From: Candidatus Thalassarchaeaceae archaeon
Lineage (GTDB): Archaea; Thermoplasmatota; Poseidoniia; Poseidoniales; Thalassarchaeaceae
Direction of reading: 5' to 3'
NCBI GenBank assembly: GCA_029250665.1
Contig: JAQXEV010000006.1
Coordinates: 1 to 44,755 of the forward strand
Length of the DNA stretch: 44,755 nucleotides
The translations under genes were made by a program, and so were the position numbers. Each line of letters starts with the position of its first letter. The stretch's first letter is position 1. This document shows positions 1-44,755 of this stretch, piece by piece. The notes under the pieces are model-generated. The model searched no databases. It was not told the origin of the DNA and saw only the letters and a program-made list of their open reading frames with translations.

Positions 1-1
1 A

Positions 2-1255
2 TCAGTCAGATCCATTTTGAGAACCCGTAAGGGGAAATCGCTCAGTTCCAATCCGTTCGAAGCGGCGGAATGAGGGCACTACGACACCCACAATAGTCGC
101 AGCGACCATTATCGAGACTGCGATTAGGAAGGTCGCTTGCAAACCGATTGTATCGATCATATATCCACCAAATAGAGGAGCGAATGGAATGAATAGGAAC
201 GAGCCAATCATGTCGATTGAATTGACCCGACCACGCAAACGTTGGTCGACACTATCACCGATTGTAGTATTCCAAATGACTCCTAGGACTCCTCCCATCA
301 GGCCCTGGAATATTGCGATAATCATGATAGCACCGAACCACGGTACGAAGACATAGAGGATGTCCAACCAAGCAGCAATTCCCACAACGACATAGAAAAT
401 CATCCCACGCTTCTCCTTTGAAATCGGATTCGATCCAGCCCAGAGTGCACCTAACGACGCACCGATTGGCATCATCGCACCCCAAACTCCGTAGTGAATC
501 GCATTCCAATCATTCACCTGCACAATGAATGGAATTCCTATGTCGATAACGGCTCCACCTACGTGGAAAACCATGAAGGCGATGATGCCGATGAAAAGCC
601 ACGGTTGGCTGATGACGAAAGCCATCGCCTCCCCCATCTCAGTTCGAAAGTCACCTTCTTCCTCCTCACCTCTCTGAATCGGGACCTCCTTCATACCGAA
701 GAGAACCCAAGCGCTGATGAGGAAGGAGATTAGGTCGAGGAGGAGTGCGACATGCATCGTCGAATATCGAATTACAACTCCACCGATTAGTCCACCCACA
801 GACCAAGCAGCAGTTCGCAAGGCATTGTGTAATCCGGTGGCCGAGGAAAGCATCTCCTCCTCGACAAGATCAGGAACCAAGGCCTGGATTGCCGGCATCG
901 AGAAGGCCGAAGACGCACCCATCATGAATGCAGCAAAAATCATCACATTGACGAGGTCAAATCCTGCCATGAGTAGGAGGATGAATAGTGCAGCCAAGAC
1001 GGCTTGAACGATATCCATCGCTAGCGCTACGGTTCGGCGAGGTATCCTGTCGACTAGCATCCCGCCGATCATTATCAGCGGGAGATGGCCGAGGAAATAC
1101 GCTGTCATGATAGCCCCGAAGGCCTTCGGGCCGCCAAGCTCAGCAACCTTCCAACCGACCGAGGTCATGAAGGCAGCCCGCCCTATCTTCGACGCGGTAT
1201 CTCCCAATAGGAAAGCGCGAAGGTCGGGCACCCCCCAAGCCTCAGCTAAACCCAC
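2..1255 (-). CDS. Major facilitator superfamily (MFS) exporter-like membrane protein
   Basis: A 417-residue polytopic membrane protein with about 12 hydrophobic segments. After the second or third segment it has GGMLVDRIPRR, which matches the conserved MFS cytoplasmic loop motif (G-x3-D-R-x-x-R-R). A short acidic loop (RGEEEEGDF, near residue 195) separates the two six-helix halves. Length and layout resemble the MFS_3/EntS-like group of small-molecule exporters, but the substrate cannot be read from sequence. The start is a GTG at 1253-1255; a nearby ATG at 1255-1257 is out of frame. The stop lies at positions 2-4, so the gene is complete. It is divergent from the glutamate synthase genes across a 271-bp AT-rich spacer. 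Confidence 0.85.
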   Translation of the reverse strand: MGLAEAWGVPDLRAFLLGDTASKIGRAAFMTSVGWKVAELGGPKAFGAIMTAYFLGHLPLIMIGGMLVDRIPRRTVALAMDIVQAVLAALFILLLMAGFDLVNVMIFAAFMMGASSAFSMPAIQALVPDLVEEEMLSSATGLHNALRTAAWSVGGLIGGVVIRYSTMHVALLLDLISFLISAWVLFGMKEVPIQRGEEEEGDFRTEMGEAMAFVISQPWLFIGIIAFMVFHVGGAVIDIGIPFIVQVNDWNAIHYGVWGAMMPIGASLGALWAGSNPISKEKRGMIFYVVVGIAAWLDILYVFVPWFGAIMIIAIFQGLMGGVLGVIWNTTIGDSVDQRLRGRVNSIDMIGSFLFIPFAPLFGGYMIDTIGLQATFLIAVSIMVAATIVGVVVPSFRRFERIGTERFPLTGSQNGSD

Positions 1256-1441
1256 ATCCTGCGGCCGTTAGAGGGGCTTTTCAATTTACTCGGATTGGAG
1301 TTCTTTCACAGGTGTGAGAAAGAAGTCTGAGCGATTGACGAATCAATCTGCAATTTCAATTAATTAAATAGTTCAAATGAACAATAATTTGAATAATAAC
1401 TGAACGTTTGACGATTAAACATTGAAATTATAGGGATTACA

Positions 1442-1493
1442 CACACTTTTCACGCATTTCAGTGTGCGTTTGCACCAATGATTATATCATTGG
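1442..1493. promoter_or_regulatory. Two inverted repeats around a TATA-like core upstream of the glutamate synthase genes
   Basis: Seen directly: CCAATGAT-TAT-ATCATTGG at 1475-1493 is a perfect 8-bp inverted repeat with a 3-bp centre. It encloses TTATAT, which sits about 40 bp upstream of the ATG at 1527. Just before it, CACACT (1442-1447) and AGTGTG (1461-1466) form a second inverted repeat. The surrounding 1360-1440 is very AT-rich and holds a third small palindrome, GTTCA-AA-TGAAC at 1372-1383. In archaea a TATA element lies about 25 bp before the transcription start, so a protein bound to the 1475-1493 palindrome would occlude TBP. Operator function is inference. No match to the NrpR operator is apparent. 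Confidence 0.45.
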
Positions 1494-1526
1494 CGTTACG
1501 GTACCGTCGATATTGGAGTAAGCAAC

Positions 1527-3035
1527 ATGCTTGAGTCGACTACAGAGGGCGCGGAATTAGCCGCATCAGGTGCTTTGACGCTGGACAGATTCGGAGCCGA
1601 ATCCGCACGAATTGGAAGAGAACTTGCAGACCAATATCATCGCTATCATATCGAGACAGAAGATGTCGACGATGTAGATCCGCTACCGCATAGATTCCTC
1701 GTCGAAGTCGGCAAATTCGGATTGGCCAAGTTCATCGTCTCAGAGGTATTACATTACGGACTAAATCCTGAGGTCATCCTTTCTCGACCTTGTACATATG
1801 GAGTATTCTCTGGTCCAGTCGGTGGCTTTGTTCCTCGACCAAAACTATGCGTCGGTTGCCTTCGCTGCACCGTTCAACATCCGGATTTCGTCAAGGTGCT
1901 ACCGAATCCCAAGAGGGTTGCTCTCGGAGATTCGTACACCACTCACGGACATATTGCAGCTATTGATGAAGAATCGAAGAAGGGCTTGGTGCCTGTCCGT
2001 GGACAAGGTTACCGCGGCCGATTCGGTGGACCTGGGTTCGATGGTATGCTGACGGATATGTCTGAGATTGTCCGCCCAAGCAGAGATGGAATTCACGGCC
2101 GCGAACTCATCGGCACATCCGTCGATATTGGTACCAAACCGATGCACCTCTCATTTGATGAGGACGGAAATTTGCAAGGTAAGGCTCCGAACATGTTCAC
2201 TATTCAGGTGCCATTCGTATTCGATGTTCCACCTGGAGATTTGGGGACAGCCAAGTTGGCAAAGGTACTCGATTCAACCAGCAAGAGAATCGATACTTTG
2301 GCTTGCATGAAAGCAGCAGACGTAATTGAGATGGGAATGGATTCTCCGAACATCGTCCCAGTGATTCCAAAGGAAACACCGGAGATGGTAGAGATGTTCC
2401 CAGCCGCACGACTCATCGAACTCGATGGCTGGGACAAGGATTCGCTGGACGCGGCGAGGTTGGCAACAGACGCTCTGATTGGAGTTCGAATCTGTTTCAC
2501 AGAAGGTTGGCAAGATCGTATGATGAAGGCAGTCAACAACCGCGTAGACGTCGTTCATCTCAACGCAGACCTACATGGCCGCGGTTTCGACGACGGCCGA
2601 TTCATCTCTGATTTACTCAAGGAAGCCCACATGCTCCTAATCGAGAAGGGCTGCCGAGATATGGTGACTCTAATCGGTGCGGGCGGACTCGTCAGCGCCG
2701 ACCACTTACCAAAGGCAATAATCAGTGGACTCGACGCAGTCGCACTCGACCTTCCAGTCCTATTCGCACTGCAAGGTCGCTCGCATGGGTCTCTAGTCGA
2801 TCGCGAGCAAGTACGAGGAACCCTCCCGAAGAAGATGACGCAGGAATGGGCCGAACAGCGGCTCACCAATCTGTGCGCTTCATGGCGTGACCAGCTGCTC
2901 GAAATCCTCGGAGCGATGGGAATCCGTGAGGCGCGCCGACTCCGCGGAGAATTCGGCCGCTCAATGATAGTGAGCCATCTCGAGGACGAAGCCTTCGAAG
3001 GGATTGAGGGATATGTTAGTGGAGGTGCTATCTGA
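1527..3035 (+). CDS. Glutamate-synthase FMN-barrel paralogue with ferredoxin-like motif (degenerate GltB2-like)
   Basis: 502 residues. The C-terminal half follows the glutamate synthase FMN-domain fold: it has GAGGLVSADHLPKAI where the next gene has SGGVRTADDIAKAI, and the C-terminal helices (EWAEQRL-NL) match the next gene closely. It lacks the FMN loop GGTGA and the downstream cysteine cluster found in its neighbour. Instead, an N-terminal segment has Cys108-x2-Cys111-x2-Cys114-x3-His118-Pro119, a ferredoxin-type motif with the fourth Cys replaced by His; Cys89 is another possible ligand. The TGA stop overlaps the next ATG (TGATG at 3033-3037), so the two are translationally coupled. Likely a structural or electron-relay subunit rather than a second catalytic barrel; the exact role is unknown. 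Confidence 0.75.
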   Translation: MLESTTEGAELAASGALTLDRFGAESARIGRELADQYHRYHIETEDVDDVDPLPHRFLVEVGKFGLAKFIVSEVLHYGLNPEVILSRPCTYGVFSGPVGGFVPRPKLCVGCLRCTVQHPDFVKVLPNPKRVALGDSYTTHGHIAAIDEESKKGLVPVRGQGYRGRFGGPGFDGMLTDMSEIVRPSRDGIHGRELIGTSVDIGTKPMHLSFDEDGNLQGKAPNMFTIQVPFVFDVPPGDLGTAKLAKVLDSTSKRIDTLACMKAADVIEMGMDSPNIVPVIPKETPEMVEMFPAARLIELDGWDKDSLDAARLATDALIGVRICFTEGWQDRMMKAVNNRVDVVHLNADLHGRGFDDGRFISDLLKEAHMLLIEKGCRDMVTLIGAGGLVSADHLPKAIISGLDAVALDLPVLFALQGRSHGSLVDREQVRGTLPKKMTQEWAEQRLTNLCASWRDQLLEILGAMGIREARRLRGEFGRSMIVSHLEDEAFEGIEGYVSGGAI

Positions 3036-4435
3036 TGTCAATTATACAGGAATTCAAGGATGCATACAAGGGCAAGGTGCAATTGCCGAGCGAAGAATTA
3101 CTTACCAAAACGACCGGTCTGATGCAGGACGGAATGCGCGCTCGAGCGATGGGCGATTACATCTCACCAGAGGCTCTTGGTGACGCACGCTGGACTGACG
3201 AGTTGATTCTCTCAACTTGGTATATGGCTGAAACTGGTGAAATTCCTGAGGGGCTCAATTACAAAACCGGAAAATCTGACGGCGGCTTCGACAGATTGGA
3301 TTTCAAGTTCTTACCTGAAAGCGATTGGCTCGAGCACTCGGATTCGATTACAACCAAGCTAGATCTAAATCGTCGTGGCGATGCCAAGAACAAGCTGACA
3401 ACTGACATTCCATGGTATGGTGGCGGTATGTCGTATGGTTCGGTATCGGTCAATGTGATGATGTCGCGCGCCCGCAACGCGGCGCGCTGGAATTCATTCA
3501 TGTCAACCGGTGAAGGTGGTTATCCACCGCAATTGATGGAATGCAAGGAGAACGTCATCACTCAGGTTGCAACCGGTTATTTCGGCGTCGAGGAAGAGAC
3601 GATTCAGGCGGCGCCGATTGTCGAATTCAAGTACGCACAGGGCGCGAAACCTGGACTCGGGGGTCATTTGCTTGCAGCAAAGGCTGGCGAAGAGGTTGCG
3701 AAGTTGCGGGGAAGCGTTCCTTTCGTCAGTCTATTCAGCCCATTCCCATTCCATTCGACTTACTCGGTCGAGGACCATTCGAAGCATCTCGATTGGATCG
3801 AGACCGTCAATCCAACTGCTCTGCTTTCGGTCAAGGTGAGTACCCCTCACGATGTCGACATGGTCGCAGTCGGTTCTTTCTACGCCGGTGCGCACATCAT
3901 CCATCTCGATGGTTCCTATGGCGGCACCGGAGCAGCACCTGAAATCGCCAAGAAGAATATCGCTATGCCAATTGAATTGGCGATTCCGAAGGTGCACAAA
4001 TTCCTCCAAGCCGAGGGTGTGCGTGACCGTGTCACGCTCATCGCCAGTGGCGGAGTCCGCACGGCCGACGATATTGCCAAGGCAATCGCACTCGGCGCCG
4101 ATGGCTGTGTCCTCGGTACCACCGATCTTGTCGGTTTAGGCTGCACCCGCTGCTCAAATTGTGAGGGCGGACCATCCGGTCGTGGCTGTCCATGGGGCTT
4201 GACCACGACCGATATCGAGTTGCAGGAATGGGTGCAGCCGGATTGGGCTGCCGAGCGACTCAACAATCTCTACACTGCAATGCAGTACCGGCTGCGCGAC
4301 ATCCTTCGGCAACTCGGACTATCAGATGTCTCAGAATTACGCGGCCGCACTGATCTCCTTCGATACATGGGTAAGGACGAGGCTGCCAGGGCGGCAGGCA
4401 GAGCCGCGGGCATCGGATTGGAGGAGATCGAATGA
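3035..4435 (+). CDS. gltB2: Glutamate synthase FMN/Fe-S domain protein (GltB2)
   Basis: 466 residues, matching the FMN-binding (beta/alpha)8 domain of glutamate synthase, which converts 2-oxoglutarate plus channelled ammonia to glutamate. Hallmarks seen: STGEGGYPPQL near 157-167, AKPGLGGHL near 204-212, the FMN phosphate loop SYGGTGAAPE near 294-303, SGGVRTADDIAKAIALGADG near 338-357, and an Fe-S cluster motif with Cys370, Cys373, Cys376 and Cys385 followed by PWG. In bacterial enzymes the equivalent domain is internal to a ~1500-residue chain; here it is free-standing, as in several archaea. The gene overlaps the preceding stop (TGATG) and the following start (ATGA at 4432-4435), which implies coordinated synthesis of all three subunits. 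Confidence 0.9.
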   Translation: MSIIQEFKDAYKGKVQLPSEELLTKTTGLMQDGMRARAMGDYISPEALGDARWTDELILSTWYMAETGEIPEGLNYKTGKSDGGFDRLDFKFLPESDWLEHSDSITTKLDLNRRGDAKNKLTTDIPWYGGGMSYGSVSVNVMMSRARNAARWNSFMSTGEGGYPPQLMECKENVITQVATGYFGVEEETIQAAPIVEFKYAQGAKPGLGGHLLAAKAGEEVAKLRGSVPFVSLFSPFPFHSTYSVEDHSKHLDWIETVNPTALLSVKVSTPHDVDMVAVGSFYAGAHIIHLDGSYGGTGAAPEIAKKNIAMPIELAIPKVHKFLQAEGVRDRVTLIASGGVRTADDIAKAIALGADGCVLGTTDLVGLGCTRCSNCEGGPSGRGCPWGLTTTDIELQEWVQPDWAAERLNNLYTAMQYRLRDILRQLGLSDVSELRGRTDLLRYMGKDEAARAAGRAAGIGLEEIE

Positions 4436-7002
4436 TCGACCCGAACACCTTCATCGATGCGCGACGCGCAATGACTGCATCCCATCCCAAGTTTGAGCGG
4501 CGCGATGAAGACGCAGCCGAAGGCGGCTGTGGAGTGGTCGGCCTCGCCTGCGAAATACCAGTTGCTGGACGCCACTTATTCGACTCACTCGAACAGATGC
4601 GTAACCGAGGTAACGGCAAGGGCGGCGGAGTCGCTATGGTCGGCCTCAATCCAGACCAATTCGGCACCGACCGCGAAACCCTTGCTTCGACCTACCTCTA
4701 CGCGGTCGCCTACCTCAACAACGAGGTGCGATCCGGAGTTGAAGCACTCATCACAGAAGCCTACAATCTCCATCACACGCACGAGATGCCTACCCTCCCA
4801 ACTTGGCAACAAGACCTGCCAGCACTCGAGGTCCAACCTCCATCTGTAGTCTGCTACTTTGTCACACCGAGGGCTGACAAAGTCGACGAATTCATCGAAA
4901 ACCAACTCTCGGCAGTTGTCGACGCGGCTGACCGAGCCGCGGTCGAAGAGGAATACACCTTCCACATCACTCATTCACTGAACGTCGAATTCTACGCCAA
5001 AGACGGGCGAACTGACGCATTTGTTTTGAGCCACGGCCGAGACATTTTGATTTTGAAAATCGTTGGATATGCAGAGGATGTCATCCGCTACTACCGTCTC
5101 GACGATATGACTGCACACGTCTGGATAGGCCACCACCGCTACCCTACGCGCGGCAGAGTCACGCACCCTGGTGGGGCACACCCCTTTGGTCAGGGAATCG
5201 ATTGCGCGCTTGTTCACAACGGAGATTTCTCGAATTATGTATCGGTGAAAGATTACCTCGGTCAGAGAGGGATGGAACCACTTTTCTTCACCGATACCGA
5301 GGTCGCTGCGTTGGCTTTCGATCTACATCGCCGGGTCTATGGATACACGCTTGAACATGTGATTGAGAGCTTGGCACCGACCAGCGAACTCGACTTTATC
5401 ATGCTGCCAAAGGAGAAGCAAGTGGTTTACGAGGCGATTCAGAAGACGCATATCCACGGTTCGCCCGATGGTCCATGGTTCTTCATCATCGCACAATCCG
5501 ATGGTCCCACTCATCGATTGCTTGGGATTACTGACACATCGATGCTGCGCCCGCAGGTTTTCGCTTACCAGCGCGGCGATGTTGGAATAGCATTCTGTGG
5601 TTCCGAGAAGCAGGTTATCGATGCAGTTCTCGACTCGCTCGCCTCCGAGGATACTCGATTTTGGCGGCGCGCAGATGAATATTGGAATGCGCGCGGTGGG
5701 TCATATACCGATGGCGGCGCATTCATGTTCGATGTTACGCCGAACGCTGACGGAAGCAAGACGTTGGAGATGCGTGACAAGTTCGGCGCAATTGTCAACA
5801 CTACTCCAGAGGGTGATTACAAACTCATGCCAGCTGGCGAGTATGCATTCACTCTCGATACTCCTAGGGCCACTTTCGATGGGCTGGTTGCAGGACTTCC
5901 ATCGATGGATTGGTCTGAGGCTCGAGCCTGTCTAGAAGCAATCGAGAACGCATCTGGAGACAAGGGTCGAACTTGGGTTTGGGATACTCTGACTCTACTA
6001 CTCGACCGCCGCTACAATTGTGGCAGCCTACGCGAATCGGTCTGGAAGGACCTCGTCGAGGCTGCCTTGATTCGCACGGTGGCATCTTCCGCAGCCTATC
6101 CGTGCGATGCATACAATGGACAGAAAACGCTCGGCCACAGGCCTGAGCCAGCGAGCGTATCACAAGCGATTGTTGTCGACGCTCGCCCATATCCAATCGA
6201 AGGAATCGAATCGCTAGCCCTAGAACTCGTGGCTCTTCACCGAATGGGCTGGAAGCGATTCGTCGTCATCAATTGCCAAGGTCACCGATTCATTGGAAAC
6301 GGTTTCGGCCCAGCTACAAGCGATGTGCGAATCGACGTTTTGGGCGCGGCAGGAGATTATCTCGGAAGCGGCAACGATGGTATGACAATCCACATGCATG
6401 GCAATGGACAGGACCAAATCGCTCAGATTCACAAGTCTGGCGAGTTGGTCATTCACGGTGATGTCGGTCAGTGCTACGGCTACGGGTCGAAGGGCGGAGA
6501 GATGTTTGTTCTCGGTAATGCTGCGGGTCGTCCAATGATCAATTCTGTGGGCGGACCACGTTTGGTAATCAACGGCACTGCGCTGGATTACTTGGCTGAA
6601 TCATTCATGGCTGGAGATCCGCTTGACGGCGGTGGCTTCGTCATCATCAACGGCCTGAAGTTTGGAGTCGATGGAAGCATGAGCGCTCTCGAGACTCCGT
6701 ATCCTGGCAGCAATTTGTTTTCGTTGTCTAGTGGCGGGGCGATTTATGTTCGTGACCCGCACGATAGGTTGTCTGCTTCGCAATTGAACGGTGGCGAATT
6801 CACCGAGCTGACCGAGGCTGATTGGGAGGTTATTGAGCCACTATTGCTGCGCAATGAGGAACACTTCGATATTCCACTAGAGCGGTTGTTGACGGTCGGT
6901 GGCAAGCGCCGCAGTCCATACAATGTCTATCGCAAGATTTCCCCTGTGAAGTCGAAGACCTTGCACGCTGAGGCGGCTTGGGTCGGGCATCATGACGATT
7001 GA
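4432..7002 (+). CDS. Glutamate synthase glutaminase (GATase II) fused to GXGXG domain
   Basis: 856 residues. The N-terminal part is a class II glutamine amidotransferase: the expected nucleophile is Cys33 in GGCGVVGLA, implying removal of a 32-residue propeptide. GHHRYPTRG and HNGDFSNY supply the substrate-binding Arg and the oxyanion Asn/Gly. The C-terminal part (roughly residues 620-790) is the right-handed beta-helix GXGXG domain, with repeats such as GSGNDGMTIHMHG, GDVGQCYGYGSKGG and GNAAGRPMIN. Archaea often encode these two domains separately (GltB1 and GltB3); here they are fused and the FMN domains are left out. The start ATG overlaps the previous stop. No GltD-like NADPH subunit is adjacent. 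An N-methylglutamate-synthase-like role is an alternative that sequence alone does not exclude. Confidence 0.88.
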   Translation: MIDPNTFIDARRAMTASHPKFERRDEDAAEGGCGVVGLACEIPVAGRHLFDSLEQMRNRGNGKGGGVAMVGLNPDQFGTDRETLASTYLYAVAYLNNEVRSGVEALITEAYNLHHTHEMPTLPTWQQDLPALEVQPPSVVCYFVTPRADKVDEFIENQLSAVVDAADRAAVEEEYTFHITHSLNVEFYAKDGRTDAFVLSHGRDILILKIVGYAEDVIRYYRLDDMTAHVWIGHHRYPTRGRVTHPGGAHPFGQGIDCALVHNGDFSNYVSVKDYLGQRGMEPLFFTDTEVAALAFDLHRRVYGYTLEHVIESLAPTSELDFIMLPKEKQVVYEAIQKTHIHGSPDGPWFFIIAQSDGPTHRLLGITDTSMLRPQVFAYQRGDVGIAFCGSEKQVIDAVLDSLASEDTRFWRRADEYWNARGGSYTDGGAFMFDVTPNADGSKTLEMRDKFGAIVNTTPEGDYKLMPAGEYAFTLDTPRATFDGLVAGLPSMDWSEARACLEAIENASGDKGRTWVWDTLTLLLDRRYNCGSLRESVWKDLVEAALIRTVASSAAYPCDAYNGQKTLGHRPEPASVSQAIVVDARPYPIEGIESLALELVALHRMGWKRFVVINCQGHRFIGNGFGPATSDVRIDVLGAAGDYLGSGNDGMTIHMHGNGQDQIAQIHKSGELVIHGDVGQCYGYGSKGGEMFVLGNAAGRPMINSVGGPRLVINGTALDYLAESFMAGDPLDGGGFVIINGLKFGVDGSMSALETPYPGSNLFSLSSGGAIYVRDPHDRLSASQLNGGEFTELTEADWEVIEPLLLRNEEHFDIPLERLLTVGGKRRSPYNVYRKISPVKSKTLHAEAAWVGHHDD

Positions 7003-7013
7003 TTGGTGCTGGC

Positions 7014-7976
7014 TCAAGCAAATTTCTTGGCGATGCTAACAACCTCGTCAGCACAACCCCAAGACAGAGTTACTCCCGCTCCACCATGTCCGTAATTGTG
7101 GATTACAGGGATTCCGTTGTCGAGTATTTCAGATTCTAGGCGCACCTCGCTGCGCGAGGGGCGAAGACCGACGGCTTCTGCGACGATTTTGCTTCGGTCG
7201 AGTTCTGGCCAGACCGCTTCGCACTTGGTGAGAATCTCTTCGCGGTCGGCCTCACGAATTTCCAAATTCCAATCATCGACTTGTGCGGTACCGCCGAGCA
7301 CCGTGCAGTCGCGACGCGCTATGGTGTAGGTCAGTGTCTCAGGCTGTTGGTCGAAGCGACCGTAACCAGGGTCTTGCTCGATGTAAATGACCTGTCCACG
7401 AACAGGGTGTAATTCGGAATCGTCGCACAATTCACGCGCACCGATTCCGCTGCAATTTACTACGAGGTCGGCCTTAATCTCACTAAGGTCGCCGACCTCA
7501 CCGCTCTCAACAATTCCACCAAGTTCGCGTGTACGTGTGATCAGCCATGGCATGTAATACGGCATTTCGATGATTGGCGATTCAAATTCCCAACCGAAGA
7601 CCCAAGGCTTCGGAATCTCATCGGAGTCAAGCACACGGAAATGCGTGATATCTTCTCTCCAACCAGGCAACTCGACCCGCTCGCGCAGATATTCACGCCC
7701 TTTTCTCATGGTAATCCCTGCAGATAATTCTCCCTTGCCCAAACGCAACAATTCTGCATAGGTCTCGGCTCCCCACCGATCTGTCTTTTCCACCGGATGA
7801 GCAAGGAAAGGATACCAAAGTGCGGCAGCACGGTCTGAGACCAAATTAGGAGAGAACTCGCGTGCGATTATGCGGACTGAATGACCGTCCTCAAGCAAGC
7901 GAATCGCGCAAGAAAGTCCCGACACACCCGCGCCAACAACAACACAATCCACTCGCGAGCGTAGTCGAACAACCAC
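7014..7976 (-). CDS. FAD-dependent D-amino-acid-oxidase-family protein
   Basis: 320 residues. The N-terminus carries the dinucleotide-binding GAGVSG (residues 15-20) followed by the usual helix and an acidic strand end. RAAALWYPF and, near the C-terminus, NYGHGGAGVTLSWG are typical of the D-amino-acid/D-aspartate oxidase branch of the DAO family, where the latter segment contacts FAD. The central GIGARELCDDSELHPVRGQ also fits that branch. These enzymes oxidatively deaminate D-amino acids using oxygen and release ammonia. It is convergent with the glutamate synthase genes (11 bp between stops), so a shared nitrogen-recycling role is possible but not shown. Substrate unknown. No signal peptide, so cytosolic. 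Confidence 0.85.
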   Translation of the reverse strand: MVVRLRSRVDCVVVGAGVSGLSCAIRLLEDGHSVRIIAREFSPNLVSDRAAALWYPFLAHPVEKTDRWGAETYAELLRLGKGELSAGITMRKGREYLRERVELPGWREDITHFRVLDSDEIPKPWVFGWEFESPIIEMPYYMPWLITRTRELGGIVESGEVGDLSEIKADLVVNCSGIGARELCDDSELHPVRGQVIYIEQDPGYGRFDQQPETLTYTIARRDCTVLGGTAQVDDWNLEIREADREEILTKCEAVWPELDRSKIVAEAVGLRPSRSEVRLESEILDNGIPVIHNYGHGGAGVTLSWGCADEVVSIAKKFA

Positions 7977-8092
7977 TTCACCTCAACGGTGCTCTGGCTT
8001 CACTCCGCTACCCAGGAGTTTTCCCTTGAACAGTTCACTTCAGAGATGTGGTCTTTGTCTAAGCGTGCAGAAGTATCTTGAGGGAGCCCGCG

Positions 8093-8311
8093 ATGTCGTA
8101 TCGGGTCACGCACATGCCGAAGGTGAGGAAGCCGAAGAGTGGTTGGTTTATTCCACGCAAGAAAAAGCGTCGGGCTGGCCCTCGAGTCAAACCTAGTGAG
8201 AAGGGCCTACCTCCCTGCCCGGCTTGCGGAGAATGGAGTATGCAGAAGGACAAAAATCGCGTCGAACTCTTCTGTGGAGCCTGTGGTGCTATCTTAGGAA
8301 ATACCAGTTAA
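8093..8311 (+). CDS. Small basic zinc-ribbon protein
   Basis: 72 residues from the ATG at 8093 (a TTG 15 bp upstream is less likely). The N-terminal half is strongly basic (FIPRKKKRRAGPR) and the C-terminal half has a zinc-ribbon pattern: CPAC near residues 42-45 and CGAC near 61-64. Layout suggests nucleic-acid or ribosome binding, as in many small archaeal zinc ribbons, but I do not recognise a named family. It is divergent from the oxidase gene and 121 bp upstream of the PrsW-like gene. The regular cysteine spacing supports it as a real gene. Confidence 0.6.
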   Translation: MSYRVTHMPKVRKPKSGWFIPRKKKRRAGPRVKPSEKGLPPCPACGEWSMQKDKNRVELFCGACGAILGNTS

Positions 8312-8432
8312 GACGTGCTGAACCCTATATGGGTCGGCGTTCACGGAGTATCGTCGCTGTGATGAGGAACCGCACCGGATGCCTTGGGCGTCGCGAGTGA
8401 TGGGCGATCTGAGCGGCACTACGGTGATTCTG

Positions 8433-9998
8433 ATGGCGCGGATTATCACAGACGCTTCTGGTCAACGATACCAACTCGATGAACCGGTCCCCTTGAGCCC
8501 TGCTCCTGAGAACATTCGATTGGCAACCGAGAGCAAGCCTTGGAATAATTATTGGAGAATGCTCGGAACGGTGATGTTGGCTTTCCTTATTGTTCAATTT
8601 GGCTTTGCTTCCTTGATTGAGGGGGCACTCTCCGGAATCTCCCTCATCTCAGTAATAGGTGCAATCTGCTCCCTTGCTCCAATCCCCCTCCTATTGCTGC
8701 TTCACAAACCAAAATTGGTTCATGTCAGGTTGGCGGTTCCCGATGTAAAGGGTAAGCGCCACCATCCATTGCCCGAGGGCGGTTCGCTGCGGACTGTAAC
8801 CCCTACTCGTTTCAAGAGATTCTTGACTGCGGATGATTCCGTGTTGGACTTGCCTCCTCCTTGGCAAGTTTGGTTGGTTTTCTCAATCACTGTTGCGACG
8901 AGCGCATTTGTGACTCTATTCGCTCTCAGCGAGTCGACTGAATGGCTGTACATCCTGTTGTTTATTTTGCTTGCAATCCCTCTATGGATAATGGGGTTCT
9001 CGATTCCAGTTTTCGCTTGGTGGGCAACCTCGTCGAAATGGATTGGATTACCTACGAGGCGTCGGGATGCCGAAGCTTGGTTAATCGCAGGTATGGCTTC
9101 GGCATTCCCAGCTATGGTGATTAATACCTGGATTTTCCCCGGTATTCTTCCTTCTTCTTTGCCTAGCGCAGCGGCTGAGTTCCTCTTGTTGGTATTAAGC
9201 GCCCCACTCGGAGAAGAATTGTGGAAATTGGTCGCAGTCCTCTTATTCCTGCCTTCGATTAAGAGCCCACGTCATGGTTTACAAATCGGTTTTACCGTAG
9301 GTTTGGGTTTCGCCCTCATCGAGAATATGACGTATATCCTGATGGGCGCCTTTGAAGGTTCTCTAAGTCTCGGTTTCACGACTTTAATCCGAGGAATTGG
9401 TTCGATTCCCGGACACGCACTGTGGACTGGGGTTAGTGGATTCGCAGTCGGTTGTTTGGTCGAGGACTACGATATGGACAAAAGAATCCGCTGGCTAATG
9501 CGGCGATTAACGAGTGATGCAGTTGATGCTGTGGAGAATCTCGGCATCGATGTTGATGGTGATGGGGATCATTCTGGATACGATCAACCTCGAGAGAGTT
9601 TGGCAGAATTATTGGCTGAAGTCGATTCATCTACCTCCTCGTGGCTGCTAATTGATTCGAAAACTGGTGAGACGCGTGACGCCGACGGCGTCGAGATGCC
9701 TCAAGATATTCTCACAGACCTTGTGACCTCGTCAGAGGCTGCTCGCTATCGATCCGAGGATGGGATTCAGATTCTTCCTCCTCGTAATATCTTGCAGGCT
9801 TACGGGCTCGCAGTGATTGGTCATGCGATATGGAATGGAACCTCATACCTGTCATTTTTGATTCCTGAATGGATTGGATTGGGTGAAATCGGTGTCCTCA
9901 TCTGTATGTTTGGCTGGACTGCGGTTCTTATCGCAGCTGTCCTTTGGTTAACGCGTCGAGTACTGAGTACAGTGCGCCGAATGCCCACTTTGGTTTGA
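8433..9998 (+). CDS. PrsW-like intramembrane metalloprotease
   Basis: 521 residues if started at the ATG at 8433 (MARIITDASG); an upstream in-frame ATG at 8379 adds 18 residues with no membrane or family character. Multiple membrane segments carry the PrsW-family motifs in order: PLGEELWK (Glu261-Glu262), GLGFALIENMTYILMG, a segment with GHALWTG, and a C-terminal GHAIWNG. In PrsW these Glu and His residues are the presumed metal and catalytic ligands; bacterial PrsW cleaves an anti-sigma factor. A hydrophilic insert of about 90 residues with acidic stretches (near 370-460) splits the GHALWTG and GHAIWNG helices. The substrate here is unknown; archaea lack sigma factors, so its target must differ. 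Confidence 0.8.
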   Translation: MARIITDASGQRYQLDEPVPLSPAPENIRLATESKPWNNYWRMLGTVMLAFLIVQFGFASLIEGALSGISLISVIGAICSLAPIPLLLLLHKPKLVHVRLAVPDVKGKRHHPLPEGGSLRTVTPTRFKRFLTADDSVLDLPPPWQVWLVFSITVATSAFVTLFALSESTEWLYILLFILLAIPLWIMGFSIPVFAWWATSSKWIGLPTRRRDAEAWLIAGMASAFPAMVINTWIFPGILPSSLPSAAAEFLLLVLSAPLGEELWKLVAVLLFLPSIKSPRHGLQIGFTVGLGFALIENMTYILMGAFEGSLSLGFTTLIRGIGSIPGHALWTGVSGFAVGCLVEDYDMDKRIRWLMRRLTSDAVDAVENLGIDVDGDGDHSGYDQPRESLAELLAEVDSSTSSWLLIDSKTGETRDADGVEMPQDILTDLVTSSEAARYRSEDGIQILPPRNILQAYGLAVIGHAIWNGTSYLSFLIPEWIGLGEIGVLICMFGWTAVLIAAVLWLTRRVLSTVRRMPTLV

Positions 9999-10041
9999 TA
10001 GTCACAGGGAATCCTTCATCATCCGAAGGCGACGGAGAAGG

Positions 10042-10791
10042 TTGAGGGTTATCGTGGAACTCAGCTCCGACCAGATGGTTTCAATCGGTTTAGTCACCGG
10101 GATGATACTGATTTCCGGTCTTCGAGGGATGCTTAATCGGAGTGGTTTGGTCGCTGCGTCGACAGTCGGGTTTTCGGTCTCTTTACTCGGCCATTGGACC
10201 TGGCTGACTATTCTCATCCTCTTCCTCGTCATTGGTTCTTTGGCGACGTTGTGGCGCTACGATGAGAAGGCGGCCTTACGCTTAGCCGAGGACAACAAGG
10301 GGGTTAGAGGTTGGAGGAATGTGATGGCCAATGGTGGAGTTGCGTCGATTATCGCCATCGCTAATTATGCTCTTGACCAGCCCGATTGGGCTTACCTAGC
10401 TGCTGCCGCTTCAATATCCGTTGCTGCCGCAGATACGCTTGCTTCTGAGATCGGTAGCCTCGACCCTCGGACTCGCAGCATTATCAATCTCGAAGCCGTC
10501 CCGGCCGGCACCAACGGAGGAATGTCCGTGACGGGCTCTTTCGCAGCCCTTGCAGGAGGGCTACTCATGGCATTCATGGCAGTCTCACTGTCTTCTGTAG
10601 CAGGATCAACGATTCCACTGATGACTCTCTTCATAGTTGTGACAATAATTGGTTGGCTAGGCTGTCAAGTCGATTCGATTCTGGGTGCTGTATTCGAGAA
10701 TAAGGGAATCATCGGTAAGCACACTGTGAACTTCCTCGCCACGCTCTCTGGAGCCTTGATGGCAATTATCGTTCATTCACGCTTCCTCTAA
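10042..10791 (+). CDS. DUF92 family membrane protein (VTE6-like)
   Basis: 249 residues from TTG at 10042, or 245 from the in-frame GTG at 10054. Several hydrophobic helices surround two hallmarks of DUF92/TIGR00297: AAADTLASEIG with DPRT following, and PAGTNGGMSVTG. The C-terminus has GCQVDSILGAVFENKG and KHTVNFLATL, also typical. Plant VTE6, a member of this family, phosphorylates phytyl phosphate, and archaeal members are suspected of handling isoprenyl phosphates; that role here is inference. It follows the PrsW-like gene by 43 bp on the same strand and may be co-transcribed. Confidence 0.85.
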   Translation: MRVIVELSSDQMVSIGLVTGMILISGLRGMLNRSGLVAASTVGFSVSLLGHWTWLTILILFLVIGSLATLWRYDEKAALRLAEDNKGVRGWRNVMANGGVASIIAIANYALDQPDWAYLAAAASISVAAADTLASEIGSLDPRTRSIINLEAVPAGTNGGMSVTGSFAALAGGLLMAFMAVSLSSVAGSTIPLMTLFIVVTIIGWLGCQVDSILGAVFENKGIIGKHTVNFLATLSGALMAIIVHSRFL

Positions 10792-10895
10792 GGAGGAAGC
10801 GAATTCTAATCCCTCTTGGAATCGTTTTCATCGAACACGAGTAAGCGCGGGGTTTGAATGCCGGTCGGCAGGGCGTTGAGTTGAGAGAGATAGCC

Positions 10896-13220
10896 ATGCC
10901 GAGGCCGCGGATTCTGACAGTAGTGGTGATTCTGCTACTCCTAGGGACTTTGGCGTCGAGCAGTACTTCTGCTCAAAGTGGAGAGGAATACGGCCCCGGA
11001 CTTGACCTTGAACTGCCACAATCTCACAATATTTTCCTCCACGGGACCGAAGAGACTCCTGAGTTACGGCGCGATTGGCCAATACTCACTGGAATCCCTG
11101 GTGGTTCAGCGAGTTTCTCGAAAACGGTCGGCGCACCTCAGACGCTGCTCGACGTTGAAGGCGCGCCGATTGAGGAGGCGTTTTCCCTCAACGGAACAGT
11201 CACCGTCGATCTCTATGCTTCCCTCGAAGCGAAATCGCCGGTTTGTAGGCAGACCAATGTAATTCCAGGCTCTCCAGCAGGAGCGACGACGGTTTTCTTT
11301 GTTACCTTGCAGTGGGGGTCATACACCATTTTGAATGGGGTTACAACGAATGATTTGACGATGGAGGAATCATACACTCAGTCTCATCTTTTCCAAGTCG
11401 AGGTTCCTATCGAGGATATCAGCCTTGGTCCGGGGGATGTGCTCTCTCTCCAAGTTTCCGTTCAACACGACTGCGTTCAACCGGGGTCACTCTGGTGGGG
11501 GACGTATGATGCTCGGAGTGGAATCACTTTCACCGGTGACCTAATTGATCCACAAATGAATCAAGTCACCGACTCCAATAGGATCACAAGAATCGAATTC
11601 ACCCCAATTTCACCCTGGGGTTCCGACGACTTCTCAGATCAGGTCATCGAGGTCGTCGGACCGATGGATGATTACGAATCGATGGTACATGGATTCGGTC
11701 AGGAGGATGAGCGTCTCGAGCACTTCGAGGCGCCACATTCATTCAGAGTGGGCGAGGCTAATCGGACAGTTCTAACTTGGTCGACATCGAATCCATTGCA
11801 ACCGGGATTGTACATGATTGATGCTTGCTTTACTCTACAGGACCAGGACCCGGCTGAACCATGCGATGTTGTAGCGGTACTGAAATTCGAGGTCGAGAAA
11901 GATCCCGGGGCTCTGCTAAGTGGTACTTGGGTTGCTGTGATGATTCCACTCGGAGTCATCGCTTGGTTGGGTGCCTCGATGCGTGAGGCAATGCTGCCGA
12001 TGCCGGCCTATGCAGTAATCCTCGTTCTTGCACTTGCCAGTATCGGACCAGCGATTTATTTGCCTGATATCGATGCAAATGCCTCGCGGGACGACGGCGC
12101 TGCGCCTTCCTTCACTTTGCTCGAACACGGTGGCGACGGCTCGATTTCACTCTCGGATTTACTCTCAGATTCTGACGCTGTGGTCGTTGGGATGTATGTG
12201 CCTGGGTCGGCCAATGCAATTCGTCAAGCCAATGACTTCCAGATGGCCGAAGCCTTGATCGACAGCGACGTTACTTTCGTTCAAATTGCGACTGGAAAAG
12301 GGGTCAGAGCTGTCGATTTGGATTCTCACTCGGTCATTATCAATGGTTCTTGGCCGCTATTGATGGACAAGTCCGATTCAAGCATAGGACTGGCCTTCCC
12401 CAGCGGCGCCAGCGACGCTGTAATCATCATCGATGCCGCTGGCTTCGTTACTGATTGGAATCCGGGAACTTACTCCAGTTCCGAGATCGCCGATGCGGTC
12501 GAGGATGCTAGCAAGGGTTCTGGGCACAGTTTCCTCGATCCGCTGACTTTGCTTTGGGGAACCGCGCTACTACCAATATTCATCCTCGCGATGCCCCGCG
12601 AAAGTCGCTATGAGGAGCCGGACGAAGTTCTGTTACCCGGTTCTGGAGTTCTCCTAACTCTGCTGGGTGCTGGATTTGGATTCGCGATTTGGGCTGTGCC
12701 TATTTCTCTCATGGCGGTCGCTGGACTCGGTTCAATTTGGATTTGGATTGAAGTTGGCCTTGCATCGCTACTTACCTATCACGGTGTCAGAACGCTGACT
12801 AATGGAAGAATTCCAGAGGTCGATTGGATTGCTGGAAAGATGCATTCTATGCTGCCGCAGGCCTACCGTGAATGGAGAACAACGTCTTCATTTAGCGATG
12901 ATGTCCATCTCGGAATTTGGCTTGCTTGGTTGATTTGGTTACGCACACCTGACATGGTTGCTCAGGGGGTTGGCTCGGTCGCCCGTACAGGCGGCTTTGG
13001 GGTGATTTTGGCTTTGGCGATGTTGGGGGGACTAACTCTCACCGCGGGCCTTGCGGTCGTTCTCTCGCGTGGCATAATCGGCGTTACAGGCCCGATTCCT
13101 CGTACTCTGGGTAGTCTCAGCGTTGGTATCCGTCCGAGAGCTTGGGGTTTGGCCAGTGCCATGCTTGGGGCTTGGTTACTAGTGAGCCTAATCGTTGGAC
13201 CTTTGATTGGTTCACTATGA
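10896..13220 (+). CDS. Secreted/membrane protein with cysteine-less thioredoxin-like domain
   Basis: 774 residues from the ATG at 10896 (MPRPRILTVVVILLLLG), which gives a classic signal peptide ending near SSTSAQS; an upstream TTG at 10854 would bury it. Residues ~25-340 form an extracytoplasmic beta-rich region. Two membrane helices follow (~343-385). A stretch beginning PSFTLLEHGGDGSISLSDLL then resembles the start of peroxiredoxin/TlpA thioredoxin folds, with predicted strands VVVGMYV, TFVQIAT and AVIIIDAAG, but it lacks the CXXC or peroxidatic cysteine. About five further membrane helices end the protein. I do not recognise a named family; the function is unknown. Confidence 0.65.
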   Translation: MPRPRILTVVVILLLLGTLASSSTSAQSGEEYGPGLDLELPQSHNIFLHGTEETPELRRDWPILTGIPGGSASFSKTVGAPQTLLDVEGAPIEEAFSLNGTVTVDLYASLEAKSPVCRQTNVIPGSPAGATTVFFVTLQWGSYTILNGVTTNDLTMEESYTQSHLFQVEVPIEDISLGPGDVLSLQVSVQHDCVQPGSLWWGTYDARSGITFTGDLIDPQMNQVTDSNRITRIEFTPISPWGSDDFSDQVIEVVGPMDDYESMVHGFGQEDERLEHFEAPHSFRVGEANRTVLTWSTSNPLQPGLYMIDACFTLQDQDPAEPCDVVAVLKFEVEKDPGALLSGTWVAVMIPLGVIAWLGASMREAMLPMPAYAVILVLALASIGPAIYLPDIDANASRDDGAAPSFTLLEHGGDGSISLSDLLSDSDAVVVGMYVPGSANAIRQANDFQMAEALIDSDVTFVQIATGKGVRAVDLDSHSVIINGSWPLLMDKSDSSIGLAFPSGASDAVIIIDAAGFVTDWNPGTYSSSEIADAVEDASKGSGHSFLDPLTLLWGTALLPIFILAMPRESRYEEPDEVLLPGSGVLLTLLGAGFGFAIWAVPISLMAVAGLGSIWIWIEVGLASLLTYHGVRTLTNGRIPEVDWIAGKMHSMLPQAYREWRTTSSFSDDVHLGIWLAWLIWLRTPDMVAQGVGSVARTGGFGVILALAMLGGLTLTAGLAVVLSRGIIGVTGPIPRTLGSLSVGIRPRAWGLASAMLGAWLLVSLIVGPLIGSL

Positions 13221-13342
13221 GTCCAATCATTGGTAAGTTGCTCAGTTCAATTTGATAGATACCCGACAAGGTCATGTAAGGTTTTGACACTATTCAACCG
13301 TGAGCATCATAAGAGTGGGGCCGCTCGTCGATTCACTCCCTT

Positions 13343-13531
13343 GGGGGTATAGTATAACCTGGTAGTACCGCGGGCTCCAGTTGCACGGGAATGACGACGA
13401 GTGGGTAATCTGATGGTTTTGATGACCAACTGGAGCACCGACCCATCGCAAACCGAGAGCGTGCATCTACTAGGTGCACGCTAGGCGGAAGATACCCGCT
13501 GATCTGGGTTCAAATCCCAGTGCCCCCACCA
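13343..13531 (+). tRNA. tRNA-Trp(CCA) with intron
   Basis: Acceptor GGGGGTA (13343-13349) pairs with TGCCCCC (13521-13527); A73 is at 13528 and CCA is encoded (13529-13531). D-stem GTA/TAC is at 13352-13354 and 13366-13368. Anticodon stem GCGGG (13370-13374) pairs with CCCGC (13495-13499). The anticodon CCA is at 13377-13379, preceded by T33. T-arm: CTGGG-TTCAAAT-CCCAG, 13504-13520. A ~113-nt intron interrupts the anticodon loop; placing it at the canonical 37/38 site (13381-13493) gives a mature loop CUCCAGA. I could not fold a perfect bulge-helix-bulge by hand, so exact splice points are approximate. Confidence 0.93.
13381..13493 (+). ncRNA. tRNA-Trp intron carrying a box C/D guide RNA
   Basis: Boxes seen: C-like ATGACGA (13391-13397), D' CTGA (13410-13413), C' TGATGA (13420-13425), D-like CCGA (13438-13441). 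The D guide CAACTGGAGC (13427-13436) is perfectly complementary to 13374-13383, which spans the anticodon; the fifth nucleotide upstream of box D faces C34. The D' guide AGTGGGTA (13400-13407) pairs with 13493-13500 with one G-U; the fifth nucleotide upstream of D' faces position 39. This is the arrangement known from haloarchaeal pre-tRNA-Trp, where the intron directs 2'-O-methylation of C34 and residue 39. A 7-bp hairpin (GCGTGCA/TGCACGC, 13459-13481) follows the C/D part. Confidence 0.88.
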
Positions 13532-13627
13532 AATCTAATTGAACGAGAGTAATCTTAGATTTTGTGATTTTGTTTCAATCTCGCGTATAGGTTGGATTGA
13601 AGGAGTACCGCTGTGCGGCGTTGACTG

Positions 13628-15751
13628 ATGAATAGCAGGTCGGTGGCAGTCGCGCTCGTGCTTCTGCTGATGTCGCCATTGGCTGGCAGTATCGCAGCAA
13701 CGAGCGCTGAAGAGAGTCTGGAGCCACTCGATGCTAAGGGCTTGCAGATGATTGAGGTAGGTCATACCATCGATGTTCCTAACCAAGCTCCAATCTGGTG
13801 GGATACCAGCCTCCAGTGGTGGGAATACACAACACTCGACTCCGACCGAAATGGCATCCACGATTCTCTTCAGAGCGCGGCTGGTCCGGTCAATGTTGGA
13901 ATCTCTTACGCGCGTGAGGTGACTCAAGCCGACCGCGATACCCTCGAGCAACTCGGATACGAAATCAATCTTGAACTAACTCTCGTCGACGCAGTTCTTC
14001 TGGGAGATGTTGACGCCTCACAAGTCTGGCAACTTGCCGAAATCGAAGGTGTTGTCATGGTTGAGCGATATGGATCATTGATCTTTTATGGCGATGTTCA
14101 GACTCCTGCAGTCAAGGCGAAAAACTCGACAGAATATCCTCTTGGTGCCTGGGACTTCGGAGTCACTGGTAAAGGTGTCAACATCGCCATGGTCGATACC
14201 GGTGTTGACAATGAACACCCTGGTCTAGACGGAAAATTCGTTGCCGGCTACGATGCTGTCTGCTACATGCACTCGGACCCACAATGCGTTCTCGCCGGCG
14301 GTCGTCAAGACGATGGTTCATTCGACCCAGACGATGGTAACCAACACGGCACTGCCTGCATGGGAATGGCTAGCGCTACTGGAATTGAAGCCGATGGTTC
14401 GCAGTCCGATTTCTATGGCTCCGCTCCCGATGCAGGCCTTGTAGATGTCCGAATCGGCACAGATGTCGGAGCCGGACCATTCGAGAATTACCTCCTCGAA
14501 CAGGAATTCTACGAATCAGCCATGAATGGCCTCCAGTGGATTATTGACCATCGCGACGATGCCTGGGTGGGTGTAGACGAAGCTAGCCACGGCATCGATA
14601 TCATCTCTCTTTCATGGGGCATAACCAGCCACGAGAACGGAGGTTCAGATGGCAACGATATGCACAGTAGAATCCTCGATGAGGCGATGGAATTGGGTGT
14701 GGTGGTTTCGAATGCTGCCGGCAATGACGGTGAAGATAACGATGGTCTTTCGGGAATGAGCGCATCTTCGCTTTCGATTACTGTTGCTGCCACAGATGAC
14801 CAGAACACAGTAAACCGCTCAGACGACACAATCGCTGGTTACTCCTCACGCGGGCCACGCAAGGACAACGGCGACGGTAATCCAGTCAACGAATTGGTTC
14901 CCGAGATCAGCGCACCCGGCTCGAATATCATTCAAGCCGAAGGATGCGTGAGTAGTGGTGGTTGCAATAATTTCCTCGGAGCCGATGCCTCTGACAATAC
15001 CTACACAGGGCGTGGTAGTGGCACTTCCTACGCCACACCCGCGGTGAGTGGAGTGATTGCATTGGTCATCGAAGCCAATGAGAATCTCACTCCGCTGCAA
15101 ATCAAAGAGATCCTCAAGCATACTTCCGAACTTCGTGGTGAGCCGAGTGCTCCCGAAGTCGATCCCTATTGGAATCGAGACTTCGGCTATGGCATGGTAG
15201 ATGCACGCGCAGCAGTTGACCTCGCGTTATTCCTACGCGATTCAGACCAGTCTCCACTCATCGACCCAAGCCTGCAGAGTCACAGCCTCAACCTGACCAT
15301 TGGTGATGTGATCAATATCACCGGCCACGCATGGGGTCAAGCAGGAAGCATTGATCGGGTCGAGTACAGAGTCGATGGAGGTGAGTGGATGGAAACGACC
15401 TACTCCGCTACACCCAGCGAGGTCGGCGCTCTCACTCCATTCCTTTGGCACGTTCTCCTGAACCCAGCAAAACTTGCATCAGGTGAACACACGGTAGAGG
15501 TTCATGCGGTAGCAGGAGCGATGCACTCACTCCCAGTCTTCTTCGAAGTAACGGGAAGTGGCTCGGCGGAATCAGCGATGGGCATCCCGCCTATAGCAAT
15601 CGGCGCGGTAGCTCTCGTCGGTCTCTTTTGGCTCGCTTCTCTTGTTCTTATCCGCTATCGCTCAGACGATGAGATTGAGGCGATAATCGATAATGTTCGT
15701 ACCACCCGCGACGAAATCGACGAAGTCGTCGAGGCAGAGCTGCTCGAATGA
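13628..15751 (+). CDS. Membrane-anchored subtilisin-like serine protease (S8)
   Basis: 707 residues. An N-terminal signal peptide (hydrophobic ~6-22) is followed by an I9-like prodomain region to about residue 160. The S8 catalytic triad is complete: Asp190 in AMVDTGVDNEHPG, His240 in NQHGTACMG, and Ser467 in GRGSGTSYATPAVSG. The oxyanion Asn366 lies in SNAAGNDG. After the catalytic domain come a beta-sandwich-like segment (~545-650) and one membrane helix (~655-678), then a short charged cytoplasmic tail. The enzyme should sit on the outside of the cell membrane, fitting peptide degradation by a planktonic heterotroph. It lies 96 bp downstream of tRNA-Trp. Confidence 0.92.
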   Translation: MNSRSVAVALVLLLMSPLAGSIAATSAEESLEPLDAKGLQMIEVGHTIDVPNQAPIWWDTSLQWWEYTTLDSDRNGIHDSLQSAAGPVNVGISYAREVTQADRDTLEQLGYEINLELTLVDAVLLGDVDASQVWQLAEIEGVVMVERYGSLIFYGDVQTPAVKAKNSTEYPLGAWDFGVTGKGVNIAMVDTGVDNEHPGLDGKFVAGYDAVCYMHSDPQCVLAGGRQDDGSFDPDDGNQHGTACMGMASATGIEADGSQSDFYGSAPDAGLVDVRIGTDVGAGPFENYLLEQEFYESAMNGLQWIIDHRDDAWVGVDEASHGIDIISLSWGITSHENGGSDGNDMHSRILDEAMELGVVVSNAAGNDGEDNDGLSGMSASSLSITVAATDDQNTVNRSDDTIAGYSSRGPRKDNGDGNPVNELVPEISAPGSNIIQAEGCVSSGGCNNFLGADASDNTYTGRGSGTSYATPAVSGVIALVIEANENLTPLQIKEILKHTSELRGEPSAPEVDPYWNRDFGYGMVDARAAVDLALFLRDSDQSPLIDPSLQSHSLNLTIGDVINITGHAWGQAGSIDRVEYRVDGGEWMETTYSATPSEVGALTPFLWHVLLNPAKLASGEHTVEVHAVAGAMHSLPVFFEVTGSGSAESAMGIPPIAIGAVALVGLFWLASLVLIRYRSDDEIEAIIDNVRTTRDEIDEVVEAELLE

Positions 15752-15878
15752 GATAATCTCTCGAAGATTTCAGAACCTCGCAACTCTAGTGATTTTGGAC
15801 CAAGAAATGCCTCCTAGGCAGCGAATCCGAAGGATTAGAGGGTGTGCCTTCAAATGCTCATTGAGTCGTCCGTAGGTC

Positions 15879-17027
15879 GTGGTGCGGTTTTCGGAACGAG
15901 CGAACAGCATCCGTCCTACGGGAGTTAGGCGGATGTTCGACATGGCTGGCGATGACGCTGTCCAGTTTGGTTTGGGGGAACCTGATTTCCAACCTCCTGA
16001 CCTCGCTATCGAGGCTTTCACTCAAGCGATGAAGGAAGGTCGCAACAAGTACACTACCACAGCAGGCCTTCCTCCGCTGCGACAAAAGATCGCAGAGACA
16101 TGGCATCATAGAATCCCGACACTAGACGAAAACAATGTCTGCATGACCATGAGCGGTACGAATGCGTTACTCGATATTTTCCTCGCTCTCGTTGACCCTG
16201 GTGACGAGGTTCTTCTGCCAGAACCGTATTTCCCACTCTATCCAACTGACGTGGTAATCTGTGGAGGACAACCCGTTCTCTACCAGTGCCTCTTCGACAA
16301 TGGATTTGTTCCTACAATTGCTGACCTTGAATCGAGGCTGACTGAGAAAACGGTCGCGATTCTGTACAATTTCCCAAGTAATCCAACCGGAGGAAATGTG
16401 ACTCCAGAACAGCGCGATGAGTTGATTGAGTTCGCACGCGCGAATGATTTGTGGGTTATCACTGACGAAGTCTACGATCGCATCGTTTACGATTCCGAAC
16501 ATGTCTCCTTCTTGGGTGCGGGTTATGACAAAGTCATCATGATCAATTCATTTTCCAAGACCTTCGCCATGACCGGCTGGAGGATTGGCTACATTCTCTC
16601 GCCCGACCCCGAAGCGATGAGTCATATCACCAAGATGCAGTATTATGTTACTGCGTGTAGCAATGATGCGATGCAATACGCTGTTCTCGAGGCCTTGGAA
16701 AAGGCCTCGGACTACCCGGCGATGATGCGTGATGAATTCAAGGAGCGCCGGGATTTGATTTGTGCTCGCTTGAATGCTATGCCTGGAGTATCTTGTCACA
16801 TTCCAACAGGCGCGTTCTACGTCTTTCCGAAAATCGATGTGCCGGGGATGAATAGTGAAGAGATTGCAATGGCTTTGCTCGATGGAGGAGTTCTCTGTAG
16901 TCCAGGTTCCGCCTTCGGCGAGGCCGGTGAAGGGCACCTCAGATTCGCTTACACCATCGGTCGTGAGGGCATCTCGCGCGGCATGGACCGCGTCGAGAAG
17001 GTCCTCGCCGAATTGCGCGGCGATTGA
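15879..17027 (+). CDS. Class I/II PLP-dependent aminotransferase (aspartate aminotransferase-like)
   Basis: 382 residues from a GTG at 15879. Fold-type I features are in order: PTGVRRMFD and GEPDF near the N-terminus, NKYTTTAGLPPLR, NFPSNPTGG around residue 165, ITDEVYDRIVY with the PLP-ring Asp and Tyr, and the Schiff-base Lys227 in NSFSKTFAMTGWR. A C-terminal LRFAYTIG carries the substrate-carboxylate Arg. It catalyses amino-group transfer between an amino acid and a 2-oxo acid; aspartate is the usual substrate of this branch but alanine or aromatic substrates are possible. It is followed after 12 bp by a small membrane protein gene, possibly the same transcript. Confidence 0.92.
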   Translation: MVRFSERANSIRPTGVRRMFDMAGDDAVQFGLGEPDFQPPDLAIEAFTQAMKEGRNKYTTTAGLPPLRQKIAETWHHRIPTLDENNVCMTMSGTNALLDIFLALVDPGDEVLLPEPYFPLYPTDVVICGGQPVLYQCLFDNGFVPTIADLESRLTEKTVAILYNFPSNPTGGNVTPEQRDELIEFARANDLWVITDEVYDRIVYDSEHVSFLGAGYDKVIMINSFSKTFAMTGWRIGYILSPDPEAMSHITKMQYYVTACSNDAMQYAVLEALEKASDYPAMMRDEFKERRDLICARLNAMPGVSCHIPTGAFYVFPKIDVPGMNSEEIAMALLDGGVLCSPGSAFGEAGEGHLRFAYTIGREGISRGMDRVEKVLAELRGD

Positions 17028-17039
17028 GGGGGCGACGGA

Positions 17040-17258
17040 GTGTCTGGTGCAGCCACATTGGGTGCCTTCGTGCTGGGATTAGCATTGTTCACCATCTGTG
17101 CTCGGAGAATTGAACCTAGAATCTCTGGAGTATTCCTCATTCTAGCCGCAGTCGGACTTTTCATGATCGGCCCAAACCCATTCCTCTTCGGAATGTTTCT
17201 TGCGACTGGTTGGGCCGTATTGAATCACGGCGTCGAGAATATATTTCCTGTAAGGTGA
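17040..17258 (+). CDS. Small two- to three-helix membrane protein, unknown function
   Basis: 72 residues from a GTG at 17040, with GGGGGCGACGG just upstream. Hydrophobic stretches cover about residues 4-20, 28-43 and 47-60, and the C-terminus is short and polar. No catalytic motif is visible and I do not recognise a family. It follows the aminotransferase stop by 12 bp and converges with the next minus-strand gene after 6 bp. Compact placement with little spare sequence supports it as a real gene, but it could be a chance hydrophobic ORF. Confidence 0.45.
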   Translation: MSGAATLGAFVLGLALFTICARRIEPRISGVFLILAAVGLFMIGPNPFLFGMFLATGWAVLNHGVENIFPVR

Positions 17259-17264
17259 TACTTC

Positions 17265-18392
17265 TCAGTCATCAAATAGGCCGAACGGCAGATCAATCAT
17301 TCGGTTGGATTCATCTTCCTCTGCCGAAGCAGAGTCACTCTCTTCCTCGGCTTCTGCACCAGTGGTGCGCTCCCAAGCGCCGAATTCGGCGAGAGGATCC
17401 GAGTCATCACCATCATCACCAACCTCTGGAGTAGCATCTTCTTCCAACAAATTCTGATTCAAATTCTCTATCTTTTCCTCAGGGTCGCGCATCCAATCGG
17501 GCATATCGTGCGCCCCTCCAAGGACGGAGATTGTGGTGAAGACAGCTACAGGAAGTACGGATATCGCGACGAGGAAATCGATTATCGCAACATCAGGAAT
17601 TTGGTCAGCGGGCATTATCGATTTCAACAGCACTGCCTCCAGTTGGACATTATGCCACACCGAGTAGTCCACATCGAGCCAATCGAGGGCGAGTTTGAGC
17701 ATTACACGGGCTACGAACCAGAAGATGATAATCGGTAGAATCCATGAGAATTTTGAGATTCGAGATAGAATTTTGCGAAACCAAGCTGCGATTCCTATCA
17801 GATGCCTAGAGTAAATTGGCTGGATTCTGAGGCAGAACCAAAGAGCGATGAAATATCCAACCATCCCCAATTCAAAGGCTTGTTCAGGCTCTACAAATCG
17901 CTCGGGAATACCTTCCATTATCGCCAGAGGGATAGCAATGAGAGCAACTTGGATTGGTACTGCTAGAATTTGTAGCCCTCCGTGAATTGAAAGAAGGTCA
18001 TATCGCTCCGTTTGACTACTGACTAATCGTGCCATTTGGCCGTAAGGGCTGCGTTGTAAATTGAGCCTTGCTCGGTCGATCAATTCTGGTTGGTTCACTC
18101 TCCTTCGCAGTCCAAGAACAGTCAGCCATCCACCTCGGTCTGCAACACTGGCTGGGGAGTAGGCTCCGGCGATGAGAGCGAGGACCAAGGACAGCATACC
18201 GTATGACAGTCCTGCGATAATAATCCAATCTAAGGCACCTAGATCTATATCGAAGGAGAGTTGGTCACCCCCACTATCAATCGATAGCAGATAGGTCAGA
18301 GAGAAGCCCACGATTGGGGCGACCGTGACCTGCCCGAGAACGATTGTAGCTAGTACGAAGCGCGGCAGGAGAGGCGTTCTATGCCGCGACAT
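17265..18392 (-). CDS. Multispanning membrane protein with acidic C-terminal tail, unknown function
   Basis: 375 residues from the ATG at 18392 (MSRHRTPLLP); an in-frame ATG 27 bp upstream adds nine polar residues. About six hydrophobic helices are interrupted by a cytoplasmic loop (GLRRRVNQPELIDRARL) and followed by a ~70-residue acidic tail rich in Glu, Asp and Ser (EEDATPEVGDDGDDSDP). The tail ends in a hydrophobic patch, IDLPFGLFDD. The topology is a little like Yip1-type proteins, but no diagnostic motif supports that. It is divergent from the large surface protein, with 126 bp between the start codons. Confidence 0.55.
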   Translation of the reverse strand: MSRHRTPLLPRFVLATIVLGQVTVAPIVGFSLTYLLSIDSGGDQLSFDIDLGALDWIIIAGLSYGMLSLVLALIAGAYSPASVADRGGWLTVLGLRRRVNQPELIDRARLNLQRSPYGQMARLVSSQTERYDLLSIHGGLQILAVPIQVALIAIPLAIMEGIPERFVEPEQAFELGMVGYFIALWFCLRIQPIYSRHLIGIAAWFRKILSRISKFSWILPIIIFWFVARVMLKLALDWLDVDYSVWHNVQLEAVLLKSIMPADQIPDVAIIDFLVAISVLPVAVFTTISVLGGAHDMPDWMRDPEEKIENLNQNLLEEDATPEVGDDGDDSDPLAEFGAWERTTGAEAEEESDSASAEEDESNRMIDLPFGLFDD

Positions 18393-18551
18393 TGACTCGT
18401 GGCGAGTCCAAGCGAACATAAGCCCTTCATCGGAGGTGAACTACACAGTGTCAGTTCTCGGGCGGGTATTGTACCAGCCGGAGCCCTTCTTTGAGCCGCC
18501 CGTAGGGCGGCGCACGCATTGACCGAACCTTCATACCCGAATCGATATCGC

Positions 18552-21500
18552 ATGAACTCGTTGCCCATGCGTAGCCTGACACCTCTCACGTTATTCGCCA
18601 TTCTGATGGTGACGAGCCTCTCGCCCCTTGCGTTTGGCCCGGCACTGGACCACAACCCAGCGCGCGAGGTCTCACCTCGTGCCCTAATCGACTTCGAAGT
18701 GACAGCCATCGAGATTGGAAACGGTTCTCTCGACGCGAGGGAATGGACCAATCCAGATGACAGCATCGTTGAATATGTTCTCCGCGATGAATTGATTCAG
18801 ATCAATGTCACATTCACCCAAGCAGGAACCTCTGGCCAGCCGGCGAGTGCAAGTGGAATGTTGCAGATATGGCACCCTGTGGGATTCATGATTACACAGT
18901 GGGAAGTGAATATGACACTCTCCGGATTCCAATCCCACCGAGCAGAATTCTACTGGACTCCTAATTCTGCTCACAGCCAACTCGATGAGAATGGATATCT
19001 CGTTGGCGGTATAATCCTCCGCGGCATCATTGACGGCGGCCTCGCAGACGACAATGAAGAGAATAATCAGCTCGACCGCGAGATGCCAGTCGCTGTATGG
19101 GACGACCCGATGGAGAACGGCATTTGCGGAGATGTAGATCAAGACAATACTGCAGATTGCCCGAACCAACTAAGCTACGGCAACCCAACTTGGGTCGGAG
19201 CTGGCTACGATTCCGACGGTTCTCTCTCCGACAACCCTGATTACTACGGGCACTGGAGGATGGACAACACCTCGAGTGCCATTGGCGAGCGCCACTGGCG
19301 AATCTCCCGACAGGGCGCTGATTACGCAAGCAACCGAATTGATCGCATCTGGTGGGGTTGGTTGACACCTTTCGAATCCTGTGAGGATCCCGGACACGGT
19401 CTAGGTTACGGAACACTCGACCAGAGTGTGTCTGCTGTATACGCCAACAATTTCTGCCGCGCTCGTATCCGTGGGTTCGAATTCCTCTCTTTGCAGATGG
19501 TCTCACACGCCTGGGGTAGCATGGGCGCGGGCGATATGGTCCGAATGGAAGCGGATGCCGGTAACGAGGAATTCTACAATTACACTGCTCAAGAGTTATC
19601 CGAAACTTACGGAGATTGGACTCAACTGGTTTGGAATATGTCCGACGTCCACCCGACTGGTGACTATACACTGGCATTCAGATTCGATTCGGATTCTTCC
19701 CATGCGACGCAAGGAATTCACCTTGACGGATTCATCATGTTCGGTATAGAGCGTGTACCAGAATACACCCTTGGTCTCGAATGTGACGACCCTCTACCAA
19801 ATGCATACATCGTTGTTCCTGCCGATCCACGACCACCATCCCTCTGGTGCACAGTGAAAAATAATGGATACGTCGACATCACTCTCAGACTTTACACCGA
19901 GGTGTCGAACAAGTCATGGATGTGGGAGCACCCACTGCGAATCGATTCTAACCATCCTTCAGATCACGACAATAGCGTTGTAACCAAGACCATCAAAGCA
20001 CTGGAGACCATGGATCTCTGGATCAATCTGACTATTCCCGACGGTGTGACCGTTCAGGAAGTCAATTGGTATGTCCACATCGGCGATGGTTTGACAAATT
20101 TCTCAAAGTGGTCCGTCGACTTGCCCGTCGATGTCACAGCATCATATTCGTCCTATCTGACGCAGAAAACATTGCAGAATCCTGCTCTTACATTGTTACC
20201 TGGTGAAACGGGCGATGTTTTGATGTCTCTGAAGAATACTGGAAATCAGGTTGCTACATGGAACCTCGGTGGAACTTTCGCAGACAATCGTTGGAGCGCA
20301 ACGAACCTTGTTTGGGCAAATGAGACAGGAGTCGAAATGACGAGTGTCGAGATGCAGATAGGCGACGAATTCGAACTCAATGCTCGACTCACCGCCCCTG
20401 AGGAAATCACTCCTGGTTCTTACGCGATTACACTGCTGGCCAATGGGCGTGCTCCGGCTAATTTCCAGACCGAATGGACCGTTCAAGTCGAAGTGCCGAT
20501 TGATCACGATCTGAAGTTGGTACCTGAGGTTCGAGAGATGTTGGCACCAGCCGATGGTGCTCTGAGATGGATCGAAATTCAGATGGTCAACGATGGTAAC
20601 TCCGAGGAGGCCTTTGATCTGTCGATTTCTGCCGATTGGAGACTAGGTCTCGAATTGAACGCCGAACAGACTCTCGGTATCGATCCGTTCGGTGGAGATA
20701 CCAGTATTTTGCTGATGTTCCCGATGCCCTACGGAATAGAGAATGAGACCTACCAAATATGGGTCCGAGCGACCAGTCAAATCGATCCTCAATACCAGCG
20801 CAGTGTCCAATTGTTGCTAACGGTTCCCGAAACTTATCTCATCGAGGTTCCAAATATGGATCTCACCGAGGAGGTTTACCGCGCGGGTGATGATTCCCGG
20901 ACTTTGCGTTGGGAGATATGGAACCATGGGAATATGCCCGATCGGTTCCACATTTCCTTCGAGACTAGCCATTCTGACGTCTCGGTAAATGCGCAGGGAT
21001 TAACCAATGGTAAGACACCTTGGATTGGAGCTGGATCATCTCTCAATCTGACAGTTAGTTACGCCTTCGCACAGGGTGCGGATGGCGACCGCACAGTCAC
21101 CTTGATTGCTGCCAGTCAGGAGTCTGAGACAATCGGCCAGAGTGTATCTTCTCAAGGTGAGGCCGAATTCAAGGTTGGAAAGGTCGGATGGATGCTAGTT
21201 TTGCCTCCAGCCGGTGGACAAACCGTTGTTATTGATGAGAAGGGAGAATATATCCTCGAATTCACTGTTCAGAATTTGCATACTACATCTGAACAGTTGA
21301 TGAGAGCGGATATTGATCGCACTACAGAGCCTGAACTCTTCTTCAACGTCTTCGATGTCCGTGTTGACAGCGAGGACCGAGATTTCGTTCTGCCCGCCGG
21401 TTCGACAAAGGTCGTGACAGTTCGTGTTGATGTCAAGCAGGAGCATCTGGACAATCTTGGCGAGAATACGCTCGTGTTCAACGTGATTCTTGCGGTCGAT

Positions 21501-22115
21501 TCCGACATAGACAAGGTATCTGTCGGAACTCCAATTGAAATGGTGAAGACTGTTCAGGTCACCGAGGGACCCGATGTCGGATTTATCGCCAAGTTGGCAG
21601 CGAACATCGTCTTCGTCATCGCCGGATTGGTTGCGATGGCTGTCGTTGGCATAATCACATTCCGAATTTTCAAGGAAGCGCAAGCGCCACTTGAGGAATA
21701 CTCGAGCATCGAGGATTACTCGCCAAGTTTTGCCAATCTAGGGGGGGACGGAGAAGTCCCAGCCGCACCTGAGTTGCCAGCAGCCGACGAGGTTGCGAAT
21801 TCGATGTATGGTGGCTCAGCTGATATCTTTGAGAATCCTGCGGCTGAAATGCCACCGCCACCTCTACCAGAGGATGAGCAAGCAGCACCACCAGCACCAG
21901 AGATGCCTCCTCCACCAATGCCTGAACCTGAGCCTATGCCAGAGCCAGAGCCTGTTGAGGAGGAGATTCCTGAACCTGAGCCGGCTGTTGAGCCTGAGCC
22001 TGCTCTCCCACCTGGTGTCCCTCCGATTCCAGAAGATGGCCTCCCCGATGGTTGGACCATGGAGCAGTGGGCCTTTTACGGCCAGAAATGGATTGATCAA
22101 CAGAAGGGTGATTGA
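18552..22115 (+). CDS. Large secreted surface protein with repeated Ig-like domains, membrane helix and Pro/Glu tail
   Basis: About 1187 residues from the ATG at 18552; the TTG at 18519 adds 11 residues before the signal peptide (hydrophobic core TPLTLFAILMVTSLSPLAF). The ectodomain is beta-rich: a possible jelly-roll region (~170-410), then repeats resembling CARDB/NEW3-type domains with recurrent phrases like TGNQVATWNL, DGNSEEAFDL and HGNMPDRFHI. A membrane helix near 1020-1045 precedes a cytoplasmic tail rich in Pro and Glu (PEPEPMPEPEP). It ends with LPDGWTMEQWAFYGQKW, a Trp-rich segment I associate with other marine euryarchaeal surface proteins. Likely a cell-surface structural or binding protein. 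Confidence 0.7.
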   Translation: MNSLPMRSLTPLTLFAILMVTSLSPLAFGPALDHNPAREVSPRALIDFEVTAIEIGNGSLDAREWTNPDDSIVEYVLRDELIQINVTFTQAGTSGQPASASGMLQIWHPVGFMITQWEVNMTLSGFQSHRAEFYWTPNSAHSQLDENGYLVGGIILRGIIDGGLADDNEENNQLDREMPVAVWDDPMENGICGDVDQDNTADCPNQLSYGNPTWVGAGYDSDGSLSDNPDYYGHWRMDNTSSAIGERHWRISRQGADYASNRIDRIWWGWLTPFESCEDPGHGLGYGTLDQSVSAVYANNFCRARIRGFEFLSLQMVSHAWGSMGAGDMVRMEADAGNEEFYNYTAQELSETYGDWTQLVWNMSDVHPTGDYTLAFRFDSDSSHATQGIHLDGFIMFGIERVPEYTLGLECDDPLPNAYIVVPADPRPPSLWCTVKNNGYVDITLRLYTEVSNKSWMWEHPLRIDSNHPSDHDNSVVTKTIKALETMDLWINLTIPDGVTVQEVNWYVHIGDGLTNFSKWSVDLPVDVTASYSSYLTQKTLQNPALTLLPGETGDVLMSLKNTGNQVATWNLGGTFADNRWSATNLVWANETGVEMTSVEMQIGDEFELNARLTAPEEITPGSYAITLLANGRAPANFQTEWTVQVEVPIDHDLKLVPEVREMLAPADGALRWIEIQMVNDGNSEEAFDLSISADWRLGLELNAEQTLGIDPFGGDTSILLMFPMPYGIENETYQIWVRATSQIDPQYQRSVQLLLTVPETYLIEVPNMDLTEEVYRAGDDSRTLRWEIWNHGNMPDRFHISFETSHSDVSVNAQGLTNGKTPWIGAGSSLNLTVSYAFAQGADGDRTVTLIAASQESETIGQSVSSQGEAEFKVGKVGWMLVLPPAGGQTVVIDEKGEYILEFTVQNLHTTSEQLMRADIDRTTEPELFFNVFDVRVDSEDRDFVLPAGSTKVVTVRVDVKQEHLDNLGENTLVFNVILAVDSDIDKVSVGTPIEMVKTVQVTEGPDVGFIAKLAANIVFVIAGLVAMAVVGIITFRIFKEAQAPLEEYSSIEDYSPSFANLGGDGEVPAAPELPAADEVANSMYGGSADIFENPAAEMPPPPLPEDEQAAPPAPEMPPPPMPEPEPMPEPEPVEEEIPEPEPAVEPEPALPPGVPPIPEDGLPDGWTMEQWAFYGQKWIDQQKGD

Positions 22116-22215
22116 GTAGAATTCGCTGATTCGGTGGCACGAGCGCCCTCGCGCCTACGTGTGCGAGGCCTTATGACCCCCTCTCTTGTCGCCGGATTCC
22201 GGAGTGTGATTTCCG

Positions 22216-23826
22216 ATGTACAACGGTCAACAACCAATATTTATCCTCAAGGAAGGGACTACTCGAACCAGCGGTAAGACCGCTCAGAGCAATAATATCG
22301 CGGCAGCTAAGGCCGTTTCTGACGCGGTTCGTAGCACCCTCGGGCCAAAGGGAATGGACAAGATGCTTGTCGATGCAATGGGCGATGTAGTCATCACTAA
22401 CGATGGTGCTACAATACTCAAGGAAATGGACATCGAACACCCTGCTGCCAAGATGATTATCGAGATCGCTAAGACTCAGGAGCAGCATTGCTTCGACGGT
22501 ACCACAAGTGCCGTTGTCATTGCAGGAGAGTTGCTCAAGCGTAGCGAGGACCTCGTCGACCAGAACGTCCACCCAACTGTAATCTGCGAGGGCTTCAGGC
22601 TCGCCTCAGATAAGGCCGCAGAACTCATCGATTCTCATTCTCTCGAGGTCAATGAGGAGCGACTTCACGAGGTCGCTATGACCGCCCTTACTGGCAAGAG
22701 TGCCGGGGCTGTCAAGGAATTCCTCGCAGACATATCAGTCCGTGCTGTCCTTGCAGTTAGCCAAGAAACCGATGACGGCGTCGTCGTCGACCTCGACGAC
22801 ATCAAGATTGAGAAGAAGCAGGGTGGGTCAATCAAGGACAGTTCCCTCGTCGACGGAATTATCCTCGACAAGGAGCGAGTCCACTCAGGAATGCCTCGCT
22901 CGGTCGCTGGCGCAAAGATTGCACTCATCAACTCGGCAATCGAGGTCAAGAAGACAGAAGTCGACGCTAAGATTCAGATCACAGATCCAAATATGCTGGC
23001 GCAATTCCTCGACGAGGAGGAATCATTCCTCAAGGGCCTCGTCGACAGCATCATCGCCAGCGGAGCCAATGTCGTCATCTGCCAGAAGGGCATAGACGAT
23101 TTGGCTCAGCACTACATGGCCAAGGCCGGTATATTCGCTATTCGCCGCGCTAAGAAGAGCGACATGGAAGCGCTCTCAAAGGCGACCGGCGGCAGTATCG
23201 TCACCAATGTCGATGACCTTAGCGGAGACGACCTCGGTCAAGCCGCAAAGGTTGACGAGCGAAAGATCGGCGATGCAGACATGGTCTTCATCACCGGCTG
23301 CCCGGAAGCCAAGAGCGTCAGCGTATTGCTGCGCGGCGGAACCGAGCATGTGGTCGATGAGATTCGCCGCGCATTCGATGACGCCGTTGGCGTCGTTGCA
23401 GTTGCTCACGAAGATGGAGCAGTTCTCACCGGCGGCGGTTCAGTTCTAGCAGCCATCAGCCGCGACTTGCGATCATACGCCGAAGGAATCGGTGGAAGGG
23501 AACAGATGGCAATCGAGGCCTTCGCCGGAGCTCTCGAGGTCATTCCTCGAACCCTCGCCGAAAACGCTGGCCTCGACCCGGTGAACACGATTATCGATCT
23601 CAGAAAGGCACATTCCGAAGGTCTCTCGACCTACGGAGTGAACGTCTACGACGGCGGAGTCGTAGACATGGCAGAGAGCAGAGTGTACGAGCCCAGCCGT
23701 GTTGTGGAACAGGCCGTGCAGAGCGCTTCGGAGACCGCAGTGATGATCCTCAGGATTGACGATGTCATCTCTAGCAAGGGCGGCGGCGGCATGGATGGCG
23801 CCGACTTCGATGGCTTCGATATGTGA
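22216..23826 (+). CDS. ths: Thermosome subunit (group II chaperonin)
   Basis: 536 residues, the normal length for an archaeal thermosome subunit, which forms a double-ring ATP-driven folding chamber in the cytosol. Seen: [10 protein letters not shown] and [16 protein letters not shown] near the N-terminus, [14 protein letters not shown] in the ATP site, and [29 protein letters not shown] near the C-terminus. It ends in the Gly/Met-rich tail [15 protein letters not shown] typical of the family. Odd: the P-loop-like GDGTTT of most members reads CFDGTTS here, keeping the Asp and the two Thr but losing the first Gly. The 5' region has CTCGC/GCGAG arms at 22148-22152 and 22163-22167. Alpha versus beta subunit cannot be decided. 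Confidence 0.96.
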
Positions 23827-23902
23827 GGTCGATTACGACCGTAGGTCGTATCACTAGTTTACATCAAGTTCAAGAATCGATTTCGGGTGGGGCAACCACC
23901 CG
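23827..23902 (+). promoter_or_regulatory. Alternating hairpins between thermosome and ferredoxin-flavodoxin genes
   Basis: Right after the thermosome stop, GGTCG (23827-23831), CGACC (23836-23840) and GGTCG (23844-23848) are arranged so that the middle arm can pair with either neighbour, extended to ACGACC/GGTCGT on the downstream side. A separate 7-bp stem, CGGGTGG-GGCAA-CCACCCG, occupies 23884-23902, ending 19 nt before the next ATG. The first set may act at the thermosome 3' end and the second may sit in the leader of the next gene. There is no U-rich tract, so a simple terminator is not supported. Function is inference. Confidence 0.4.
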
Positions 23903-23921
23903 TCGGGGCTGAGTTGGAAAA

Positions 23922-25895
23922 ATGGCCATCGTCAGTGTCTATATTGAGGAGGGTTGCATCACCTGTGATGCCTGTGAAGAGATACTTCCAGAAGTCTTCC
24001 ACGTGACCGATGATACTTGCTTCATCAATGCCGAAGTGAGGCTTGATGGTGGATACGATAGGAACGAAGGGAAGGCGGGATTGAAGCCTGAAACTCTAGC
24101 TTCATTCGAAGATGACCTTCTCGACGCTGCTGATGGTTGTCCAGTCGATGTGATCATCATCGTCGAAGGTGGAGTGGCGGCCGCTGCTGAGCCCGAGGAG
24201 GCTGCTGCACCAGCCGCTGAAGCTACTGTAGAACCTGTGGCGTCCGAGCCCATCGAAGTGTCTGGTGATGATATCGGTGAGTTGCTAAGTGTTGGTGACC
24301 GCAGCCTCGCGATTCTCTTTGGCTCACAATCTGGAAACTCTGAGGACCTCGCTGCGAAGTTTGCAAAGCAGGCTGCGGATTATGGCCTCGAAGGAACCGT
24401 CCATGATATGGATGGCTTCGATTTTGGTTCGCTGTCGGGTATGAAGAGAGTCCTCATCGTCTGTTCTACTTGGGGAGAGGGCGAAATGCCCGACAATGCT
24501 GAGGAGCTTTGGCAGACCTCAACGAAGGCTCCAGCCGGCACTCTGTCCGGAGTCCACTTCTCGGTCTGTGCTCTCGGTGATACGAGTTACGAATTCTTCT
24601 GTGAGTCTGGAAAGGAATGGGATGAGCAATTCGAGAAACTCGGTGCTACACGACTCGTGGAGCGCGTCGATTGTGATGTCGATTACGATGCACCAGCAGC
24701 CGCATGGGCTATCGATGCACTGGCTGCTCTAGCCGCCGTCGATGGCTCCGGCGTCTATCATGAAGATATGATTGAGGCGATCAAGGCTAACGCCGCTGGC
24801 GATGTTGGCGGCGCCGACGGTGAAGACGGATTCTCAGTACCTGATCTAACGGCCGCCACTGTACAGGCCGAAATCAGCATCTTCCGCTATGATCCAGAGC
24901 AGGCATCGACCGGTTCCGACACTTGGGTCTGTGCGATGCCGGGTCACCTGAGTCTGCTGGAAACTCTTCGAACCATCAAGAGCACACACGATGGTAGCCT
25001 GTCCTTCCGTGACGGGGCTGCCGACGACCCATCGACTGCAATCTGCGTCAATGGGAGATTGGTTCTCCCAGGCATGATTCGCCTCGACGCTGTCGCCCCG
25101 ACTCGCGATGGAGTTCTCAGTCTGCGAGTCGACCCACTACCTGGCTTCGAAGTCATTCGTGACCTCGTCGTCGATCATTGGCCGATGGAGCGCAGGCGCG
25201 AATCAACCGAACCATGGATGGTCGCCGCAACTCGAGAAGGGGCCGCTACCATGCAAGGCGCCATCGGAGTAATGGATCCGAATGTCGCTACAGCGTTACA
25301 CTCGATTACTGATTTCAGCAGTGCCGCCCTCCTTCAAGCATCATCCGACGCTGTTCCACATGCGAATGGCTACCTCGGCCCCTCTGTCCTCGCTTCTGCT
25401 TGGGCTCGCCGTAACGATCCACGTTCATCGCATTCATCGGTTGCCAGCCTTGATTCGATCCTTGGAAGTAAGAACGGAATCAAGGCTGAGACAGATTTAG
25501 CCAGTATTCGTCGGCAGAATGGATCCGGTGTAGTCATCTCAGAGGCTTTGCTTGACGCAAGGACGCACGTTCTCGAGCAGGACGCATTCACAGGGCGTCA
25601 CGGCAAGCATGTTTGGTGGTACGCTTGGACGCTGAAATCGAGTGGAAAGGTCAACGATACTGTCCTCTATCGACAAGTTCTCGGCCCGATTGGACTTATT
25701 GGAAATCTGACTTCAGGAGTCACTGCGCGAATGGTGACCGGATTCACGCGCACAGGTGGAGACATGTTCTACGATATGTTGGCGATGGTCGCTCCGCCCG
25801 CAGGATTAGGAAAGATGCCGCGGCAATTCAATTCATCAGTCGAGAACCATCATGAGGTCGTAGCAATTTTCAATGAGCTCGACGGGAGATTCTGA
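23922..25895 (+). CDS. Ferredoxin-flavodoxin-SdhB-like fusion with lost SdhB cluster ligands
   Basis: 657 residues in three modules. Residues 1-82: single [4Fe-4S] ferredoxin with Cys12, Cys15, Cys18 and Cys73-Pro. An Ala/Glu/Pro-rich linker follows (~85-115). Residues ~127-270: flavodoxin/FMN domain with LFGSQSGNSEDLA, CSTWGEGEMPD and ALGDTSYEFF. Residues ~315-657 track the succinate dehydrogenase/fumarate reductase iron-sulfur subunit: RYDPEQ, TIKSTHDGSLSFR, PLPGFEVIRDLVVD, then YLGPSVLASAWARRNDPR. All three cluster-binding regions have lost their ligands: the 2Fe-2S loop reads DGAADDPSTAIC and there is no Cys after residue 375. The next gene is coupled through TGAGGTGA (25893-25900). Probably a flavin/ferredoxin-based electron-transfer or regulatory protein; activity unknown. 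Confidence 0.75.
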   Translation: MAIVSVYIEEGCITCDACEEILPEVFHVTDDTCFINAEVRLDGGYDRNEGKAGLKPETLASFEDDLLDAADGCPVDVIIIVEGGVAAAAEPEEAAAPAAEATVEPVASEPIEVSGDDIGELLSVGDRSLAILFGSQSGNSEDLAAKFAKQAADYGLEGTVHDMDGFDFGSLSGMKRVLIVCSTWGEGEMPDNAEELWQTSTKAPAGTLSGVHFSVCALGDTSYEFFCESGKEWDEQFEKLGATRLVERVDCDVDYDAPAAAWAIDALAALAAVDGSGVYHEDMIEAIKANAAGDVGGADGEDGFSVPDLTAATVQAEISIFRYDPEQASTGSDTWVCAMPGHLSLLETLRTIKSTHDGSLSFRDGAADDPSTAICVNGRLVLPGMIRLDAVAPTRDGVLSLRVDPLPGFEVIRDLVVDHWPMERRRESTEPWMVAATREGAATMQGAIGVMDPNVATALHSITDFSSAALLQASSDAVPHANGYLGPSVLASAWARRNDPRSSHSSVASLDSILGSKNGIKAETDLASIRRQNGSGVVISEALLDARTHVLEQDAFTGRHGKHVWWYAWTLKSSGKVNDTVLYRQVLGPIGLIGNLTSGVTARMVTGFTRTGGDMFYDMLAMVAPPAGLGKMPRQFNSSVENHHEVVAIFNELDGRF

Positions 25896-25904
25896 GGTGA
25901 GAAA

Positions 25905-26765
25905 ATGGCTGTCAAATACGCTTACCACCCTGGAAATGTCGCCCACAGCAGCGCTCCCGAGGTTGCTGATACGATGGGCCCCTTGGCTCGCGCCTTGGAT
26001 ATCACTCTGGTTCCTTTACCGGGAGCTACCAGTTGCGGCGCCGGAATTGTAAGACAGGCTAACCGTCGCCTGCAGTTGACTCTCAATGCACGTACCTTTG
26101 CTATGGCAGAGGCACAGGGTCTGGATATCATGACTCCGTGTGCTGCGACGGCGGGTAATTTACACGAGGACCTGATGACTTTGAGGTCAGACCAAATTTT
26201 GCTGCAAGAAGTCAATGAGACTCTGCAGCGCACTTGTGGTTTGACGATGACAGGGGATGTTGCAGTTCACCACTTACTACACGCGGTTGTCGATGAGATT
26301 GGACTAGACAAGTTAGCGGATAAGGTCCGCAACCCGATTGATTTCGCGGTTGCTGGATATTACGGACCAAACATGCAGCAAGAAGGCGCTTGTGGCGGAG
26401 ATGATGTGTATGATCCAGATTATCTTGAGCAGTTAATTTCAGCTCTTGGTGGAACTCCAGTTAGCTGGGAGGCTCGGACTCAGAGTGTCGGCGTCCCTGG
26501 GATATTCAGTGAGGAGCCGACTGTGATGAAGCAAGCTGCTGAGGCTCTGTCCGAGGCTAAGGCTGAAGGTGCTGAGTTGATTGTCAGCGCTTGCAATCTT
26601 TCTCATACCGTTCTTGATGTATATCAGGGCAAGGCCGGTCGTGATACCGGACTTGCGACTAACATCCCAGTGATTCATCTGTGCGAGATGCTTGCTTTCG
26701 CTCTTGGTACACACAATAGCCGATTGGCTCTACTCAGGACTCGTATCGCTGTTATCGGTGACTGA
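25905..26765 (+). CDS. HdrB/SdhE-like (CCG-domain) protein with eroded cysteine motifs
   Basis: 286 residues with two CCG-type repeats as in heterodisulfide reductase HdrB and archaeal SdhC/E subunits. Repeat 1: YHPGN (family YxPGC), TSCGAG (family CCG), and PCAAT (family CxxC). Repeat 2: GYYGPN (family YxGC), SVGVPG (family CCG), and SACNLSHTVLD (family CxxC). Only Cys44, Cys79 and Cys230 keep a family position, so the non-cubane clusters of true HdrB should not form. The flanking scaffold (ANRRLQLTLNARTFAMAEAQG, DPDYLEQLISALGG) is well preserved, which argues for selection rather than decay. Its start lies 9 bp after the upstream fusion gene, so the two products probably act together. Confidence 0.72.
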   Translation: MAVKYAYHPGNVAHSSAPEVADTMGPLARALDITLVPLPGATSCGAGIVRQANRRLQLTLNARTFAMAEAQGLDIMTPCAATAGNLHEDLMTLRSDQILLQEVNETLQRTCGLTMTGDVAVHHLLHAVVDEIGLDKLADKVRNPIDFAVAGYYGPNMQQEGACGGDDVYDPDYLEQLISALGGTPVSWEARTQSVGVPGIFSEEPTVMKQAAEALSEAKAEGAELIVSACNLSHTVLDVYQGKAGRDTGLATNIPVIHLCEMLAFALGTHNSRLALLRTRIAVIGD

Positions 26766-26770
26766 TTCTC

Positions 26771-29431
26771 TCAGCGATTACGAAGACGCTCACCGGAGCG
26801 AAATGTCCGCCAGATTTCGCGGACTTGGGTTTCTGTAATTCCTTCGACTTGACGTAGTTCATCTTCGTCTGCCCAGACTAGACCTGCGATGGTTCCGAAT
26901 CGGTTGAGTAGACGGGTTGCGAGGTCTTCGTCGACGCTGGGAATAGCGACGAGCAGGGTGATTGCGCCTGTGCGCTCGTCGTCTTCACTGCCGCGGAGTT
27001 GGCGGGCAGCGGCAGCGGCTTGGGTTACGGGATCAGTCCAGAATTCTGGTTTGACCGCCTCTAACCTATCTCGCGCGTGAGGAGTAAGTCCGTCAAGCAT
27101 CGATTCTTCGCGGCGCGATGCGACCGTGAGGAATCTGGCTGTTTCTGCCCCATCTTTCGTAGTGACCACAGGGATTCCGAAGTCGAGTGCGAGAGTAGTG
27201 AGTGCTCCCATCAGTGCGTGGGGGTGGACTCTGGGGGAGCGGAACAGTCCTTCTCCCTCGATTAGTAGCAGACTTCTGGGGGCTGCTCCGACTAGTCTGC
27301 TCGCTTGTTCGAGGAGCCTGCCGTCGACGAGTGAGTCGACGAAGTCTCTGACAGTTTTCCGCTCAACTAGGATTCGCTCGCCGATACGAAAGTCACCCGT
27401 CTCGAGACGGTCGATTCGGACCTCAGTCCCTAATGCCTTCAATCGTGCCACTACGGCGCTGTTGAGTTCTCTATCATCGGCTGTAACCGTTGCTCCGGGG
27501 ACATCGGGTAGGCTATCTTCAAGGTCGATTAAATCTTGTGCGGCTGAGACTGGGTGTTTTGTCTCTTCAGGAGGCTTTGGATAGCTCTTACTTGGTGGGT
27601 TGGAAGGGCTTGATTCTTTTTCGCGTATGTGGGGTGTTTGTCCTCCCGCTGTTTTCTGCTTCTTTAGGACAACATCCTCACGCTGTGCTGGGAAATTTTC
27701 GAGACCGGTTTGCCCCCTCGGTCTGAATGTGGATGGGGGGATTATTCGAGGCTCTGCTGCAGTCTCTGTGGTCTCAGGCTGCTGCTGCTCACTGAGTTCC
27801 GGGCGATGTGCCTCTCGTATGCTTCGGACAAACTCAGCAGCAGGAGTTATTTCGTCTTCGATTATTACTCGGAACTGAGCCAAATTTGAGAGATCAAGAT
27901 GGCCACTACGAGCCAATTTTCTTCGAACTCTGCCGACTGCTCGGTACATGTTTTCTTCACGTCGAAGGGCGGCTGCACGCGCTCCTTCATCACGAGTATC
28001 TTCGGCTATCAAGACGACAACATCTCCATCGCGATGACGGCCGGTTCGACCCCGGCGCTGGATATTACGAATTTCGCTAGGTACCGGCTCGTAGAATATC
28101 ACGAGATCGGCACTAGGAATGTCAAGTCCTTCCTCGCCGACGCTCGTAGCAATCAGTATGTTTCCTTCGCCCGAGCGGAACGATTCGATGCGACTGACCT
28201 GCTGCTTTGGTGTCAGGCCTTTCCCACTTCCTCGCTTGCTTTGGCCGATGAATTGGATTGGCTTGGCACCTTCGAGGTTCTCCAATGCTGTATCTAGGGC
28301 TGTCACTGAATCTCTGAAGGTCGCGAAGACGATGATTCGGGATTCGGGGTCGCGGCGCAGCCTTTCTCTTACTAGTCGCCGGACTGCGCCGACCTTACTG
28401 TGAATCTCGCCGATTTCAGCGAGGCTCGCTCGTAGGTCTCTGACTCGCGGGTCACGGAGAAGATTGCGCGTGTTCTTCTTCTCTGAGTCCGCACCGCTCT
28501 CCTTTCGGTCGAGGAATTCTCGAGCGGCAGCGGTACCTTGGCAGAGAAGGTGGTTGATCAAGTGGTGAAGGGACATCGCCAATCCGATTCTGCTCATCGA
28601 TCCGTAGGCGTCCGACTCCCCTCTGCGAATCGCGACATTCGCTCTCTCCATCGCATTGGCAAGTCCAGAATGAGAGGCAGGCCCTGGCAGGACATATCTG
28701 CCGAGCCGACGCTCTCGGTCGACGATACTCTCCTGCCAACGAACGAAAGGCTCCGCAAGTTCTCGAATTTCGTTCGGAACTTTGACTCGTAATTCCTCAA
28801 TATCGAGATTTGCGAGGTGTTCTGTGAGCATCTCATCGCTTGAACTACGCATGTGGATTCGCTCTACTGCAAGCCTCTGACAAATTTCTTCGACTTTCTC
28901 AGTCTTCGATCCCGGGCTCGCAGTCATCCCAAGAATCAGTGGATCAGCAGCGATCCCGAGATAGAGATCGGCAACTTGTGCTTCGCCACGTTGCCCTGTC
29001 GCGTGATGCGCCTCGTCAATTACCAATACACAACAGTCGTTCAGATCCAACACACCCCTAGTCACATCGTTACGAACCACTTGAGGTGTTGAGACGATGA
29101 GGCGACTCTTCTGCCACATTCCGTCTCGCTTCGATGCAGGTATCGCTCCGCTCATTGCGATAGGTTCGATTGTTTCGTCCTTGAACACAGCTTGCAAATC
29201 ATCGAGATGTTGCTTCACAAGAGCTACTGTCGGCGCGATCATCAGCGCCCAGCCATCAGAGCGCTGTAGCATTTCGGCCATAACCATCCAAGCAACGGCG
29301 GTCTTTCCTGCCGCTGTCGGGAGCACAAGAAGGGTCGAACCAGACAGCGCTACATCGACTGCCTCTAGTTGATACGCTCGGGCTTCAATGACCTCGTCAC
29401 GAAGCCCATCATGCTGTAGCCTCGCGCTCAT
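26771..29431 (-). CDS. hef: Hef helicase-nuclease (XPF/FANCM-type)
   Basis: 886 residues. N-terminal SF2 helicase: Walker A PTAAGKT (~39-45), DEAH box VIDEAHHATG, SxTAS-like GMTASPGS, and motif VI QRRGRTGRH. A basic, Pro-rich linker (~570-640) follows. The C-terminal XPF/ERCC4 nuclease has TADDRE, GDFRIGERILVERKTVRDF with the metal-binding Asp and the ERKxxxD signature, and then tandem helix-hairpin-helix elements ending near the C-terminus (LLNRFGTIAGLVWADEDELR). Hef acts on stalled replication forks and other branched DNA. It is convergent with the HdrB-like gene (5 bp between stops) and divergent from the ribosomal-protein cluster. Confidence 0.95.
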   Translation of the reverse strand: MSARLQHDGLRDEVIEARAYQLEAVDVALSGSTLLVLPTAAGKTAVAWMVMAEMLQRSDGWALMIAPTVALVKQHLDDLQAVFKDETIEPIAMSGAIPASKRDGMWQKSRLIVSTPQVVRNDVTRGVLDLNDCCVLVIDEAHHATGQRGEAQVADLYLGIAADPLILGMTASPGSKTEKVEEICQRLAVERIHMRSSSDEMLTEHLANLDIEELRVKVPNEIRELAEPFVRWQESIVDRERRLGRYVLPGPASHSGLANAMERANVAIRRGESDAYGSMSRIGLAMSLHHLINHLLCQGTAAAREFLDRKESGADSEKKNTRNLLRDPRVRDLRASLAEIGEIHSKVGAVRRLVRERLRRDPESRIIVFATFRDSVTALDTALENLEGAKPIQFIGQSKRGSGKGLTPKQQVSRIESFRSGEGNILIATSVGEEGLDIPSADLVIFYEPVPSEIRNIQRRGRTGRHRDGDVVVLIAEDTRDEGARAAALRREENMYRAVGRVRRKLARSGHLDLSNLAQFRVIIEDEITPAAEFVRSIREAHRPELSEQQQPETTETAAEPRIIPPSTFRPRGQTGLENFPAQREDVVLKKQKTAGGQTPHIREKESSPSNPPSKSYPKPPEETKHPVSAAQDLIDLEDSLPDVPGATVTADDRELNSAVVARLKALGTEVRIDRLETGDFRIGERILVERKTVRDFVDSLVDGRLLEQASRLVGAAPRSLLLIEGEGLFRSPRVHPHALMGALTTLALDFGIPVVTTKDGAETARFLTVASRREESMLDGLTPHARDRLEAVKPEFWTDPVTQAAAAARQLRGSEDDERTGAITLLVAIPSVDEDLATRLLNRFGTIAGLVWADEDELRQVEGITETQVREIWRTFRSGERLRNR

Positions 29432-29724
29432 GGGCCAATCGATTCGAAGTCAGGGTTCTAAATCGTTGCACTGACCCCATGGTTCACTTACACCCCTTGG
29501 GGGTGCAAACGGGCCCTGCCCGATTCGTTCATATAGGGCACGGAAGTCGCAAGGCCGCTCACTACGTGAGGTACCAGACACCACAGGGCTCTGCTCAAGT
29601 ATCCCGGACTGCCGATCTCCAATCGGAAATCGGCTTTCGGTGTCACGGTTCCTCCCTAACGTGGTGGCCCGGTTCGAATCCGCTTCGGCGGCAAACTTTC
29701 CGGTAAATACTGGAGGACATACAA
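29432..29724 (+). other. Non-coding spacer with hairpins and a tRNA T-arm-like segment upstream of uL3
   Basis: No convincing gene. Elements seen: a near-palindrome CACCCC-TTG-GGGGTG (29491-29505); a TATA-like TCATATAG (29529-29536); the hairpin GCCGAT...ATCGGC / CCGAT-CTCCA-ATCGG (29611-29634); a stem CACGGTT/AACGTG with one bulged G (29644-29662); and CCGGTTCGAATCCG (29669-29682), which looks like a tRNA T-loop. About 25 bp after the TATA-like element, GCCGC (29554) could pair with GCGGC (29688-29692). A full cloverleaf could not be built. It may be a structured leader for the ribosomal operon or a divergent small RNA. Confidence 0.4.
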
Positions 29725-30801
29725 ATGGCTGACCGACATAACCCCAAGAGGGGTAGCATGGGCTTTAGCCCTCGAAAGAGGGCGATTCGACCTTATGGAA
29801 GGATTACTTCCTGGCCCGAGACGGAATCAAGTGAGATTCGTATTCAGGGATTCGCTGGTTGGAAGGCTGGCATGACTCACGTTCTAATGCGGGACACCAA
29901 CCCTACCTCCACCTCCGCCGGTCAAGAGGTACGCAAGGCAGTCACCGTCGTAGAGGTTCCTCCAATGAAGGTCTTAGCCGTCCGCGGCTACCACATGACT
30001 CCCTATGGAATGCAGACTGCTGGTGAGGTTTGGGCTGACTCTACTGCTAGCCCAGATGGTCTTCACCCGCGCTTCGCTAACCAGACTCGTGGCGAGCGAG
30101 ATGCAGAGGAAGGACGCAAGCCAGCGAAGCGCGCTGGACGTCTTCCAAACCGTGATGGCGAGACCAATGATGATTCCTTTGAAGCCCTCTCTAACTCGAA
30201 CCTTTGTGAGGTTCGCCTCATTGTCGCTACCCAACCTTCGATGGTAAAGAGCGTTCCATCCAAGACACCCGAAATCATGGAGGTCGGTCTTGTTGGCGGA
30301 GGTAACGATGCCAAGCTTGAGTGGGCAAAAGAGCGACTCGGTGGCGAGGTTACCGTTGCAGATGTATATGCCTCTGGTCAGGAGATTGACGTAGTCGGTA
30401 TCACCAAGGGTAAAGGATTCCAAGGTGTAATCAAGCGATTCGGCGTCAAGCTTCTGAGCCACAAGAACTCGAAGAGGCGCCGACAGATCGGTAACATGGG
30501 TGACTTCGGAACAGGTTACGTCCGCAAGACAATCCGCCAAGCCGGTCAGATGGGATACCATCAGCGAACCGAGCTCAACAAGCGTGTTCTTCGTATCTCC
30601 AACCCCGATGAGTCTGATGTGACTCCAGCCGGTGGCTTCCTCCATTACGGAGAGGTCACCAATCCATACATGATTATCCAAGGCAGTCTGCCAGGTCCTG
30701 CGAAGCGCCTCTTGCGCTTCCGTGACCCGGTTCGCCCGAAGTCGAAACTGCACGAGGTCGATTTGACCTATGTCAGTACCTCGAGCAAGCAGGGAGTGTG
30801 A
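29725..30801 (+). CDS. rpl3: Ribosomal protein uL3
   Basis: 358 residues; 50S protein lining the peptidyl-transferase entrance. Family signatures: FAGWKAGMTHVLMRD near the N-terminus, then GITKGKGFQGVIKRFGVK and NMGDFGTGYVRKTIRQAGQMG in the core, and a C-terminal PGPAKRLLRFRDPVRP. It starts the plus-strand S10/spc cluster, as in most archaea; TGGAGGACATACAAATG provides a strong ribosome binding site. Slightly longer than the ~335-residue archaeal norm because of a charged insert (residues ~120-155, ERDAEEGRKPAKRAGR). Confidence 0.97.
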   Translation: MADRHNPKRGSMGFSPRKRAIRPYGRITSWPETESSEIRIQGFAGWKAGMTHVLMRDTNPTSTSAGQEVRKAVTVVEVPPMKVLAVRGYHMTPYGMQTAGEVWADSTASPDGLHPRFANQTRGERDAEEGRKPAKRAGRLPNRDGETNDDSFEALSNSNLCEVRLIVATQPSMVKSVPSKTPEIMEVGLVGGGNDAKLEWAKERLGGEVTVADVYASGQEIDVVGITKGKGFQGVIKRFGVKLLSHKNSKRRRQIGNMGDFGTGYVRKTIRQAGQMGYHQRTELNKRVLRISNPDESDVTPAGGFLHYGEVTNPYMIIQGSLPGPAKRLLRFRDPVRPKSKLHEVDLTYVSTSSKQGV

Positions 30802-30805
30802 TTAG

Positions 30806-31684
30806 ATGAAGACAAAGTCGTACAATCTGGTTAACACCGTCGAGCAAGAAGAGATGGACGCAGGTCTGCTCGCCGAGATCTACGAGGTCGAGGCGAAGGA
30901 TGGCAAGTCTTTCACCCTTCCAGATGTTTTCGAATCCGAAATCCGAGAGGATCTGATTCGTCGAGCCGTGCTCGCGAGTCGAGCTAACCGTCGTCAGGCC
31001 TACGGCCACCGCGAGCACGATGGAAAGCGCAAGCCACAACCTGGAATGAAGCACTCCGTCGAATGGTGGGGCAAGGGTCGAGGTGTCTCGCGTATCATGC
31101 GTAAGGCTGGACAGCGCACAGGTGCTCAGAACCCACACACACGCGGCGGACGCCGCGCTCATGGACCGATGGTCGCTAAGGACTGGTCACAGAAGATCAA
31201 CAGCAAGGAAAACGGCGTCGCTCGTAATTCCGCTATCGCTGCAACCGCTGACGCCGATATGGTCGCGGCCCGCGGCCACCGATTCGGTGATGGCGTCCGC
31301 TTCCCAATCGTCATCGATGGATATGTCGAGAGCCGAGATGGTGGCGACGAGAAGTATGATGTCGAGAATCTACCTCTACAGTATTCGACCCGCAAGTTCG
31401 TCGCTATGATGGACGGGCTCGGACTCGGTGATGACCTCGAGCGCGCTCGTACTGGCCGTGGCATCCGTGCCGGCAAGGGTACTATGCGTGGCCGCAAGTA
31501 TCGCACTCCGAAGAGCATCCTTCTAGTGGTCGCTCAGACCGATGGTCTCGCGAAGGCTGCTCGTAACATACCTGGCGTCGACGTTGTCGCCGCCAAGGAC
31601 CTCTCTGCAGAAGATCTCGCACCCGGCGGAGACGCTGGAAGACTCACCGTCTGGACTAAGGCGGCGATAGGAGCGCTGGAGTGA
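30806..31684 (+). CDS. rpl4: Ribosomal protein uL4
   Basis: 292 residues; 50S protein whose long loop reaches the exit tunnel. The loop is recognisable: GMKHSVEWWGKGRGVSRIMR and RTGAQNPHTRGGRRAHGP, with archaeal/eukaryotic-type features. The globular part has ARGHRFG and LPLQYSTRKFVAMMDGLG, then GRKYRTPKSILLVV. It begins 4 bp after the uL3 stop and its stop overlaps the uL23 upstream region (GAGTGATTCCCATG), implying one transcript. Confidence 0.97.
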   Translation: MKTKSYNLVNTVEQEEMDAGLLAEIYEVEAKDGKSFTLPDVFESEIREDLIRRAVLASRANRRQAYGHREHDGKRKPQPGMKHSVEWWGKGRGVSRIMRKAGQRTGAQNPHTRGGRRAHGPMVAKDWSQKINSKENGVARNSAIAATADADMVAARGHRFGDGVRFPIVIDGYVESRDGGDEKYDVENLPLQYSTRKFVAMMDGLGLGDDLERARTGRGIRAGKGTMRGRKYRTPKSILLVVAQTDGLAKAARNIPGVDVVAAKDLSAEDLAPGGDAGRLTVWTKAAIGALE

Positions 31685-31689
31685 TTCCC

Positions 31690-31980
31690 ATGACTGACCC
31701 ATACAGTATCATTCAGATGCCTTGGATCACTGAGAAGACTCTCGAGGCTCGCCGTGTCTCAAACGAAGACGGTAGTTACCGTGAGAACAACAACAGGATC
31801 GAGTTCATCGTTCGCCGCGAGGCAACAAAGGCTCAGATTAAGGCGGCTGTCGAGGAACTCCTCGACGTTCAGGTCGCCAAAGTCAACACGAAGATCACAA
31901 TCACCGGTAAGCACGCCTCAGTGCGGCTTGCCGACGGCTACGATGCGGAGGATGCAGCGCTCAAGCTCGGAGCGTTCTGA
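31690..31980 (+). CDS. rpl23: Ribosomal protein uL23
   Basis: 96 residues from the ATG at 31690; a GTG at 31681 overlapping the uL4 stop is less likely. It binds 23S rRNA at the exit-tunnel rim, where SRP docks. Family features: MPWITEKTLEAR, NRIEFIVRREATKAQIKAAVEELLDVQVAKVNT (strand-helix-strand), and the C-terminal DAEDAALKLGAF. Length is normal for archaea. It is followed by tandem TGA codons (31978-31983), the second of which starts a TGAGGTGAT Shine-Dalgarno for uL2. Confidence 0.96.
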   Translation: MTDPYSIIQMPWITEKTLEARRVSNEDGSYRENNNRIEFIVRREATKAQIKAAVEELLDVQVAKVNTKITITGKHASVRLADGYDAEDAALKLGAF

Positions 31981-31992
31981 TGAGGTGATATC

Positions 31993-32709
31993 ATGGGTAA
32001 GCGAACACGTTCACAACGCCGCGGATCGAGTCCAAAGAACAGGGTCTCGAGCCACCGGTTCCCAGCAGCTAACCGCCTTCCGCGTGTTAGCGAGAAGATG
32101 GGCGAGGTCACCGACCTCGTGCATAGTGCGGCTCACACCGCTCCTCTCGCGCGCGTGAAATTTGAAGACGGCACAACCGCTCACATTGCCGCACCCGAGG
32201 GAATCTCCGTCGGTCAAGAATTGGCCTTTGGTGACAATGTCAGCCTACGGCCGGGCAATGTTACGAAGCTCTCGGAGATTCCTGAAGGAACTCCAATCTG
32301 TAATGTAGAGTCACGCCCAGGAGATGGCGGAAAGTTTGCTCGCTCCGGCGGCAACTCCGCGACTCTTGAGACCCGCATGGGTGAGAAGGTCCGCGTCCGT
32401 CTACCAAGTGGGTCACTGAAGGATCTACCAGCAACTTGCCGAGCCACCATCGGTGTGCTCGGCGGCCACGGCCGCACCGAGAAGCCTCTGATGAAGGCCG
32501 GTGCAGCACACTACCGCGCTAAGGCGCGAGGAAAGCTCTACCCAACCGTCAGCGGTGTCGCGATGAACCCTGTCGATCACCCCCACGGTGGTGGAAACCA
32601 CCAGGCGGTCCACGGACCGAACTCTGTGAGTCGCAATGCGCCTCCGGGCCAGAAGGTTGGACACATCGCTCCGCGCCGAACTGGGCGCGGAAGGACGAGG
32701 GAGCAGTGA
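31993..32709 (+). CDS. rpl2: Ribosomal protein uL2
   Basis: 238 residues; 50S protein needed for subunit association and peptidyl-transferase activity. The key histidine segment GVAMNPVDHPHGGG is intact near residue 190. Also seen: the N-terminal GKRTRSQRRG, SGGNSATLETRMG, and the basic end APRRTGRGRTREQ. The Shine-Dalgarno GAGGTGAT is 7 nt before the ATG. No insertion or loss relative to the archaeal family. Confidence 0.97.
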   Translation: MGKRTRSQRRGSSPKNRVSSHRFPAANRLPRVSEKMGEVTDLVHSAAHTAPLARVKFEDGTTAHIAAPEGISVGQELAFGDNVSLRPGNVTKLSEIPEGTPICNVESRPGDGGKFARSGGNSATLETRMGEKVRVRLPSGSLKDLPATCRATIGVLGGHGRTEKPLMKAGAAHYRAKARGKLYPTVSGVAMNPVDHPHGGGNHQAVHGPNSVSRNAPPGQKVGHIAPRRTGRGRTREQ

Positions 32710-32719
32710 GGTGTGAGTT

Positions 32720-33220
32720 ATGGCACGTAAATCAAAGAAAATGTTCCGCTCTCCAAAGCTCGCTCGCCGTCAGGCTCGCAAGCGTCGCTCAACAATCGCT
32801 GAGCGCCGCAAGAAGCAGTTCCTTTGGCGCGGTATGACGATGGAGGAGCTAATTGCTCTTCCACTCTATCCTCCAGAGGACGAACCCGATGCTCCATGCA
32901 TCGCTACTCTCATGCCTTCGCGCGCGAAGAGATCTCTGTCCCGCGGATTGTCTGAGGAATCTGAGAAGTTCCTTGAGAAGGTTCGCGAGCACGGCGGCTC
33001 AAAGATGGTCAAGACCCATTGCCGCAGTATGTACATTCTACCAGAAATGGTTGGCACTACAATTGGAGTCCACAACGGCCGTGACTTCGTCAAGGTCGAA
33101 GTGATTCCAGAGATGATTGGACACGCATTAGGAGAATTTGCTCCAACTCGCCGCTCAGTTACGCACACCGGACCTGGTGTGGGTGCTACCCGGTCGAGTA
33201 AGCACGTGGCATTGAAGTGA
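32720..33220 (+). CDS. rps19: Ribosomal protein uS19
   Basis: 166 residues; 30S head protein. The conserved core includes [44 protein letters not shown], and the C-terminal [28 protein letters not shown]. The N-terminus carries a strongly basic stretch of about 30 residues ([15 protein letters not shown]), making it longer than most archaeal uS19 (~130-150). Its TGA stop is the first three bases of TGAGGTGA, the Shine-Dalgarno of uL22. Confidence 0.97.
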
Positions 33221-33229
33221 GGTGAGAAG

Positions 33230-33754
33230 ATGAGTAGAAATTCAGGAAAACCACAATCCGGATACACCCAGTTACTTGAGGGTTCGAACCTTGCTACAGC
33301 TCGCTCGGTAAATGTGGACATGCACCACAAGCACTGCTACCAAATCGCCAAGTTCATTCGTGGAATGAACGCAATGGACGCAATCGAGTACCTCGAGAAG
33401 GTCATGGAAAAGAAGGAAGCAATTCCTTACACTCGCCGCTCCCGAAAGGGCAGGGGTGGAAACACCATGGCTGGTCACCGAAAGGGCAAGATGGGCCCTG
33501 GTCGCTATCCATACAAGGCCTCTATCGAGTTCATCAAGCTGATCAACAGCGCGATGGAAAATGCTCGCCAGCGCTACGATACCATCGACGCTGAGGACAT
33601 GGTTATCACTCACTGCGCCGCACACCGTGGCCAAGTTCACAGCGGTTGGAGGCCACGTGCGCAGGGTCGCGCAACGCCGAAGAACCACTACCAAGTGAAC
33701 CTCGAGATTTTCCTTGAGCACTTTGGCGATGAAGAGGAAGAGGACGAATTCTGA
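33230..33754 (+). CDS. rpl22: Ribosomal protein uL22
   Basis: 174 residues; its beta-hairpin extends into the exit tunnel. Recognised by NVDMHHKHCYQIAKFIRGM, the hairpin segment RGGNTMAGHRKGKMGPGRYP, and the C-terminal RGQVHSGWRPRAQGRATPKN. The archaeal-type length is extended by an acidic tail, GDEEEEDEF. The stop (33752-33754) is embedded in TGAGGTGA, which serves uS3. Confidence 0.96.
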   Translation: MSRNSGKPQSGYTQLLEGSNLATARSVNVDMHHKHCYQIAKFIRGMNAMDAIEYLEKVMEKKEAIPYTRRSRKGRGGNTMAGHRKGKMGPGRYPYKASIEFIKLINSAMENARQRYDTIDAEDMVITHCAAHRGQVHSGWRPRAQGRATPKNHYQVNLEIFLEHFGDEEEEDEF

Positions 33755-33761
33755 GGTGATT

Positions 33762-34619
33762 ATGATGAACAAGACAAACACCATTCATAATATCATCAAC
33801 CGCAATATCGAGCGCCAGCTCGTGCGCGAGTACCTATTGAAGGAGACTGAGCGCGCTGGATTCGGCGGCCTTGAGTTCAACCGAACTCCTGAGGGGACCA
33901 AGGTCACATTGTCGGCTGAGCAAGTCGGTCGTGTCATCGGTCGCCGTGGGAAAATCATCCACGAATTGCAGCGCCGTCTGCAGAATGACTTCAATCTCGA
34001 GAAGCCTCGTCTCGAAGTCAACGAAATCGAAGAGCCTCGCCTGAACGCTCAGGTCATGGCCAGCCGTCTGGCATCTTCCCTAGAGCGCGGCTGGTTCTTC
34101 CGCCGTGCTGGTCACAGCACCTCGCAGAACATCATGGATGCTGGTGCTCGCGGCTGTCTAATCATTCTCTCAGGGAAGATTTCTGGCGCTCGCCACCGAG
34201 TCCAGAAGTTCCAGAAGGGTCACATCAAGTTCTGTGGTGAGACTGCACTCGAATTCATGGACGGAGGCTTCGCGACCGCAGTCAAGAAGCTCGGTACAAT
34301 CGGTTGCACAGTCCGAATCATGCGACCTGGTGTGCGTCTCCCACACGAAATCGACATCGTTCCTCGTGAAGAGTCCGGACTCGGACCAATCGAGGAAGTC
34401 TCAATGCTAGAGATTCCAGATGATGTCGAAGAGACTCCTGTAGTCGACGAGACCGCAGCAGCTGACACCGAAGAGGTCGTCGACAGCGTGGTCGAGAAGA
34501 TTGCTGAGATAGAAGCAGAGGCTGCGGAGGAAGTATCCGAAGAAGCAGTTGAGGCACCATCGGATTCTGTAGACGAAGCCACCGACGAATCAAGCGAAGA
34601 ATCTGAGGGGGGTGAGTGA
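33762..34619 (+). CDS. rps3: Ribosomal protein uS3 with long acidic tail
   Basis: 285 residues from ATG at 33762 (or 284 from 33765); the longer frame beginning inside uL22 is not a plausible start because GAGGTGAT lies just before 33762. KH domain motif VIGRRGKIIHELQRRL near residue 58-73 and the mRNA-entry region GCTVRIMRPGVRLPHEID are intact. After residue ~215 comes a ~65-residue tail almost free of basic residues and rich in Glu, Ala, Val and Ser. Archaeal uS3 often has short acidic tails; this one is long. Confidence 0.96.
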   Translation: MMNKTNTIHNIINRNIERQLVREYLLKETERAGFGGLEFNRTPEGTKVTLSAEQVGRVIGRRGKIIHELQRRLQNDFNLEKPRLEVNEIEEPRLNAQVMASRLASSLERGWFFRRAGHSTSQNIMDAGARGCLIILSGKISGARHRVQKFQKGHIKFCGETALEFMDGGFATAVKKLGTIGCTVRIMRPGVRLPHEIDIVPREESGLGPIEEVSMLEIPDDVEETPVVDETAAADTEEVVDSVVEKIAEIEAEAAEEVSEEAVEAPSDSVDEATDESSEESEGGE

Positions 34620-34621
34620 TT

Positions 34622-34825
34622 ATGGCTCACATCAAGTCAAGAGATCTAGACCAGATGACTCCTGAGCAGCGCGAGCGTCGTCTCTTAGAACTCAAGGAAG
34701 AACTCCTCCAACTCCGCGCTCAACAAGCGCTCGGAGGTTCCTCTTCCAATGCAGGCGCCTACAAGCAAACGCGAAGGAGTATCGCCCGTCTTCTAACCAA
34801 GATGGCCGAGGAGAATAAGGAGTAG
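34622..34825 (+). CDS. rpl29: Ribosomal protein uL29
   Basis: 67 residues from ATG 34622, preceded by GGGGGGTGAGTGATT; the uS3 stop (34617-34619) lies only two bases upstream. Two-helix hairpin typical of uL29: MTPEQRERRLLELKEELLQLR and the second helix YKQTRRSIARLLTKMAEE. It binds 23S rRNA next to uL23 at the exit tunnel. Normal length for archaea. Confidence 0.95.
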   Translation: MAHIKSRDLDQMTPEQRERRLLELKEELLQLRAQQALGGSSSNAGAYKQTRRSIARLLTKMAEENKE

Positions 34826-34831
34826 ACTTGA

Positions 34832-35131
34832 ATGGCTGGCATCTGTAATCTGTGTGGTCTACCGGACGAATTGTGCATTTGCCAAGAAATAGCTAAAGAA
34901 CAACAGAAAGCAATCATTTCAACAGTTAGAAGGAGATATGGAAAAATGGTAACGATGGTAGAGGGAATCGACGATTCCGCAATCGACATCGGCAAGCTTG
35001 CGAAGCTGCTCAAGGGCGCTTGCGCCAGTGGCGGAACCGTCAAGGGACGCACCATTGAACTCCAAGGCGACCACAAGAAGCGTGTCGCCAAGGTCCTACA
35101 ACAGAACGGATACCAAGTGGAGGTGCGCTGA
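34832..35131 (+). CDS. Translation initiation factor aIF1 (SUI1)
   Basis: 99 residues. The N-terminal knuckle CNLCGLPDELCICQEIAKE has two pairs of cysteines and is typical of archaeal aIF1. The SUI1 fold follows, with GIDDSAIDIGKLAKLLKGAC, the basic-loop counterpart GGTVKGRTIELQGDHK, and KVLQQNGYQV. The protein monitors start-codon fidelity on the 30S subunit. It lies between uL29 and Rnp1, its usual archaeal place, and its TGA stop abuts the Rnp1 ATG (TGAATG). Confidence 0.95.
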   Translation: MAGICNLCGLPDELCICQEIAKEQQKAIISTVRRRYGKMVTMVEGIDDSAIDIGKLAKLLKGACASGGTVKGRTIELQGDHKKRVAKVLQQNGYQVEVR

Positions 35132-35389
35132 ATGAGTATCTACCACGCACCTTGGCTCGCTCGCGACATCAGTGTCGTAGAGAGCCACGATCCGACTTTG
35201 GTCGGAGTCACTGGAATGGTCGTCGAAGAAACTCGCAGGACGCTACGCGTCCGCACAATCTCGGGCGAGGTAACACTGCCCAAGAACGTCATCACATTCA
35301 CCATCGATTCGGGAGAGGTAGTTATCGACGGCTCAGCCGTCACCCAACGGCCCGAGGATCGCATCAACCGAAGATACAGGAGGAACTGA
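35132..35389 (+). CDS. rnp1: RNase P protein component 1 (Pop4/Rpp29 family)
   Basis: 85 residues, the usual size. The Sm-like barrel appears as LVGVTGMVVEETRRTLRVRT, then EVTLPKNVITFTID and the C-terminal RPEDRINRRYRRN, all typical of archaeal Rnp1. It binds the RNase P RNA and helps 5' maturation of tRNAs. It starts directly after the aIF1 stop with no spacer and is followed after 1 bp by uS17, so it is tightly embedded in the operon. Confidence 0.95.
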   Translation: MSIYHAPWLARDISVVESHDPTLVGVTGMVVEETRRTLRVRTISGEVTLPKNVITFTIDSGEVVIDGSAVTQRPEDRINRRYRRN

Positions 35390-35390
35390 A

Positions 35391-35723
35391 ATGAAAGATA
35401 TCGGAGTAGACGTCCGCTCGCCAGAGGCGGAATGGGATGGAGACGAGAACTGCCCATTCTATGGTAGCCTGAGGCTAAGAGGACAGATTATCGAGGGCAC
35501 AGTATCCTCGGTTGGAATGAGCAATTCAATCATCGTACAGCGCGAGGTAACTCGCTACATGAAGAAGTACGAGCGCTATGAGAAGCGCACTCGCCGCTAT
35601 GCAGCACACCTGCCTTCGTGCATTGGTGAAGTTGCCAGCGGAGACAATGTCCGCATCATGGAATGCCGACCGCTCTCCAAGACGGTCAAGTTCTGCGTCA
35701 TTGAGAAGGGGGCTGACGAATGA
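35391..35723 (+). CDS. rps17: Ribosomal protein uS17
   Basis: 110 residues; 30S body protein binding 16S rRNA h7/h11. OB-fold motifs: RLRGQIIEGTVSSVGMSNSI, YMKKYERYEKRTRRYAAHLPS, and GDNVRIMECRPLSKTVKFCV. The GGAGG ribosome binding site sits in the rnp1 3' end. The stop overlaps the uL14 ATG (ATGA at 35720-35723). Confidence 0.97.
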   Translation: MKDIGVDVRSPEAEWDGDENCPFYGSLRLRGQIIEGTVSSVGMSNSIIVQREVTRYMKKYERYEKRTRRYAAHLPSCIGEVASGDNVRIMECRPLSKTVKFCVIEKGADE

Positions 35724-36118
35724 GGGGAGTCGCTGGTCGTTCGACTGCTGGCCTACCCAGCATGGCAAAGATGGACTGCGTCGACAATACTGGCGCTAAG
35801 GTTGTGCAGCTGATTACCGTCCTCAAGAAGGGCGGTGTAGCTCGCCGATACCCTGCTGGTGGCGTTGGCGACATGATTCGTGTCACAGTTCGCCGCGGGA
35901 CTCCAGAGACCCGCCGTCAGATCTTCAATGCGGTAATCGTGCGCCAGAGGCGCCCGTTCCGTCGTGTCGATGGAACCTGGGTTCAATTCGAGGACAACGC
36001 CTGCGTCATCACCAACGAGCGTGGTGACGTGAAGGGGTCCGACATCAAGGGGCCGGTTAGCCGCGAGGCGGCTGAGCGTTGGCCTCGTATCGCCGCAACG
36101 GCGAAGCAGATAGTGTGA
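35720..36118 (+). CDS. rpl14: Ribosomal protein uL14
   Basis: 132 residues, as in other archaea. Conserved pieces: MDCVDNTGAKVVQLITV, GVGDMIRVTVRRGTPETRR, RRVDGTWVQFEDNACVITN, and DIKGPVSREAAERWPRIAA. It binds 23S rRNA at the subunit interface, beside eL19. Start overlaps the uS17 stop; the stop is fused to a TGAGGTGT Shine-Dalgarno for uL24. Confidence 0.97.
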   Translation: MRGVAGRSTAGLPSMAKMDCVDNTGAKVVQLITVLKKGGVARRYPAGGVGDMIRVTVRRGTPETRRQIFNAVIVRQRRPFRRVDGTWVQFEDNACVITNERGDVKGSDIKGPVSREAAERWPRIAATAKQIV

Positions 36119-36128
36119 GGTGTGAAAG

Positions 36129-36566
36129 ATGGTCAGCAAGAAAGCAGGAAAGCAGCGTCAGGCTCAGACCGACGCACCGATTCATGTCCGTAGGAAGCGC
36201 ATTCGCGCACGCCTGATCACAGATGACCCTGACCTTGCATCGATTCGTTCGGTCACCGTCAGGGTCGGAGACGAGGTCGAAGTCCTTCGCGGTGACTTCG
36301 GATTCCCTAACAGCGTCAAGGCTGACTCACGCGGCAAGCGTTTGGGACAGTCACGCGGACGCTCCGGCATCAAGTCAAAAGTCGTTGGAGTCAACGCAAA
36401 GAGCGGATTTATCCTAGTCGAGGGCGTCACTACGGCGACCGCCGACGGAAAGGAGGAAGCACTTCCAATCCATCCATCTAATCTCATTGTCATCAAGCTA
36501 TACGATGGTGACCCACTGCGCATCAAGCGCATCATGGAACGTTCCAACGGAGGTGCTGAACAATGA
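36129..36566 (+). CDS. rpl24: Ribosomal protein uL24
   Basis: 145 residues. The KOW motif appears as SVTVRVGDEVEVLRGDFG, with the archaeal/eukaryotic N-terminal arm QAQTDAPIHVRRKRIRARLI before it and GFILVEGVTTATADGKEE after it. It is an early assembly protein contacting 23S domain I. The stop overlaps the eS4 start (ATGA at 36563-36566). Confidence 0.96.
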   Translation: MVSKKAGKQRQAQTDAPIHVRRKRIRARLITDDPDLASIRSVTVRVGDEVEVLRGDFGFPNSVKADSRGKRLGQSRGRSGIKSKVVGVNAKSGFILVEGVTTATADGKEEALPIHPSNLIVIKLYDGDPLRIKRIMERSNGGAEQ

Positions 36567-37261
36567 GTAGCAGCCACATGAAGAGACTGACAATGCCACG
36601 AAGCTGGCCACTAACTCGCAAGACCGATATTTGGGTCCAGAAGCCTAACCCCGGAGGCCATCCCGATGAGATGTGCATGCCGCTTGGCCTGATTCTACGC
36701 GATGTTCTCGACCTCGCGCACTCCCAGCGAGAAGCAAGGCGCATGACAGCAACTCGCCAGGTGCTCGTCGATGGGCGCATCGAGACTGATGTCGGCCGCG
36801 GCGTCGGCCTAATGGATGTCCTCACCATTGGCGAGGACAACTTCCGCTGTATCCTCGACCAGAACGGTAAACTCCGCTACCGCAAGATTTCCGCTAAGCA
36901 GGCTACAACCAAGTTGTGCCGCGTCATGGGTAAGACTACCCTGCGCGGCGGTAAGACTCAGATTCACCTGCACGATGGGCGCAATTTCACCATTGAAGAC
37001 GCCAATCTGTACAATTCTGGCGACTCTCTTGTAATCTCACTACCTGATCAAGAGGTCGCTGGCCACCACGCCTTCGGCGAGGGAGTACAGGCTTACCTCA
37101 CCGGAGGAAGCCACATCGGTACCACCGCGAAGGTTGTCTCAAGGGACGTAAAGCGTTCCTCGAAGGCTAACGAGGTCCAGTTCGCGGACTTCGGTACAGT
37201 CGCTGACTACGTCTTCGTCATTGGTTCCGACAAGGATCTGCCACTGGAGGTGAAGGCTTGA
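36563..37261 (+). CDS. rps4e: Ribosomal protein eS4
   Basis: 232 residues; archaeal/eukaryotic 30S protein. N-terminal SSHMKRLTMPRSWPLTRKT and the S4-type RNA-binding segment RQVLVDGRIETDVGRGVGLMD are characteristic, with a KOW-like C-terminal region (HIGTTAKVVSRDVKRSSKAN). The ATG overlaps the uL24 stop. Its own TGA overlaps the TTG start of uL5. Confidence 0.97.
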   Translation: MSSSHMKRLTMPRSWPLTRKTDIWVQKPNPGGHPDEMCMPLGLILRDVLDLAHSQREARRMTATRQVLVDGRIETDVGRGVGLMDVLTIGEDNFRCILDQNGKLRYRKISAKQATTKLCRVMGKTTLRGGKTQIHLHDGRNFTIEDANLYNSGDSLVISLPDQEVAGHHAFGEGVQAYLTGGSHIGTTAKVVSRDVKRSSKANEVQFADFGTVADYVFVIGSDKDLPLEVKA

Positions 37262-37785
37262 GCGAATCAGTCAATCCTATGCTTGCTCCTCGCATCGCTA
37301 AGGTCACTGTCAACATCGGTGTCGGCGAGGCAGGTGCTCGTCTCCAGCTCGCCGAGCGTGTGCTCGAGTTACTCACCGGACTGAAGCCGGTTCGCACCAT
37401 TTCCAAGAGTACCAACCGTGATCTAGGCACCCGCGAGGGCGCTCCAATCGGTTGCAAGGTTACAATCCGTGATTCAACTACCATCGGTTCCTTCCTTAAG
37501 GACGCATTTTGGGTTCGTGAGAACACTCTGCCCGCTTGGCATTTCGATCAGTCGGGTAACCTCTCGTTCGGAATTGCGGACTACACAGACTTCCCCGAGC
37601 AGAAGTATGACCCGGACATCGGCATCTTCGGCATGGACATCAACATCGTACTCGAGCGCCCAGGACACAGGGTATCCCGCCGCCGCCGCCGCGCGGCCAA
37701 GGTAGGGGTGCCTCACCGAGTGGGCAGGGACGAGTCCAGAGAGTGGTTCAAGGAACACTTCGGACTGACCATTGTGGAGGAGTGA
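37258..37785 (+). CDS. rpl5: Ribosomal protein uL5
   Basis: 175 residues from a TTG at 37258, chosen because GGAGGTGA sits 5 nt upstream and the codon overlaps the eS4 stop; the ATG at 37279 has no such signal. Family motifs: MLAPRIAKVTVNIGVGEAG, LTGLKPVRTISKSTNRDLG, and GIFGMDINIVLERPGHRVSR. It binds 5S rRNA and contacts the P-site tRNA. Confidence 0.96.
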   Translation: MSESVNPMLAPRIAKVTVNIGVGEAGARLQLAERVLELLTGLKPVRTISKSTNRDLGTREGAPIGCKVTIRDSTTIGSFLKDAFWVRENTLPAWHFDQSGNLSFGIADYTDFPEQKYDPDIGIFGMDINIVLERPGHRVSRRRRRAAKVGVPHRVGRDESREWFKEHFGLTIVEE

Positions 37786-37788
37786 AGC

Positions 37789-37941
37789 ATGGCACGAGAT
37801 CATGGAGAAACTATCGGCCGAACAAACGGATGCCGACGCTGCGGACGCAAGCGCGGCATGATTCGCCGACATGGCCTACGATTGTGCCGCCAGTGCTTCC
37901 GAGATGTGGCCCCACAAATCGGTTTCAAGAAATATTCGTGA
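37789..37941 (+). CDS. rps14: Ribosomal protein uS14, zinc-binding type
   Basis: 50 residues, short but unmistakable: [19 protein letters not shown] and [19 protein letters not shown] give the CxxC...CxxC zinc site of archaeal uS14 and the conserved C-terminal GFKKYS. It lies in its standard place between uL5 and uS8, 3 bp after the uL5 stop. The stop is the start of TGAGGTGA (37939-37946), the uS8 ribosome binding site. Confidence 0.96.
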
Positions 37942-37952
37942 GGTGATGAAGG

Positions 37953-38342
37953 ATGCAATTTGACCCATTGAGTGACGCTTTCGTCCGCATTTTCAACGCG
38001 GAGCAAGCCGGACATTACGAAGTGACATTGAGCCCTGCCAGCAAGTTGCTTGGCAGTATGCTCTCTATCATGCAGAAGTCCGGATATGTAGGAGAATTCC
38101 AACAAATCGAGGACGGTCGAGGAGGTGGATTCCGTATCGAGTTGATCGGAGCGATCAACCGCTGTGGAGTCATCAAGCCACGACACTCGGTCAAGAGGAC
38201 AGATTACGATAAGTGGGAGTCGCGCTACTTGCCGGCTCAGGACTTCGGTCTTCTGATCCTGACAACCAATCAAGGTGTGATGAACCACCACGATGCGAAG
38301 AAGGAGCGTGTCGGCGGGCGATTGCTCGCGTACATCTTCTGA
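37953..38342 (+). CDS. rps8: Ribosomal protein uS8
   Basis: 129 residues, as usual for archaea. Conserved segments: DPLSDAFVRIFNAEQAGH, KSGYVGEFQQIEDGRGG, and the C-terminal LILTTNQGVMNHHDAKKE with GGRLLAYIF. It binds 16S rRNA helix 21. In this position many species show SNALS-type N-terminal residues; here the sequence reads SDAFVR. Confidence 0.96.
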   Translation: MQFDPLSDAFVRIFNAEQAGHYEVTLSPASKLLGSMLSIMQKSGYVGEFQQIEDGRGGGFRIELIGAINRCGVIKPRHSVKRTDYDKWESRYLPAQDFGLLILTTNQGVMNHHDAKKERVGGRLLAYIF

Positions 38343-38355
38343 GGAGTGATGAAGT

Positions 38356-38910
38356 ATGCCAAAATTGGATAAGATTTCACACACTATCGCTCTCCCTGAG
38401 GGAGTCTCCGCCACTCTCGCTGGTCACGACGTGACTCTGGCAAAGGATGGCAAGTCATTGACACGTGAGTTCCGCCACCCTCGTGTTGAGGTTCGTGATT
38501 CCTCAGAAGGAATCGAAGTATTCTGCAACCTACCACGTCGCAAGGAGAAGGCTCTCGCTGGAACTTGGGCGGCGCATCTAAACAACATGGCCCGAGGACT
38601 CGATTCGGGCTTCGTGTACAAGCTCAAGGCTGTGTATTCTCACTTCCCTATGACAATCAAGGTGCAAGGCAACCAGATGACCATCACCAACCTGTTTGGC
38701 GAGAAGGTCCCTCGAGTCGCTGCTCTACCATGGTCGCCTGCCGACGTCGAGGTCGAGGTCTCAAACAAGACCGACATCACCGTCAGAGGCGCTAACCGCG
38801 AACAGGTCGGCCAGACCGCGGCGAATATCGAGCGCTCCTGTCACATCAAGAAGCGAGACCGACGTGTTTTCCAGGATGGAATCTACATCGTCTCTAAGGG
38901 AGACCAATGA
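38356..38910 (+). CDS. rpl6: Ribosomal protein uL6
   Basis: 184 residues with the two tandem alpha/beta repeats of uL6: PEGVSATLAGHDVTLAKDGK in the first and SHFPMTIKVQGNQMTITNLF in the second. GEKVPR and ERSCHIKKRDRRVFQDGIY close the protein. It sits near the factor-binding centre of the 50S subunit. The uS8 stop and Shine-Dalgarno overlap upstream (TGAGGAGTGA). Confidence 0.96.
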   Translation: MPKLDKISHTIALPEGVSATLAGHDVTLAKDGKSLTREFRHPRVEVRDSSEGIEVFCNLPRRKEKALAGTWAAHLNNMARGLDSGFVYKLKAVYSHFPMTIKVQGNQMTITNLFGEKVPRVAALPWSPADVEVEVSNKTDITVRGANREQVGQTAANIERSCHIKKRDRRVFQDGIYIVSKGDQ

Positions 38911-38920
38911 GGGGTGATTG

Positions 38921-39598
38921 ATGATGGATTACGAAGGTAAAACAGTCGCTGAACTGAAGGATCTGCTCCGTGCAGCCGAATTGCCGGTATCCGGTAAGAA
39001 GGCCGATCTCATTGCTCGCCTACAGGAGGCTGGAGATACTCCAGCCGCCGTCGAAGAAGTCGACAACGAAGAAGTCCCGGAAGATATCTCTGATGATGTC
39101 GAGATGGACGAGGTCGATGACGACTTCGAAGGTGAGGAATTTGAGGACGAGTGGGATGACTTCCACACAGCTCGCCAGAAACCGGTCCTCGACGATGCAA
39201 CCAAGGAAGCGCTCGCAACCCGTGCGGCTCAGAAGAAGAAGCAACCTGCTTTCCGCCGCCAAGAGTGGTTCCGCTACAAGCGTCTCTCGCGCACTGGCTG
39301 GAAGAAGCCACGCGGAGACGACTCGAGCCAGCGCAAGAACCGCAAGTATCGCTCTCCTATGGTCCGTATCGGCTTCGGCAAGATTGCTGACGCTCGCGGA
39401 CTCCACCCCTCTGGATTCGAAGAAGTTCTCGTCAGCACTGCTGGCGACCTCGACGGACTCGATCCGGAGCGCCAGGCCGTACGTATCTCAGCCTCGGTCG
39501 GCAATCGCAAGAGATCAAGCATCCACGACCGCGCCGACGATCTCGGTCTACGCGTTCTCAATCGCCGTCGCTTCGCGCGCAAGGGGGACTTGAGATGA
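38921..39598 (+). CDS. rpl32e: Ribosomal protein eL32 with N-terminal SAP domain
   Basis: 225 residues from ATG 38921 (38924 is also possible). Residues ~6-38 (GKTVAELKDLLRAAELPVSG plus KKADLIARL) match the SAP helix-extension-helix DNA/RNA-binding motif. An acidic linker of ~40 residues (EEVPEDISDDVEMDEVDDDF) follows, then the eL32 core from about residue 95: FRRQEWFRYKRLSRTGWKKP, MVRIGFGKIADARGLHPSGF and the C-terminal LGLRVLNRRRFARKG. Archaeal eL32 is usually 120-140 residues (some haloarchaeal ones are longer), so the first half is an added domain. Stop overlaps the eL19 start. Confidence 0.93.
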   Translation: MMDYEGKTVAELKDLLRAAELPVSGKKADLIARLQEAGDTPAAVEEVDNEEVPEDISDDVEMDEVDDDFEGEEFEDEWDDFHTARQKPVLDDATKEALATRAAQKKKQPAFRRQEWFRYKRLSRTGWKKPRGDDSSQRKNRKYRSPMVRIGFGKIADARGLHPSGFEEVLVSTAGDLDGLDPERQAVRISASVGNRKRSSIHDRADDLGLRVLNRRRFARKGDLR

Positions 39599-40071
39599 TG
39601 ATCACGAATCAGAAGAGACTCGCGGCTGCAATCTTTAGCCAGCGAGAGGGACGCGTTGTCGGAATCCACAGAATTTGGGTCGACAAGGACTACCTCGACG
39701 ATGTTGCCAACGCTGTCCAGAAGAACGACGTTCGCCGCCTCATCGAGGAGGGCGTAATCAAGGCACGACCTTTGGTCGGAACCAGCCGTTCACGAGCTCG
39801 CAAGGCAGCTGCTCAGAAGTCGAAGGGACGACGCACAGGTCAAGGTTCGAGGAAAGGTACCTTGAATTCCCGTAACCCACGAAAGCACCGCTGGATGAGA
39901 ACAATCCGAGCACAACGCAGGACTTTGAAGGAAATGAGGGTCGACGAAACCCTCACTCCATCTGAATACCGCTACTACTACAGGAAGGCCAAGGGTGGAT
40001 CATACCGCTCTGTCTCCCACATGAAGTCGAACATGGAAATCGACGGAATCAAGCTCGGAGGTGAGCAGTGA
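39595..40071 (+). CDS. rpl19e: Ribosomal protein eL19
   Basis: 158 residues; archaeal/eukaryotic 50S protein that makes an intersubunit bridge. Conserved: NQKRLAAAIFSQREGRVVGI, DVRRLIEEGVIKARPLVGTS, the basic KSKGRRTGQGSRKGTLNSR, and the long helix YRYYYRKAKGGSYRSVSHMK. Start ATG 39595 overlaps the eL32 stop; its TGA overlaps the uL18 ATG (TGATG). Confidence 0.96.
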   Translation: MMITNQKRLAAAIFSQREGRVVGIHRIWVDKDYLDDVANAVQKNDVRRLIEEGVIKARPLVGTSRSRARKAAAQKSKGRRTGQGSRKGTLNSRNPRKHRWMRTIRAQRRTLKEMRVDETLTPSEYRYYYRKAKGGSYRSVSHMKSNMEIDGIKLGGEQ

Positions 40072-40586
40072 TGGCACACGGTAAGAACCAGAGACTCCGC
40101 TACAAGCGTCGCCGCAATGGCGAAACAGATTATCGCCGCAGAATGCGAATGCTTCGCGGTGGCAGTGCACGAGCAGTCGTCCGTGTGACGAACACTCAGA
40201 CAATCTGTCAATTGGTTGATTACGAGATCAGCGGTGACAATATCACAGTCTCAATTGATGGCAAGATGCTCGTCAACAAGTTCGCTTGGCCTCTCGATGC
40301 TTCTCGCAAATCAGTTCCAGCCAGCTACTTGTCTGGATACGCGATGGGTAAGGCTGCAATCGCTGCCGGACACGACGAGGCCATCCTCGACATCGGTCTA
40401 GCATCCTCTACCCCAGGAAATCGCGTCTTTGCTGCCCTCAAAGGAATGGTCGACGCAGGCCTTGATATTCCACACAGTGACAATGTGCTGCCAGAAGATG
40501 ACCGCATCAGCGGTGCACACATCGACGATTCGATCGCAGCAGCAGTCGAGACGACAAAGAAGGCAATAGAGGAGGCGAATGCATGA
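40071..40586 (+). CDS. rpl18: Ribosomal protein uL18
   Basis: 171 residues from ATG 40071. Binds 5S rRNA. Archaeal family motifs: RLRYKRRRNGETDYRRRMRM near the N-terminus, VRVTNTQTICQLVDYE, and LDIGLASSTPGNRVFAALKG followed by GLDIPHSDNVLPEDDRI. Its stop overlaps the uS5 ATG (ATGA at 40583-40586). Confidence 0.96.
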   Translation: MAHGKNQRLRYKRRRNGETDYRRRMRMLRGGSARAVVRVTNTQTICQLVDYEISGDNITVSIDGKMLVNKFAWPLDASRKSVPASYLSGYAMGKAAIAAGHDEAILDIGLASSTPGNRVFAALKGMVDAGLDIPHSDNVLPEDDRISGAHIDDSIAAAVETTKKAIEEANA

Positions 40587-41353
40587 GCGAAGAGACACCC
40601 GATATCGTCGAAGAAGCTCCAGCAATCGCCCCCGGCCTCGCTTTGGCGATGGCCGAGGTAGAGGATACATCTCCTCGCCGTCGCCGAGGTCCAGACCCTC
40701 TTGCGGCTCTGCGAACTTGGCAACCACGCACCCGTCTTGGGCGCATGGTGTACAACGGTCAAATTCTCACCTACGAAGAAGCCCTCAAGACTGGTCTACC
40801 AATTCGCGAAGTCGAAATCGTTGACGCACTCCTTCCAGGTATGACTGACGACGTTCTCGCGGTCAACATGATTCAGCGCATGACTGACTCCGGTCGCCGT
40901 GTGCGATTCAACGTCCTCTGTGTCGTTGGCAATAGTGACGGATACGTTGGGCTGGCAATCTGCAAGGGTAAGGAGGTCGCTCAAACTATCCGTAAGGCGA
41001 TTGACAAGGCCAAGTTGAACTTGATTCCAGTCATGCGTGGTAATGGTTCATGGGAATCTGGAGGCGGCCCCGGCACCTCCGTTCCACTGAAGATTACCGG
41101 CCGTTCAGGTTCCACTCGAGTCACTTTGATGCCAGCACCTGCTGGAAAGGGACTCGTCATTGGTGACTACGGACGCCGCGTTCTGCTTTTGGCTGGCGTC
41201 TCCGATGTCTGGAGCCGCTCCGCGGGTCAGACTCGAACAACCATCAATTACGCACAGGCTACATTCAACGCCCTCGTCGAGTTGAACAAGACTCGAATCA
41301 GCGAAGGAGATCGAAATCGCCTGAACATCACCAGCGGGAGGGGAGAACAATGA
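40583..41353 (+). CDS. rps5: Ribosomal protein uS5
   Basis: 256 residues. The double-stranded-RNA-binding half has RRVRFNVLCVVGNSDGYVGL and the second half has PAPAGKGLVIGDYGRRVLLL and AGVSDVWSRSAGQTRTTIN, as in archaeal uS5. An N-terminal extension of about 40 residues precedes the core (PRRRRGPDPLAALRTWQPRT). It guards mRNA entry and decoding accuracy on the 30S. The stop overlaps the uL30 ATG. Confidence 0.96.
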   Translation: MSEETPDIVEEAPAIAPGLALAMAEVEDTSPRRRRGPDPLAALRTWQPRTRLGRMVYNGQILTYEEALKTGLPIREVEIVDALLPGMTDDVLAVNMIQRMTDSGRRVRFNVLCVVGNSDGYVGLAICKGKEVAQTIRKAIDKAKLNLIPVMRGNGSWESGGGPGTSVPLKITGRSGSTRVTLMPAPAGKGLVIGDYGRRVLLLAGVSDVWSRSAGQTRTTINYAQATFNALVELNKTRISEGDRNRLNITSGRGEQ

Positions 41354-41820
41354 CCTTCCTCGTTGTACGCGTACGAAGTGACCGTGGAGTCGAGCGCAGC
41401 ATCCGTGACACCATGGGTATGCTCAACCTGACCCGCGTCAACCACGCGACAATCGTCCCAGAGAGTTCCACATACGCTGGAATGCTCCAGAAGTCCAAGG
41501 ACTTCGTCACATGGGGTGTCGTCGACGCTGGAACAATCGAGAACCTTCTGACTCAGCGTGGTCGAATGGTCGGCGACAAGCCGGTTGACGACGCTGCTGT
41601 GAAGGCTGGATCAGACTTCAAGACAGTCAAGGCCTTCGCCAAGGCTCTAGCCTCTGGAGAGGCATCGATGAAGTCGGTAGACGGACTCAAGCCAGTCCTG
41701 CGTCTTCACCCGCCACGCGGTGCGAAGGGATGGGGCGGCATCAAGCGAGCTTACTCGGTCGGCGGCGCTCTCGGATTCCGAGGCGACGAGATCAGTTCTC
41801 TCGCAGAGAGAATGATTTGA
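41350..41820 (+). CDS. rpl30: Ribosomal protein uL30
   Basis: 156 residues, the long archaeal form. RVRSDRGVERSIRDTMGMLN and NLTRVNHATIVPESSTYAGM start the protein; VDGLKPVLRLHPPRGAKGW with GIKRAYSVGGALGFRG ends it. The TGA stop begins TGAGGTGA (41818-41825), which is the uL15 ribosome binding site. Confidence 0.96.
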   Translation: MTFLVVRVRSDRGVERSIRDTMGMLNLTRVNHATIVPESSTYAGMLQKSKDFVTWGVVDAGTIENLLTQRGRMVGDKPVDDAAVKAGSDFKTVKAFAKALASGEASMKSVDGLKPVLRLHPPRGAKGWGGIKRAYSVGGALGFRGDEISSLAERMI

Positions 41821-41830
41821 GGTGAGATGA

Positions 41831-42253
41831 ATGGTATCACGAACTAACAAATTCCGAGGTCGCTCCCGTTATCACGGTCGCGGTAAGAAAGCCGGCCGTG
41901 GTGCTGGTCTACGTGGTGGACGAGGTAATGCTGGAATCAACAAGCACCGCCTCATGACTCGCCTCAAGTACATGCCAGGTCACTGGGGAATGCACGGATT
42001 CAACCGTCATCCAAGTCTTCGCAAGGTCAACGTCAGCATCAATCTCATGCAAGTTTGCCAGATGACAGAGGGCGATTCGGTCGACCTCGGTCAGATGGGA
42101 TATGACAAACTACTCGGCAGCGGTCGAATTGACCGCGCGATTACAATCACCGTTGCTTCAGCCAGCGCGCGTGCCATCGAGAAGGTGGAAGCCGCAGGCG
42201 GGTCAGTCATCCTCGGCGACGGAGACGACTCAGACGAATGGGAAGAGGAATGA
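41831..42253 (+). CDS. rpl15: Ribosomal protein uL15
   Basis: 140 residues. The basic Gly/Arg-rich N-terminus RGRSRYHGRGKKAGRGAGLR and GHWGMHGFNRHPSLRKVNVS are diagnostic of archaeal uL15; the C-terminal VEAAGGSVILGDGDDSDEWE ends in an acidic tail. It is the last ribosomal protein before secY, with a 61-bp spacer that contains AAATAAAGGATAAG and a weak GGGTGAT site for SecY. Confidence 0.95.
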   Translation: MVSRTNKFRGRSRYHGRGKKAGRGAGLRGGRGNAGINKHRLMTRLKYMPGHWGMHGFNRHPSLRKVNVSINLMQVCQMTEGDSVDLGQMGYDKLLGSGRIDRAITITVASASARAIEKVEAAGGSVILGDGDDSDEWEEE

Positions 42254-42314
42254 TTGGGACTCAAAAACTCGATTTGATGAAATAAAGGATAAGCAGCGGC
42301 GCGGGTGATCGATT

Positions 42315-44237
42315 ATGGAAGAACGACGTCCCTCCTACATTGGTATTGTCGCGCTTTCCATCATCTACTGGGGAGCATTAACCTGGTGGCAGAAGGATGC
42401 TCTTTTCGGAACCGATTCCGATCTACAGATGAAAGCGCTAACAATGTTGGGGACATCATTCCCATACATTGGTTTCGTAATTTGGGGTACTTCTTCCGAT
42501 CTTCCAGAGAACATCGCTGAAACTCCTTATCTTGGAAGGATGCTGAAACCGACCATTTGGCTCGCCTTCATCGCTTTCTTCTTCGCTTGGGGTTTGAAGG
42601 ATTCATCCACGGTCGGATATCTGCTAGTAGGAGTTGGACTTCTTGGACTTGCAACAGGTCTTTGTTTAGCCTGTCTAATGTATTCAGGCTCAGGATCAAG
42701 TCGACTCTACGGGCTTCAGCGTTTGGTGGATGTTTATCCATCTATCACCAAGCCCGAGGGTCACGTCCGCTTCAATCAGAAATTGTGGACTACGACCCTC
42801 GTTCTCATCATTTACTTCATGATGACAAATGTGATGATTTGGGGTCTGTCTGAGTCGACCCTCGACGTCTTCTCGTCATTCCGCGCAATCATGGCCGGCG
42901 CCTCGGGTTCGATCATGCACCTCGGTATCGGTCCGATTGTTACAGGTTCGATTATCATGCAATTATTTGCTGGTGCCAAGATTATCCAACTCGATTTGCA
43001 GGACACGGCTGACAAGCAACTGTACCAAGGCGTGCAGAAGATTCTCGTTCTACTGATGATTCCAATCGAGTCCATCCCTCAGGTCTACGGATTCCTCGAC
43101 CCACATGGAGATATCATCACCCAGTACGGTGTAGGATGGGCTAACGCGATTATCGTCGCTCAGTTATTCGTCGGTTCATACCTCGTGTTCCTGCTTGATG
43201 AGTTGGTCAGTAAGTGGGGTATTGGAAGCGGTATCTCGCTATTCATCGCAGCGGGTGTAGCTCAGTCCACCTTCGTTGGTACACTATCTCCACTGGCAAC
43301 AGTCCAGGGAACGCCGTATTCCTTGCAGAATCCTCCTTCAGGAACTCTGCCGATGATATTCTACACTCTGCGCACAGCAACGAATTCCGAATTGGTAAGT
43401 CAGAATGGTTTCGAATTGATATTACTCAATCACGCCAATCCTGTTGCTGCCTTGGTTTCGTCGATTATCGTGTTCCTCGTAGTGGCATATGCTGAATCGA
43501 GTAAACTCGAACTGCCACTGACACACGGTAAGGTGCGTGGCCACAGAGGCCAGTATCCAATCAGACTCGTCTATGCGAGTAACATTCCAGTGATTTTGAT
43601 GGCTGCTCTGCTTGCTAACGTGAATATGTTCACTCTCCTCTTCTGGTCCCATCCTACACTCTCTACGGTGCCGATATTGGGAAGTGAGGGGGCGTACAGT
43701 ATTTCTCCCTGGCTTGGTTCATACGAACCGGGTGCGACAACTCCCACAGGTGGATTCGCTTGGTATTCCTCGATGGTTAATGGAGTGGGTGATTGGCTCA
43801 TCCCGTTGCTGAATCAGTCTCCTGATGCCTATGGGCACGATCTTTGGCAGGTCATGGTTCACGTGATTGTCTATGTTACATTCATGACCGCCGGTTCGAC
43901 AGTCTTCGCGAAGTTCTGGATTGAGACTACCAATATGGGCTCGAAGGATGTTGCTAAGCAGATCGAGCGCACTGGAATGCAGATTCCTGGATTTAGGAAG
44001 AATCCGGTCGTCCTCGAACGAATTCTTGAGCGATATATTCCTCCTGTCACCGTCTTCTCTGGTGCATTCGTTGGTCTTCTCGCCGCCGGTGCAGACTTAC
44101 TCGGTACAGTTGGTAATGCGACCGGAACCGGATTGCTACTAGCGGTCGGAATTATCCTCCGAACATACGAGCAGATTCAGAAGGAACAGGCCATGGAAAT
44201 GCACCCTGTATTACGAGAATTCTTTGGTGCTGAATGA
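42315..44237 (+). CDS. secY: Preprotein translocase subunit SecY with extra N-terminal membrane segments
   Basis: 640 residues, well above the ~430-490 of most archaeal SecY. The canonical protein starts near residue 138 (YPSITKPEGHVRFNQKLW) and has the plug/pore region GIGPIVTGSIIMQLFAGAKI, ELVSKWGIGSGISLFIAAGV, and the C-terminal IPGFRKNP and GTGLLLAVGIILRTYEQI. Before it, residues 1-130 hold about four hydrophobic segments (near 7-25, 42-58, 78-95, 99-122) that I do not recognise. It is the pore of the Sec translocon. The usual archaeal partner downstream, adk, is absent here; a 431-bp non-coding gap and 16S rRNA follow. Confidence 0.95.
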   Translation: MEERRPSYIGIVALSIIYWGALTWWQKDALFGTDSDLQMKALTMLGTSFPYIGFVIWGTSSDLPENIAETPYLGRMLKPTIWLAFIAFFFAWGLKDSSTVGYLLVGVGLLGLATGLCLACLMYSGSGSSRLYGLQRLVDVYPSITKPEGHVRFNQKLWTTTLVLIIYFMMTNVMIWGLSESTLDVFSSFRAIMAGASGSIMHLGIGPIVTGSIIMQLFAGAKIIQLDLQDTADKQLYQGVQKILVLLMIPIESIPQVYGFLDPHGDIITQYGVGWANAIIVAQLFVGSYLVFLLDELVSKWGIGSGISLFIAAGVAQSTFVGTLSPLATVQGTPYSLQNPPSGTLPMIFYTLRTATNSELVSQNGFELILLNHANPVAALVSSIIVFLVVAYAESSKLELPLTHGKVRGHRGQYPIRLVYASNIPVILMAALLANVNMFTLLFWSHPTLSTVPILGSEGAYSISPWLGSYEPGATTPTGGFAWYSSMVNGVGDWLIPLLNQSPDAYGHDLWQVMVHVIVYVTFMTAGSTVFAKFWIETTNMGSKDVAKQIERTGMQIPGFRKNPVVLERILERYIPPVTVFSGAFVGLLAAGADLLGTVGNATGTGLLLAVGIILRTYEQIQKEQAMEMHPVLREFFGAE

Positions 44238-44379
44238 GCCCAATAAAGCTCTCTAACCCAATGTAAACTATACTGTAAAACGGCGTTTGATTGCACCCCA
44301 CTCTAGACTACACAATCGCGGCGCAGTGCATCGATTATAGGTCGCAGCCCACTCGTCATCTTCATATACCGAAGGACGG

Positions 44380-44466
44380 TCGGCGGGCTGCTGCGTCAGA
44401 CTGGCGTTGGAGACTGAGGACCTTCGGGTCCGGTGAAGTTCTCCATCATGTCAGACGCACGCCGAG
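44380..44466 (+). ncRNA. Candidate structured small RNA with a kink-turn hairpin
   Basis: Seen: outer stem TCGGCG/CGCCGA (44380-44385 with 44460-44465), a six-base 5' bulge, stem TGCGTC/GACGCA (44392-44397 with 44454-44459), an internal loop, stem TGGAGA/TCTCCA (44408-44413 with 44440-44445), then CTGA/GGTGA flanking GGACC-TTCG-GGTCC (44414-44436). The last part fits a kink-turn: tandem G-A pairs, a 3-nt GGT bulge and a UUCG-capped stem. L7Ae-bound H/ACA guide RNAs have a kink-turn above a pocket like this one, but I find no clear ACA box, so the class is open. The whole 44238-44668 stretch holds no credible protein gene. Confidence 0.45.
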
Positions 44467-44475
44467 GAAATGCAG

Positions 44476-44538
44476 TCGCGAACTCGATTCGCGATAAAGA
44501 GGTGAACCACGTTCAACTTGACCCCCGACATAGGGGGT
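44476..44538 (+). other. Two hairpins between the candidate small RNA and 16S rRNA
   Basis: TCGCGAA-CTCGA-TTCGCGA (44476-44494) is a perfect 7-bp stem. ACCCCC-GACATA-GGGGGT (44521-44538) is a perfect 6-bp stem. They lie between the secY operon and the AT-rich run before 16S rRNA, and could mark a transcript end or rRNA leader processing. No oligo-U follows either stem. Confidence 0.4.
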
Positions 44539-44544
44539 GCAAGA

Positions 44545-44668
44545 AGCAGATTATTTCGATTCAAAATCAAAAATAGAATCGGTGTTCTGCGTCAATTTTC
44601 AATAAGAATCAGCAAAAACTTGTGATCCACTCGATACTTCCGTTAGGATTGTGATTCCGCTCACGCGA
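44545..44668 (+). promoter_or_regulatory. AT-rich probable promoter and leader of 16S rRNA
   Basis: 44550-44580 is strongly AT-rich (TTATTTCG, AAAATCAAAAATAG) and is bounded by the small inverted repeat GATTC/GAATC (44558-44562, 44576-44580). A second AT-rich stretch, TTTTCAATAAGAATC, lies at 44596-44610, about 60 nt before the mature 16S start. Archaeal rRNA operons have such leaders with TATA and BRE elements, but no single element can be named with confidence. Confidence 0.35.
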
Positions 44669-44755
44669 AATCCGGTTGATCCTGCCGGAGGCTACCGCTA
44701 TTGGAGTTCGATTAAGCCATGCGAGTCGAGAGTCTTAGGGACTCGGCGTACCGCT
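44669..44755 (+). rRNA. 16S rRNA, 5' end (partial, cut by window edge)
   Basis: Starts with the archaeal 16S signature TCCGGTTGATCCTGCCGGAG (44671-44690), followed by GATTAAGCCATGCGAGTCGA (44709-44728), equivalent to the universal E. coli position ~50-60 region. About 87 nt are present. The exact mature 5' nucleotide is estimated. It is on the same strand as secY, with no tRNA or other rRNA visible before it. Confidence 0.97.

Follow-up and report, generated by a model that had tools for sequence, protein, structure and literature searches.

How a glutamate synthase is built when its parts are spread over three genes, two of them barrels and one of those apparently without its flavin, is the question raised by this locus. 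The locus lies in a window of 44,755 nucleotides, the whole stretch of DNA that was analyzed, from a Candidatus Thalassarchaeaceae archaeon. We conclude, with a probability of roughly two in three (0.68), that the genes P1, P2, and P3 specify a glutamate synthase (glutamine:2-oxoglutarate amidotransferase) made of three subunits, a widespread form that belongs to a subfamily without a name. Both the activity and its direction are predictions from sequence.

Results

The operon is read from the forward strand, as are all features within it. P1 (1527 to 3035; 502 amino acids) is a predicted non-catalytic FMN-type barrel subunit with an N-terminal four-cysteine site, P2 (3035 to 4435; 466 amino acids) is a predicted FMN-binding glutamate synthase barrel, and P3 (4432 to 7002; 856 amino acids) is a predicted class II glutaminase fused to a GXGXG beta-helix. 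In the open reading frame list of the window, the co-directional P1 and P2 overlap by 1 nucleotide and P2 and P3 overlap by 4. An MFS gene (2 to 1255) and a DAO gene (7014 to 7976), both on the reverse strand, flank the operon. In the window's archaeal family, many operon loci have an ABC-transporter ATPase-type gene upstream, and in two basal loci alone (L013 and L014), an FAD/Fe-S oxidoreductase gene adjoins the operon.

P2 has the signatures of a GltS-superfamily FMN barrel. It matches PF01645 at 284 bits and contains GMSxG, GEGG, QGAKPGxGG, GGTGA, and the cysteine cluster. Motif conservation places the strand-1 FMN motif, GMSYGS, at 3425 to 3442 and the FMN/2-oxoglutarate loop, GGTGAAP, at 3920 to 3940; GMS[YFL]GS and GGTGA are kept in nearly all P2 homologues. 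The predicted Fe-S ligands C370, C373, C376, and C385 (4142 to 4189), three of which are found in GltS, belong to a C-x2-C-x2-C-xn-C cluster that is likewise kept, save for one cysteine in L105. In P3, a domain search found GATase_6 and GXGXG with no barrel in between, and thus the sequence-only reading was right that the two are fused without the FMN domain. Cys33 (4528 to 4530) is predicted to become the N-terminal nucleophile once a propeptide of 32 residues is removed, and its column holds cysteine in 60 of 61 rows and a gap in the remaining one. Also conserved are R59-G60, H235-R236-Y237, and N263-G264-D265. With Cys33, whose processing is predicted, and N263-G264 as oxyanion residues, P3 can be classed from its sequence as a class II glutaminase, and a domain match at residues 620 to 782 (6289 to 6777) provides the C-terminal GXGXG beta-helix of the GltS superfamily. 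The FMN/2-oxoglutarate and Fe-S motifs of P2, the catalytic residues of P3, and the conserved operon order all support the glutamate synthase reading.

P1 is a different kind of barrel. That the neighboring proteins share a barrel pattern had been noticed from the sequence, and indeed P1 and P2 are full-length paralogues whose homology spans 331 columns (hhalign 99.8%, E 8e-30), but PF01645 matches P1 at 22 bits and only over the C-terminal ~100 residues. P1 proteins keep 9 of the 65 columns that are ≥90% conserved in 35 FMN-binding relatives, and column comparison with those relatives indicates that GMSxG, GEGG, QGAKPGxGG, GGTGA, and the C-terminal cysteine cluster were lost. Thus, P1 is a dead barrel, as the sequence-only reading had suspected, and its degenerate (beta/alpha)8 fold spans residues 222 to 475 (2190 to 2951) with the FMN ligands gone. 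Either a place for P1 among the FMN-binding GltB2 proteins or an intact FMN site would have spoken against this conclusion, and neither was found: P1 forms a separate clade and has lost the site, and an identity as an FMN-binding GltB2 was therefore rejected. Also rejected was the idea of a local rearrangement or pseudogene: 34 columns of P1 are invariant, and its conservation extends to many phyla. No NCBIfam model matched the P1 proteins checked, a search of plasmids for P1 gave no match, and Foldseek against viral structures returned generic FMN/IMPDH barrels only.

P1 also carries a cysteine site of its own. It had been claimed that only the second protein has GGTGA and a four-cysteine cluster; the claim holds for GGTGA and for the C-terminal cluster, but P1 has four spaced cysteines near its N terminus. 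C89 and C108-xx-C111-xx-C114 (residues 89 to 114; 1791 to 1868), a predicted single [4Fe-4S] ferredoxin-type site, are present in 61/61 homologues having that region. The site aligns with the dicluster ferredoxin of the basal P1 proteins of L013 and L014, which have two full ferredoxin motifs, and we predict from this match that it is a ferredoxin reduced to one cluster. Archaeal-type GltS, which joins a dicluster ferredoxin to an FMN synthase domain (PMC2483277; here L016, L019, and L021), shares with P1 the one-chain order of ferredoxin, arm, and barrel. In the operon, however, the dead barrel P1 bears both ferredoxin and arm, and the FMN belongs to the separate chain P2, which in the window has no ferredoxin motifs, and so neither chain joins a ferredoxin to an FMN barrel as GltB2 does. 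In the basal L013 and L014, ferredoxin motifs are still on both chains. We predict that this form of glutamate synthase is marked by an Fe-S site on a duplicate of its catalytic subunit that has no flavin.

The operon is both old and widespread. In the barrel phylogeny, P1 and P2 each form one clade with 100/100 support, P1 apart from the FMN-binding proteins, which indicates that the duplication is old. The sequence-only reading had called the glutamate synthase rearranged, but the arrangement is not confined to this genome: many phyla of archaea and bacteria share the order P1-P2-P3, with at least 551 relatives. P2 adjoins P1 in 77/80 loci, two of the three exceptions being contig ends, and P3 is present in 72/80, with seven of the eight exceptions at contig ends. 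Natural P1-P2 fusions occur in L015, L095, and L111, in the order found in GltS. When separate P1 and P2 rows were aligned together with the fused L095, the P1 rows fell on the P2 half, and that alignment was not used. We found no published description of the operon in the literature.

The layout differs from both the single-chain and the three-separate-gene forms, as had been proposed. Where GltB has four domains, including PF04898, in one chain, here there are three open reading frames. As in MgsABC and GlxBCD (L118 and L119), the glutaminase, GXGXG, and FMN-barrel modules are split among genes, and the product could be an N-methylglutamate synthase, with the same three domain types as MgsA, MgsB, and MgsC, or another GltS-like enzyme that uses a different amine donor. 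Those systems, however, have one barrel only, keep glutaminase and GXGXG on separate genes, and are linked to glnT. The Mgs operons examined adjoin this PF00120-type gene, which is absent from the window's genome and from 23/23 operon-bearing genomes of its family. Moreover, P2 lies outside the MgsC clade, each clade having 100/100 support, and P1 has no counterpart in Mgs. We therefore reject N-methylglutamate synthase identity, and a different amine donor is the least probable of the readings that we weighed.

Discussion

Why a glutamate synthase would retain a dead barrel may be understood by comparison with bacterial GltS (Azospirillum; 6s6s/1ea0). Both have a class II glutaminase, an FMN barrel, and a GXGXG helix, and in both a barrel that lacks FMN comes ahead of the one that binds it. 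The operon differs in its three genes, in the direct fusion of glutaminase to GXGXG, and in the four-cysteine site of the FMN-less barrel. The order of P1 and P2 mirrors that of the central and FMN domains in GltS, and the most conserved arm of P1 (TDMSEIVRPSRDGIHGRELIGT; residues 176 to 197; 2052 to 2117) is located at the position of the central-domain QVTNPPIDPLRE, where GltS and archaeal GltB2 have QVTNPxIDPLRE. The gene order, the natural fusions, and the conserved arm thus support P1 as the central-domain counterpart. PF04898 (Glu_syn_central) matches P1 of L110 and L015, the P1 half of L015 being its best match, but FMN barrels match PF04898 too, and P1 of the window does not match. A fused P1-P2 model (pTM 0.55) had only GltS as its best PDB matches (E about 1e-24, 757 to 953 columns), with low TM-scores of 0.34 to 0.36. 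Because these scores are low and the profile match of P1 to the central domain is not significant (hhalign 2.4%), the proposed placing of P1 relative to P2 is tentative, as is a common origin of P1 and the central domain. The invariant four-cysteine site, with both clusters represented in basal relatives, speaks for electron entry through P1. The sequence-only reading had offered central-domain replacement and second electron-entry subunit as alternatives; the evidence favors their combination, with P1 as a freestanding "central domain" that is also an electron-entry module, but falls short of proof. Alternatively, rather than serving as scaffold and electron-entry unit, P1 might have acquired a new ligand as a second barrel, catalytic or substrate-binding. 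Its arm (DMSEIVRPTRDGIHGRE) is strongly conserved, with pLDDT below 50 at residues 182 to 190 in the lone-chain model, and the Lys of SVKVS is replaced by Arg in 24/24 P1 proteins. The arm, however, matches the position of a non-catalytic GltS motif, and we consider a second active barrel unlikely. The GltS central domain has been described as a truncated barrel, and whether it arose by duplication of the FMN barrel or independently is an open question (PMC8097209). An FMN-less duplicate that survives as a strictly conserved separate partner, with fused intermediates, makes that origin testable.

How the complex might work can be proposed from the conserved residues. P3, with Cys33 released, would hydrolyze glutamine and pass the ammonia on, and 2-oxoglutarate would bind at the FMN of P2, where the imino acid would be reduced to glutamate. 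P1, long since duplicated from P2 and inactive, would bind no FMN; through a single [4Fe-4S] cluster at its cysteine site, electrons from a donor would reach the P2 cluster and FMN. More tentatively, P1 may take the place next to P2 that the central domain has next to the FMN domain in GltS, line the ammonia tunnel, and extend its conserved arm into the P2 site. The P1/P2 paralogy, the invariant P1 cysteines, the GltS-order fusions, and the GltS matches of the fused model support this explanation. Against it, among the flanking open reading frames of operon loci we recognized no nearby GltD gene of the kind that partners bacterial GltB, no GltD-like or ferredoxin gene as a constant neighbor, and no recurrent redox-partner gene.

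In the marine archaeal family of the window, the operon alternates with glutamine synthetase (GS): the operon and a GS (GSII) fill the same site between the MFS and DAO genes. Of 60 family genomes, 23 have the operon and no GS, 33 have GS, and 4 have neither; the two never co-occur (Fisher 7.5e-13), and both states are found inside five genera. PF00120 is absent from all 23. Incomplete MAGs as the cause were rejected in view of the 23/23 absences and of the operon filling the GS site in the loci inspected, and incompleteness is also at odds with the single-contig chromosome CP075367.1 (L070). The pattern is repeated in Bathyarchaeia (13/14 without GS) and, more weakly, in Anaerolineales. The tendency of main-type operons toward GS-less genomes runs contrary to the expectation for a GS-GOGAT cycle and argues against the glutamate synthase reading, whereas glnA directly beside the operon on the same strand in three bacterial loci (L063, L095, and L111) argues for it.

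Perhaps the complex replaces GS, such that GS-less cells make glutamine and 2-oxoglutarate from two glutamates independently of ATP; the electrons would exit by way of the P2 FMN and the P1 cluster, and their acceptor would lie at or above quinone level. The shared site, the lack of co-occurrence, the two states within genera, and the repetition in other lineages favor replacement, as does an operon-bearing genome without GS that keeps eight class I glutamine amidotransferases versus six and seven in GS-containing congeners. The couple of 2-oxoglutarate plus glutamine with two glutamates lies near -0.06 to -0.07 V, and a quinone-level acceptor could pull the reaction. The glutaminase half, however, would need to form an amide without ATP, and we know of no GltS reversed physiologically. 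Moreover, glnA adjoins the operon in the three bacterial loci, and GS is present in 21/50 operon-bearing genomes outside the family. We consider replacement very improbable. Alternatively, GS-less carriers may be scavengers that import glutamine or peptides and recover glutamate by a forward-running glutamate synthase, the shared site being cassette exchange through conserved flanks. This account is a physiological version of the glutamate synthase reading and is compatible with it. In-place exchange between conserved flanks, the absence of GS in operon carriers, and the upstream ABC-transporter ATPase-type gene fit scavenging, but it leaves unexplained why GS loss needs operon gain in every family carrier, and glutamate dehydrogenase is already present in 57/60 family genomes. 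We consider scavenging a tentative possibility. Many of these abundant marine archaea keep glutamine-dependent enzymes with no recognizable route to glutamine, and the in-place exchange means that their ammonia-assimilation annotation is probably wrong or incomplete. GlnII (335 amino acids) of related marine archaea occupies the identical chromosomal site and also acts on glutamine and glutamate but is an unrelated, ATP-dependent ligase. We note that GSII adjoining aspartate aminotransferase, serine protease, and DAO genes has been reported for MGII (PMC6741140).

Results and Discussion

What the window operon encodes is best read as a three-subunit variant of glutamate synthase. Three co-directional open reading frames specify P1, a noncatalytic FMN-type barrel subunit (1527 to 3035); P2, an FMN-binding glutamate synthase barrel (3035 to 4435); and P3, a class II glutaminase fused to a GXGXG beta-helix (4432 to 7002). 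The overlaps of 1 nt (P1/P2) and 4 nt (P2/P3) follow the pattern of one translationally coupled operon. P2 contains the PF01645 barrel (284 bits) and aligns with solved glutamate synthase (GltS) at an E value of about 1e-49, and P3, as the sequence-only reading had proposed, joins GATase_6 and GXGXG with no barrel in between. The archaeal assembly that holds the contig is 1.48 Mb, and within the genome collection it is most closely related to marine Poseidoniales/Thalassarchaeaceae assemblies. P1 relatives are encoded at at least 551 genome loci; of the 80 kept, 77 have P2 next to P1 and 72 have P3. Exceptions to the layout are contig ends, apart from L101 in the single-contig Chloroflexota chromosome record CP070785.1, where P1 is split and P2 displaced, possibly an effect of assembly or rearrangement.

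Within the window's own family, the operon alternates with glutamine synthetase (GS, scored as a PF00120 gene). Among 60 genomes, GS was found in 0 of the 23 with P1 and in 33 of the 37 without it, 4 having neither (Fisher 7.5e-13, kinship ignored). Both states occur inside five genera (g1, g3, g4, g5, and g93). The family's GS is of the GSII type (335 aa). The MFS and DAO genes that flank the operon flank this GS too, with the same PrsW, DUF92, and additional genes coming next in both cases. One site (MFS, 2 to 1255, and DAO, 7014 to 7976, both minus strand; loci L124 to L130) holds GSII or P1-P2-P3 in related genomes, and an MGII contig with type II GS beside DAO, serine protease, and aspartate aminotransferase genes was reported independently (PMC6741140). 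Genome G103, from a different family within the order, also lacks GS; it encodes a member of the same P2 family, cut short by a contig end (L018). Across the phylum sample, the nine main-type P1 genomes all lack GS, which is present in 125 of 136 others (kinship ignored), and the basal-type P1 genomes (G042, G062, and G083) have GS. With kinship ignored and genome completeness not stated, GS is absent from 13 of 14 P1-positive versus 14 of 107 P1-negative Bathyarchaeia and from 9 of 18 versus 14 of 103 Anaerolineales. Evidence of the opposite kind comes from L063, L095, and L111, where glnA directly adjoins the operon, which favors an ordinary GS-GOGAT role at those loci. Plain scavenging and glutamine formation in the GS-less archaea are each compatible with the genomic data, and we consider glutamine formation very unlikely.

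The C-terminal FMN-barrel pattern noted earlier in both P1 and P2 is real but was drawn too narrowly. PF01645 matches P1 at its C-terminal end alone (22 bits), but the P1 and P2 family profiles match over 331 columns with 99.8% probability, and thus P1 is a full-length paralog. No NCBIfam model matched the P1 proteins checked. As claimed from sequence, P1 lacks the FMN loop: every ligand motif is lost, 9 of the 65 columns conserved (at least 90%) in 35 FMN-binding proteins (P2s, GltS, archaeal-type GltB2, and the N-methylglutamate synthase subunit MgsC) are retained, and the Lys of SVKVS is Arg in 24 of 24 P1s. In a tree that is unrooted and does not show whether GltS or archaeal GltB2 stands nearer P2, P1 and P2 form separate clades (each 100/100) with broadly similar basal branching, and P1 does not fall among the FMN-binding proteins, in keeping with a noncatalytic first barrel. 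The predicted structure of P1 is a barrel (mean pLDDT, 86). In the PDB it most resembles FMN-dependent hydroxyacid dehydrogenases/oxidases, and GltS ranks lower. In one Anaerolineales genome (G204, locus L075), the P1 match runs through one TGA.

For a common origin of P1 and the GltS central domain, direct evidence from sequence is weak. Archaeal GltB2 has a conserved arm, QVTNPSIDPLRE, ahead of its barrel; bacterial GltS has a similar motif, QVTNPPIDPLRE, within the central domain; and P1 has SEIVRPTRDGIHGRE at the place that corresponds when aligned by eye. Window P2 lacks a motif of this type. P1 arm residues 182 to 190 are invariant or nearly so yet are modeled at a pLDDT of <50, as might be expected if this stretch becomes ordered only against a partner. 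The gene order P1-P2 resembles the central-FMN domain order of GltS, and natural P1-P2 fusions occur (L015, 840 aa; L095, 970 aa; L111, 809 aa). The top seven Foldseek matches of the L095 fusion model were all GltS (757 to 953 columns), but the TM scores of 0.34 to 0.36 and the model's own pTM of 0.55 are too low to fix the relative placing of the barrels. PF04898 matches basal and Bathyarchaeal P1, and it matches FMN barrels as well.

P1 had been thought to lack a four-Cys cluster, and here the sequence-only reading was mistaken. N-terminal C89 and C108-xx-C111-xx-C114 are present in 61 of the 61 P1 homologs having the region, and the residue following the second Cys motif is usually one of His, Tyr, or Phe. 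The corresponding region of two basal relatives (L013 and L014) is a full dicluster ferredoxin. In two-cluster ferredoxins, three Cys of motif II and the fourth of motif I ligate one cluster; P1 retains these four, and we infer that its site binds a single cluster. Directly before P1 at L013 lies a GlcD/GlcF-like frame combining FAD-oxidase_C with a dicluster Fe-S protein (2843 to 4159, minus strand), and L014 has a similar one. Elsewhere in the window, a 657-aa protein (23922 to 25895, plus strand) is an unusual redox fusion of Fer4_13, flavodoxin, and SdhB-type Fer2_3 domains and may be an electron carrier; it is adjoined by a 286-aa CCG-domain protein (25905 to 26765, plus strand).
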